The position numbers and the translations under genes were made by a program. Shown piece by piece: positions 1 through 64,000 of a stretch of 64,000 nucleotides of DNA. Within the stretch, counting starts at the first letter, position 1; each line of letters opens with the position of its first letter. Under the pieces are notes generated by a model. It was not told the DNA's origin. It did no database searches and saw only the letters and a list, made by a program, of their open reading frames with translations. Location: the NCBI GenBank assembly GCA_963971425.1, contig OZ020516.1, forward strand, positions 36,258,199 to 36,322,198, read 5' to 3'. The stretch comes from Bryoerythrophyllum caledonicum (Eukaryota > Streptophyta > Bryopsida > Pottiales > Pottiaceae).

Positions 1-325
1 TTTGAGTAATTTCACTTGCCCTGGGTACTTGATGAAATTTGTAGGGACATGTGCGAGAAGCAACTTCTTAGAAAGAGAAAACTTCACTGGTGTTGTATCG
101 TAATCTGATACTCTTACATATACCACATCATCAGGTCGGCCAAAAATTGCCTGGATTTCAGTGATACCGCTCCCCAATTCTGATGTACGCTTTGTTAGCT
201 GAAAGGGATAAATTGCCACCCACAAGAATGGCTTACATGGATCCACTTCCGCAATTGACCAACTGTAGCTCTCCTAGTCCATCCTTGTCGATGTCAGGTG
301 CGATAATATCGTGAGAGTCTAAAAA
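1..325 (-). pseudogene. Partial coding remnant, possibly FG-GAP-like
   Basis: Read on the minus strand, one frame from about 322 to 236 gives a stretch containing DIIAPDIDKDGLGELQLV. This resembles a Ca-binding FG-GAP / DxDxDG loop. It then hits a stop. A second frame takes over at about 265 and stays open to the window edge (VDPCKPFLWVAIYPFQ near its start, about 80 residues). The two frames overlap, so either a frameshift or an unseen splice joins them. The gene runs off the left edge. The product is not recognised with certainty; a decayed or spliced host gene is the simplest reading. Confidence 0.35.
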
Positions 326-628
326 GTTGAATGTCATTACCATACAATAGTAATTGTTAATATGGTATAAGATTCATTCTTGCTTGTTTAGTTTTTTTAT
401 CTAAAAGATAATCAATCAACATCAAAAGATAATTCTTTGACATTAGAATACAATGTGTATGGTTTCAAATTATACTTCAATTTTCTCAAAAATTGCATAA
501 TTTTCTATCTCTAAAAATTGTTAGGATGGTTGACATTTGAAGGTCATCTACACTTGCCCTCCATGTGAAATGACCTCCAATTGATGCTCATAGGAAACGA
601 AAGTTCAGAAGTGAAATGAGGCGTCATT

Positions 629-1232
629 TGTTGTCAATTTTAGTGGTGATTATGACCGTTGCAAGACCAGTGGGATGTCTATCTCGGAGCCAATCTGTCG
701 AGGGGCGGACGCAATGAGGCAAGCGGTCGACGAGGCGGATGGGAGAGGGCCGTCGGCTGCGCGGTCAGCCAGATGGTGAATGGAGCGGACGCGGGAGCTA
801 GGTTGTCATACACGTCCAAAATCCAAGCTCCCGGACGTCCCCTCTGCTCGGACACCTCCATCTCAACGTCTTGACGTGGATAAATTGGCGGTCGCCCAAT
901 TTTAGCCTGGTCGCCGCTCGATCGGTCGTCGAGCAACCGTGCCGCGACCAGGCCGATTGTCTGGCAACCGGCGGTAAAAGAGGTAAAAAAAGTTTTTTTC
1001 CCTCTAAGTTATAGACTTCTTGTGGAGCTCCCCGGCGGACATCCTGTCCGTTTTGTCCGTCCAAACAACCTAGAGTGGGAGAGATGTCCGCCAGGCTGTC
1101 GGTCGTGCGGACGTCTAAAGGCAGACCGGTGCGCGGTCGGCGGGGCAAACACAAGAGGGTTGTTTGCCCAGGGGACACCCAAAGGTTGTCGGCTAGGGGG
1201 TCGACCAAAATAGTGCCAAAATTTGACACCAA
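629..1232. mobile_element. GC-rich inverted-repeat element (MITE-like)
   Basis: A sharply GC-rich block sits in AT-rich flanks. The left end (TTGTTGTCAATTTTAG) and the reverse complement of the right end (TTGGTGTCAAATTTTGG) form imperfect inverted repeats of about 30 bp. The interior has many CpG and GGAC/GTCC motifs and short open frames on both strands without a recognisable product. The composition break plus inverted ends suggest an inserted non-autonomous element. No clean target-site duplication was found. Confidence 0.4.
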
Positions 1233-1483
1233 GTGAGATCAAAGTTTGTTGTCAATCCACTCACGTTGCCTAATAAGTTTTAATTGAGATCCTATGGTTT
1301 AATTTAGAAATAAAAGTTGTTGTTTTCCTCTTTACTCATTGCATTAGAAGAAGCATAAAAGATAATCAAGTATTATCAAAAGGTAATCTTTTGACACTAG
1401 AATACCTTGTGCATGGTTTCCAATTAAACTTCAATGTTGTAAAATCATTTAATTTTCTAACTCTAGAAGTTGGTGTTTATGCT

Positions 1484-1725
1484 GTCTAAGTGAACTGACC
1501 TAAAGTGAACTGGCCTAAAGTGAACTGACCTAAAGTGAACTGGCCTAAAGTGAACTGACCTATAAATGAAATGACCTCCAAATGAAATGACCTCAAGATG
1601 AAATTACCTCCAAATAAAAGATGACCTCATTGAAATGACCTCCAATTGAAAGACGACCTCCAGATAAAATTACCTCCAAATGAAAGATGACCTCCAGATA
1701 AAATTACCTGTAAATGAAAGATCTT
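1484..1725. repeat. Minisatellite of about 15-17 bp units
   Basis: Five or more tandem copies of a 15-bp unit AAAGTGAACTGACCT / AAAGTGAACTGGCCT run from about 1497 to 1565. They pass into related, more diverged units of the type AAATGAAATGACCTCC up to about 1725. The second unit type recurs singly near 1870 and at the right edge of the window near 63960. Confidence 0.8.
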
Positions 1726-1794
1726 GGTTGATGAATCTTCAATCCAAAGGTGTAGGAACACAGAAATAGAAGTATTGCATGTTAACCCTTATAC

Positions 1795-1915
1795 ATTAGA
1801 AGGTGCCATTGGTGGCCATATCTTCTACATGTATGGTGTTGTATTTGAATATGATAAAGTTGACATATTGAAATGACCTCCAAATATAAGATCTTAGTCG
1901 GTGAATCTTCATAAA
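1795..1915. repeat. Dispersed repeat, copy 1
   Basis: The stretch with TTCTACATGTATGGTGTTGTATTTGAATATGA, followed by an AAATGACCTCCAAAT block and a GAATCTTCA end, is matched at 19930-20055 with scattered substitutions. It carries no coding capacity. It looks like a short dispersed repeat that includes the minisatellite unit. Confidence 0.5.
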
Positions 1916-2039
1916 TGCTAACGTGCCCACTCTACTCCATACTACTTCCAAAGAGAAAGTTGGTCTTCTATGGAAGACATCCCGGACAAAGGCCCCATCA
2001 GATTTATGGATAAATATTTTAAGAAACAAGAGCTAATTA

Positions 2040-2900
2040 ACAACCTAGACTAAATCTCGAAAAGTTTTCCTAACATAGAGAAATGGACCGGTAACAACAA
2101 CATTGATAACAAGCTCTACAAATTTTTGGAAAAATCCCACAATTACATACTCACAAAAAACATGCCTCATCAAATTCTGTATTGGAGAATATATAGGAAA
2201 TGCCAACAAACAACTCTTCTTTGGAATAGAAAGATTCCCATCCATAACATGCCTAATATGCACCTCCACGGACCCAGACACATGGCTACACGTACTCTTC
2301 AAATGTCAAAAGCACCTCATACACTCCCTAATCGTCAAAAGGCACAATAAAATAGTCTGGAAAATCCGAAAACTAATAATACCCTTCAACAAATCATGAT
2401 GCTTTATATTTATGAACGCCGGAACCTACAAGAAAACACGGTCCCCCTATGGCTACTTCCATGCACATGTGGAAACCAAAGATGTCATTGTAATGCCAGA
2501 TTCAAACCAGATATACTATGCATTAAAGGACTACCATATAAAGCCCCCCCACCAGACCACATAAATACAAACCTTACCATCCAATTCATTGAATTCAATA
2601 TTGTAATCACAGATTTTCCCGAGAAGCAATCGAAAACAAAATTAATATATATCAACCACTTATTAATGACATTGGTGCTCTTGGATGGAAAGTTGAACCC
2701 CTTATTGTCATTACCGCTGGAGCTAAAGTTACTACCTTTATTCCCTCGATGAAAAGTCTCAAAAAAACATTTAATACCCCCATTAACCCAATTAAAAAGA
2801 CTTTCACTAAAATTAATACCATCGCTATCCAACATGCAATGGCCATACTTCTTTACAAATGTAAACTTAAAAACAACCAACCTCCCAGACTTACATGATA
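2040..2900 (+). pseudogene. 3' end of a non-LTR retrotransposon with REL-type endonuclease
   Basis: Three successive plus-strand frames together look like the C-terminal part of a non-LTR retrotransposon polyprotein. Frame 1 (about 2100-2430) carries a zinc-knuckle-like CLICTSTDPDTWLHVLFKC (CX2C...HX4C) followed by a basic helix. Frame 2 (about 2420-2640) carries CTCGNQRCHC, then FKPDILCIKGLPYK and LTIQFIEF, which fit the PD...E pattern of the restriction-like endonuclease of R2/R4/Dong-type elements. Frame 3 (about 2635-2898) continues with YQPLINDIGALGWKVEPL and an ITAGA motif and ends at TGA. Two frameshifts and internal stops show it is dead. The reverse transcriptase upstream is missing, as expected for 5' truncation. 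The assignment rests on remembered family patterns. Confidence 0.6.
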
Positions 2901-2984
2901 CCTCTTAAAAATCCTTAAAAACACACACTCAATCACTACATATCATTCATTGGAATGGAGTGCTGTGGCTCCAACTGTTCCCTG

Positions 2985-3150
2985 CTCCTGGTCATTGGTT
3001 ACCGGTTACTCATTACTGGTCACTGGATACATAGTGTCTACCCTTGAGAGGGGGGAGTAGTTCCATACTACTAAATTTATGTTTGGTGGACATGGATTTA
3101 GTGGTGGAACGAATAGACACTTTATTCACTTTGGCCCTCTTGGACACATA
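2985..3150 (+). repeat. SAC-upstream repeat, copy 1
   Basis: Contains GGTTACTCATTACTGGTCACTGG, ATAGTGTCTACCCTTGAGAGG, GTAGTTCCATACT and GGACATGGATTTAGTGGTGGAAC. The same ordered blocks recur at 3575-3765 and at 63716-63890, all in the same orientation. The sequence is non-coding and lies 0.6 kb upstream of copy 2. Confidence 0.7.
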
Positions 3151-3574
3151 GGACGAGGTGAAAAATCAGCATTTCTGGGGCCCACCAGTGCAGATTCTGT
3201 CACTCGAAAAGGACGCCTGAAATCCATTCCATTTCAGCCTGGGATACAAAATTCCAGATTCCCTCAAGGATGGAGTGAAAAGAGGGCATGCCAACTTCTT
3301 CATCATCACAGCTCTCATCAGAAGCAAGAAGAAGCTCTCATTCAGAGGCCTCCCACGATCCATCCCACGTCTACAATCAGGTCGCAGCAAGTTGCATTTC
3401 CCTCAGTAGCCATCCTATTATGATCCAATAATGCTCTAATCATTCATGATACTGACTTCTGGTGTGTGTCTGGATCCTTGGTTTCTCTGCTTGCTTTCCT
3501 GAGGAGTTACAGGGCATTGCTGTGGAGGTCATTTTGCGGAGGTGGTGGAACGAAATGACTTCCACACTTTTCTT
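3150..3574. other. No gene seen between the two upstream repeat copies
   Basis: Short open frames on both strands overlap one another, and none shows a recognisable domain. The stretch separates two copies of the same repeat and may be promoter-distal DNA of the downstream phosphatase gene. Confidence 0.5.
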
Positions 3575-3765
3575 ACAGTGTCTACCTTGGATAGGAGGAA
3601 GTAGTTTCTTGGAGACGAGGAAGTAGTTTCTTGGAGACGAGGAAGTAGTTTCATACTGCAAATCCTTTGTCCGGTGGGCATCGACTTAGCGGTGGAACAA
3701 GCAGGCACTCTATTCAAGTCGACGTCCACGTCCACTGGAGACCGGAGTTCTCCTTCTTTTGTTTG
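3575..3765 (+). repeat. SAC-upstream repeat, copy 2 (abuts the first SAC exon)
   Basis: Shares CAGTGTCTACC, GTAGTTTCATACTGC, GGGCATCGACTTAGCGGTGGAAC and GGAGACCGGAGTTCTCC with the copies at 2985 and 63716. It holds an internal 22-bp tandem repeat (GAAGTAGTTTCTTGGAGACGAG, about 2.5 units, 3598-3655). Because it ends less than 100 bp before the first conserved codons of the SAC gene, it probably supplies part of that gene's 5' UTR or core promoter (inference). Confidence 0.65.
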
Positions 3766-3850
3766 GAGGTGGTGAGGACAATTGAGCACGGTGGCGCCGC
3801 AGGAGAGGGAGCTCGGGGAGTTCGGGGGCGCCCATGGGCTGTGCACGCGC

Positions 3851-6800
3851 ATGCGCCTCTGGGAGCTCCCGGACCAGTACGTGCTCCAACCCACGGACGG
3901 CCGCTCTCCCTCGCAGTGCTTGGCCATCAGCCGCGTCAATGGCGACATCACGCCACTCGGTGAGAAACTCGCATTTCCACGTTGTTTGTTTGCGGATTTC
4001 GCATTTTCAGGTTTGATGTGAAATTAGGATTTTAGGAGTACGATTCTGTTATTGACATCACTTCACTTTGGTATGGAACTTGCACTTCATAGAGGATTAA
4101 GATTTGTCGTCAGGAAAGAGTCGCGGGTTCTTCAGGTGTGATGTGGAATTAGGGTTTAGAGGATCAGCGTTTGTAAATTTTTGTTGCTGAATTGTTCGTG
4201 TGCAGGTCACGTGCCTAGTGGTGGTGCGAATCAGCGCGTGCACACGGAAAAAGTGTATGGCGCTGCCGGGATCATTCGGTTGCTGGCAGGTAATTTCTTT
4301 TGTGATTGATGCAATTTCTCAATTTTCTGGCGTTTGGAGAATATTTTCAAAAGTCCCGTGTTTTTTTTTTTGGTTGAAACAGGTACGTATGTGCCTGTGA
4401 TAACTGGGCGGCAAGAAGTGGGAGTGTATCGTGGATCGCCTGTGTTTCGAGTGACAGCATTGCAGTTTCTCTGTTGTAATCAAAGACTGGGAGATCTTAT
4501 TCCCGAAGAGGTTTGTACCTTGGTCTAAGGTGTATAATGAAGCTAAAGATACCATGAGTTTTGCCCTCTTTTTCTGGTTTTTAATCACTAAAATCAGCCC
4601 TAAATAGCTCTCGATTATTATACAATTGAGAAAAAAAGGCGGCTTAGATATAGGATCCAACATGACCACTCCTTAATTCTCAAAGGCGGCTAAAACTTGA
4701 GTTTGAAGACCACCAAGATCTCTCATTGATGTTATAGCTATCAAGAGTGAGTAAAGAGTTGTAATGTAAATCAGTTGACGGGTAGCTTATTGAAACTTTG
4801 GGTGACTTCACAAATAGCTCATGATTTTGAAATTCATGGAGGAGCTTGTTGGTTACCAATCTGATTTGTAAAATTATCGCTTCATTGCAGATTCGAGACG
4901 AAGCCCATTACATGAGCCTGTTGAAAGTGGTGGAGGGTACTCCTGGTCTCTTCTTCTCATACGACACAGATTTGACGCTCAAGTAAGTCTCCTTTCGAAT
5001 GGATCTTGTACGTATGGATGCAAAACGTTTGTACTTTCTAGGAAACATGAGTTTGATGATGTTTCAAGCATTTTTGCCCATGGATAATAGTCAAGCTTCT
5101 AAATGCTGTCAATGGCACACTGACGTCTTTGCAGTGCACAGGCGACCATTGCAGCTGGTTCCAAGCTACATCACCTGCCTCTACACCAACAGGTGAAGTA
5201 GATACCATTTGTTTTTCTCTGAATTATTACTTATTAATCTTGGGAATAGGGCGCTTTTTCAATCTTAGTTTCATAGAGACATGATTTTAACGCAGTCTCG
5301 TGTTGAACCAGGCCAGGTCAAGGTTTTTATGGAATCATTTTTTGCTTCAAGAACTCATCGAGAATGCAACGGTAAATGCCTTGATTATTCTGATTATCTT
5401 CTTAAAGTAATGCCGTTTTTCAAACAAAAATATGTTTGTTTTTTTGATGTTATGTCTTTTACCATTGGACTGAATTTTTGTTCCTCATACTACGTGCAGT
5501 TGGAGTCCTTCATCCTGCCCATAATCCAAGGCAATATCCTCTGAAGCTGTTTGTCATGAGCTCTCTGACCTTATCTTCACTAGAATGTTCTAAATTTTTA
5601 TTTGATGCCCTTGACAATGTACACGTTTTCAGACTGCCCAGAGCACTGTGAACGACAGAAAAGTGAATTTAACTATAATCTCGCGCCGGTGTATGCGCCG
5701 TGTAGGTAAGGAAACATCATTCCACTTATTTGTGACTCCATAATATTGATCGGTTCATGTTTTGTCGAGGCATAATCAAGACCTAGAAAGTTGTTACGCT
5801 TCTGTTTGCAGGGACTCGTATGTGGAGAAGGGGAACTGATACCAACGGGAACGTTGCCAACTTTGTTGAAACAGAACAAATCATTGAGTCAGAGAATTTT
5901 GTCTCCTCCTATGTCCAGGTCCGTTTGACCATGTTTGTGACACAGCATGACTTATTTATAAGGCCACCCAAAGTTTCAATAAGCTACCCCTCTTTTGATA
6001 CGACTCTTTCCTCACTCTTGATCGCTATCAGAATAATGGAAGAGCTTGGTGGCCTCTCAGCTAGTTTCTTTATTAGTTTTGCAAGTGCTTGGTGGTCTTT
6101 AAACTCAAGTAAGATCTAGTCTTAGCCGCTTCTGAGAAGGAAGGAGGAGAGGCCATGTTGTACTATGAATCTTAGCCGCCTTTTCCCTCTCTGAGAGCTA
6201 TTTAGGGCTGATTTTAATGATAGAAATGAGAAAAGAGGTTATATTTAATGGTATCTTTGCCTCACTTTACAACTATTTGTTATCATTTTTTCAAATTTTT
6301 ATAATTGTTCGACACCACATGATACTGATCTGTGTATCTTGAAGTCAGGTTCGTGGGTCAATTCCTATTTTATGGGAGCAGATTGTGGATTTGAGCTACG
6401 CACCCACAATAACTGATTTAAATCTGGAAGCAACGGTATGTTCCGCCAAATTACTGTAATTTCAGCCTTAAGGAGTTGCAAGGACCCTTCTAATGATGTG
6501 GTAAATTATAGATGAGCCCCTGGCGTCATACAGCCATAGAAGAAGCGTTCCACTTTTTTTTTTTATTGAGTTTATGTTGATTTTAGAGAATCACTTAACT
6601 TTTTGACAGCCGAAGGCGGTAGAAAGGCATTTCGAGGATCTGCATGCACGTTACGGAGATGTAATGGCTGTGGATCTCATTAATCAGGTGCTTGATTCTG
6701 CAGTTACGTCTTGTGCTTTTGTGTCAAGCTGATCAGGTCCAATGGGATGCCTTCATTAGTTCAACATATATCTTGTTGCTGTTGTATAGTTTGCCCCCTT

Positions 6801-9800
6801 TTTTCGATATTTGAGATGGAAATGCTGAACGTTCTGTCCTCGTTGTGCAGCAAGGTTCGGAAGGAGTTTTGAGTGTGGCCTTTGCCAAGGCAATGGAAAA
6901 GATCACGAGTGATTCTATCAGGTCTGCAATTTCGTATTTCGATTCGGTTGCGTCCCTTGTCTGGGACTTATTATCTGACATTCAGTACAAGTTCTTGTGG
7001 TTAGAGTTATTTGTAAGTCATCTAAAACTTGAATAAGACAACCCCCCCGCCTCTTTTGACCGCTCTTTCCTAACTCTAAATAGTTATTGGATGAATAGAA
7101 GAGCTTGGTGGTCTAATCGTTCAAGCTGTGTGGTCTCTAAACTCAAGTCAAACTGGTTTTAGCTTTCTTAAAGAGTAAAGAAAGAGTTCATAGATCAACT
7201 CTGATGAATGTCAGCCGCCTTTCTCTTCCGTGAGCTGATTTTACATTAACTGTGAACTACTTAGAGGTGATTTTAATTTAATCCAAACGATGAAAAATGA
7301 GGGCGTATCTTATTGAAACTTTGGGAGACTTTGTAAATAACTCTGATGCATGCTGGTTTGTTCCTGCTTGAAAGATACTATCTTCATGGACTGGGAACCT
7401 CTCTTGCAGATATGTGCCGTTCGATTTCCATCATATCTGCGGCCAGTTGAATTTCGAACTTTTATCAGATTTATACGATCGCGTGGCTGGGCATCTGAGC
7501 AAGCAAGGGTGATTCTTTCAATACAAGTCATTATGTCCTGTTTTCATTTCCACAATCGTTGTTGGCAATTTTAGACTCAGGAGGCTAATTTATTCTGCTT
7601 TTGCATCTTGGTTTGGAGTTCGATTTCATTTGTTTGTATTCACATTAGTGATGATGTTTGATGAGTTACCAGTTTTAAAAAGACATTTTGTGTGCCTTAC
7701 AGCTACTTCATGAGGGAGTCCGAAGAGATTTTGCTTGAGCAGAAGGGTATAGTAAGAACCAACTGCATCGACTGCCTTGACCGTACAAATGTCACTCAGG
7801 TGCTTCATTCTCCATGTGTTGCACCTCTTTGGCATTAAAAATAGGGCTAAATTTTAGAACAATAGTGGAAGCTCAGGTAATTAAATAATGGTTGTGATTT
7901 CTGCAGAGTGTGCTTGGGCGGAAATCTCTGGAGGTGCAACTGAGGAAGATGGGTTTGCTTGGACAGTCGGAGACGCTTGAGGGGCAGCCTGATTTAAACA
8001 GAAAATTCAAATGCTGTAAGTGGCTTGAAATTGTCCATTCTGACTGATTCGCTTAATGAATCATCATCCAAAATAATAAATAAATAGAACGTGACAACTC
8101 ATAGGTTCCTTAGAACTTTGGTTCAGCTGATTTGCTCCTAGGTCGAGGAACTCTATGGGTTCTCTCTAATTTCTGATTCATGTGCTGCATGTTGCATCTG
8201 TTGAATTTTGTTTGAAAAAGCAGTATGGGCTGATAATGGGGATGACATAAGCATTCAGTACTCAGGCACTCCAGCTCTCAAGGGCGACTTTGTTCGGTAC
8301 TATTTCCTACTTTCTCAACGTTTTATTTGAAAATTCGAAGGTCATGTTATTCCTTTGTTGGAATAGCGTTTTTAGATTGTTCTTACTTTTTCATCAGAGT
8401 AAGTCTAACAGAATACTAGCGTGGCCTTCCTCATACTGGTCTTTTTCACGGTAAACAAGGTCGTCTTCATGGAACAAACGTAGTGTATCTAGCCTTTCAT
8501 TCATTTAGGATTTTGTCTCATGTTAGATTCCGTGCATTTTAATTGTGCTTTCAACGTCCATCTCAAATTCTGAGGCTTATTCCACAGTCTGAACTGATGC
8601 GATATATGTTTAATGCTGATGAAGATATGGACGGAGGACTGCGTCTGGATTACTTCAAGATGGTATGAGTGCTTTGGGACGTTATTACTACAACAATTTC
8701 AAGGATGGCTTGAGACAGGTAGAGTGTTGTGCTTCTTTTTGTCATTAGACTTCCTTGTAAAGTCATACGGAGTACAAACAAGATACTCCCTCTTTTTTCA
8801 TCTTGAATCGAATAAAAATCACCTGTAATGGTCCTCAAATAGAATCAGCTCAAAGATGAGAAAGGTGGCTAATATTCATGGTTCTCGTTCAAACTCTTTC
8901 TTCACTCTCAGGGACCAGCTATAACTACTTCCACTTAAGTGTAGAGACCACCAAGCTCTTACATTGACTGAATTAAAGGACAAGACTGTTAAGCTTTTCT
9001 TATGATCTAATCATTATTCAGAGTGAAAATTAGTTGTAAATAGAGGGTGTATCTTATTGAAACTCTGGGTGACTTTACAAATAACTCTACTACCTTCTTT
9101 TCGTGTGAAGTACATCCCTTCCTACTCACAAGAGCTATTTGTAAAGTCACCCAAAGTTTCAATAAGATACCAATCTTTTGGTTTGTATTACTACTATTTG
9201 TTTATTTACTACTAGTATATATGGAAGAGTTTGGTGGTCTCTAAACTCAAATTAGAAGTAGTTTTAGCCACCTTTTAGAATGAAGAACGAGAGGTCATGT
9301 TGTAGCATGAATCTTAGCTGCCTTTTTCCTCTGTGAGCTAATTATAGAAATGTTCAAATATTTTGGGCCGATTTTAATATTGGAAATGAGGTCAAAACTC
9401 TTGGTATCCTTGCCTCTCTTTATAAATAACTCTACCAACTTCAATGCTATGGCAGGATGCAATTGACCTCGTTGCAGGTCATTATGAGGTGAAGCGTGGG
9501 GCTCCATCCCCATTCCAGTTGAACGGCTTCGAGTCATTTGCGGTGAGTCTCATGCATTCTTTCAGCTTCTTTGTTCACCATGTCCTGGTTTTGAAACTTC
9601 TCAAACGTGTTGCAGTACCTACCGGTGGCTTCTGCTTTTGTTGTGACCGGCGTTACTCTCACGACCCTTTCTGTTCGTGAAGGTATGTATTTGCACTCCA
9701 TTTCTACTTTCGTGAGCTCTAAAGTAGTTGTGATGCACGAATACTGTGCTTCTTAGACCGCGATAGAGTTATTTGTTAAGTCACCCTCTTAGACTACTCT

Positions 9801-10217
9801 TTCCTCAGTCTAAATAGTTACTAGATGAATAGAAGAGATGAATAGAAAAGCTTGTTGGTCTTGTCTAAATAGGAAAGAGCTTGGTGGTTTCAAGTTAGAA
9901 GTAGTTTTAGCCGCCTTTGAGAGTGGAGGAGAGGTCATGTTGTACCACAAATCTTAGCCATCTTTTTCTTCGTGGAAATCTAGAGATATTCCGGGGCTGA
10001 TTCTAGTAATTAAAAATGAGAAGAGAGGTCAAAACTCATGGTATGCAAACAACTTTACAAACCACTCCAATGTGATGCTTGTGCAGTGAGTAATGAGGCA
10101 TATCAGTATGTTTCTGGAGTGTTGTGGGCCGGATTTGCAGCAGGCGTGACAGCATTAGTTCGAACCAATGGAAGGTTGTTTTGCAGCAGACCTCGACTCT
10201 GCCCAATTCAGATCTAA
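3851..10217 (+). CDS. SAC7/RHD4-like: SAC-domain phosphoinositide phosphatase, RHD4/SAC7 group (20 exons)
   Basis: Removes phosphate from phosphoinositides (PI4P in the RHD4 group) on ER/secretory membranes. Model exons: 3851-3959, 4206-4289, 4383-4510, 4891-4982, 5135-5192, 5312-5371, 5500-5533, 5625-5705, 5812-5918, 6349-6435, 6610-6687, 6851-6921, 7410-7508, 7703-7799, 7907-8015, 8224-8296, 8625-8718, 9456-9542, 9616-9682, 10087-10217. They sum to 1746 nt and one open frame of 581 residues, close to the family's ~590. All phases agree. The N-terminal SAC fold begins [11 protein letters not shown]. The catalytic CX5RT motif is [15 protein letters not shown] (Cys384, Arg390, Thr391). Two C-terminal hydrophobic segments (about 517-535 and 546-563) form the membrane anchor typical of SAC6-8. 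Introns are GT-AG except intron 7 (AT-AC). The first ATG in frame is 3851, but conserved-looking codons (LCTR) lie just upstream after a TGA at 3773, so a non-AUG start or an upstream exon is possible. Confidence 0.93.
4543..4820 (-). mobile_element. Intronic MITE family, copy 1 (SAC intron 3)
   Basis: Inverted copy of a roughly 300-bp element. Its ends read GAGCTATTTGTGAAGTCACCCAAAGTTTC and a weaker ATAAATAACTC-like end. Internal landmarks in all copies are AGAGCTTGGTGGTCTCTAAACTC, TTTTAGCCGCC, GGTCATGTTG, GGGCTGATTTTAAT and AAAACTCATGGTATC. It fills most of SAC intron 3. Confidence 0.7.
5534..5624 (+). other. U12-type AT-AC intron in the SAC gene
   Basis: Intron 7 (91 bp) starts ATATCCTCT and ends TGTACAC. 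The donor matches the U12 consensus ATATCCTTT at 8 of 9 positions. A branch-site-like CCCTTGAC places the branch A at 5614, ten bases before the 3' end, within the short range known for U12 introns. Splicing here gives the in-frame junction IIQG-SFQTAQ, which fits the SAC family alignment. The GT-AG or GC-AG alternatives lose residues or shift the frame. Confidence 0.85.
5949..6279 (+). mobile_element. Intronic MITE family, copy 2 (SAC intron 9)
   Basis: Begins CTTATTTATAAGGCCACCCAAAGTTTCAATAAG and carries GAGCTTGGTGG, CTTAGCCGCC (twice) and GGGCTGATTTTAATGATAG. It ends near CTTTACAACTATTTG. It accounts for nearly all of the 430-bp intron. Confidence 0.7.
7004..7343 (+). mobile_element. Intronic MITE family, copy 3 (SAC intron 12), rearranged
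   Basis: Starts GAGTTATTTGTAAGTCATCTAAAACTTG and ends in the opposite sense with ATCTTATTGAAACTTTGGGAGACTTTGTAAATAACTC. Both outer ends therefore match the same terminus of the family, unlike copies 2, 5 and 6. It looks like a fusion of two copies or a foldback derivative. Confidence 0.65.
8780..9088 (-). mobile_element. Intronic MITE family, copy 4 (SAC intron 17)
   Basis: Inverted copy ending ATCTTATTGAAACTCTGGGTGACTTTACAAATAACTC. The middle contains GAGACCACCAAGCTCT and CTACTTCCACTTAAG. It lies head-to-head with copy 5 only about 45 bp away, so the two form an inverted repeat with a 40-bp near-perfect inner stem. Confidence 0.7.
9132..9432 (+). mobile_element. Intronic MITE family, copy 5 (SAC intron 17)
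   Basis: The clearest copy. It opens GAGCTATTTGTAAAGTCACCCAAAGTTTC and closes CTTTATAAATAACTC, giving 14-15-bp imperfect terminal inverted repeats. The internal landmarks of the family are in order: TTGGTGGTCTCTAAACTC, TTTTAGCCACC, GGTCATGTTGTA, GCTGCCTTTTTCCTC. Confidence 0.75.
9776..10067 (+). mobile_element. Intronic MITE family, copy 6 (SAC intron 19)
   Basis: Opens GAGTTATTTGTTAAGTCACCCTC and carries GGTGGTTTCAAGTTAGAAGTAG, TTTTAGCCGCC, GGTCATGTTGTACCAC and GGGGCTGATTCTAG. It closes near CAACTTTACAAACCACTC, 20 bp before the last SAC exon. Confidence 0.7.
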
Positions 10218-11389
10218 TTTCCTCAGCTTTCTTTGTTGGACCTAGCTTTTGGGGCATGACTGTAGGTTCACATCACATCCCTATTCAATGCACAATCAAC
10301 TCGAGTTGAGCTAATTTCAAGCTTTACGCCATAATTGCTGCATCATCAAAACAAAAATCTACTTTGTCTTCTTCACCTCATTAGAATCTGTATTCTATTG
10401 CTCGTCCCTCCCCTTTGAAGTTCATCTTTATGGCTTTAACCAGTATATGCATTTGACTGGCACCTACAAATGCCTATAATTGTTTGCGTTGCATCCAATG
10501 TTTCACAGTAATAACAAACTCAGGAAACAAGTGACGGGGTTGAAATCACGCTTGGGCTTGAAGTTTGTACCATGCTTCATGGACGAGAGGCGTGATTCAG
10601 ACGCTACAATCCCACCAAGGCCAACAAACAACATACATGAGGAAGGACTTGTATGTTCTACGATCAGTTTGGGCACCTAGAAAAACAGAAGAAAAAAATC
10701 CAGCTCGATGAGCTGAATATGCAAAAAACCACACGTCCCAAAAACCGTGTAGACAATGAAATGGAACCCACACGAAGGAGAAGAAAGTGCAATCAAGGTG
10801 TTGGAGGAACACGCAATGTTTAAAATAAGTTCAAACAAAGTTGAATATGGAGTAGAGATACACTTAAACAGTGCTAAGAAATGGGACCAACCTTGGAGGT
10901 ACTCCTTGCAATTCCATGGAAAGGAAGGAACTTGATCTCAACATTCTTAATGGTTCTAGCAGGCTGGCCGATGGTAGGTTAAGACATCACCTCCTCATAT
11001 GGCTTTTTTGCAGGAGGTAGTATTATAACAATAACAGATTGAAGTGCCTCATATTACAACACATGAACAAATGGAGTTAATTGGGAGTGTCCATAATCAG
11101 CTCTATTTGAGTTGATTATGCACATAGAGAAAAACACATAGCAATGCAATAGGACAAGGGGATAGTCATATCATGCTACGACGAGCCGTGGACAGGACCC
11201 CCTCCCGATCATGAAGAAGTAACTACTTTCCATTTGCACATGCCCTGTCAAGAACAAGGGACCCCAATCTGCGATGAGGCCGAAGAGGAGAAGGGGAAGC
11301 AACAATATTAAAGCGAGCTTTGGGTGGAGGGTTGTTCATTTCATCACCCTCAACCGGAGCCAATGACCATTCGATCGTGGTTTGAGCTA
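10218..11389. other. SAC 3' flank, no gene seen
   Basis: Follows the SAC stop codon at 10215-10217. It carries two copies of a palindromic motif (10291-10312, 11092-11123). The short frame at 10480-10680 has no recognisable domain and may be 3' UTR. No clear AATAAA signal could be tied to this gene. Confidence 0.5.
10291..10312 (-). repeat. Palindromic GCTCAA..TTGA..TGCA motif
   Basis: TGCACAATCAACTCGAGTTGAGCT carries the palindrome CAACTCGAGTTG. Related motifs, each followed by TTRTGCA or AATGCA on one side, occur at 11092, 14425, 15912, 15969, 16191, 21747, 21928, 29672 and 29798. This copy is inverted relative to most others. Confidence 0.55.
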
Positions 11390-11599
11390 CAGTGTCTAGC
11401 AAAACTGAGTCAAGTTCTGGTAATTCGAAATTCAATTACCAATGTAGGAAAACTGGCAATAGATTTGCACAAATCATAAGTTGTACAAGATAGCAATTTC
11501 AGTGGGCTACAATTTGATGCAAAAGAAAGTTCTTCTTACATTCATATGTACAAGAAAATTACCTTCGAAGGAAACTGTGTCTCTTGACTCAGTTTTGCA
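11390..11599. repeat. Left terminal region of Tc1 element with mirrored 17-bp motifs
   Basis: Outer motif 11390-11414 and inner motif 11583-11599 are in opposite orientation. The span of 210 bp equals that at the right end. In known IR/DR-type Tc1 elements such as Sleeping Beauty the two binding sites are direct repeats, so the mirrored layout is different. Confidence 0.75.
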
Positions 11600-11618
11600 T
11601 CATCAACCAAAAAACAAC

Positions 11619-12656
11619 TTAATATTTTGTCCACTTGCCTTTGGCAGCTAAAACAGCTTGGATTTGTCGTGGCATGCTTTCGTACAACCTCCTACACTCC
11701 TCTCATTTTATAGAAGCCCAACACTCCTCAATACGTTCTGACAACTCTAAAATTCCTTTTGGAGCACTTTCATACTGGTTTAGACGACGTTTCAGCCTTA
11801 CCCAAAGATGTTCAATTGGATTTAGGTCAGGAGATTGTGCAGGCCACTTAAGAACATCAAAGTTTTGTGATTTTAGCCATTGGCGAACACTTTTTGCTGT
11901 ATGTTTGGGATCATTGTCATGCTGAAATATCAAATTCGAAGGATCAAGATCATATGCCATCACCGTGTACATTAAATCTCTTTGCAAAATTTCTTTGTAC
12001 TGATGTTGATCCATTCTTCCTTCAATTCTACAAAACATGCCTGGGCCTTGAAATGTCCTACAACCCCACAACATGACAGAACCACCACCAAACTTTAAAG
12101 TTTGTGTCACTTCTTTTAAATCAAAAGACTGTTCATTGCGAATCCAACACCAACTGTGACCATCAGAGCAAAATCGATTTACCTTTGTCTCATCAGAGAA
12201 GATGATGTGCTCCCAATCATAAATGGTCCAATGTTCATGGCGCCTAGCAAATTCAAGTCGATCCTTGATGTGTCTCTGGTTCAATTTCGGTTTCTTCTGC
12301 TTGACTTTTGATCTCAGTCCTCCTGCACGTAAGACCCTTCTCACCGTATCAACACTTACAGTAACTTGGCATTCTTCACGTACATGCTGAGTAGCATATG
12401 TTGCAGTTTCAAATCCTCCTGATGTGACAGCTCTAATGCATGTTCTCTTTTGAGCATCTGTTAATACTTGTGGTCTACCACCACTACTAGTAGGAATATC
12501 AGATAATCTCTTCCTTCTAAGTCTTGCAACATGACTTTGAGACACCTGCAACTCACTTGCTACATCCCTTGTGGATCTACCAGCTTGCAACTTCACCAAA
12601 ATAGAGTTATCAAGGTCTGTACGAGCGCTTGCAGAAAGCTCCTTCAAGTACACCAT
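11619..12656 (-). pseudogene. DD34E Tc1-like transposase with one in-frame stop
   Basis: Cut-and-paste transposase. The start at 12656 (MVYLKELS) fits the family; the frame is open further upstream to 12704. Order: N-terminal paired-like helix-turn-helix (STRDVASELQVSQSHVARLRRK), GRPQVLT linker, second HTH (VSVDTVRRVLRAGGLRSK), then the DDE domain with FSDETKV (first Asp), FQHDNDPKHTAKS (second Asp) and SPDLNPIEHLW (Glu). Exactly 34 residues separate the second Asp and the Glu. The frame meets TGA at 11703-11705 (codon 318), but the same frame continues 27 more codons with a C-terminus typical of the family (ESMPRQIQAVL) to TAA at 11619. All catalytic residues are present, so the gene is one nonsense change from a full 345-codon frame. 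Confidence 0.9.
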
Positions 12657-12801
12657 GTTGAGTAATAAAATTATACTAACAATGTGCATGGAGTGTTGCA
12701 ACATTGTAGTTTAACATGCCCAAGCCAATTTGAGCTCATACATCCTCAATGCATTTGTGGCATGCAAAACACATGTCTTGGCTCATGAGTCCTCAATGGC
12801 A

Positions 12802-13010
12802 TGCAAAACTGAGTCAAGACATATGTTTGTACTTGAATTATTTTTTCTAATTATAGTCTATGTGTGTGTCAACATACATTCTATGACAGCTCATAAACTC
12901 CATGTTCTATCTCCTCTATTTTGAAAACCGCAATTTTATTCAATGAGTTGTCAGGAATGGTCAACCAAAGATATGTTTTCCTTAACTTGACTCAGTTTTG
13001 CAAGACACTG
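12802..13010. repeat. Right terminal region of Tc1 element with mirrored 17-bp motifs
   Basis: Inner motif 12802-12818 (TGCAAAACTGAGTCAAG) and outer motif 12986-13010 are inverted relative to each other. Just upstream, 12740-12815 contains a partial duplication of CCTCAATG..GCATGCAAAAC. Confidence 0.75.
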
Positions 13011-13012
13011 TA

Positions 13013-14424
13013 TATGACTGAGTACATTTTGTCTACTTTGAATAGAAAATCCAAAATCTCCAGACTTGAATATGGAATTTGTAGGTGGCACAACAATTAC
13101 CCTAAGAAAGACAAGGAACTAATTTTTACACATAGTAGCAAGAGAAGAACAATTGGAAAATTACAAACACCTGAGAAAAATGACAACTGCTACTTAGATT
13201 ACAACTTGATATATACAAAATATTACATTGAGACCATTTTTGTCTAGTTGAAAATGTTCAAATGGCTACAATGAGGAGAGACCCTCAGACACCTCAATTG
13301 TGCACATGAACTCCATGTACTTTAAGTCATACGGGTCGGAGCATACAGCCTCACGATCTACGAGATTATCCCGTCAAAAGGATGACAATGCTAATTGTGC
13401 ACTATTTTGCAACTGACGGTGCTACGGAAGCACGACATCAAAGAGATAACTATCCTTGCAACCATTGCCTTGATAGGACCAAGAATCCAACAGAAGCACA
13501 TTATCAGGATCGTTGACGGCGTACTTGTATAGGCTGTCATCTACTATTGTCAACAATAGTGTTTTCCTTTGTGAAAAGTCCACTTTGTTTCGTAAATAGG
13601 TCTACGGACAACAGCTTAAAAAACCTCTTTATCCGTGTTTGCAACCTTCAGGTACTAAGGACCCAGGTCCACTACAAAAGTGACGACTTTCTTACAATGC
13701 TTCTTCTCAAATGTGACTGTCATTTTAATATCTTTGAACAAGAATTTGGAAATTCTTATGGCGCTCTTGAGTTTCATTGAACTCCACACGAAAACGGTTG
13801 CAAATTGGGAAACGACATCCAAAAATGCTTACATCCTGGACGCACGTACACTAGTATTGTTACAACCTTGGCCGGAGTAGTTGAAAAGTGCGGCAAAGTG
13901 CACGCATTGAATTGTTGGTTTGCTAACATGAGGTGGAATTCCTCAAAAATGCACAATTCACACTTCAAGTCAAACATAAGGTTTTACCAAGGCTGAATAG
14001 CTCCAGGGAGGTCACATGTAACACCAACTACTGTGCAATGAACGCCCTACGACAACTCAACCGCCTGGCTTGCAGATGGAAAAAGAGAATGGAATGTATT
14101 ACTAAACATAAAATGGTGGCTATAATTAGTATACAAGATTACACAAAGGCAGAAAGCATTGCAAAAGAGAGGGCAATCTATGACAACCATCCACACGATA
14201 AAGTGAAAAGTAAACACATACCTCTAGAACGATGAACACTGCACACTTCATGCGCCATGCACCAATCATTTAAGGAGGTTTTGAATGGGCAACTGCGCCC
14301 CTCATATTATTTCTCAAGGTTTAAGGCATCTGAATGTCATCCAAACGGATTATGTCGCACGTGTTAGGAAGGAAGATATATAAATTGGATGCACACATAG
14401 AGTGATTTATAAAGGAGCCATCAT
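13013..14424. other. Non-coding or decayed DNA, no gene recognised
   Basis: Only short overlapping frames on both strands. None has a recognisable domain. No repeat other than the palindrome starting at 14425 was seen. Confidence 0.5.
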
Positions 14425-14453
14425 ATTCAACTCGAGTCGAGTTGATTGTGCAT
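14425..14453 (+). repeat. Palindromic motif
   Basis: ATTCAACTCGAGTCGAGTTGATTGTGCAT is an inverted counterpart of the motif at 10291. Together they could mark the borders of an element that received the Tc1 insertion (inference). Confidence 0.5.
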
Positions 14454-15911
14454 CTAAGCTCATATACTTCTTTCTATTGTTACTTCGCCACCTTAAGATC
14501 TAAAGTGGTGAGGTAACAATACAAAGAACTGAAGCATATTTTGCTCAAATCGAGCAGAATATGTAAAAGCAAAATATAGAGTGCAAAAGCAAGCATGGAT
14601 ATCAAAACAAAAACACAAACAGACATGTTCCATACAAGTAGGAGATTCATGTCAACTCAAGCTGGATTAGACAATACAAATAACAAAAATCAATATTGTA
14701 TTTACTGGCCTAAATGTTCATATAGATTGTAGAAAACTTCTTACGCATTTACATACAAATGTTTTGGGACAAGAGTATTTGGAGGAATATTATGCACTAG
14801 AGACAATGAATCTATTCACTACTCCAAATCCAAAATTCCACCTGAAGAGCTCTTGGGAGTCGCTCAAAGAACAGCCGCAAATGAGACAGCTACAAACATC
14901 ATCAACACCTACAAACATCATCAGCTAGAGCCGAACCTCCAAATCTCCAAGGACGGCAGGCTCATACGCATCGGTTCCTCTCCAATTGAAGGGGACTCAT
15001 CCATCGTAGGAGGTGGAGATGACGAACTTTGTCCAGGCTGCATTGAAGACTACTCAGGCGACAAAAACTTGAGCAAAGGCAGAGGACTACTAGCGCAGGG
15101 CTTGAAAATGGCAATCTGACGATTAGCATGGCTGATCTTGTTCCTAAGAGAGGTTGCACCTCCATCAACTCTGTTGGCAACATGTTCCGGAACTTTGCAA
15201 CAATTGAAGCGACCACTGCCTTCTTTTTTAATTCCATCTGCTCTTTTTGTTGTGCGAGCATAGCATGCGATGCTCTTCCATATGTTTGAGCATCTCTTGA
15301 CTAACCTTCTTCTACTCTTCCATCTTCTTTAGCAATATCTGCATCATCAAATCAGTCTGCACTCAAAACAGTGGAAGGAGATGTTGACTCTACTGGGAAG
15401 GCATTACTCTAATTGTTTTGGCGCACTTACAAACTAGAGAGGGGTCCAAAACAATCCTTGCTAGATGTTTTTATCTTCACCTTCAGCTGCGCTAAACGAG
15501 CATGTATTCCATGGCCTAGCACCATCAATGAAGAGATTGCACAACTTCAAGCGAGCAATCGCATAATACTCGCCGAAAGCATCAACATATGCGCCCAGAG
15601 AATCAACACGAGATGTTGGGTTTGTCGGCAAATCCACAATAAGATCCTCGTTGTCCTCTTCGTCATTGTTGTCGCCTTCTTTGACTGGCTTCTTATCCTT
15701 GGCCTTCGGTGGCTTGTAGGAATACTTCTTTTCTTTTGCCAGATACCCATAGAGAACTAAGTCAGCCTTAGTGAGTTCTTTTGGAAATTCGGCTCTTTCA
15801 TTGTACTAGTGAGTATAATCTCCAGCACAAATGCTACCACACCGCAATGACTCTATCTCCAAGGAAATATTACAGTTGTTAGGTGTCTCGCAACACAAGA
15901 TTACCACATTT

Positions 15912-15998
15912 ATTATCAGCTTAAGTTGAGTTGATAATGCAAGTGCTGTTGATTTTAGAATGAATTGCATTATGAGCTTGAGGCGAGCTCAATGTGCA
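15912..15998 (+). repeat. Two adjacent palindromic motifs
   Basis: ATTATCAGCTTAAGTTGAGTTGATAATGCAAG at 15912 and TTATGAGCTTGAGGCGAGCTCAATGTGCA at 15969 are both variants of the TTCAGCTCAAGTCAAGTTGA..TGCA motif in the same orientation. Confidence 0.55.
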
Positions 15999-16111
15999 CT
16001 CTATGACAAAGATATTGCTTCCATACGATGGAATCCATTTTTAATTCAATCGCAATCCATTTTATGCAAGTGCCTATGCAATAGAATGTGTACTTGCATG
16101 TGCACTCCATG

Positions 16112-16201
16112 AGCTGATAATGCAAGTGCCGTTGATTTCAAAATAGACTTGAGCTCATAAAACAATCCATTTTAAAATCAACGGCACTTGCATTATCAGC
16201 T
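16112..16201. repeat. Perfect 27-bp inverted repeat
   Basis: Arms 16112-16138 (AGCTGATAATGCAAGTGCCG...) and 16175-16201 are exact reverse complements with a 36-bp loop. The right arm is followed at once by GACAAGCTGATAATGCA, so three copies of the AGCTGATAATGCA block lie within 110 bp. Confidence 0.85.
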
Positions 16202-17227
16202 CAAGACAAGCTGATAATGCAAACAAGAGGAGCACAGATGAGAAACTTACCCTTATATGATGACAAACTTCCAGCCTCCAAAAGCATTGAAGACTAATTC
16301 TCCGGGCGTGCACTACTACCGCAAAATTTTGAAGTAGAATTCCATCATCAACTTGTTGCTGTTAACGTTGTACTCAAACTCATTGAACTTGCAATTCTTG
16401 ATGTTTATTGGGTGTAACAAATAATTGTACTCGTCTGGATCTCCATCCTTGTGTCCTAACCCCTTGAGAACGAGCCAAAGGGGTTCCTCTAGCTCTTTTG
16501 ACAACTTCTTTCATGCCGAATGGTCGTCTAATCGCTCGAACCTCCCCGGGATGAATGTGGAAGTGTACATCTTCAAGCATTCCTTAGAATATGGAAACTG
16601 CTCTGTCAGAGCAAAGACTTGTTTCTCCTTGATCCTGTTCCTGCAAATCCAAAGCTACACATCGGGATCTGTGGGTAGTCGATTGCCTCCATTTTGTAAG
16701 ACCTCAATAAAGTCCGTGTAGAACATTTTCTCCTTAGACAATAAGGCCTTCAAGTCTTGCCCTAGGACTTATTGAAAACACATCAACGTAAGCCGGGGCT
16801 TTTTGCCCATTGGATTCCATGTGTTCTTGGGCCACATCGTCAATGTGTCCATGATCATGTTGTACTTCCGGATGTACAAACTCTTAGACGCTCCCTCAAA
16901 ATGTCAGCACTTTTCCAAGAAGCACTTAACCACACTTCTGAATATGGCGACATCTCTTTCATAGACTTGTTTAAACTCCACCTTTTTTTAGCCTCGGTAA
17001 TGAACAGCTTGGTCAATAAGCACCCGCATAAGGATGTGATGTGGTATTCTTCTTTGAAGTGCCTCCACAACACAGTGTGGTTATTGTCTAGCAAGCTATT
17101 GGAAACCTTAATCACAACCTTTGGGTACGGCAAGTGTCGATTTGGCCCACTGCGGTTCAAGAAATAGTTTAACATCTTCACAATGTCCGCCTCAAAATAG
17201 ATTTCCGAGCCACCCAAGAAGTCTTGA

Positions 17228-17305
17228 CTTAGGGGGTTGGTGTCAACATCAATCAATAAAATCTTCCTTAGGGGGTTGGTGTCAACATCAATCAAATCTC
17301 CCTAA
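17228..17305. repeat. Two-copy 39-bp tandem repeat
   Basis: CTTAGGGGGTTGGTGTCAACATCAATCAA occurs at 17228 and again 39 bp later. Read on the minus strand it duplicates LIDVDTNPL within the decayed coding frame. Confidence 0.8.
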
Positions 17306-19479
17306 GCAATTGCTGCCAAAAAGTCATGCGAGCGGTTATAGGCTTAATCTGAGGACATGATAGTCTTGATTTCGTTTTCCAAGTCAAGCTTCAATACCTG
17401 GCAAGACTTCTTGGCCATGTCCTAGTCCTTTGTGACGTCTAAGCTCCTTGCCAAATTATTCTTTATTTTAAATCACAAAGGTTCAAATACAATGGGTATT
17501 GCTTAGGTAGTACATAGGTAGCACTTAGGCATTATCTAGTTATCAACATGGCATTACATGGCTCTCATCTAGACAAATTTCTTGAATTTTTCAAAGAATG
17601 TGGCTATTTTCCATTGTAAATGAATTATGTACAAAACTGACTAGCACACACAATAAGTGCAATTTTATTCATCTCATATTAAGAAAATAATATACAATTA
17701 AAATTTTTAGTATTGAACAACCTACTCAATTCTGATGTAATTTTTCTTTATAGTAGGATATTCTTGATCTTTGTTTGATCATATTATATTTTATAGTCAT
17801 GGTTATAATTTTGTAGATAACTTTTTAAATAAGCTATAGTATTTCATTCTCTAAAGATACACATATTGCATTCAATACACTCTAATTGATCTTGAAAAAG
17901 AAAAAAGGCCCTTTATATGGAACAAGTACAATGGCCTTTATTTGATATTAAAAATATTATATCAAATTCTTATTATAACCATGTATTTTAATTTTAAAAT
18001 ATTACACATGGTTTCAATTTCATGTGCAAATTTCATATTTATTAGTAGGATTATTGAAGGTTAAAAGATCGTTTAATGCGCTAGACTGGATTACTTTCCA
18101 TCATATCCCTTTCTATTTTTTCTTCATGTGCTTCTTAATTTTTCTTTTGTTACCTTTTTTTTGTGGCAATAAACCTATTTTTCTATCATTTTCCTTTTCA
18201 TGTGGCTTTTTTTTAAAGGCTTTTGCAATTCTGAGACAGTTTTCCATGGTTGCAATTTATAACTGCAATTCTCAAAAAAATTGTACAAAGATGCAATAAG
18301 ACAAGAGGTGCATGAGCATATATCTTGAATTTCCATCGGAATTGTTGATAAAATATCAGTTATACTAAAGAAGAACCTATTGAATGTTGGCCTATCAGCC
18401 ACTCCAAAAACTTTTGCAAGAATACTCTCCTAATTGTGAAATTTTCAAGAATAGGAAGTTATTTTTTTTCCTTTCAAATTGGCATAAAACGTTTATCATC
18501 TTTAGTGAAAAATGGAATTTTAACCCAAGTCATACATTTTCACACAATGTCACACATCATTGGACAAGGTACAAAAAAAAACTTATTCTTTTCCACATGA
18601 GACTTAGAGATCATCATTTTTTACTTTCTATTTCTTCAAGTACAAGATGTGATGTAAACCGTGTTATTAACCATTTGGATTTTCATTCTAAAACATATTA
18701 AGTTCACAAAGAAATAAAACATGAGTTGGACATTTATAAACCTCCACTCTTTGCCCAATTTTTTTGAATATAACATACACCTTTTCTACCTCTTAAAATT
18801 GGTGTACAAGGAAGTAATATTATGCTTATATAATGTATAGTTACATTAATTTCTAGTGTCTTCCAATCTCCAAAATGTTGAATTCAACAGTCATATGTCA
18901 AATAAAAAGTATTTGCCCCTACAAAACACCAAGTTTGTGATTAAATTCACTCACGTAGTAATTTACTTCTACTAAAGAAATTTGATATATCCTACATAAG
19001 ACTTCACAATGATGTATTACATGTATTTATGGGATGGACTAGTGTACTAAATTAAATTTTATAAAACTGTATACAAAGGCTTATAAGTTTTTATTTTATT
19101 AACTTGCGTCTAGAATGACCTTAAATATGTCTTTGAACTCATGTTTTGGTTAATATAGTAGCTTATGCATAAGTTATTAATATTTCATATATACTATATT
19201 ACAAGAGTAGCTTTATTTGTGACAGTTTACTTCGTATTTATAAACTAATATACATGAAGCATAGTGTTAAAGCAATATTGGATTAATGTCATGAATATTG
19301 AATTATTGGTTATACAAAAAACTCAATGTTGATTTATTGGACCCAAAATTGTGTGCTGAATTTTTATTCCTATTATTAAGACTTAATATTAATATGGTGA
19401 ATTATGATATTAAATGCATGATAAAATAAATGAATGATTGTTTATAAAAGTTAAATTTTAGTTATACATGAATTTTAAT

Positions 19480-19615
19480 TTTAAGGTGATATAAAATTTG
19501 TGTAAATATTTAAGGTGAATTCTAATTTTAAGGTGAATTTTAAGGTAAATATTTTAAGGTGAATTCTAATTTTAAGGTGATATAAAATTTGTGTAAATAT
19601 TTAAGGTGAATCATT
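19480..19615. repeat. TTTTAAGGTGAAT-type tandem repeat
   Basis: The segment AATTTTAAGGTGATATAAAATTTGTGTAAATATTTAAGGTGAAT occurs at about 19478 and again at about 19568. Shorter TTTTAAGGTGAATT units lie between, making a nested tandem repeat. Confidence 0.75.
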
Positions 19616-19929
19616 ATACGTGAATTATGATCTTATATAAACATAAAACAAAATATTTACATGTTTTGAAACTTTCTCATGATCTTGTATTATTGAAATT
19701 TTGTGTGACCACACTAATTGATTTGGAAATATTAAGATCTTTCGCTTATGATGAAGATCTTTTCTAAGAGCACAACTATTCATACTATTTAAAGAAGAGA
19801 TCATTGTCAACATAGTCGGTAAAAATATTCATCCAGAGTAAAAACTTATGGTATTTAATTATGCTGAGTCCAATCCAATGACACATGGCATTTCAATATA
19901 TGTCATTATTGCACCTAAAACATATTTAA

Positions 19930-20055
19930 GAAATTGCAAATGGTCATGTGTTCTACATGGATGGTGTCGTATTTGAACATGACAAGGTTTAGATATTGAA
20001 ATGAACTTCAAATCAAAGATATTTGCTAAAGAATCTTCAATATGAAGGTGTATGT
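19930..20055. repeat. Dispersed repeat, copy 2
   Basis: TTCTACATGGATGGTGTCGTATTTGAACATGACAAG...GAATCTTCAATATG matches 1810-1915 with scattered changes. Confidence 0.5.
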
Positions 20056-21746
20056 CTTGCAAAATTTTAATACATTTTTTGTATTCGAAGAGTAAAATAC
20101 GTGACCATATATATGCCCTCCCACATATCTTTAAGGATTAGAGGTCAAGCCTTCAACTATACCTTTTGTCTGCTCCATAAATTTTGCTCAAGTTGATAAG
20201 TAGTGTTAAATTGTTGCATTAGCTGACAACTATTGTTTGTGTCATTACATAGTATTTTCTATAGTTAATAAAGAAAATTTACCGGAGATAAAATTAAATA
20301 AATTATTGGAGACATCTTTTTGGAATTTAAATAGGGTAAGAACATAGAGGAGAGCTTCTAAATGTAATTGTTGCCCGCTGCAGCTTCTTGAAGCATTGTT
20401 GGTGGTGTAGCATTTACCTCGACAACATTGGGTGTAATGAATTCCTTGTAAAATTGATGGAGTAAATTTATTGGAGGGCAAAAAAGTGGAGGGAGAGCGC
20501 GAAAGGATGTAGAGACAACCGTTTGAGATTCCCAATTTCTAGGCGCCGGTGCCAGTGTTGGCTGTTGTGGCCAGCTCTACAAGATCATGCTTGTTGAATA
20601 GGCCTCCTCTTCCTCCATCGCCTACTCCGCCAGCATGCTTTCTTTTCTCTCCTTGCCATTAGTGTGGAACCAATCTTTATTGTTTGAGCTGACAAGGTGA
20701 AGGTAAGGATTTTGGCTGAATATAAGAGTATATCAGCGGCAATCGGATGGGGCGTGTGTTCAATGAGAGTTGCTAGTGCTACTTTGGCCTAGCAGAAAAG
20801 CTAGATCCAATAGAAAAAGTTGCTCGGAGCTTGGGAAGGGCAATAATTGTAAACCTCTTGCAGGTATGTTTTTGGTGGACTTCATTCCTTTAAGTTGCCT
20901 ATCTAGATAACGTCAATGATCCAGGGCAATTTTTTAGTTGTTTTGCAACTTGTGGAATGAATCCCTTGAGCGAGTTTGTATTCTAGTTTAGACTTTGTAC
21001 AGTTGGTAGTAGAATTTGGGTGGAGTGGGCTGCAGCTGACGGAGATCAAGTACACCATGTCATGACTTACTGTAGCATGGACATCGATCTAACTCTTTAA
21101 AGTTAATGTCTTTTGAAAGGTCTCTCCATCCCGCTAAGTTCTTTTTCATGTCTGAAGTGCTAAACGTGCTCCAATGTTCCAACACTTTTAACAATCCATA
21201 TCCTATGAAGATGTTCACACAACAACCACATGTGATCAATCGGATTAAAGACGCGAATATGAGATAAAGTCTTGTAGACCAATACAAAGAAACTTGTTGA
21301 GTCATTTTGCAATTAGTGTTGGATTGTTGCAACAACGTCCCTTCTACTCTACCAAGTACCTATTAGACTTCTCAAATGCTACTTTTTTGCAGAGGGCTAG
21401 TTGATCATACTAGGTTAGATCATACTAGAGTTGTTTGTCATGTTTTTTGAGTTTCAAAAAAAACATTACTCTCCTAATATGATTGAGCGTGACTTAAGTT
21501 CTCTTTCCTTGTTCTTACTAGCTATTAGATCAATGGTTGAACACATTTAAAAAAATGGAGTGGTAATTGGAGATCACTACTATATGTTAGTTTTTTATGT
21601 TTCTACTTGTAGTGTAATGTGTTCTATCTTTTGGAATGAGTGTTGCTCAAATGGGCACAATGCATAATTAACTATAGCTTAATCTAATCAACATATACTT
21701 CGTATATTCTACTCAACTCATCATAATGTGTATGTCATACTATGTA

Positions 21747-21775
21747 CATATTCAACTTGAGTCAAGTTGAATATG
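21747..21775 (+). repeat. Perfect palindrome, 14-bp arms
   Basis: CATATTCAACTTGA-G-TCAAGTTGAATATG, followed by CACC. A related imperfect copy lies at 21928-21955. They mark the left side of the composite block that ends with the tandem array at 29672-30070. Confidence 0.75.
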
Positions 21776-22058
21776 CACCTCATATTTTGTGACTTGACTG
21801 TGAGCATTCAACGTTGAATTTGGCAGTTGTAGACTCTACACATTTAGATCGACTTGAGCTGCATATGAATTTTACTCTCTTCATTAAGCACAAGTCACGC
21901 TAAATTATACATGGAAAATTATTTTGAACATTCAGCTCAAATTAAGTTGAATGTGTTTGTTGGATACTTGTATCTGATAGAGTCGGGATGACTCCACGAC
22001 TCTTCATTTTTCCCTGCACCTACTAATTGCTTTATCTCCTTTACTTTGCACATGTGAG

Positions 22059-22445
22059 ATGGTCGCGTCAAGCAATCCGTCATTTGTCGACGACTTTGAT
22101 CCCTCCATAGACAACTTCTCTATCAACGTTCCAATAGATGCTCATTTGTCAGAATTTGAAGTTCTCCCTAGACGCTTCTGGGTCAGCAAGCTAGCCAATA
22201 TTAGAAACGTTTGCACTGTCATAATTATTGTTGGAATACTTTATAAGCTTTGCACCTTAAATATTCCTCGGTCAAATACTCCATTAGTTGATACACTCGT
22301 CTCTATTCACGTATCGAGTATATTTATTCAAGAAAAGACACTGAATAAATGGCGTTATTCCATCAAATGTTGGCCTATTGAGAAAGTATTTATAATGGAG
22401 TTAGTCTCTTCCACCATGAGCAGCGAGATACATACAATTATGTAA
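22059..22445 (+). CDS. Hypothetical protein, first part of a disrupted gene
   Basis: Open frame of 128 codons, acidic at its N-terminus (FVDDFDPSIDNF) with one hydrophobic stretch (VCTVIIIVGILYKLC). No family recognised. It is followed by a 55-bp sequence (22519-22573) that recurs at 27086-27140 just before the decayed DNK/GHTH-motif gene, so it may be the 5' part of that gene, separated by a later insertion (inference). Confidence 0.3.
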   Translation: MVASSNPSFVDDFDPSIDNFSINVPIDAHLSEFEVLPRRFWVSKLANIRNVCTVIIIVGILYKLCTLNIPRSNTPLVDTLVSIHVSSIFIQEKTLNKWRYSIKCWPIEKVFIMELVSSTMSSEIHTIM

Positions 22446-22518
22446 CGGCAATAAGAAGCCAACCCTTTGGAGATAGGACTTGTTCTTATGAGAGTTCATC
22501 TACAGCCCCTTCAATCCC

Positions 22519-22573
22519 TGTTTCTATGAAGATATTAGTTCTCCTCTATGATCAGTCCATCAATTTTGTTGCT
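22519..22573 (+). repeat. 55-bp direct repeat, left copy
   Basis: TGTTTCTATGAAGATATTAG... matches 27086-27140 with two mismatches. The pair brackets about 4.5 kb of unrelated DNA. It is too long for a normal target-site duplication. Confidence 0.85.
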
Positions 22574-22580
22574 AGAAATA

Positions 22581-22630
22581 CAATTACAGATGAGAGTTCA
22601 TCTGTAATTGTGGGAGTCTGAAACTCCCAC
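22581..22630. repeat. Two perfect hairpins back to back
   Basis: Hairpin 1: arms 22581-22593 and 22598-22610 (13 bp, loop GAGT). Hairpin 2: arms GTGGGAGT 22610-22617 and ACTCCCAC 22623-22630 (8 bp, 5-nt loop). They start at the right edge of the 55-bp repeat, where the inserted DNA begins. Confidence 0.85.
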
Positions 22631-23058
22631 TTGGTTGCCCCTACCAAAAAAATTAGCTAAAATGCTAATTTTTAGTTTAGATAACCGGCAAAGTAGTTGG
22701 TATTGCATAGAAGTAGGTTGCATAGCAATAAGTGAAAGTAGGAGAATGCTTAACCAGTTAATTAGTGTTATAGTGGTAAGAAAACCGGGCCTTGAAACAA
22801 CCAAGTTTTATGCCCAGTAAGACTTGAAGGAAACGCTTGAGAAAAGTCTCCGGGACAAAGGCCCAAATCATCACTTAGGGCTAAATTAGCTATTTAAGTT
22901 TTCATTAAGTAGATGGACTATTTATTAGTTTTCTAGTTTAATTGTATAGGTTTTTTTTTTAGTTGGAGACCTAAATTCTTATTCAAAAGAATAGGAATTT
23001 AATAATTTATTTAATATGAAAGGAAAAGACAATTAAAATTTTAAAAATAAATATACGT

Positions 23059-23110
23059 TAGGTGATACCCGAGCAGAACCCGGATATTAGCCGGGTACGG
23101 GTATCACCTA
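23059..23110. repeat. Nested hairpin with perfect 13-bp outer stem
   Basis: Outer arms TAGGTGATACCCG (23059-23071) and CGGGTATCACCTA (23098-23110). Inner arms ACCCGG (23078-23083) and CCGGGT (23091-23096). It immediately precedes the GA-rich tandem array. Confidence 0.85.
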
Positions 23111-23135
23111 GGTACTAGGAGGTACTCCTTGCGTA

Positions 23136-23720
23136 TTGCCCGAGTACCGGGAGGAGAACACAACGAGGAGCATCAGCAGACGAGGAGCAACATCAACAGC
23201 GAGAATACAACAAAAAACATCAACAGACGAGGAGCAATATGATCAACACCAAGGGGGAGAACACAACAAGGAGCATCAACAAACGAGGAGTAGCATCAAC
23301 ACCGAGGGGGAGAACACAACGAGGAGTATCAATAGACAAGGAACAACATCAATAGCGAGGAGCAGCACCACAACAAGGAGCAACATCAATAGCAAGGAGC
23401 AACAACACAGCCGAAGGGAGAGTACACAGTCCGAGGGGAAGAAGAAGAAGGGGAAGAAGAAGAAAGGTGGAAGGAGTAGCATCAACACCGAGGGGGGAGA
23501 ACACAACAAGGAGCATCAACAGACGAGGAGCAACATCAACACCGAGGGGGGAGAACACAACGAGGAGCATCAATAGACAAGGAGCAACATCAATAGCGAG
23601 GAGCAGCACCACAACAAAGAGTAACATCAACAGCAAGGAGCAACAACATAGTCGAAGGGAGAGTACATAGTCCGAGGGGAAGAAGAAGAAGAAAGGTGGA
23701 AGGAGAAGAAACCACCTAAG
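23136..23720 (+). repeat. GA/CA-rich tandem array, open in one frame
   Basis: Units of the type CGAGGAGCAACATCAACA and GGGGGAGAACACAACGAGGAGCATCAA are arranged in two longer blocks of about 230 bp. Each block ends with CCGAAGGGAGAGTACA, a GAAGAAGAAG tract and GGTGGAAGGAG. One frame stays open for 146 codons (23136-23576) and encodes Arg/Ser/Thr/Gln-rich repeats (RSINRRGATS-like). The opposite strand is also open. An array inside a retroelement leader is more likely than a gene. Confidence 0.7.
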
Positions 23721-26700
23721 GTTTGAATTTGCAAACACCTAGGGTTTTGATTTTTACAACCTAGGGTTTGTGGAAGATTATGGCAGATGGGGTTTTAGAT
23801 ACAAAGGAGGTGGAGATTGCTAGGCAAGGAGGTGGTGCAAGGAGATTCCCAACCGCGGCAAGAAGACTCACAGGCTGAACCACGATTTCAAGGAGGTTGC
23901 GAGTACAAAAAAGAGGTGGCAAGAATTGTGAACAAATTGATTATTGTCAATTGATGGGTTTTTCTTGATTGTATAACTTCCTTGTTTGTAAGATCTCTTA
24001 TCATGTTCTTTTTCTCGGGTGAATTCCGGTTGCCTTCTTTCCAATCTAGAGAAAAGTCTTCCGGTAGACTCTATTTAGACCTCATACATCTTTGATCTTG
24101 AATTCTTGTTACTTTTGCGTCTACTATCTGTCCCATCATTTATTTTCCATTATCTCGGCCTTGTGGCAAGTCTTCTTTTGTGTTCTCCCTATTCTACCCT
24201 TTTTTCTAAGTCTTGCTAGATTTTCTATCTTTTTCCCGGTCTCTCCGATCTCCCGGAACACCCCCTTCAAAAATTCTTGTTCTCCTAAGTCATCTCTTTT
24301 GCTTAAAATGGTTAATTGTTATGTTGTTTCATTAGTTGTATTACTAGATGTGTGAGATGCCTACATCCACATTAATCTAGAAAAGTGTTCCGAAGAAAGA
24401 ACACCAATTGCCCGATATAGTTGTGTTTTCCGGGCCAGACCGGAAATTGTGATAAGTTGGCTGGGTGATTGGTGGAAGTACAGGCATATCTCGGAGTTAG
24501 TCCATTCCGGACAACATGACTTCACCGGGGACATTGAAGCTTTCCAAGATTGATTCTAACAAGTGGAAGGGGACGGAGCAAGGAGGAAAATTGGAGAAAG
24601 ACCTCATCCGGATGGGTTGCATAGGATTATACAAGAAACCTTGGATCTTCCAAAAGGGATATGCGGCTATAGAATTGCTACCTCTCCGGACACCCCGGGT
24701 AGTCTACTGGGCTAATCGCCGGACATGGACCACATAAGTATTGCGTAAAGTGTATTCTTTTCAAGAAGAGGAGGATGGATACCCGGGATCAACCGGGAGT
24801 TGTTGGATAAGCACTTATCAAACTCCTACGATGTATCGGAGTGCTATCGGAGTGATCAATTCATGAACAACTGATTGAGGAGGGTGGTTGAGTTTTTAAA
24901 CCCAATCTTCCATCCCAACCGACGTGAAAGAACCACAGCACGGCTAGCCACAACCTACATACATGCATTCTTCGAGGATTCCTTCCCGGATTGGGAATTT
25001 TTGTTGGAAGAAGCGTTTTTACCACAACTTTGGACAATTCAACAAGGTGGATGTCCAGTAGATGGAGATGGAGCTTTTAGATGCAAGCAACCTTCAGAAG
25101 GCTTTCCGAAAGGCGTTTGAAGTAGAAAAATACCGGAGACATTTTAGCTGTAGCTCGAGAAGTCCGCGAACAGTTAACTAAAGTGAAGAGGGATCTTTGG
25201 ACATCCCAGAAGGAGCACTTTGATATGAAGGTCAAGGCACAAGAGACTATGGTGGCACTAACCAAGCTGCTTGCTGGACAAACAAATGCCACCATACCAA
25301 TATAAGACCGGAGCCCAACTCGGAGGAAGAGAAGGTTTATCAATACCTATTCTCTTTCTTCAAAAGATGATGATTCATCCATTCAATGTCTATTGAGTAG
25401 AGCAGATTTTCCATCTTCCTAGGAATGGAGTGTGAAAGTCTATAAGAAATAACAATGTCTCACAGTCAACCCTCCTGGGAAGGAACCAATTGATCTTTCC
25501 TTCTCACAAACATATTCTTTGGTTGAGTCTCCGGTAGCTATGCTTGTTGATCCGGTGGAGACTTCTCATGTATCGGTGGATACTCATAATATTCCGGTGG
25601 ATACTCCCAATCTACCGGTAGACCTCCTAGTTGAGACTTTCAACCTTCCAATGGATTCTCTTGACTATGTATCCGTGGATACTCCCAATCTTCCAGTCAA
25701 TCCTCCCATGGATCTACCGGAAGATAAGTCCACTCTTCTGAATAAGTCTTTCGGATGAGCCTATGTTATATGTTATATGTTATTGTGGATTTATCCTATC
25801 TGTTGATAGAATGTTGCTAGGTACGATAGATTAAGGCTAGGGTGGGAGTAGCAATGTCAATGGGGCTCCATTGTGCACCCGATCATTACCACTTGAGTGA
25901 ATTCTCCGGCTACCTATTTTTGTCAAAGTATATTTTACTGGTCTCAGGCCGGGAGTCTTCTGGTTTACCGGTCTAACCGTTAATCCGCGGGTGACTAGAA
26001 AATCCTCAATTCTAGGATCTAAATGTCGTTTTCCACTTTTTGTTGACCTAGTTTTTCGAGGGTAGCTAGTGGCCTTTGTGTACTTAAGGAGCCTAAGGCA
26101 TTGTTTTAAGTACTCCTCTCTTTGTTGCTTTGTTTGTGTCTTGTCTTCATTGCTTGCATCTAGAGTTATTGTTGAGCTTGTATGAGTAGAGAGGTAGGAA
26201 GTTGAGTCCTCCTAGTGGGTCTTTGCTAGGATACATAAGGTTGTGGCTTGTTGAATGTTATGTGGTTGAATATAAGTTAAGGCTTCCAGAGGGAGTAGGA
26301 TATCTAGGCTAGATGGTGGAGTAAGGTCCGAGATTTACTTCAAACCCTAGACCGGTTGGACCGGAAAGAGTTGCTTACCGGATCGGATCCGGGAAGCCTA
26401 CTGCTATTTATGATAGCATCCCTTAAGTGAAAAGTGTTTGGATTGGTGGGGAGGAGGGGTGACATCCCCCCTCTTAGTACACCGGGAGAGATCCCAACTA
26501 AGCCTGAATCTGGAGTATTCCCAATTTTCTACCTTTACAATGGATGAGTTCCCTCGATCTTCGTCGAAGATTGTCTTGCTTATGTGAATTACTTAGCATT
26601 TGATTGTTGTGATTCTTGTATCTTCCTTGTTTGATTCATTGGGTGTGGTTGTAGTTGGAATCTGGCTTTGCTGGACTAGTTTACTAATACTATTTTTTGG

Positions 26701-27082
26701 TAGATTATGAAGGCCGATGAACTAGCTGCAACCTTTAACTCTTTCATGGTATAGAGTTAGGCTGTGAAGATTGTGGCATCTGGACTGTAAGAACGGAGGG
26801 CAGTGACTTTCCGGGCAATGTAAAAACTTATCGGAAAACTACTCTAACCCTCAATAGAATTTAAATTAAACATTTGTGGTTACTTCTTGTCGGTCACTAC
26901 GGTACCGAGAAGCCATCTTCCTGGATATGCTGAGATATTGAGCATGCATTATTCAAATTTAGAAAGTTTGACACACAATAAAAATCTCTGGAAACGATCT
27001 GGTTAGATGGGCTCGCTTAAGGTTAATTTCAGTTAACTTTGGGAATTATGAACTACTAGACTACAACAATAATACTTTTAAT
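23721..27082 (+). mobile_element. Decayed retroelement-like insert
   Basis: Rich in CCGG and TCCGGTGGA motifs, unlike its AT-rich flanks. Plus-strand frames include 24516-24737 (MTSPGTLKLSKIDSNKWKG, gag-like in feel), 24875-25120, and 25519-25758, a Pro/Val-rich repeat with four versions of VDTPNLPVD. Stops and frame changes separate them. No reverse transcriptase, protease or LTR pair was recognised, so the class is uncertain. It sits between the two 55-bp direct repeats. Confidence 0.4.
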
Positions 27083-27085
27083 TCA

Positions 27086-27140
27086 TGTTTCTACGAAGAT
27101 ATTAGTTCTCCTCTATGATCAATCCATCAATTTTGTTGCT
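27086..27140 (+). repeat. 55-bp direct repeat, right copy
   Basis: Partner of 22519-22573. Sequence continuity with the decayed gene to the right resumes here. Confidence 0.85.
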
Positions 27141-27182
27141 TCACAAGTTGTGTTCAACACTTTCAACGACAGAAAATTAAAA

Positions 27183-27304
27183 CGTCATATTCATTAAATT
27201 GAGACATTTCATAGTCTCAAATGAGTGACTTTGAACTCGACAGTAATAGGGATGGAAGTCTCAAACTTCGTGAAATATCTCAATTTAACGAATATGGCCA
27301 TTTA
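27183..27304 (-). mobile_element. 120-bp MITE, copy 1
   Basis: Begins CATATTCATTAAATTGAGACATTTCA and ends TGAAATATCTCAATTTAACGAATATGGCC, giving about 28-bp terminal inverted repeats. The core AGTGACTTTGAACTCGACAGTAATAGGGATGG is matched in inverted orientation by the copy at 58824-58944. Confidence 0.8.
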
Positions 27305-27399
27305 AGGTTCTGCGGGAGCGGATGTACTTTGGACATTCGTTCAATTTAGAAGGCATATAAAGCTAGATGTTCATGTAGAGTTCCATCTTGACAACAACA

Positions 27400-29015
27400 G
27401 TAGAAATGTAGTAACTATCAAGGGCACTGACCAATGACATTTGCGCAGATGTCTGGCAAGACATCATGGGCATTAGAGAGACTTCTTTCTACGAGCATGC
27501 AAAAACCGCGGCTACTGGTGTAGTTGTGCAGCCTCATGGTGATACTAGGAAACAAAAACCAGGGAGTCACATTGTTGTTACTACCGCCACTTTGCTCGAC
27601 ATTCTCAATAAGAATGCAGATCATATGCTGCATAAGATCCATATAGGCCACATCATGTCTTCTGCTAAGACTGCGATTGCCAAAGTTCTTCCCGCAAGTC
27701 GGAAGTGGAACGATCAAATCCCAGTGCTTGATATCCATTTAGCCGAATGTGGCCTTGGTTGAATTTCTACTTCATGGCTAAGCAAGATTATGCGGATCTG
27801 TTTTGAGATTACAATGCAAAACAATCCAGAGATAATTTGCACATTGTATAACATGTGAGTTGTTTCTAGAGCATAGGAAATTGCACCAGCCTGGAACAGA
27901 AGTTGCGCTTCTATGGTAGAGAAGGTTATATCTCTCCACTTGGATTCAGCATGGATTCATTGAGACATGTATTGTTCCAATCGTTACTGCTCTAAAGAGT
28001 TGCCGGTTGAATGTGCTATAATAATGTACAACAAGATGGATCACTCCAAGACAATGTCGCATGTCTTCTCGCACAAGACAAAAGAACTCGATGGTATGAT
28101 GAAGTTGCCCATCTACTACTAGAATACTTGCACATGGTCATTGCAACCTTTGTTATGCTCATTATGACTTGGATATATAATCCCATGTCGTCAACTATAT
28201 AGTCGGCTCATTTGCTAGGTTGTTGCATGATTTAGAAGAAACCCCAAAGTCATCTTCCCGCTGGTTGTTTGTGGGTTCTGGGAGAAATCCATTGTTGCAG
28301 GCCGTTTTGCAAGGTGCCTCAGATGCTTGTGTGCCATTCCCCCTGGCTGCACGTGAGTCCCTAGCACCAACAAATCCTTTTCCGCTTATATTAGATGTGC
28401 AAATGGACAATGTTGTAAGTGACAACAAAACAAATATGTGTTTTGCTTTTGGTCTTTTCTTGTTGCATAGGATATATTTTGGGAGGTCTATGTTAATTTC
28501 ATGCTTGTAGGCCACACTCACAATGACATTGATGCATTATTTGGTCATTGGAGTATCGTTTCAAAGAAGGAGAATTTTTCCATGGTTCCTTTGCTTATGA
28601 GGTAGTTCATGGAGACTGAATGTTCCAAATATTCTGCACCTAATTGAAGAAGTCTCATACTTCAAATCCTTTATTATTAACGGTATTGCAGATAGGGACA
28701 AGCCATTGTAGGGCCATGAAAAGGCTCACTAATTCAAATTCTGTGTTGACTCTAATGGATGTTCCATGATGAAGCACAACAATCTTTGTCATTACAACAA
28801 TTGGCTTCCAAGAGAGGGGGGTAGAATTAAGTTGTGCAAGGCGGATTCTAATGGAAGGTCCTTGTGGCCTTGTGTAAAACCAATTTCATTGCCATTACAT
28901 GCAATGCGCAATCTCCCCAAAGTGATTAAAGGACTTTTTGGATCTATTTCATATTGGGAGCAACAACAAGGGGAGACCATACTAGTGAATACCAAAGGCA
29001 ATATAAACCTTTAAA
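27400..29015 (+). pseudogene. Decayed gene with MDHSKT / DNK / GHTHNDID motifs (DUF7869-like)
   Basis: Plus-strand frames, broken by stops and shifts, keep landmarks in the order seen in a large family of uncharacterised eukaryotic proteins often annotated as DUF7869: MDHSKTMSHVFSHKTKELDG (about 28036-28095), a GHCNLCYAH stretch (about 28135-28165), VQMDNVVSDNKTNMCFAFG (about 28400-28455), GHTHNDIDALFGHWS (28511-28555), then WLPREGGRIKLCK and a Trp-rich tail (28766-29012). The spaced Asp and His/Asp motifs suggest an RNase H-like nuclease fold, perhaps a transposase (inference). An N-terminal fragment lies at 27466-27762. Certainly non-functional here. Confidence 0.5.
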
Positions 29016-29671
29016 GAGCTACTAGTGGCAGGCGATAAGAGACTCACTTTGTCAAACAATGGAAGTTTGTCCACTACACTATAAGATGGTTTTGACCTCT
29101 TAGTCAAATTGAGAAGACTATTGAAGACCAATTCACAAATGTTAACGCTTTTTGCGAAGAGTACAATAAGGATGACTTCTTTGTTAAGCAAAGTTGTCAT
29201 AGGCCTCTACCTTCATTGCGGATTAATCAGGATGTTTACTCAAGCTAACTTGTTGCATTAAGGCCATGCAATTGAGATGATTGTCCTGTTTGGATTGCAT
29301 GAGCGCTCTTCAACCCTAGTTTTGATTCGAAGAGGCTAAATTCTACCAAAATACAATACTTCCATCCTACTTCATGCGATGCAAACGTCCAAAGGTGTTA
29401 TGGGGGATGGGCCGCCTCCAATGGTCTATAATGGACTGTAGGCAATGAACAACTTTTGGAATGGCAGAGCACCAAAGCTCAATTGGCAACATGGAAATGT
29501 AAACGTAGGCGTGAATTTCTTATTGTGAAAGTACCTCAAAAAACAAGTAGAAATCATCCAAGAGAGTTTGAGCAAGGGAACCAAGTTGTCTTTCCTAGAG
29601 TGATTTTGTAATACAAAGATGTTGCTTGTCTACTAGGAATGTATTTGTAGACATAAAAGAAAATATTGGCA

Positions 29672-30070
29672 TGCTTTCAGCTCAAGTCAAGTTGATACTT
29701 CACACCAATTTCACTTGTAGCTTAATTCATTTGAGTGATTTCACATTCTAGTTTTTTGTTTATTAAAATGCCTTACCACATAAGAGTTGTTTGCCCACTT
29801 TTAGCTTTTGTCAAGCTGAAAATGCACACCAATTTCTCTCATAGCTTAATTGATTTCAGTGCTTTCACATTATACTCTTTGGTTTATTCGAATGCCTCTT
29901 TGTAGGAGCAATTTGTCCAATTTCATCTCAACTTGACCTGAATTTGTACACCAATTTCTCTTGAAGATAAATACATTTCATTGCTTTGACATTCTTCTAT
30001 TGGTATTTTGAATGGTTTTTCCATTTCAAACTAAAACATGTATACCAATTTCTTTGACTTCCATCTAATT
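29672..30070 (+). repeat. Tandem array of about 125-bp units, each opening with the palindromic motif
   Basis: Three and a half units start near 29672, 29798, 29922 and 30040. Each begins with a variant of TTCAGCTCAAGTCAAGTTGA, continues TRCACACCAATTTCTCTTGTAGCTTAATT..ATTTCA, and ends TTTGTTTATTAAAATGCC-like. The last unit is truncated. This resembles a subterminal repeat array of a DNA transposon and lies 0.7 kb downstream of the decayed gene. Confidence 0.7.
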
Positions 30071-30099
30071 TCATAGATCATCCTTCACCTCTTATTTTG

Positions 30100-31224
30100 A
30101 TGGACACTACACTCGTAGATATTGGACAAACTGCATTGTGCAAATTCAACTAAACATTTGCATGTTTAGATCAACTCAAGCTTCAAATATTATTTTAAAA
30201 GGCTTCGAGATTCAAGTCTTCCAATTTAATGAATATGGTGTTTATAGCCTGGCTAATTATTTTTTTATAATTTTTTTAAAAAAAGATCAAAAATCACGAT
30301 ATCTTTGCTTCATTGCACAAATAGCTTTTTCAACATAAGAGTTTTTCTCTAACACGTAATAAAATTAGAGAAATAATATTTTACAATTATAGGAAGCCCT
30401 TTCATACATACTTATAATGCAACAAAATGTGTAAATACAATTGATGCCTAATGAATTACAATGCTAGTTAGGTGGAGGATATTCTTGCCATGGAACATAC
30501 TTGTAACTATGATATCCACCTAAAATTATATACACTTAGTTCTCTGTGTAACAAAGGTCAAATCCATTTGATTCATTCATCAATAACCTACTTTAATGAA
30601 TCATTTTTCATGAATTATTAAAATAAATCTTTTTTAGATTCTTATATTGTCTATAGAGTACTCCATTCTTGTATTTATATCTCTTACCAATCATTTGCCA
30701 CCATTTTTGTAATGTTTCATTCCATAATCAAGTACAAAATAGCTGCATAATTACTTGCATTATCCCTTCAATGCCCCATATATTCTAGAGCTGTGTTGGA
30801 AAGTCTCATTTTGGGCCTCTCCGGCATTGAAGGTTTATAGGAGAACACTCCACCGTTCTCCTTATGTGGTATTTCAAATTTCCTACACTAATTCTTGTAA
30901 ACCAAAAATTTCAATGTTCCACTTCAATTCTCAATCCATATCAAATTATGTACTCTAGAAATAATATGGGTTGTTTCTATATTTTTTACACAAAATTAAT
31001 GACATAGATATGTGTAAAGCAAATCTGCACGGACAATGAGCAAATGATGGCAAAGTCATAATCTATACAAATCCGTGTAGATGTGTCAAGAGCGGTGGAA
31101 CAGTAGAGAGGTGGCAATGAGGTGGTGGTTTATGGTAGGGAGTTAATGCAAAAGGTAACAAACAAAGAATTGTTTTAAAACCAAAATTAATGTGTTCCAC
31201 ATTATTTTTCACCCACATTTTTAA
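30100..31224. other. AT-rich DNA, no gene seen
   Basis: Short low-complexity frames only. No repeat or RNA gene recognised. Confidence 0.55.
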
Positions 31225-31521
31225 GGGCCGCTTCACACCAAAACCAAGGTCAAGAGGGTGTCGGTTTCCACCAATGAGATTGCAAGACTGGCCAAAGTTT
31301 GGCCTCTTGGCCTTCACACCAAGGCTGAAGCCCAGAGGCCATTGCCCTCCATTGTGCCTACATGGCAACACTTTTCGAGAGTTTTGGTGCCAAAGCAACG
31401 GCTTCTCAAGTGCAAACTTGGGTTGCCGTTTTAGCCAAGCCAAACAGTTTGGCCTCTCGCCATTGTTTGGGGTGAAATTTTGGCAGTCGGCCTGTCAACT
31501 TGCCCCAGTGTGAAGCAGCCC
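31225..31521. mobile_element. PIF/Harbinger-type MITE
   Basis: 297 bp with terminal inverted repeats GGGCCGCTTCACAC and GTGTGAAGCAGCCC (one mismatch), flanked on both sides by TAA (31222-31224, 31522-31524), the typical PIF/Harbinger target duplication. GC content is higher than in the flanks. The interior is full of TTGGCC / GGCCAA motifs and codes for nothing recognisable. Confidence 0.85.
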
Positions 31522-32189
31522 TAAGGCACAGACACTATACAAGGTGAACAATCAAGTAAAATCCACCCCAGTTACCGTTAGTCAAAACAACGCCACAAAA
31601 TTACAAACCACACAGTCCAAACTTGGAACCTTCTATGGTCAAGTAAAATCCGCCCAGTTACTGATAGTCAAACCAACACTACAAAAAACACATAACCACA
31701 CAGCCCAAACTTTGAAGATAACTTTCATTGCCAGGCCTTTGCTGCATGGTCATTGATGCATGCCATAATTATGGATTGTAGGACATAGCCACAAGGTGGC
31801 ATGTGATGGTGGCATGTGATGGTGGCATGTGATCGGGCCAATTATAACTTGACAGTGGGTGGCCAGTGCAAGGCTTTTTGGTACATGACTGACCTTATCG
31901 TAGAACTTGTACGTGAAGCACACCATCATCTACATGCACCATCAGATGTGAAAGCCTGCTTGGAAATCTCCTTCAATGTAAAAGTTTTGATGTAGATAAC
32001 TTCAATGCTCTTCTTGTGTTTTGCAAGCCACATAAAAAAATCTACTCTCTTGTATGTTGCTTTTGTTCTAAATTGTACACAAGAGCTCAAGATGCAAGGA
32101 ATAAACAATCACATGTTTCCATTGGGAGGATGTTACAATATAGAGCCAATTTTGAAGTAGATCATAATACAGTTCTCTCTACAACAACC

Positions 32190-32324
32190 TTGTTTGTTTA
32201 CATTATAACAAGTAGCTTCCTCTACAACAATCCAAGCTTGTTTACATTATAACAAGTAGCTTCCTCTACAACAATCCAAGCTTGTTTACATTATAACAAG
32301 TAGCTTCCTCTACAACAATCCAAG
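32190..32324. repeat. 44-bp tandem repeat, three copies
   Basis: Unit CTTGTTTACATTATAACAAG followed by TAGCTTCCTCTACAACAATCCAAG, almost identical in three copies. This implies a recent expansion. Confidence 0.9.
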
Positions 32325-32329
32325 CCAAC

Positions 32330-34784
32330 AATTATTAGTGAACTCGTTGTTGTTAGAGATGCTCTTGTAAAAGGAGTGATTGTACATATGATCCACTTTT
32401 ATCATGATTGTATCATTGTAATGATATGTTAGAATCTAAGGTGTTGTGATGTTATTGAAGTTGATGTATAAGAGGTTAGAGAATGTGTTGGATATACTTG
32501 ATTTGTGTTCCAAATGCATGACCAAATTTGATAAATTATATTATAAATTCTCCTCAATTGTTCAGGTCACAATGCTTAGAGAAATTTAAAATTATTTGAT
32601 AGTTTGACCTTCTATTAAAGTGGGTTTCTTTGATTGCAAAACTTGCACTACTTGAGCAATTTTTTGACCTATTATTGAAAGGCTTTGAAATTTAAATTGG
32701 AACATGCTCTTAAAGTCATAAATCACTATGAAAATTAGAGACCCACATCATTTAACAATATAAATATATTTAATGTGGACTTTGATAGTTGAATATCACA
32801 ATATTTTACGCTAAGTACAAATAAAAGTGTAGAATAACATGAAAAAGACTAAAGTCTTGACTTGCTTAGTTGTGAGGATGACAGAGCCAAGTACTTGTCC
32901 TTGAAATAAACGCCAACAATTGTAGAAAACCATAACATGCATTGGCTAGATAAAACTTCCCATTTGTGACGATGGCAAATATAAGGCTTAGGGATTCAAT
33001 TTATACTAGTGATAATTTTTAATTGTGGTCAACGTTAGCTTCCGAGTCTGAATTTTTGAGCTGGCATTTGAAGTCAAGATATTATATTGCTTTATCTTTA
33101 AAAGTATACAATTTTATGTAAGATTTTATGCAAATGTTGTACTATTCAAAGTGAAAGTCAAGTATGTTAGCCACACCAAAAATTCAGTTAGAGCGCATTT
33201 ATTTTCAGTACACTTATGGTTATATGATGCCACTCAAAATGATTTTTTTACCTGAAGCATATGTAGAAGTTCTAAAACATGAACACCAGTATCTTTACAA
33301 GAATTTGGGTAAAAAAAACACCTAGAGTAAAATTTAATATATAATAAAACCACACTAATTGGAATTAATGGTGTAGTTGAGAGGCCCTCTATGTATATTG
33401 GTGTATTTATCAAGAGTGTTGTGAAGACCTTTCCATCAACTTCATCAAAAACATCTAAAATTACTTCTAACTTAAAAGACCACCAAGCTCTTCCATACCT
33501 AATAAAGATGAATCTACTTGAGAGACCATGAAGATCTTTTGCATGTGATAGCTACTTTAAATTACATTGAGTAGAAAAAAATTATCTTTTAAATAAAAAG
33601 ACTAGTATCTCAATCAAATATTAATTACTTTAGAGAAAAAAATAATATAACAACAATAATCTATTTAAACATAACAAGTATTTTTGAATGTATTAGAAAG
33701 TTTGAAATGCATTTGTTGTGAGGTATCCTTGTTGTTTAAGACTTGTCATTACATTCCTTATGAATTAGTTTTTCAATGCATAAGTCATGTAAGGAAAGAC
33801 TACATTTTTTTCCAGAAAGCCTTATATTTCCAAGAGCCCCTTTGGAAAACTTTGAAGGTTTGAGCACGTTCCTATGGTGTAAATGAACATTACTAAAAGT
33901 TTTGTGAGAGTATATTTTTTCCTTAATTTGCAAATAATGAAAAAGTTATACAATTTAAAGAAGTTTCTTAGGGATGTTGGGGAGGCCAAGTAGGATACTA
34001 TAGAGCTGAATACTACTACTGTTGTTGAACTTGAAAAGTTTTAAAGTAAAGTTAAGTGTGCAATTTTTTGAGGCAGGTAGCGATAGACAAAAGTTCTTGG
34101 CAATCCTATTTTTTTTTGGTTAAAAATGCATAGAAAATAAGGTCTTTATTTTTAATCAATCTTCTTTTCTCTCAGCAAAAGGAGGCATAATGACCCTATC
34201 CACTGTTTGTATTTTAGATCCAACAATTACTTATTTATTAAAAATTTAGATTAATTTCCTATGTAAGTACTACTATCTATACCCCTAGTTATTGTAAGTC
34301 CGTTTTTCTTATCCTAAACACCTTCACTACTTGGCATTTTTGGCGTGCAATGACCTAACACACAATAGAAAGTAGATCTGTAAAATGCATGCAATGTATA
34401 GTGGAAAATTATGCTATTATCTTGAGTCCAAGTACGTTGGCCTTGTCCACACAGAGAAGAATAAACCATACTACACTCTTCAAATGCATGTATCTTATAA
34501 TTGAGTGTCTTTTTATAGTAGATAACTTCAAGTCCCTCAAGTACAAAATAGTAAAAGGTAGTTTTAATTAATCTTGTCATGAATCATCTTACAGAGGCAC
34601 TTTTGAGGTGATTATGGTGTAACAAAGTCTTCGGAATATAGGAGTCAAATCTGAAAAGGCTGTAGAAATGGTCGCCCTAAAAGCCAATTCCTAGACATGA
34701 GCTATGTGTGCAACCAAGCCTTAATCAAATTAGGTGGTCTCCTTCCATCAAAGCTCTGGAAAAAGCCACATCTACGACATTGTA
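32330..34784. other. AT-rich DNA, no gene seen
   Basis: No coding sequence supported. A short diverged piece of the SAC-intron MITE (TTCTAACTTAAAAGACCACCAAGCTCTTCCATA) lies at about 33463-33500. Confidence 0.55.
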
Positions 34785-35728
34785 TAGTACGTTGGCATGC
34801 AAATCGGCATTTTGCCGGTTGTTGGGATAGTGTCCTACACTGCTGCCAACTTTGACACCGTCCTGAGGGCTGAAAATTTGTTATTTTACCATGAAATTTT
34901 GGGGACAACCTCACCTCTATGTTGACAACATGCGTCTCAAATTTCAAGTCCAAGAGACTTATACATAAAAATTATGCAAGATTTACCAACATGGGTAGTT
35001 GTGAGAAAAGTTTCACAGCTGCCAACTTTGACACCCTCCCAAGGATTGAGGAAATTTTTTTTGCCATGAAATTTTTGGAGTGAAAACATCTTTATGTTGT
35101 TTACATGTGTGGAAAATTTCAAGTCCAAAAGATCCACACAAAAAATAATATTCCAAATCTACCAACATGTGTAGTTTTGCAAAACAAAGGGGAAAACCAT
35201 CTTACTACTTCCAACTTTGACACCCTACCTAGGGCTGAAAATTTGACATTTCAACATGAAATTTTTGGCACACAGTCATCTTTATGTTCATAACATGTGT
35301 GTAAAGTTTCAAGTCCAGGAAATGTATTCAAAAGAAAGATATTCAAAGTCTACTAACATGGGGGTTAGCTGTGAGAAAAGTTTCACAGCTGCCCACTTTG
35401 ACACCCTCCCAAGAATTCAAAAAAATATTTGTCCATGAAATTCTGGACATGAAATCACTTCCACGTTGATTAAAAGTGTGGAAGATCTCAAATCCAAAAG
35501 ATCCACACAAAAAAACATATTCCAAATCTACCAACATGTGTTGTTGTGAGAAACACAAGGGAAAGCTTATCACTACTTCCAACTTCAACACCCTTCCTAG
35601 GATTGAGTTTTGTTGATACGTAATGAAATTTTTGGCACAAGATCACCTCTATGTTGGTAACATGTAGGATAAATTTCAAAGCCAAAAGATGTATACAAAA
35701 AAAGTTATTCCATATCTACCAATGTGTG
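34785..35728. repeat. Element A left arm, five ~185-bp modules
   Basis: The landmark [C/A]AACTTTGACACC recurs near 34851, 35024, 35213, 35393 and 35578. The inner edge is marked by CCATATCTACCAATGTGT, shared with the right arm up to that point. Confidence 0.85.
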
Positions 35729-36317
35729 TAACTATGAGAAGCAATTTGAAGGGCATATTGAAAATGTTGAAATATCTTTGACACCTCGTGCTTCCTCATT
35801 GAACTTAGTCATGTGACTAAGCAACCAAACATAGATGCTTCTTGAAAAGATGAATTACATCTAAATGTAGAAGTGAAAAGTTGTTTTATGTAGAAGAATC
35901 TACTTGGTAATAAAGTGTGCATAATACACGTATGACGAGTTTTCTCCTCTAAATATCTATTGAGCACTATGTAAAAGGAATGTTGTGTGTGATTTGTGAT
36001 GTGATTTGTGATAGACTGAACGTTGAGATGATATTGAGAGCATAGTGTGTCATATTTTGATGCATGCGTGTTAATTCAGAATTGGCATACATGCCGAGTG
36101 ATTTAGAGCCAAGTGATTTTTATATATGGGCATATGGGCTGAGTGGATGTATGGGCTGAGTGTTATGTTGACTGATTTACATGATTCACATGCCATGGGC
36201 TAAGTGTTATGCTATTGGTCGATTTACTTCATGCACATGCCATGGGTTGAGTGTTATGTTGACTGCTTGAAAGTTTAATATTCTATCAGCATTATAAAAA
36301 GAGACCATGATGGCAAT

Positions 36318-37318
36318 TTAAGATGAAATTTGTGCTCACATTATAGGTTTGAGTGAGGGAGGAACTACATGAGTTCAAATTGCAGCCAATACTAGAGTTT
36401 CTATTAGAATAGTTTAGAGATTAGTAAAAACATTTAGAAAAGATGGAACTTACAAGCGCAAACCTTGCGGTAGAAGTCATGCTAAAAAGCTTAGTGACAG
36501 AGATGTTCATAGTATTACTCAAAAACTCATCGTCACTCCTAAACCTCAAAGATTGCCAGTGCATGTTCCACTCAAGTGTGTAAACGTACTATTCAAAGGG
36601 ACATACAAAAAAGTGGCATACATACTTGAATTGCAGTCAAATAAACCTTTCTTGGCACTTTTTCACATGTCTCAGCACTTGGCTTTTGCTCATAAATACC
36701 GTGGATGGAGTGTAGAAGAGTTGGAGCGTATTGTTTGGATAGATGCATCTACTTTTTAAATTTGAAAAAGTTTTTGGCAAATTCATGTTTGGAGAAGTGC
36801 ATGTGAGCGCTATTCATCATGTTGTATAATTCCTGTTTTAAAAAGTGGACGGACTTCTTTGATGATTTTGGGTGCATTTGTAGGAGGACAAATGTCAGAA
36901 CTTTTCTTTATGCCTAAAAGTTGATGTTCCACTAAGGATTTTATAGAAGAGGTTTATCATGGCAAATTGGTTCATTTTATGGATCAAGTTCTACAAGGAG
37001 TGCTTATGGAAGATGGCGCACCTGTCCATTGCAGCAAAATATGTAAAGAATGGAGACAAATTTGCCTTCTAAATTCTTGATAAGCTCAATTGGGTTGCAA
37101 ACTCTTCCAATCTCAATCCAATCGAGAACATCTGGAGGATGTTAAAAGATGTTGTGCAACATGGCAAAGAATGCCCTAGAAACCAAGATGTGTCGAAGGT
37201 AGTTTTTAAAAGAGAGCGGAAGTTAGTTAGTGGTATAGAGCTCCTTCAACTATGCCATTCTATGTCGTCTAGGTTACTAGCAGTGATTGACGCTAATGCA
37301 GGACATACACATTGGTAG
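36318..37318 (+). pseudogene. Decayed DD34E transposase of element A
   Basis: Plus-strand remnant. Helix-turn-helix part near 36340-36480 (IIGLSEGGTT, then YKRKPCGRSHAKKL), a first-Asp region near 36740 (WIDAST), a second-Asp region MEDGAPVHCSK near 37007, and SNLNPIENIWRML near 37105-37145, where the catalytic Glu codon GAG (37124-37126) is kept. At least five stops or frameshifts. The reading direction ends with TAG inside the right arm (GGHTHW then stop), so the stop codon is provided by the inverted repeat. Confidence 0.8.
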
Positions 37319-38249
37319 ATATGGAATAACTTTTTTTGTATACATCTTTTGGCTTTGAAATTTATCCTACATGTTACCAACATAGAGGTGATCTTGTGCC
37401 AAAAATTTCATTACGTATCAACAAAACTCAATCCTAGGAAGGGTGTTGAAGTTGGAAGTAGTGATAAGCTTTCCCTTGTGTTTCTCACAACAACACATGT
37501 TGGTAGATTTGGAATATGTTTTTTTGTGTGGATCTTTTGGATTTGAGATCTTCCACACTTTTAATCAACGTGGAAGTGATTTCATGTCCAGAATTTCATG
37601 GACAAATATTTTTTTGAATTCTTGGGAGGGTGTCAAAGTGGGCAGCTGTGAAACTTTTCTCACAGCTAACCCCCATGTTAGTAGACTTTGAATATCTTTC
37701 TTTTGAATACATTTCCTGGACTTGAAACTTTACACACATGTTATGAACATAAAGATGACTGTGTGCCAAAAATTTCATGTTGAAATGTCAAATTTTCAGC
37801 CCTAGGTAGGGTGTCAAAGTTGGAAGTAGTAAGATGGTTTTCCCCTTTGTTTTGCAAAACTACACATGTTGGTAGATTTGGAATATTATTTTTTGTGTGG
37901 ATCTTTTGGACTTGAAATTTTCCACACATGTAAACAACATAAAGATGTTTTCACTCCAAAAATTTCATGGCAAAAAAAATTTCCTCAATCCTTGGGAGGG
38001 TGTCAAAGTTGGCAGCTGTGAAACTTTTCTCACAACTACCCATGTTGGTAAATCTTGCATAATTTTTATGTATAAGTCTCTTGGACTTGAAATTTGAGAC
38101 GCATGTTGTCAACATAGAGGTGAGGTTGTCCCCAAAATTTCATGGTAAAATAACAAATTTTCAGCCCTCAGGACGGTGTCAAAGTTGGCAGCAGTGTAGG
38201 ACACTATCCCAACAACCGGCAAAATGCCAATTTGAATGCCACCCTCCTG
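37307..38249. repeat. Element A right arm
   Basis: Reverse complement of 34785-35728 with only scattered differences. For example, the 82-residue frame at 37443-37691 (+) equals that at 35343-35591 (-). Confidence 0.85.
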
Positions 38250-38480
38250 TACAGTCTTGTGAAATTTGTGGTGGATGTGCATTAGGAAGCTAAAGGATTT
38301 TTTGGAATTGTCCACTGCATACACTGCCAATTTCAACCACCATGTTTGTACATGCATACTATCACATGTCATGCTTCATGGCTTTTAATAATTTACAGCT
38401 CTGTTCACCTAATCATGTACTGGAGTCTAAAGTGCAGGAAAGGCCCAAGAGTACCAAAGCTTCACAGTTCACCTTATCAA

Positions 38481-39037
38481 GTACACTAAAATTTATGTTT
38501 AATGTAGTATACACTAAATGCGAACCCACACACCAATTGCGAACGAGGCATTTAGTGTAGTGACAAAACCCTACACTAAATGCCAACTACTACATTATTT
38601 GTCAATTTTAGTAAAGATTTCAACATTATTTTTTTCACTTGTGTACATTTAGTGTATCAATAGTAGAAGTATAAAAAAAGGTCCAGCAGTCGTGGGCTGT
38701 TAGAGTATCTTATCAGCAACTTTCAATTGGCCACAACTCATTCATTATAAACCCGAATTGGACATATGAGGTGTTTTTTGGCATCTGTAGAAAATGTAGA
38801 TGCTACAAGACACCTCATTTTTCCAATTTGGACAAGTTTTGAATGAGTTGTGACCATTTGAAAGTTGCAAATGAAGAGAAGCATGGGCTGGAATGATTGG
38901 GGGATTGATTGGGGTTTGAGTGAAGGTTACATTAATGACATTGGTAGCTAACACCAATTGTCAACTTCTTTACAAATAGTGTACCAGGGTAAGTACACTA
39001 TTTGTACCACTACACTAAACATAAATTTTAGTGTAGT
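38481..39037. mobile_element. Terminal-hairpin MITE, copy 1
   Basis: Right terminus 39009-39037 is ACTACACTAAA-CATAAAT-TTTAGTGTAGT, itself a hairpin with 11-bp arms. The left terminus 38481-38510 is a diverged inverted copy. Inside, 38715-38868 folds into an imperfect stem of about 70 bp centred on GAGGTGTTTTTTGGCATCT. The related copy at 53829-54430 shares termini, the internal fold and a TTAATGA..TTGGTNGC..AACA block. Confidence 0.75.
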
Positions 39038-39084
39038 GTGGATTCTAAAGTAACCTGGATTATCTATACTAATTTACATCTCGC

Positions 39085-39355
39085 ACATTCAATCCAAGTT
39101 TTGTCAGGGTATCCAAATTTTGTGTGGCAGTCAAAGATTACAAGTGATTCCCAACTACCCTACATGGAGGTCTACTTTGTACATAACTAATTCAAAATGG
39201 CCGGTGTCCGAATTTCTTGGAAAATATATACATTTTGTCTAAGGTGATACCCATGTGATGCCAAGGTCATACTCATGTAATATCTATGTGGTACTTGTGT
39301 AATATCTAAGTGATACCCATTAAGTTCAAACCACTGTGCGAGGAAAAAATAATTA
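39085..39355. repeat. Duplicated segment X, copy 1
   Basis: Contains GGTGATACCCATG..CCAAGGT..ACTCATG..AATATCTA and AAGTGATACCCATTA. Matched at about 50745-51035, including ACACTACACG..TTTGTACA.AA.TAATTCA upstream. Confidence 0.6.
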
Positions 39356-39584
39356 ATTTGACACAAGATTGTTGAACTAGACCTTGAGGTTCGGTACAAT
39401 AACCCCATGGTAACCAACCAAAACTCATAACTGACATCTATAAAAATGGGGTATATCCAATCTACTTCCATCCCATGACCACCCACTCAATTTCAAATGG
39501 AGGTTTGCTATTTGTCAGGATCCCTTGCTTTTGGTTGGTGCTTTTGGAGGTACTATTGGCAGCCACCAGTTAACCCTTAACCGC

Positions 39585-40370
39585 CCACGGATGTTTTTGG
39601 AAAAACCAAGATTTCTGCTGATTTTTTTCTTTGCACCGGATTTGATGGAAATACAATGCCTAAAATTGATATCTAACCTTACAAAATTGAACTTAACCCA
39701 TGACCTAAACTTTGGGGAAATTTTGCACAACATCCAACGGTTGATGGAATAGATTATAGTGTTTAAAGTTACCGTATATTGGTAGTGAAAACTGTGGATT
39801 TTGGAGGGTGAACTACTTTAACCATCAATAGATTCTTGCAAGAATTTTTTTACTTTGAATTAGAGTGATTCACATGTGCAAGAGGTTGATAGCTTTGCAT
39901 TGACATATCATATGTGAGGGAAATATTTATACACAATTATTGGTGATTTTTTTGCTTTTTCCTACTTGATTGTTTACAAAAATGTTCCCACCTTATATAA
40001 ATCAAAACCGAAGTTTTGTATGTGAAGAGAGAGATCAACAATCAAAAAACAATGAAGAATGTCTCAAAGACAAAGTTCAATCAAAATTTAAGACCAATAT
40101 CAATGTGCATGTGTGTGACTACAACATAGTGTGTGGCATAGTATTCACTGTATGCACTGTATTCACTGTATACACTGTATTCAATGTATTCACTGTATTT
40201 GAGTGTAATTGGTGTATTTTGTGTTCTATTCCTAGCTTTTCCAAGAGTTCTATAAATCCAAATCATGATCTGATTGTTGCAGAGTGTTTGTGTATTGAGT
40301 GCGCAAATCTGAATCTCGTATCTCAAAGCCTAGTTCCTCATGGGTTTCATGCAATTTGAGTTTTAGCACC
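39585..40370. repeat. Duplicated segment Y, copy 1 (without element B)
   Basis: 39585-39830 matches 45735-45965 (AAACTTTGGGGAAA, GGTAGTGAAAA.TGTGGATTTTG), and 39963-40370 matches 49951-50325 (TACTTGATTGT.TACAAA, AAGTTTTGTATGT, TTCCAAGAGTTCTAT). It thus represents the target locus of element B without the insertion. It includes an 8-9-bp tandem tract (CACTGTATT) at 40145-40200. Confidence 0.7.
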
Positions 40371-41403
40371 TCCGGAGTCCCATCTCGGGCTTCCTGGGCG
40401 CTTAAGGGTTAAACATGGCAGCTCACTTTGAAAATTAATAACTAACTCACATTTTATCACAAAAATATGAAATCACTCGGGTTGAAATTATTATCCTATT
40501 GGCTACCACTGAAAAATAAATTTACTTTTATTTGTTCTCTCCATATATGCACATTGCTGGTTGCTCAAGTTTTTGGTTTTTGGGGGGTTTACTTTAGTGT
40601 AGAAATTTCAACTACTATAATCCACCACATGAAGTGAACGGTGTAGTTTATACGATCCACTCTCCTTTACCCGAAGCTAGACTGTTGCGAAATCAACATC
40701 TGAATTTACAGTTAAGTGCAGCTATTGGAAATGAGTCTTTCTGAACAGTGGTTTCAACATTTGAAGTGTGTCATTTCCAAGTTCAGACAAATAGAGTGCT
40801 GGAGGTGGTTCAGTAGAATCCAATGACATTTCATGGCGACGACCCTCGACGCTCACACCAGGCACAAACATGTTTTCAGAATCTGGAATATATGAGAAAT
40901 CCAACACTAATATTTCAGGATTTAGTGAAACCATCCGCACAAACCATGATGCAAGTGAAACACTGGCCATGATGTAGGAACTGATTTTATTATCCAAGAG
41001 TCACTATTAGTCCAGTTCCTCATTCAAGTCTCCTTCAACATTGGCTGTCATGCGCAAGAGCCCAACGGATCGAAGCATCTCGCTACGCCGACAATGTTCC
41101 TAAATCTACACAGCAGGACAGCTTGAAAATCTGAACAGCTGAGTATCCACACATATGCTTTGGACAAAAGCATAACCACAATCGTGTACACAAGACGGTT
41201 GACCAACTCACTAGTGTGCCAGTATTATCTTTACAAGCGAAAGAACCTAGGTGCTGTTTTTTGTGCATTTTTAAATTTCTGGCTTTCATCTCCTCATGAT
41301 GCTGGAGTGAGATGTCAAAAGACGAGGGAAAATATTACACTGCCTGACATGATGCCGGTGCTGCTGCTGATTAACCATGGTGAGATCGAGTGTACGGTTC
41401 GGC

Positions 41404-43359
41404 TTAGACATGGCTAGGTGCACTTCGGAATGAGCCCAGAGCTTTGAAGTGGCCTGCCCTCAACACATACTGGTGATAAGCAGCTGCTAATGCCGCTCCC
41501 AAAAGTGGACCCACCCAGAAGATCCACTGCACCCACACATGTATCACATAAATTCCAGAAAATGGACCATCAAAACAAGTGCTCCACGGTCTCATGGCCA
41601 TATGCTAAAAACAGAGCAGGTCAATAACAGAACATGTCAAATGTGGTGAAATTAACTCACGTGATCATCCCAGGGCTTGCTGCGGTTGTAAATCACCGCT
41701 GCACCAAAGCTCCGGGCCGGGTTGATCCCAGTTCCAGTGATGGGAATGGTGGCCAAGTGCACCATGAACACGGCAAAGCCAATGGGAAGAGGTGCCAGCA
41801 CCTGCAGTGATAGCAGAAACCTGGTCAAAACTAGTAACACCTCTTTAAGATCTGTGCACGCCAGAGTCGAACAAACATGGAAGTCACACTTCAACGACAG
41901 GGTCGTCACGAGGCAAGAATATTGCCGACTGAGATTATAAGTAGACACATGATGATGATGATGATTGCTAGAGAACCTCAAGCTATGATCTGTAACCACG
42001 GTCCATGACCTCGCAGCTCAATTATAATATTTCTACAAACGAAAACGAAGCCCATTGATCAATCTCCAACTCACGAAAAGGAGACCATGAAAGGAGACTC
42101 GACTCATAGCAACTGCGGTTAAAAAGGCAAAACAGCGGCATCGACAGAAGAAGCCAGAGCTAGCACTTGCAATAAAACGATAACGTAAAACCGAGACGAG
42201 ACTTGAAACGCCAAACTAAGAGTTCATAGCTCAAACCAAGAAAATCTGATCTAGTCTAAGAAGCGAGTGATGCGATGAGCTTACAGGGACGTGGGAGTCG
42301 CGGGCGTTGCGCTTGGGATCGGTGGCGGAGAACACAGTGTAAACGAGCACGAATGTGCCGATGATCTCCGCGGCGAGCCCCGTTCCCAAGCTGTAGCCCG
42401 TCGCGACTGAGTTCGCGCCGCCCCCGTTGGCCATGTAGAACGAGTGCTGGAACCCCTTCACCAAGCCCGCGCCGCAGATGGCGCCCAGACACTGCGCCAC
42501 CATGTAGATCACCGCCCGCGGCAGTGAGATCTTCCGCGCCAGGAGCAGCCCGAACGTCACCGCCGGATTGATATGCCCACCTGCCGCGAATCATGCACAC
42601 AACAGCCGATCATTCAAAAGTACTAGCATGACCCAAAGCTGTTCCCAGACACCTGAGCACAGACAAAGCAAAGTGGGTGCTGAGATTATCGGTCTACACT
42701 TTTTACGTGTAGCATTAAGGTACAACTGCAACTACATCGATGCCGGAGATGCAAAGTTTGTGTTGGTCATGAGACTAGAGCCTAGGCTAGAGTTGGCAGT
42801 TAGAATGCGTGCCGGCGGTGAGTGTTGAGTTTGGGGGTGTACATGTTACATTGTCTGCGAGTGTGTCTATCTAGAAGGTTTTGAGCGTGTGTACAAGTTG
42901 TCGTTCTGTTCCCGAGATCAATGCCGGAGGTGCAAAGCGTGTGTTGATCATAACTCTAGACTGTAGACGTACTTGTGATCCAGGGATAGTTTTGAGGTGC
43001 ACAAGCTCCATATTCTGGGAGTGTGTGCTGATCAGTCTATCAAGCAGGTTCTGAGCCTGTGAAGAAGCTGATATTATACCTGAGATGCCGGCGGTGCAGT
43101 AGACGAGGACGAAGATCATCCCGCCGAACGCCCACGCGATGCCTAGGATCCCCACTCCAGCGCACCCCGGGTTGTTGCTGGCGCCGATGACGGTTGCCAC
43201 CGTGATATACAGGAATAGCAGCGTAGCTACAAACTCCGCGATCGCAGCGCGGTAGAAAGACCAGCGCCCGAACTCCGACGCGTCGATCAGCGGCGCCGGC
43301 GGCGGGTCCGTGTAGTCCTTCGACGGAAACCCGGGGTCCGTTGCCAAATCTTTCGCCAT
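41404..43359 (-). CDS. PIP2: Plasma-membrane aquaporin, PIP2 type (4 exons)
   Basis: Tetrameric water channel of the plasma membrane. Exons on the minus strand: 43359-43080, 42580-42285, 41801-41661, 41526-41404. They sum to 840 nt and 279 residues, normal for PIP2, and all introns are GT-AG. Both NPA boxes are present: [11 protein letters not shown] (Asn98) and [11 protein letters not shown] (Asn219). The water-specific selectivity filter is Phe78, His207, Thr216, Arg222. Gating residues known from spinach PIP2;1 are all kept: Asp26/Glu29, loop-B Ser112 (RKIS), loop-D His190, C-terminal Ser271 (ALGSFRS). Loop-A Cys66 is present. The short N-terminus and SFRS tail separate it from PIP1. Start chosen at the first ATG before [11 protein letters not shown]. 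Exons are much richer in GC than the surroundings. The gene looks intact. Confidence 0.96.
42740..43070. repeat. Diverged tandem duplication within aquaporin intron 1
   Basis: GCCGGAGATGCAAAG..TGTGTTG.TCAT at about 42741 and again at about 42922, followed in both by GAGTGTGT...ATC.AG.AGGTT.TGAGC.TGTG. The period is about 180 bp and the divergence strong. Confidence 0.55.
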
Positions 43360-43379
43360 CGCAACTCAAGTCAGACCTC

Positions 43380-45700
43380 TAGAATACAATTCCTACTCCT
43401 GCAGAACCAGAGAAACTAATTCCTCTTTCTTCAGAACCAGATAAATCCTCGTCCTCCAGACAATCAACCTAAATAACAGAGGTGTATCCAGATAACTCTG
43501 TCTATCTATTCACTCTCAGTGGTGCTGATGACTGATGAGACAGGAAGGCGGACAGAGCCTAGTACTCACAACTGTGATTGTGCAGACCCAGACAGTCAAA
43601 CTAGTGCTCCGGAACAGAGGTCTAGCTAAACATATCCTGGACTCTTGACGGAAGGTATGAGTTAGAGGTTTGTCTCTCTATAACGTTCGGGTGTGGTTTC
43701 TGTGGTGGTGATATTGCAGCAGATCTGGGTCCAGATGCCAGAGCTTTGAGCAGACAGAAAGACAGTGTACTGCTACTGCTGTGATAAGTTGTGCAGGTTA
43801 AGTCTAGTGAAGTTATGTCGTTGTATAGTACTACACATGCAGCTCATGGCGGACCCGGGTCATGACTTGGCCGGCTCCTCTCTCCGTGCACACAGCATCT
43901 TTCTGTGCCGGTGTTGTCAGCGATGTTGGAAGAAAACAACACTAATTTATTTGCTTGTACGGTTCGGGAATCTTTCCGAGTCTTTATTCCTGCTCAGCCT
44001 TGTGGAGGTTTATGGTAATATTTTCTGTTTCAGTTCAGTTACGGAATATGGTATGTTACTAACTAATTTACAGAACGGTAAAGTTTTGCAGATTATTTAA
44101 AGATATGTTGGCAGTAATTTTGTTTATTATCAGTCGGTTTTATTTTTTTATTAATATTTATTTTTGAATTATTTATAACAGAGGTGAATACTTACATGAT
44201 GAGTCAGTTGATTTCCAAATTACTGTATGATGTGGAGCTTGATATTCAGTTCTGAGCCGGACATTTGTTGAAGCTATATAGCTGGCTGCAATTCAGCTTG
44301 GAGGTATGTATTGAAAGCGAGTGCCGACCTACAGGTACAGTTGATGAGGTACAGAACCAGGACTATGAGATCACTGATAAGTTTACTGGGTTCTTTGTTG
44401 TTACACATGATGTGTTTTTTAATGTATAAACAGAGTTTTCATTACATAATAGAAAGTGTGACACACAGTATAGTATGGTTATAACGTGCCAGGCTGCGTG
44501 CAATGTACGTCACCAACATTTTCTCGATCTGTTGGCTTTGAAATGATGCACATAAGAGAGCTGTGAATCTGATGGTGAACCTGGGTAGATAGACTGTCCG
44601 ACATCTGCTGAAGACATTTACACGCAAGAGGCAGGTGAAGAAAGCCTGGAGTTTCTCTGGAGTTGGCCATGGGTCAAGTTCTGATGTGGATTTCCCTTCA
44701 AGAGATTGATGATGTAAAATCAGGCAGAGCCAAGTCTTGTTTGTAGAATTTTCTGAAGCTTGATGTGATATGTGTTTGATATTGTATGTCATTAATGCAA
44801 TCGTGAAAACACGTCCACCGCATATGTCCACAGGTGAGATTGACCACAAACCCCAGAACCAACAATCTTATGTGGGCCAAAACCACCAGCCGCCCATCCC
44901 ATTTTTGAAATTTTAGGAAGTCAGTAATGATTGGATATCAGTTTATAATTGGTTCAAAGCTCTCGGTTTTTAGTCTCTTGCACAAGTGGTCATTAGCACA
45001 ACTTACTGTGGAAGTAGAGAGTTTTGTATGTCGAGAATGGGTCCCGGCTTACAACCCACTTTGAAAATTTGTAGCAATTTCAATATGAAGAAATAAATGG
45101 TCACAACAATTGCAATATTCATGAAATCCTATTTTGAATTCCCAAAAAAATTCTTACCGCGTACACAAACGCTATAAATAGGTCAGCAAGCTTAAGTTGG
45201 TGGTTATAGGTCATCCAACCTGTTACCTTAGTAGATTTCAGATGCCTTTGACTGTTAGGTTTTAGTACCATTAAAATTTAAAACGGAAATATTACCTTCT
45301 TGACACATGGAGGACTTGAATATGCTGTGATTCACAGGCTGCATGTGATGTGAGCTACATTGCTTCCTGACACTTGTGTAAAGAAATAGTGTCTGCACAC
45401 TCAGTGAGATGAGTTATCAACCCTTTAACGACGAAGTGGTGCACAAGACCCTGGAAAAATCTATGAATATAATAGATCATGCAAAACAGCAACTATACGA
45501 GGCGTACATTTCACTTTTCATTTTTTTCATAGAAACCATTGTAGATGCCTCAACCAATTGGAGATCAAGAAGATGGGTTGGATGGAGGAAAGCAAAGAGC
45601 ATCACTATTCTGGCCAGTGCAAATCAATCCAACGTTTCAATAAGCCGTGGCTCCCCAAAAACCAGTCTCATTGACCGCTTTTCGGTCTCTTCATCATTAA
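43380..45700. other. Aquaporin 5' flank and gene-poor DNA
   Basis: Holds the presumed promoter and 5' UTR of the minus-strand aquaporin. No second gene recognised; the frames seen are short and overlapping. Confidence 0.5.
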
Positions 45701-45734
45701 AGGGTTAGCCCTAGAAAGACCATGGACTTGTCCC

Positions 45735-46092
45735 GAAACCTCAATAAATGCGTTGATTTTTTCTTTTTATTTGAGGTGCTTCTCATGGAAATAGAATGTC
45801 TAATCTTAGTATCTAGCCTTACAATATTGAATATAACCTATGATCTAAACTTTGGGGAAAATCTACTCAAGATCCAAGAGTCGATGAAAAAGAAATATAG
45901 TGCTTGAAGCCTATGTATATAGGTAGTGAAAATTGTGGATTTTGAAGCATTTACCATTTAATATAATCGTCTTGGGAAATTCATACTTGACATGGAAGAG
46001 CCTAGAGGTTTAGATGTGCACTATCTTGATATATACCACATCATATGTTGTATTGATATATACCACATCATAATTTGTGAAGCAAATGATTG
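45735..46092. repeat. Duplicated segment Y, copy 2, left part
   Basis: Matches 39585-39830, then diverges. Contains a local duplication of TTGATATATACCACATCATA (about 46028 and 46053). Interrupted by element B. Confidence 0.6.
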
Positions 46093-47084
46093 TAAACTAG
46101 GTGACATTCAAATTGGCGTTTGGGCAATTCCAAGGATGGTGTCCCACACTGCTGCCAACTTTGACACCCTCCTCAAAGCTGAAAAATTGTTATTTTACCC
46201 TGAAATTTTGGAGACAACATCGCCTCTATGTTGAAAACATGAATACCAAATTTTAAGTCCAAAGGACTGATAAAACAAAAGATATTAAAGATTAACCACC
46301 ATGGGGTAGCTCTGAGAAAAGTTTCACAACTGCCAACTTTGACACCCTCCCAAGGATTGAGAAAAAAAAATTTCCCATGGAATTTTTGGAGTGAAAAAAT
46401 CTTAATTTTGATTACATGTGTGGAAAGTTTCAAGTCCAAAAAATGCACGAAAAAAATCACATCCCAAATCTACCAACATGTGTAGTTGTGAGAAACAAAG
46501 GGAAAAACCATTTAACTACTTCCAACTTTGGCACCCTCCCTAGGGCTAAGAGTTTGTTATTTCATCATGAAATTTTTGACACACGGCTATCTTTATGTTG
46601 ATAACATGTGGGAAAATTTTCAAGGCCAGAAAACGTATTCAAACGAAGATATTCAAAATCTACTAACATGGGGGTTAGCTGTGAGAAAAGTTTCACAGCT
46701 GCCCACTTTGACACCCTCCCAAGAATTCAAAAAAATGATTTGTCCAAGAAATTTTGGGTATGAAGTCATCTTCACGTCAAATACAAGTGAGGAAAATTTC
46801 AAATCCAAAAGATCTACACAAAAAAACATATACCAAGTCTACCAACATGTGTTGTTGTGAAAAACAAAGGGGAGAGCTTACCACTACTTCCAACTTCAAC
46901 ACCCTTCCTAGGATTGAGTTTTTGATGATACATGATGAAATTTTGGCCACAAGATCATGTCTATGATGGTGACATGTGAGATAGATTTTCAAAGCCAAAA
47001 GATGTACATACAAAAAAAATTATTCCATGTCTACCAATGTTTGTAACAATGAGAAACTATATTGAAGGGGCATATTGAGAATGT

Positions 47085-47258
47085 CACTACAAGAAAAGAG
47101 GGTGTTAATCAACATTTTGAAAAATTCCTAAGCAACGCCTAGGGGCTTGTTTTGTACATAAAACCACCCTACAATTGTTGCTTCTTTAAAATGCAAGCCC
47201 CTAGGCGTTGCTTAGGAATTTTTCAAAACCTTGGTAAACACCCCATTTTCTTGTAGTG
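47085..47258. mobile_element. CACTA-type MITE nested in element B
   Basis: 174 bp, starts CACTACAAGAAAAGAGGGTG and ends CACCCCATTTTCTTGTAGTG. Flanked by TGT (47082-47084 and 47259-47261), the 3-bp duplication typical of CACTA elements. Internal arms GAAAAATTCCTAAGCAACGC... and their reverse complement extend the stem to about 60 bp per side. Element A has the empty site (AAATGTTGAAATATC at about 35762-35776). Confidence 0.92.
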
Positions 47259-47989
47259 TGTCGAAATATCTTTGACACCTTGTGCTCCTTATGGATTTTA
47301 TTCATGTGACTGAGCAACCAAACATAAATGTTTTTTGAAAAGATCAATAAAATCTAAATGTAGAAGTGAAGAGTTGTTTCATGTAGAAGAATCCTCTTGG
47401 GTATAAGGTGTACATTATGTACGTATGACAAGTTTTCTCCTGCAAATCTCTTTTGAGCATTCTGTAAAGGAAATGTTGTGTGTGTTTTGTCATGTGATTT
47501 GTGATAGAGTGAATGTTGAGATGATATTCAGAGCAAAGAATGTCATATTGTGATGCATGAGTGTTAATTTAGATGTAGGGCATATGGGTTGAGTGGACAT
47601 ATTACATATGGGATAAGTGTTGCTGACTGATTGAGTGGACATATCACATATAGGCTGATTCATTGAGTGAACATATCATTTTTCTAGTTGAGTGTTGCTG
47701 ACTGGTCTACTGAGTGTGGACAAATCACATGTGGCATGAGTATGTCCAAGAGTATTTTCTGGACTTTACTGAATTGATGCACATGCATGGTGATCACCTA
47801 GTTTACTCAATTGATGCACATGCCACTATGATGCCAATGTGAATATTACGTTATTGACTAATTTACTTAGTGCACATGCCATGGGCTCAGTCCTTTGTGT
47901 TTACTGATCCATATTATCCAAATGCCATAGGTTAAGTGGTATATTGACTACTTGTTGATGAGCGTTTAGTATTGTATCAATATCATACA

Positions 47990-48979
47990 AAATAGTCCGA
48001 AATAGCAATTTCAAATGAAATTTGTGCTCGCATTATAGGTTTGAGTGAGGGAGGAAATACAAGTGTTCTGTTGCAGCCATTACCGGAGTTTCTGTTAGAA
48101 CAGTTCAAAGGTTAGTAAAAACGTTTAAAGAAAATGGAACTTAGAAGCGCAAACCTTGCGGCAGAAGTCATGCTAAAAAACTTAGTGAGAGAGATGTGCA
48201 TAGTATTGTGCGTTACGCAAAAACTCATTGTTGCTCCTCGGTCTCAGAGATTACTAGTATATGTCATACTCAAGTGTGTAGATGTACTATTCAAAGGGTA
48301 TACATAAAAGTGGTATTTTTAGTCAAATAGCAATCGAGAAACCTTTCTTGACACCCCGTCACATGACTCAGCGGTTAGCTTTTGCTCAGAAGTACCGTGG
48401 ATGGAATCCAGAAGAGTAGGAGCCTATTGTTGGGACAGATGAATCTACTTTTAAGATTGGAAATAGTTCTCAGAAAATTCATGCTTGGAAAAGTGCATAT
48501 GAGCGCTATTCATCAAGTTGTATAGTTCCTATTTTTAAAAGTGGACGGACATCTTTGATGATTTGGGGTGCATTTGCTGGAGGACAAAAGTTAGAACTTG
48601 TCTTGATGCCAAAAGTTGACGTTCTGCAAAGGATTTTGTGGAAGTGGTCTACAATGGCAAATTGATTCATTTCTTGGATAGAGTTCCACAAGGAGTGCTT
48701 ATGGAAGATGGCGCACCCGTCCATTGCAGCAAAACATGTGAAGAATGGAGACAAACCCACCAGCTCGAAAAGCTCAATTGGCCTGCAAACTCTCCCAATC
48801 TCAATCCAATCAAGAATGTCAGGAGGATGCTAAAAGATGTCGTGCAACATGGAAAGGAATTCCCTAGAATCTTAGAGTGGAATTTGGTCAGTGGTACAAA
48901 GCTCCTTCAACTATGTCATTCTATGCCCTCAAGGTTTCAAATAGTGATTGACACTAAAGGAGGACATACACATTGGTAG
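47990..48979 (+). pseudogene. Decayed DD34E transposase of element B, Glu changed to Lys
   Basis: N-terminal HTH remnant near 48010-48180 (ARIIGLSEGG, KRKPCGRSHAKKL). First-Asp block near 48438-48460. An open 113-codon frame 48638-48979 carries MEDGAPVHCSKTCEEW (second Asp, codon 48707-48709) and NLNPIKNVRRMLKD, where the catalytic Glu, 35 codons later, reads AAG (48812-48814). The stop TAG after GGHTHW lies in the right arm. Upstream frameshifts and stops make it inactive. It is more open at the C-terminus than copy A but lacks the catalytic Glu that A keeps. Confidence 0.82.
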
Positions 48980-49919
48980 ATATGGAAGAATTTATTTTTC
49001 TATATACATCTTTTGGCTTTGAAAATCTATCTCACATGTCACCATCATAGACATGATCTTGTGGCCAAAATTTCATCATGTATCAACAAAAACTCAATCC
49101 TAGGAAGGGTGTTGAAGTTGGAAGTAGTGGTAAGCTCTCCCCTTTGTTTTTCACAACAACACATGTTGGTAGACTTGGTATATGTTTTTTTGTGTAGATC
49201 TTTTGGATTTGAAATTTTCCTCACTTGTATTTGACGTGAAGATGACTTCATACCCAAAATTTCTTGGACAAATCATTTTTTTGAATTCTTGGGAGGGTGT
49301 CAAAGTGGGCAGCTGTGAAACTTTTCTCACAGCTAACCCCCATGTTAGTAGATTTTGAATATCTTCGTTTGAATACGTTTTCTGGCCTTGAAAATTTTCC
49401 CACATGTTATCAACATAAAGATAGCCGTGTGTCAAAAATTTCATGATGAAATAACAAACTCTTAGCCCTAGGGAGGGTGCCAAAGTTGGAAGTAGTTAAA
49501 TGGTTTTTCCCTTTGTTTCTCACAACTACACATGTTGGTAGATTTGGGATGTGATTTTTTTCGTGCATTTTTTGGACTTGAAACTTTCCACACATGTAAT
49601 CAAAATTAAGATTTTTTCACTCCAAAAATTCCATGGGAAATTTTTTTTTCTCAATCCTTGGGAGGGTGTCAAAGTTGGCAGTTGTGAAACTTTTCTCAGA
49701 GCTACCCCATGGTGGTTAATCTTTAATATCTTTTGTTTTATCAGTCCTTTGGACTTAAAATTTGGTATTCATGTTTTCAACATAGAGGCGATGTTGTCTC
49801 CAAAATTTCAGGGTAAAATAACAATTTTTCAGCTTTGAGGAGGGTGTCAAAGTTGGCAGCAGTGTGGGACACCATCCTTGGAATTGCCCAAACGCCAATT
49901 TGAATGTCACTCTACTATA

Positions 49920-50330
49920 CATGATGTCTATGAATTTCATCTATTGTCTACTTGATTGTATACAAAGATGTTCAAGAATTCACACAAATCAAAATAAAAG
50001 TTTTGTATGTAATTAAAGAGATCAACATACACAAAATATTGGAAAGTCTTATAAAGACAAGTGTTGACAAATTTTAGACCAAAATCATTATCCTTGTGTA
50101 TGAAGTACTTATATCATGTAGCATTGTATATGTAGGTACCCAATGCCTTTGAGTGTATCTAGTGTATTTGGCAATGTATTACACATATTCCAAGAGTTCT
50201 ATCATCCCAAATTATTATCTAATTCTAGAAAAGTGTACACACATCGTTTGCAAATTGAACTCCAGAATTTACAATCTAATTCCTCTTGGATTTCATACAA
50301 ATTGAGATTTAACACATCTAAAGACCAAAA
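49920..50330. repeat. Duplicated segment Y, copy 2, right part
   Basis: From 49951 on matches 39963-40370, so the target sequence continues directly after element B. Confidence 0.65.
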
Positions 50331-50744
50331 AGTAGCTTTGTGATCATCAAAGGATTCATATTAGTGATTGCATAATACTAAAATTGCTATTGCAACCTTT
50401 TGTAGTCTTATTAATACTTATTTTTCTTTACAAAATTTGGGTTTTACAATCCCTCCTACAAGACACTACAAGATCAAAGTGTCACATTGGGACCCACTAG
50501 GATTCTACCAAGGGCATTTCCAAAGGTCCCAAAAAGGGCTCGATGGGGATTGCCATCAACGGAAGATGTTAGATTACAAGAGAAGGATCATAATCAAGGG
50601 CTTGTCCAAAGGTTTCACAAACATCTTCATTGATTACAACCCTTTTTTTTGTTGGTAGTTATGAGATGTAGCTACAATTAACTCATAGGGAACTTGGGGT
50701 ACCACAAAGGAGCCTTAGCTTGTAGCATTAGGTTGAATCCAAGA

Positions 50745-51035
50745 GCAACAATTGCCATTTCTAAGTTACTCACAAGTTTCATTGGTGTAGAAATGAGAGA
50801 TTTTTGCCATCATGAGATTTTCCCATACACTACACGAGGGTTACCTTTGTACACAATTAATTCACATTGGGGAATGTCCAATTTTTTTGGAAAATTCAAG
50901 AGATTTGTTTAGGTGATACCCATGAAATAGCAAGGTGAGACTCATGAAATATCAAGGTGAGACTGATGTAATGTCTAGGTCATATCCATGCAATTTCTAA
51001 GTGATACCCATTATGTCCAAAGCACTATGCTTTGG
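50745..51035. repeat. Duplicated segment X, copy 2
   Basis: Matches 39085-39355. Here X lies downstream of Y, whereas in the first locus X lies upstream of Y. Confidence 0.6.
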
Positions 51036-51039
51036 AAAA

Positions 51040-53828
51040 ATAATTCCTTCGGCAGGTGGATGCCGAAAGTGACCACTGCGTACGGTACTCTAAATTTTTT
51101 TCTTCGGTCTTGGTATCCTGGCCCGAATTTACCACCTCTTTCCTCTTCCAGTAAGTCTTCCAAATATCACACCGAAAGTGGCGTCCGGATCATGAAATTG
51201 GAAGTCTTGGCATGGGAGCCACCACCACATGTACACAGACAGCACTGCAGTGCGCTACAGAGAAGGGCAGCTACTGCAACAGCCGGACCACTGATGAGAG
51301 GATAGGAGGGAGGCGAGCCTGTGATTTCCCTTGGCTCTTAGCTGCACACCCTGCACAGTAACTCCTCGTCCTCCTGTACGACGTCCCTGAAGACTTAGAA
51401 CAAAAGCAAACCCATGATGCTCATCATCTGCAGTGTTTAGACGGTGCTGTTTGTTTTCACCCGCCCCTTACTTCATTCTATTTCTCCAAGTTCCTGCATA
51501 AATTTTGGAATGGCCCACCTCGTCAGATTGTTTCACGCGGGTTAGAATCTTGTATACGTGTCATCACGCAGTTTGGCTAAGTGGAAACCGGTTATTGTCG
51601 GTAACCAGCTCCCCCATCACATTACTTTTAAGCCTTGGAGCTGAATCCAACGGTCCTTGGCAGTTACATTAGGTATCCAGTCTCCTTTAGCCGGTTACCT
51701 ACTACGAGGAATTCATATGTTGAATGTACCTTTCTGTGAATGTTAAGTAAACATGACATTTACCCCTTAAAGACAAGAGGCCCATTGGTGGTCACTTTTG
51801 GAGTAATTTGCAAATTGGTGGAGTGATACCTCATCTCTGTTTGATCCGCGGTCTAATTTAAGTTCTTTGGATCCTTATGCTTCTAATGAATGTGGTGAGG
51901 ATGTGTGCCGGAGTTTGACAAGTGAACTGTAGTAGTGTTTGTGGTGACCAGTTACAATGAGATGTTCCCACTACATAGATGATATAGTGGATAGTTGCGA
52001 TGAAATGTACCTACTCGTGGAATCTCTCAGGCTTGGTTGCAGGCTTTGTCCTTAAAGGGTTAATGACCAATTGTACATAGGCCCAAATTGGTAATTTGGA
52101 AAGCAAGAAGAAAGACAAGGGTCCTACCAAAGCTACAACAAACTATCATGGGCTCTGGTTGTGTTTGGACTCTTTGCCTGTTTTGCTCGTAACATTTGGG
52201 CTTCTTTGTTTCTTTAGTTTGTTTTTAGTTTATCCTAAATCCAGTCTTTCCTACACATCTTATCTCTTCTTGTACTCAAATTTAGCTGAAGATGATGTGC
52301 GGTAGGAATAGGATGGTGGAAGTAAGTTAATTGTATTGGAAACTTGCCACTATCACAAAAGAGAAGGTTTATCTAGCTGCTAATGAATGTTATGATTCAC
52401 TAATTTATGTACTCGCTGCTTATATAATTTGGTTGTGTGTGTACATTGACAAGTTTTTGTTTTCTATTTCTACTTTATTTTACTTTATATGGGGTAAATG
52501 TTGAAATGAATTGCATTTTGATTGGCGAGGGACAATGCTACAACCTAAGTGGGTAGTGTTTTCTTTAAATGTGGACATGGCTACAAAATGGGCATGGAGT
52601 ACAAGTGTTTTTAAGGCCACTTTCACTACCGGTCAAGCCTAATTCAAGGGGAGTTTTGGATATGATTGGTCAAGAGTGAGACTCTTATCCAATGGAGGTT
52701 TACACTATAGTGAAGAGTCCACTACTATGGTGAAGAACTTTGCACATGGATGAAAAAATGACATGGTTGTCTATGTGACAAACACTTTTTTGAAGGGGAG
52801 TTCTTTAGAGGTCACGTTTCTTGGGCAGCCTCCAAGCCTCGAACAAAAAACTTGGCATCAAGGGAGTTCTAACTTGAATCAAATATGAGGGCATTTTTTT
52901 TTTGGTCTCTTCATCTTCTCTAGCATACCATCCCTTCCCTCATGTCATTGGGCTGAAATCTTTGAGCTAAAATTCTCGAGCCACCAGTGCACTTCTCCAC
53001 CATACTGTGAAGCAGCTCTTATCCTCAATACTGTATGTGCAAGTGTAGATAATGATCATGGTTCAGTTTTGTTGGTTTGGTTTGGTTTTTGCCACATGCT
53101 TGAGTGTTGGAGATAAGGCAACATGGTACAATCATCTGGTTTCTGTTGCTTTTGCAGAGGCAAAGACTGCACATGCACAGTTTGTAGACAGGCTGTGTTT
53201 GTAGGTGTGGATGGGGTTTATGTTTCCGCAAGTTATGGCCGTTGAGAAAGTTGATCTAGGGTGGACGGTTTTACTGTGTCAGCCGCACAGGTTTTGCAAG
53301 TACAGTATATGTGGAGTGGTTGTGGGGTGAAGGAGATTGTAGTGAACTTCATTAGATCAACTTTTACTCAAATACCACATACAAGATAAATGCCCTCTTG
53401 CATATGGATGTTGTTCAACCTAGGTTTTACATCAACATTACAGTAGAAGTACCACATCTGTTGACAACAACAGTTGATTGAGAACAACACTTGATAGAGA
53501 GTTCTGAAATTGTCAACAGAGAGGTCTTGCTAAAGACTTGTTTAACTCCTAGAGGACCGTGACAGTTTCACACCGAAAACACTTCAAAACTGTTGATTCT
53601 AGTGCAGTGAGTAAGGGATGAAACAAAAACTTTTATCTCTAGTTTTGACTGCATGATCTCAATTAGAACTCATTGAGTAATATATCTGTAAAACTTCATA
53701 AACTTTGATTGCACCTATTGAAATATTATAATGTTTGAAGTCAAGAAAGTGGTTCATTTTCTTCCATGTATTGAGTGGATTAGCAGCACTTGGTGTCAAT
53801 TTTTTTTTACTACACTAGGTCTAAATCC
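51040..53828. other. No gene recognised
   Basis: 51045-51400 is GC-richer and could hold an exon fragment (frame with PGPNLPPLSSSSKSSK), but no homology is evident. The rest has only short frames. Confidence 0.4.
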
Positions 53829-54430
53829 ACTACACTAAACATCGCATTTAGTGTAGTCATGCAAATAGTGCAATTACCCTACTACACTATTTGCGAACAA
53901 GTTCACGATTAGTATTGGCCGCCAACATCATTAATGATGCCTCAATCAACCGCCTACTAGCCGTCATGTCTTTATTCTTTATGTTGACTTTTTCTATTTC
54001 CCACCTCTCCCTGCCCCCAATCAATTGCCTACTGGCCGTCATGCCTTTAGTCTCTCTTCCTTTACATCATCAGAATCTTTGAATGCCCATAACTTGCTCA
54101 AATTTTCTTCAAATTAAACATATGAGATGTTTTTTGACATCTACATTTTTTTTAGATGTCAAAAAACATCTCATAATTGTAATTCCCATTCTTTTTGAGT
54201 GACTTATGCTCCTCTAAACATTGTTGTTTTTCATTCACTTCGGCAAGCTTTTCATACACTAATTGTGCACAAATTTTAAAAAAATATTCCAATTTTTATT
54301 GCCACTCACATATAGTGTAATGTTTCACATTTAGTGTATTGTTATGTCATTACACTAATTGTGATTCTTACATTTAGTATAAGAGTTTGTATTTAGTGTA
54401 GACTACACTAAATGCGATGTTTAGTATATT
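53829..54430. mobile_element. Terminal-hairpin MITE, copy 2
   Basis: Left terminus 53829-53857 is ACTACACTAAA-CATCGCA-TTTAGTGTAGT (11-bp arms, 7-nt loop). The right terminus 54402-54429 is its inverted, slightly diverged copy. Length about 600 bp. Internal ACTA/TAGT-type motifs recur. Contains the perfect 21-bp hairpin at 54122-54174. Confidence 0.8.
54122..54174. repeat. Perfect 21-bp hairpin within the MITE
   Basis: Arms 54122-54142 and 54154-54174 are exact reverse complements (ATGAGATGTTTTTTGACATCT) with an 11-nt loop. Flanking sequence (CATAACTTGCTCAAATTTTC / ..TTTTTGAGTGACTTATG) extends the stem imperfectly to about 65 bp per side, small-RNA-precursor-like. Confidence 0.8.
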
Positions 54431-54819
54431 GTACCATTGTGTTAAGAATGATATTATTTCCATGCACACCAATTTCTAGAGGTTGAAAAGGGTCTAGCAT
54501 ATTCAAAACTACTGTGCAAGGAGTAAAGGTTCAAAATTGCCTATTCACATTTTATTTTTTTGTGAACATAATATATTTTAGATTGAAAATCCAAATTATC
54601 GATGAGAAGTTTTACACCACCTATTTTTGTGGAACCCCAAATTGAAAGTAAAAATTATGAAGATCTTTAAGTTTTATGTGGAATAGAAGAAAAAAATTGG
54701 TATTGATAGCCGACATGATGAAATTTCGTCACCAACTTCATCCTTTCCCATGTCATTCGTGACCACGCGCCTTCCGCCAGCTAACAGCCTGTTCTCAACA
54801 AACCACGTCGGTTATGAGA

Positions 54820-55131
54820 TCATGGCGTGGCTGCATAGCAGTTAACTTCATATCGTAACTGGTAGGTAGAATCAACACTCCCAAAAAAAGGGGAACTTGC
54901 AAGCCAAGGAGCGGCCTCGACCACAAGAGAGTATAGAGAGAATGAGAGTCTCAACATGTATTCAAGTTCACTAATCAACAAAGTTTTGGGAATTAAAATT
55001 AACGTGCACAGATCGTAATTAATAATTATTTCACATATTTCATCTGGTTCGGTTGCCGGAATACGACGCATAAGCTCATTGAATTTGTCAAAGAGTGTCA
55101 GAGAGTGGAAGGAAAAGAGAAACAATTTCAT
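54820..55131 (-). CDS. Hypothetical ORF, 103 codons
   Basis: Minus-strand frame with FDKFNELMRRIPATEPDEIC and a hydrophobic middle. No family recognised and no neighbouring exon identified. It may be chance or a fragment of the adjacent retroelement. Confidence 0.2.
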   Translation of the reverse strand: MKLFLFSFHSLTLFDKFNELMRRIPATEPDEICEIIINYDLCTLILIPKTLLISELEYMLRLSFSLYSLVVEAAPWLASSPFFGSVDSTYQLRYEVNCYAATP

Positions 55132-55629
55132 GCAACCGGCAAAGAGATAACAATTTAGAGAGTATCAGTGGTTGTGAAGCACCGCCGTTCGCCCAAGACC
55201 CTGTACCAACTCAATTGTTTCATATATGAGATAGCTTGAATTAAATTCTTGTTTGAACCAAAAGAACGAGAGTATATAATTAAACTCTTCCCGATCCTTA
55301 ACAAAGCTTACAGAAACGCGATGTGGTTACCCGTACACGAACACGCTTATAACCGATTATGGAGTGAGACCTTACGTCGGAGAAAGAGACTTAATGAAGG
55401 TCAACTATAGTTGTTCTCGACGGGAGTATCCGATATGTTGTGCAAGGGCGTTCATAATAATATGGCTAGTGAGGTATTTGGAGGAGAGCCGTTCATACTC
55501 GATGGGGTATTCGGACTGAGGTTATTGACGAGATGATGGCTTTCATACATACCACTACGGAAAACAAAATATGCAGTCGTAAAAGTTAAATTTTGATCCA
55601 TCCTGCTTCAATAGTTTGGGTTCCGATGT

Positions 55630-55830
55630 AGGGGTGATTTTGGAAAGCCCAGAGGGGGACAAAGAAGTTTATCATCAAGATTTAGGATTAGGTTTAACTT
55701 GTAACCAAGCCAAATACGCCGCCCTCATCACTGGGCTTGAGATAGCCAAACGAAAGAAGATTCAAAATTTGGTAGTCAGGACTCAAAGGTGACTTAAAGC
55801 TAGTTTGTTGACAAACTTCTGATGACAGGG
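55630..55830 (+). pseudogene. RNase H fragment of a Ty3-type element
   Basis: Frame with GVGVILESPEGDKEVYHQDL and CNQAKYAALITGLEIAKRKK resembles the retroelement RNase H core (GVGVVL.SPEG...NEAEYEALI.GL..A). The catalytic Glu position reads Lys (QAKYAAL), and a frameshift follows before a GDLKLV remnant of the GDS block. It lies upstream of the gag/protease remnant, in unusual order. Confidence 0.6.
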
Positions 55831-56029
55831 AGGTGCACATTGCAAACTTGATTCTGTATCACAAAGTACCATCAAAATTAACATTCAATTTGACTCAGTC
55901 ACGATTCAACACATACCACGCGAAGAGAACCAAACGGCCAATACTGCAGATAAAAACCAAGAACATGGCAACAAACATACGTGACTCTGCAATCAAAGAT
56001 CTCTCTTCCAGGAAAGAACACTAATGCAT

Positions 56030-57520
56030 AACAAGTTCAACTCAGAAAGGGATGGAGCTTTATCAACATTTTTCGAAGAATCATTGTGGTGTCGCTTTCT
56101 TGAGAAAAAAGTGCAAGATTCAAGACAAGCTGCAATCGTCAAAGACCATAAACAAAGAATATATGTATCAAATCTAAGCGCTTTCAAGAAAGAAAACAAA
56201 AGCATAGTAACGATGGTCTCAATCCCGGTATTCACAGGGAAAGAGTGAGAAGACCTGGAAAGAAATGAATCTGTCGAGCATTGCTCAGCCACCACTTATT
56301 ATAGCCGCAATTACACCTGTGGTGTCCAAGTTGATCCAAACCGTGTCTCCGGAAGTGAGTTCCGAGCAAATATCAAAAGATCCAGAAATCAGTCAGTTTA
56401 TTTTTGACATGCAAGATTTAAAGTTCTCCCTCTTACAAGATCAAAGCAGCAGTAGCCGCCCCAAAAGTCCAACTTCCAAGAGTTTACCCACTACACCCCG
56501 CAATGTACAATTTGTGACTTGTGAGGGATGTGGCAAGAAGGAGCACTTTAAAAGTGATTGTCCTGAGAGTAACAAAACATCACCACAATCGAGTGTACAC
56601 CTAACAGAAGTTAACTTGCTCCAACTTGCACAAGGCAAAAGAGTGAAAGAGACAGATCCCGAGTTGATGGCGATGAAACGTGGACATCCCCCGAAGGAAC
56701 ACCAGAAATCAACAAGAGAAGTCGGTAATCACAGAGACAAACACTCGTGGCGTGAAAAACGTGAGCGCTTGCGTCAAAGAAAAATTTGCATCAATGAAGT
56801 GAGTACTCAATACTGCATGACTTGGGCAAGTAAACGACGAACCTAACTATCGGCCAACTCGTGGCCAAGTGCCCTTCTCTCCAACAAGAACTTAGACAAG
56901 GAGTCAACACTTTGTATCACAAAGCCACTGACAAAGAGAAAACGGACTTCAAATCACCACAAGTAGAAGCCAGTGCCAACAAACACGAGATGGGCGGCTA
57001 CCTGATTGATGGAGGTGCTGTTGTTTATGTCATATGGACGTGGTTCATGAACAAAGTTGAGTTGACACCTAACAAATCATCGGACACGTTGCGCCTCAAA
57101 GTAGCAAACCAATCAGGAAAATCACACAAATACATGTTATGGTGAACGGCATCACTGTCAAGATCAACTTTCACGTAGTAGATATCTCGACAGATGAAGG
57201 AGGTTATCCGATGATATTAGGAAGACCATGGTTACGACAATTACGTGCCGTAAACTATTGGGAGAAAGGCAAAATGAAGATTGGATCAGCATGCTGCCAC
57301 GTCAACATTCAAGTAGATCCCAATCCATATTCAAGCTCTTCAAAAAGATTGTCAGAGGAGGATATGTATGTTTTTAATGCAATCTTAAAAGAAAATACTA
57401 CACCGTTGACAACCAAGGAATTATTGAAGGCGGAGAAGGCTTCTATTCAACAGGCTCCAAAGGTAGAAAAGGGGGCGGCAAATGAAGCAGCCAAGGCATT
57501 GAAGCTTGCGGCAAAGTAGG
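56030..57520 (+). pseudogene. Ty3-type gag and protease remnant
   Basis: Gag part: frames around 56030-56250 and 56265-56846. The latter has a CCHC zinc knuckle CEGCGKKEHFKSDC (CX2CX4HX4C, 56519-56560) and a basic tail. Protease part: 56861-57145 contains YLIDGGAVVYVI, which corresponds to the active-site D[ST]G loop in degenerate form. After a frameshift near 57140, 57139-57519 contains PMILGRPWLRQLRAVNYWEK, the conserved flap/ILGRPWL block. The tail is Ala/Lys-rich. Stops and shifts throughout. No reverse transcriptase or integrase follows; unrelated coding DNA begins at about 57690. Confidence 0.75.
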
Positions 57521-57689
57521 CTTCTAAAGCATCTAAGACACAAGCAAAAGTTTCCTCTACAAATTTGATAGGAACTACTCAATCACCACCTTCAAAGTCT
57601 CCAATCTCTCAAGTATCAAACTTCGTGGTACCTTCTAGTGTACCACCTCCAATATCTCACACCCTTTGGCTCAAGTTAATGCGTCATCC

Positions 57690-59635
57690 ATTTTTCCAAA
57701 TGTTATTGAAGGACCAAATTTAGAGTTGATGGTTGAAACAAGAGGGGAACACTCTATTATGGCCACATGAGTGAGTGCAACATTGCGGAAATATGAAGCT
57801 GTAATTGTGAAGATGATTGAAAATGATTCTTTTCGAGAAGCAAGGACTGAGATTTTGATTGTGAATGATTCCATCACTAAGTTAAATGTGGTATTACTAA
57901 ATGGTGGAACTAGGCGTTCTAATCATACTGATGCCTTTGACTTCATTAAGAAGGTGAGGGACCTATTTTGTAATTAAATATTTATAATCATTCATTTTAT
58001 TTTTGTATCATTAATTCTTATTTTTGTTGTTCTTCTAGATTGCCCATAGATGGAGTAATTTCTCTGAAGGCATACCAATGGAGTCAAATATTTGTCCAAC
58101 AATAGATTTGTTAATTACTGATGTGCCTGAGAATTTGTCAATCCCTGGTATTTTAGTACCACCATTTTCTATTCCATTGTGGAATGTGCTCCAAGAGTCG
58201 TATTTCCATGACATTTTTGAAGTTATTGATGACAATGTACATGATGATGGAGCGTTCATTCTTTTCTTCCTTGATGACAATGATTTGCGCATGGAAATAG
58301 CTGGTTTTTGTCAAACTTATCATTTCAAGGTATACAAGGACTCGTGGGGATTCAATGGAATTCCTTCAACTTCACCTGCGGACCACACTCAAACGGTATA
58401 AAATCTCAACTCATGTCTTACTGCAATCTATGATTTTGGTAGTTTTATGCAAATTATGGGTTTTTATTCTTTGTTTTTCTTGCGGACATGTCGGTTTTGG
58501 GTTGTATTGTTGTTAGGTATTACCCTAAAAATTCTATGGCAAAGAAGTCTTTGTTCAAATTTAATCCAGATCCTAAATTACTTGACCTTGGCATAAATTT
58601 ATATGATGATGGGGCTCTTACAAATTATATTGACTTTAAGAATTAGAAAATGAATGGAAACATTCTTTGGAGACGTAGCCGTGAAAAACATTTGTGCATG
58701 TTCCAGCAATTCATTGAAGCATGTACCAAATCTGAAGACATTGTGGTAGACTTTTTTGCCTCCACTGGTAAGTATATCAACCTCATGATTTTTTAATTCT
58801 ATTCCTTTTACATTAACTTCATTATGGCCATGTTTGTAAAATTGAGACATTTCACAAAGTTTGAGACTTCCATCCCTACTAGTGTCAAGTCCAAAGTCAC
58901 TCATTTTAGACTCTGAAATGTCTCAATTTAATGAATATGGCCATCATTCAAGTTTTTTTGTTTCATATTAATATGGATTTTTATTTTCATGACATGTAAC
59001 GCTGCTTGAGCTTGCATTAATTCTGGAAGGCATTATCTCGGATTTGAGGAGGTTCTTTAGCTGCTTGTATCCGTCAAGCAACCAAGTCTACCGTCAAGTG
59101 CATCTAAAAAGAGTCTGCTTCTGAATTTGGAAAATTTGGATTTTCTAATGCTAGTTTCTCGGATGTTGGAATTATACAAGCTCCAAAGCGGCGCCGACCA
59201 AATATGTAAGTTGGAGTAAGATACAAATCATTTCAACTTCAATCATATTTAAGTTTTGATATATTTTTCCTTCGACTACTCATGATGAATTGTTTGTTTT
59301 TCTAAACTCAATCAACCTAGATTGATGGTTTTATTATCTTGTGATTGTAGGTCTTCCATGGAATTACTATCTCCAAAACCTCCCTTCTTTGCACGATCAA
59401 AGTTCTATCCCAGCCCCCTAAACCTTACATTCTTCCATCATATATTCAACCATTAATAACAACACTTGTTGCACAACCTGCTCCTCCAAGTTTCACATGT
59501 AGTCCTGCAGTATACCTCTTTGCAAGCGCAAAATATGTTGATGACCATGCCAAAGAAGATGCATGTGAGTCTTCTAGCAATGACAATGAGCCTAGCAATA
59601 CTAATCTCAGCAGTGATAGTAATATGTGTTGATTT
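57690..59635 (+). pseudogene. Intron-containing amino-methyltransferase-like gene remnant
   Basis: Apparent exons: about 57690-57953, 58039-58395, about 58517-58768, about 58995-59200, about 59350-59631. Junctions have GT/AG (GAAG|GTGAGG, TTCTAG|ATT, ACTG|GTAAGT). The translation shows a degenerate motif-IV-like IDLLITDVPEN (DPPY position changed to DVPE), a strand FILFFLDDNDLRMEIAGF, then motif I DIVVDFFASTG, split by an intron and followed by ACINSGRHYLGFEE. Order IV before I fits beta-class N4-cytosine/N6-adenine DNA methyltransferases. A basic KRRRPN and an acidic Ser-rich tail end the frame. In-frame stops in the first, third and fourth exons and a one-base phase conflict show decay. Confidence 0.55.
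58824..58944 (+). mobile_element. 120-bp MITE, copy 2 (in a methyltransferase-remnant intron)
   Basis: ATGGCCAT...AAATTGAGACATTTCAC to TGAAATGTCTCAATTTAATGAATATGGCCAT. Inverted copy of 27183-27304, with about 30-bp inverted ends. Confidence 0.85.
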
Positions 59636-59639
59636 GAAT

Positions 59640-60420
59640 ATCCATATATTGTTTTCAGTGGATTCTAATAATTATCCACTAACATAAAGTGGTGAGACTA
59701 AAAGGGTAACTACTTGCATGCTTTTTGATTTACTTGGTTGGTTACAATTGAAATGAGGCGCTTCTAATGTGACCAAACAATGTGCTAATTGACCTCGTCA
59801 TTATATGACCAACATGTCTAACTCAATAATCAAACTCTAATAATTTAATATTTATACATGTTTATTAAATAATTTTAAATATATGATTAAAATATATGAT
59901 TCAACTCTAATCAAACTCTGAATGACACGTTCGAACAAGTTTAGTTAAATCATTTTAATAAACATGTCATGTCTCAATATGATATTTTATCATGAAATTG
60001 ACATGTTTGTATACTTGAAATGATAATATAACTTCATCAACTACAGAATGACGTCAATCCTATTTTTTAATTTGTCTACAATATTATATAGCCTTTGTGA
60101 CAAAAAATTATATTTTTATAGTTGATTTAAAAGAAATACCACGGTAATAGGGGATCTTTTACCTTCCAATTATTGTTCTCACTCTTCAACTGTAAATATA
60201 CATTAAAAGTATGCTAGAATGGAAAACATTCAACTTTTCTAAAAATAAACCACGATAATAGGCGCCATTCAATTCAATAAGTCCACCTAAGCAATTAAAA
60301 GTCTGCTCTCTTATTCCGCTCACCGCCCTCCGCTCTCCGTTCACCGCTCATATACGAGCTTTTCCCCACCTAGAATATACAGCAATTAAAACTACGCAAT
60401 TCAATGACTCTTTTAGAAAC
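59640..60420. other. AT-rich spacer, no gene seen
   Basis: Low-complexity AT-rich DNA. A short CCGCTC/CACCGC-rich tract lies at 60318-60350. Confidence 0.5.
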
Positions 60421-60429
60421 GACATCAAT

Positions 60430-61627
60430 AATTTTTGTTGTTTCGGGTTAAAGATTGGCTTCAACTGCCACCTGATGTCTCGGAGCTCGCCTGAGAAGCC
60501 TCGTAAGATGCGTCTTTAGCAACTCTGGTTGCCGCTCTAAAAATCCAATTGCAGAAGTTGTGATGAGGGCCCGCGTCTACTTTGTTGGCCGCTTCGTTGT
60601 CTATATTCTACATGTGTCGTCGTGTTTCGAGCAAGAACTCATCTCCTTCCTCCCGGCGGGGCTTTCTATCTCGGACCGGAAATAGCTCCTCTTCATCATT
60701 GGATAGCGCCCTCATCGGTGCTTCAATCCTTTGCACGTACTTTTCCACGACGGATTCTTCCATAAACGGGCTGACCATCGCACACTCAAGATCTTCTATC
60801 TAGTCTACAATGATCCGGTTCATGCGGTTCATGAATGTTGTCATGGCAACCTCTTGGGTGGCGGTTCCTTCCATGCTCCCCCTTGCAAAATGCAATGTTG
60901 CCGCCTCCTCCAGCTTCATGAGGACCTTAGCGCGACCAATGATAGTGTTATCATACCTTCCCCGTTGGACCCCCGTGATATAATTATTGTCTTCTGGCAT
61001 AGGTGATTGCGATGCCGAAAACCTGAAGAACCGGTCACTCCTCGCACCAGTGGCTACCAAAGTTTCTGCAAAATAATTCTCATAGTCCTGGATCGTTCAA
61101 TGCTCATGCTTGGGTCTCAACCTTGAATTCATTGGTAATCCAAAATTGCGGATCCATATGCTCAAATTGATACAACCAGTGCCTTCAAAGGCTCAAGTCC
61201 CAATTCATTGAATGACCCAAGTACTTGTAATTGACAAATGCTGGAATTTGCCCAACACGTTATATAGGTAGTCAAGTTGATAATTTTGGAGTGTCACGGC
61301 ATCCAAGGAGCGCTTCATATCGCTGGCGCTCGTGTTACATAACAATGCTCGAAGTAATAGCCTACGTTGAGCTTGTTGTTATTCTTTTCCTTCAACTTCG
61401 TAATGAGTGCCCAATTCATCACCGTGGCTGAGAGAGCCGACGAGGTTGAAGGTGAATTCATCACCATCAGTGCGTCTAGCTCGTTCACACGCTTCTGCTT
61501 TCCTCGCGCAACTAGCTTGTTCACTGCTCCTTCTCTGCCCATTTCTGCCAATGTTTTTCCCCTCTCCGAGATGATAATGGACGCTACCTTCTCCAAGGTT
61601 GCATGTGAAGGATCAACCTCTCATTAA
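60430..61627 (-). pseudogene. Decayed minus-strand coding sequence, unrecognised
   Basis: Segment 1 (61627-61315): GKTLAEMGREGAVNKLVARG, followed by MVMNSPSTSSALSATVMNWA. Segment 2 (about 61065-60430): one frame with only three stops across 210 codons, containing RFFRFSASQSPMPEDNNYIT, HFARGSMEGTATQEVAMTTF and ESVVEKYVQRIEAPMRALSN. The even codon-like composition and higher GC than the flanks support former coding. Sense-strand frames here are shadows. No domain is recognised. A captured host gene or transposon accessory gene are both possible. Confidence 0.4.
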
Positions 61628-61629
61628 CA

Positions 61630-63715
61630 TTGGCAACCATGTATAAGTTCAATGCATGTAACTCTTATTATACGTCGGCAATTAGGGTTTTGAGTGTTTG
61701 CAACTAGGGTTTTTAGATTTTTGGGTGATCCTATAGAGATTTTGGGCGTTTTTTGAAGAGCTCTTTGCCTAGGATTTTGTGGGTTCTTTTTGGATTTAGC
61801 TCTCCACGAGGGTGTCGAGCAAATTTCAATTAGGATTGGTGGAAGTAGCCATCTGCAGCAGCCAGTTGAGAGCACCGACAGCGAGGCCGACAGCCAGAGT
61901 TTGTGGATCTATAAAAAATCAGGGTTTAAAGAGCACCTTTGTGCACTCTCCCACTCAGGATTTTTGGGCCATTTTGGGCCTTGATCTTCTCAAGAAACAG
62001 TAACAACCACTCACCAGCCAGCCATCAAATACAACTAACTATGACCCGCAGACGGCCATCAGAGTTTTGCAGCACTTCTCCCAGCATCTGGTAGCCACAG
62101 ATCTGTCGCGAGCCATCAACAATAGTTACTCTTACGTTTTCTAGATGCCCTTTTATTTGAGTTGTTGACATTGAGAGAAATTTTATTGACGTTTAGCGGA
62201 GTTTTGTGAACGCTTGCTAAAGTTTGGTTGAAGATTTGTGGGGTTGTACATATTTTCCAACCATTATGTTGGGTCTTGGCAATCGGGAGAGCTGTTCGCC
62301 ACAATGACCACCAACAGTTAGCAACCTCCGAACCACTGGCCTAAAATCTACCGCCTAGCATGCCAAACCACTGGCGCCGCACAACAGTAACTGCTCGAGG
62401 GATGTTGAACCGATGAAAGTAGTTGTCACACAATTGGCACCAGTTGAAGCCACAGTAGCGGCGTCAACTGCGCAATTCGAGCACTTGATGTTTAGTTGGT
62501 GGTGCAGTTTGGACGGCATCATGCATGCCCACTAGAGGTGAACGGGCGAGAGGTGCAACAAACCAGAGGAGTAGGAGTAGCAATCTCCTAGAGGGACAAA
62601 GACAAGGTGGGTCTTTGGATGGTGGCTATGGAGAAATGTTTGGTAGAAGACCGGAGGGTTTTCAGAATGTCCGATATGAGAGCTAATATGATCCTGGGTT
62701 TTAATTTTGGATCCATTTGATTGACCACCTTGGTGGAGTAGCCAGTTCTAATTGTCTCAAGTTGTAGCAACATGAATAACAACCGGACAATCCACTGCCC
62801 AAGGTAATTTGACCAAATCCAGATATGTGGAAGAATGTGCTATATCGAATATGACTAGTAGACAATTGGGAGACATCTTTGACGATCCAGCTACCACCTA
62901 GAGGAGCGGAGTGCTCTAGCTTCCAAAGGAAGATAGTCCACCATTGTTGAGGTAAGTTTCCCATCTGGTTGATTGAAATTTTGGTTGGAATCAAATATAA
63001 GGAATTTTATTTTATTTTCTTGTAAAAATGTGTTCATTGTAATCGGACAAGGGAAAATGCTACCGGGAAGTACTAGATTAGTAAAGGGATTGGACAGTAA
63101 TTAACCAACCAGATATAACAAAAAAAGGAGATAATCAAATTAAAAATGAAAAAAATGTATGTAGAAGAGTAGAGTAAAGGGAAAAATTTGAAATTGGACA
63201 AAAAGAAGGGATTGGCTAGAAGCAATGGACCAATGGAAGGCTGTATGGTAACTAACGAATCCAAGAAATATGAAAAATGAAAAATGTGTATATATGTGAT
63301 AGAAATCGAAGGGAAGAAATGAATCCACACTAATGGAAAGAAGTTAGGGCAATAACTGAACCTAAACCTGTGAGAATTAGGTGAATATTAGAAAGGAATT
63401 TGGCAAATGAGCTGGAATCTATAATACACAAAATTAAAATTAAAATTTAGAAAAAAGTCGGATTTTTTTCAAAATTGTACCTTTAATGGAGTTAGAGTAG
63501 ATATGTGTTGAGACTCGGGCACTGGCCACATTAACTAGTTAGGGTTCTACTTTCCAACCTCGTGCGCTATTTTCATTGAGGAGTCGTTGGTATTTATTTG
63601 TCACTTGAAAATAACCAACCCCTTCTAGAATCATATGATACCCCTTGAAATCTCTCTAAACACACATCTAACCTTACAAACCATCTTTTGAGATCGAGCC
63701 TTGTGGCTCTCGTTG
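61630..63715. other. No gene recognised
   Basis: Moderate-GC DNA from 61.6 to 62.6 kb with short frames on both strands, then AT-rich DNA. No repeat or RNA gene identified. Confidence 0.45.
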
Positions 63716-63890
63716 GTCCTTGGTTCCTGGTTACTGGTTACATAGTGTCTACCCTCCATAGAGAGGAGTAGTTCCATACTGCTAAACCTATATTCGATGG
63801 ACATGGATTAAGTGGTGGAACAAACAGACACTTTATCCAATCCAGCCCCATTCGAAGACCGGAATTCTTCTTCTTCTTTATTTATTTGTC
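63716..63890 (+). repeat. SAC-upstream repeat, copy 3
   Basis: GGTTACTGGTTACATAGTGTCTACCCTCCATAGAG, GAGTAGTTCCATACTGCTAAA, GGACATGGATTAAGTGGTGGAACAAACAGACACTTTATCCAA and GAAGACCGGAATTCTTC match copies 1 and 2 in order. The copy extends as far as the stretch that precedes the SAC coding region in copy 2. Confidence 0.75.
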
Positions 63891-64000
63891 TATTGTGCAA
63901 TTGTGGTGGGTGAAAATATATCATTATAATATGTGAATTCTATGTATTCTATGTATTCTATGACCTCCAAATGAAAGATGTTAGTTGAAGAATCTTCAAT

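Follow-up and report, generated by a model that had tools for sequence, protein, structure and literature searches.

Within the window, a 64,000-nucleotide stretch of contig OZ020516.1 from the moss Bryoerythrophyllum caledonicum, lies an element (E1) that raises the question of how a Tc1 transposase came to be enclosed by long, modular inverted arms, and how these arms have stayed nearly identical in a copy whose transposase is decayed. The original prediction placed TA-bounded inverted arms of 943 bp at 34785..38249, and these coordinates proved exact. A BLAST comparison of the window with itself returned the arm pair as a 947-nt match at 99.4% identity (E = 0), and an ungapped alignment covers 954 nt at 99% (34774-35727 with 37307-38260). 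As shown in Table 1, E1 is complete, with a length of 3465 bp and TA on either side. Its left and right arm tips differ at 6 of the 30 outermost bases, with 0 differences from base 22 to base 943. The Tc1-type transposase remnant expected between the arms was found there by tblastn and belongs to the DD34E family. It has six in-frame stops in the first matched stretch and one frame change, and a Pfam search of the broken frame, with stops entered as X, found no domain at E 0.001. Its stop codon (TAG, 37316-37318) lies within the right arm, which begins at 37307, again as predicted.

Table 1. Features of the two arm-bearing elements, E1 and E2, in window coordinates.
Feature	Position	Strand	Remarks
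Left TA target-site duplication of E1	34783..34784	.	context TTG-TA; usual target TGTACA
E1 left arm	34785..35727	+	terminus of CAGTAGGGTGACATTCAAATTGG type, several bases mutated here
E1 arm module 1	34841..35016	+	176 bp, module-head match
E1 arm module 2	35017..35205	+	189 bp, module-head match
E1 arm module 3	35206..35386	+	181 bp, module-head match
E1 arm module 4	35387..35573	+	187 bp, module-head match
E1 arm module 5	35574..35728	+	truncated, 155 bp, module-head match
E1 unique core	35728..37306	+	
E1 decayed DD34E Tc1 transposase	36310..37318	+	tblastn with intact family member; last codons and TAG inside right arm
E1 right arm	37307..38249	-	bases 22-943 same as in left arm
Right TA target-site duplication of E1	38250..38251	.	
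Left TA of E2	46093..46094	.	
E2 left arm	46095..47040	+	
E2 decayed transposase	48002..48979	+	stops and frame changes; match 48002-48976 (tblastn)
E2 right arm	48968..49917	-	
Right TA of E2	49918..49919	.	joined flanks match uninterrupted repeat elsewhere

Each arm had been described as five modules of ~185 bp. Five module heads are present, near the starts given in Table 1 and with spacings of 176, 189, 181, 187 and then 155 bp; the uniform size did not hold, as the modules range from 155 to 189 bp and stand in an alternating dimer register, for which TRF reports a period of 369 bp and 2.5 copies. Because repeats within the arm match each other with BLAST E-values from 4e-9 for single modules down to 9e-90 for dimers, the repetition is not a chance match. 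Module-to-module identity was judged by these E-values; a shuffled control with lax gap costs (mean 72%) did not discriminate.

Comparison of E1 with the 46-50 kb part of the window, suggested with the original prediction, revealed a second element, E2 (46095-49917, 3823 bp), which lies 8 kb from E1 in the same orientation and has the same anatomy. The two elements are ∼86% identical in the arms and ∼80-85% in the core, and the left and right arms of E2 align over 919 nt at 100% (rounded). When the 500-bp flanks of E2 were joined with one TA, they aligned across the junction to sequence at locus L016 (729 nt, 68.7%) and locus L032 (480 nt, 67.3%). With 200-bp flanks, the two best local stretches had 73% identity over 225 nt, beginning 28 nt to the left of the TA, and 79% over 111 nt, beginning just 3 nt to its left; both have a single TA at the junction. 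The matches at L016 and L032 likely represent an empty site in an old repeat, at a modest identity of 67-79%; a lone TA at such a site is what CAGT-type termini and TA duplication would lead one to expect. Elsewhere in the window, we noted an exon-like aquaporin stretch with a MIP domain (42874-43365, minus strand; of plasma-membrane type from reading), one of the signs of a plant host, and open frames resembling gag-protease remnants of a Ty3-type retrotransposon (56211-57516, plus strand; labelled from reading).

We then analyzed the family at the level of the genome (437 Mb, 894 contigs), searching with the arm and counting paired arms as had been suggested. The search gave at least 54 matches, with 40 scored of 3330 first-look candidates. 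Mapping of arms and cores in 31 genomic stretches around arm matches yielded 24 element entries with both ends bounded, including E1 and E2. TA flanks both sides in 21 of these 24 paired elements, and L010, L037 and L039 each have one altered side. TA-flanked boundaries, whose lack in other copies would have told against the original prediction, are thus a recurrent property, to which the likely single-TA empty site of E2 can be added. The exact 27-nt terminus TACAGTAGGG... occurs 279 times in the genome (131 on the plus and 148 on the minus strand), compared to 0 for the reversed control. Of the 279 termini, 100 were listed, and among these, 33 pairs of neighbours stand within 6 kb of each other. 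All but one of these pairs converge (32, at 3.25-3.85 kb), and the remaining one is a head-to-head junction. Elements of the family measure 3.5-3.8 kb. We also observed several copies with unequal, truncated or chimeric arms, and an RdRP gene at locus L010 whose named matches, among the 120 listed, reach 59% at most and come mainly from flowering plants.

A genome-wide search with the transposase, in which 120 places were scored of 4402 first-look candidates, found all 120 at 94-100% identity and nearly full length; by our own count, 73 of the 120 have no stop. Linkage was assessed, within the predicted arm regions only, for every tenth row from row 2 to row 92 of these 120 listed transposases (n = 10). 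A left arm accompanies all ten, with its tip in view in nine and the tenth lying inside an arm whose exact terminus is listed. The typical right tip was found for eight, with just 78 nt of arm after the tip at L049; of the other two, L057 has a diverged arm match (75%) and L051 no arm match. Together with the 32 of 33 close termini that converge, these counts speak against arms and transposase being unlinked. They also contradict a reading in which two unrelated repeats were brought together by insertion of an ordinary short-ended Tc1 into a tandemly repeated palindrome or satellite. The two other Tc1 elements of the genome are indeed short-ended, and arm-only copies such as L039 occur, but independently placed transposases are flanked by arms, the outer ends of the arms carry TA and a CAGT-type terminus, and the transposase stop codon is inside the arm. 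We give this reading hardly any credence.

To characterize the enzyme, we turned to copy L034, whose uninterrupted 335-codon frame contains HTH_23, HTH_Tnp_Tc3_2 and DDE_3, the last two above the Pfam cut-off. A bipartite helix-turn-helix DNA-binding region is present, and 34 residues separate the second D from the E. The six Pfam families found for the transposase are HTH and DDE_3 types; the THAP type of the P superfamily was not among them. Its solved relatives are Sleeping Beauty (E 5e-28) and Tc3, and the best match with a named organism is a Physcomitrium Tc1-like protein at 43%, with name-less matches up to 97%. By sequence, this is an ordinary Tc1 (DD34E) transposase. Six intact frames were present among the fetched copies. 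The dN/dS ratio was 0.30 for L034 against a diverged L026 frame. Two further distant pairs gave 0.50 and 0.41, and four close pairs, which differ by few changes, ranged from 0.27 to 1.02, one of them being near 1. Because intact frames exist, all 120 scored places are 94-100% identical and 73 of the 120 have no stop, we read the family as apparently autonomous and recently active. It appears to be large and young and to have been amplified recently, and we infer cut-and-paste mobility only from its dispersed young copies and one likely empty site.

The element ends also define a target. Position -3 is G in 58 of 61 ends and position -4 is T in 51 of 61, which gives TGTACA as the target. The possibility that the TG before the TA is part of the element was rejected, as end-to-end copies have one TA between ACTG and CAGT, an arrangement that fits TGTACA as the target. 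Since insertion at TGTACA leaves TGTACAGT at the edges, each copy would offer two new preferred targets, and copy edges may in this way serve as fresh sites for insertions by kin. Head-to-head junctions of the form CACCCTAYTG-TA-CARTAGGGTG occur 11 times in the genome (22 rows, the pattern being self-complementary), and 20 junctions carry GGGTAYTG-TA, the end typical of a related arm-bearing family that we call B; the control was 0 for both. Elements of the arm-bearing family (A) adjoin A-type ends at L022, L026 and L036, and B elements lie beside A elements at L012 (a few bases off), L019, L033, L035 and L038. Family B, as seen at these five loci, is an arm-only foldback family with other termini, mostly of CAGTACCC type. 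Its arms are ∼72-82% alike to those of family A and frequently unequal, one being long and the other short, and no transposase match was found between B arms at the fetched loci.

We next compared the arms with one another. When 43 arms were placed in a tree, 18 of 20 elements had their left and right arms paired as exclusive sisters. L016 and L027 departed from this pattern, both arms of L027 being identical to the left arm of L016. No other left arm in the comparison comes closer than 9.9% divergence to that of E1, L009, L017 or L037, and within each of these four elements the two arms differ inside by 0 to 0.8%. For a comparison of tip and body we used 14 equal-armed elements, after excluding 10 of the 24 pairs as truncated, chimeric or unequal. 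Left-right mismatches numbered 19 of 420 at bases 1-30, 29 of 12180 at bases 31-900 and 6 of 559 at bases 901-940 (pooled tip versus body, Fisher p = 3e-16, with cut-points set after inspection). Divergence between elements changes little along the arm (8.4% at the tips, 4-9% inside, with extremes of 8.7% and 4.1%). With one 30-base cut throughout, picked after looking at the data, individual tip and body counts were 6/30 and 0/870 in E1 (p = 8e-10), 7/30 and 6/750 in L037 (p = 9e-8), 4/30 and 3/870 in L009 (p = 3e-5), 3/30 and 2/870 in L026 (p = 3e-4) and 2/30 and 1/870 in E2 (p = 0.003). No tip excess was seen in L017 (0/30 and 3/750) or L021 (0/30 and 9/870; p = 1 for both). In an independent young sample of seven pairs, covering the outer 325 bp only, the excess was modest (7/210 and 19/2065, p = 0.007).

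Taken together, these data point to arm-to-arm gene conversion as the process that homogenizes a copy's arms, because the arms are sisters in 18 of 20 elements, yet their outermost ∼30 bp differ in several old copies. Conversion tracts that need homology on both sides would leave U-shaped mismatches, as in the pooled data from the 14 elements, whereas a fresh-insertion model predicts even divergence along the arm. L016 and L027 are near-identical and lie in opposite orientation ∼30 kb apart on one contig (C11:838-875 kb). Their alignment of ∼3.1 kb contains 96 gap columns and a single mismatch; beyond it, divergence rises to 10-16% inside the right arm of L016. This pair, with its chimeric right arm in L016, possibly reflects an inversion or ectopic exchange, and L016 would seem to be a snapshot of exchange.

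Near-identical arms could alternatively be inherited, if the source of each recent insertion already had identical arms and the tips of the copy were hypermutable through abortive transposase cuts and error-prone repair, with no conversion involved. Most young copies do have near-identical arms, and the tips stand out only modestly in the systematic young sample and not at all in L017 and L021. Against this, E1, L009, L017 and L037 stand at least 9.9% from the other left arms compared and have decayed transposases, and still their arm bodies differ by just 0 to 0.8%. Moreover, differences at the tip extend as far as base 40 in L009 and base 81 in L037, past any cut site; the inner arm edge is also in excess (6/559); and young copies have changes common to both arms and absent from other copies, seen as branches in the tree. 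We regard recent insertion as the unlikely account of the two. It is less probable still that assembly or polishing produced the near-identity: inverted repeats are a known difficulty, but a collapse would have to spare the differing tips and erase ∼10% inner divergence at several independent loci, and the arms of L016 and L019 are still clearly different (tree distances 0.149 and 0.069).

How the arms arose may be read from other Tc1 elements of the same genome. One, at 11388-13012 of the window, has 36-nt TIRs, and its 16-nt terminal site recurs in inverted orientation within each end, 183-184 bp inward. We note that its minus-strand transposase frame is almost full (11706-12710 open, with a stop near the C end) and that it is unrelated to the arm-bearing family. 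Its classification as an IR/DR element was considered and dropped, the inner sites being inverted, not direct. A third Tc1-type element, assigned by reading its sequence, has 28-bp perfect TIRs and an open 344-aa frame (L032:5441-6896); it directly adjoins an arm-bearing element. Because these two Tc1 elements have 28-36-bp ends, the arms are a derived, Foldback-like trait. The 183-184-bp spacing of the inner sites in the window element matches the module period of E1 (176-189 bp). When the inverted terminal 48 bp were aligned to the modules, the match fell on the module head in four of five. Between 16 and 162 of 500 shuffles attained the score of a single module, and 16 of 500 attained the summed score, which is suggestive of module heads being inverted copies of the terminus. 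In direct orientation, the arrangement expected of the IR/DR group of Tc1 elements, the scores for modules 1-5 were reached by 32, 192, 37, 115 and 146 of 500 shuffles, and their sum by 35 of 500. Since the shuffles reach these sums in 16 of 500 (inverted) and 35 of 500 (direct) cases, the proposal of multiple binding sites in the arms draws on analogy. Our preferred hypothesis is that a terminal unit containing an inverted inner site was multiplied in tandem to give the arms.

We conclude that E1 is probably an inactivated copy from a plant Tc1 (DD34E) family that is large, autonomous and recently amplified, and whose arms grew in tandem and are kept alike by arm-to-arm conversion. The family element, ∼3.7 kb long and TA-flanked, encodes a DD34E transposase of 335 codons, bears inverted arms of ∼940 bp, each built of five tandem modules, and strongly prefers TGTACA as its target. 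In the mechanism that we propose, mobilization would follow ordinary Tc1 chemistry, with the transposase cutting at TA|CAGT, and tandem duplication of a ∼185-bp subterminal unit would have built the arms. Gene conversion between the arms, or template switching, would keep those of each copy near-identical while tending to miss the outermost ∼30 bp, and the multiple modules would probably act as extra transposase binding sites, as reported for Galileo. A broader reading, to which we grant slightly less than an even chance, is that this plant Tc1 family has kilobase self-repairing palindrome arms. Conversion would then operate in resident copies, dead ones included, so that the arms are decoupled from ordinary decay and only the outermost ∼30 bp record insertion age, and a TGTACA preference matching the family's own boundaries (ACTG-TA-CAGT) would seed head-to-head clusters.

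These findings bear on what drives the repeated evolution of long modular arms in unrelated transposon superfamilies. One genome here offers a natural comparison, with 73 of 120 listed transposase frames uninterrupted, 279 exact ends and two short-ended Tc1 elements. The contrast between tip and body makes intra-element gene conversion measurable per copy, and arms that apparently copy from each other offer a natural setting in which to test the self-repair of inverted DNA.

As to placement, the family belongs to Tc1: DDE_3, DD34E, a helix-turn-helix, TA duplication and CAGT-type termini are all present. Foldback (FB) elements of Drosophila have long inverted arms with tandem repeats and a target duplication of about 9 bp. 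Long inverted repeats of tandem modules are found here too, so the architecture is that of Foldback; the ∼9-bp duplication is absent, with TA only in 21 of 24 paired elements, and the elements are not members of the Foldback family. The inference of a plant Tc1 lineage with foldback architecture therefore stands in respect of architecture, linkage and TA, which recur, and falls in respect of Foldback family membership. FB and Tetris are, to our knowledge, not Tc1 elements, and differ from the present family in its TA duplication and DD34E enzyme. Tc4 and Tc6 of Caenorhabditis elegans are fold-back elements with TIRs of roughly 770 bp, present as non-autonomous copies or using another transposase group. 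TCp3.2 is a Tc1/mariner-type element with long TIRs, a single defective element in a baculovirus, and we know of no modular arms in it.

In open-access full-text literature, as judged by titles and the beginnings of abstracts, we found no plant Tc1 with arms of such length, and no paper joining TGTACA with Tc1 and target site. PpTc1 and PpTc2 of the moss Physcomitrium resemble the present family in their DD34E transposase of ∼335-338 aa, CAGT termini, TA duplication and recent amplification in a plant, and differ in having 33-bp TIRs and a length of 1.6-1.7 kb, compared to ∼940-bp modular arms and 3.5-3.8 kb here (Liu and Yang 2014, PMC4054914). TIR-TIR recombination and conversion are described for bacterial IS elements in PMC3004938, which cites TIR recombination in one Tc1-type element, TCp3.2; the likeness to our family lies in its Tc1 type and in the recombination observed between its own inverted repeats. 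Long repetitive arms are already known from Galileo, Tetris and Foldback; tandem-module arms, which had been called a hallmark of Foldback, do characterize its architecture and occur in other superfamilies (Galileo, Tetris) as well. Tetris of Drosophila has long inverted arms with ∼220-bp tandem repeats, for which homogenization has been suggested (PMC4079207). The closest parallel in behaviour, from what these sources describe, is Galileo of Drosophila, which shares long, internally repetitive TIRs, chimeric and arm-only copies, and proposed TIR recombination or conversion (PMC3573991), and has transposase sites within its repeats (PMC3688188). Its transposase differs, being of the P superfamily with a THAP domain, and its few copies yielded no active enzyme (PMC3688188). 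Exchange in Galileo is discussed among copies (PMC3573991), whereas here it would act mainly between the two arms of one copy, and this arm-to-arm conversion signal within copies is new.
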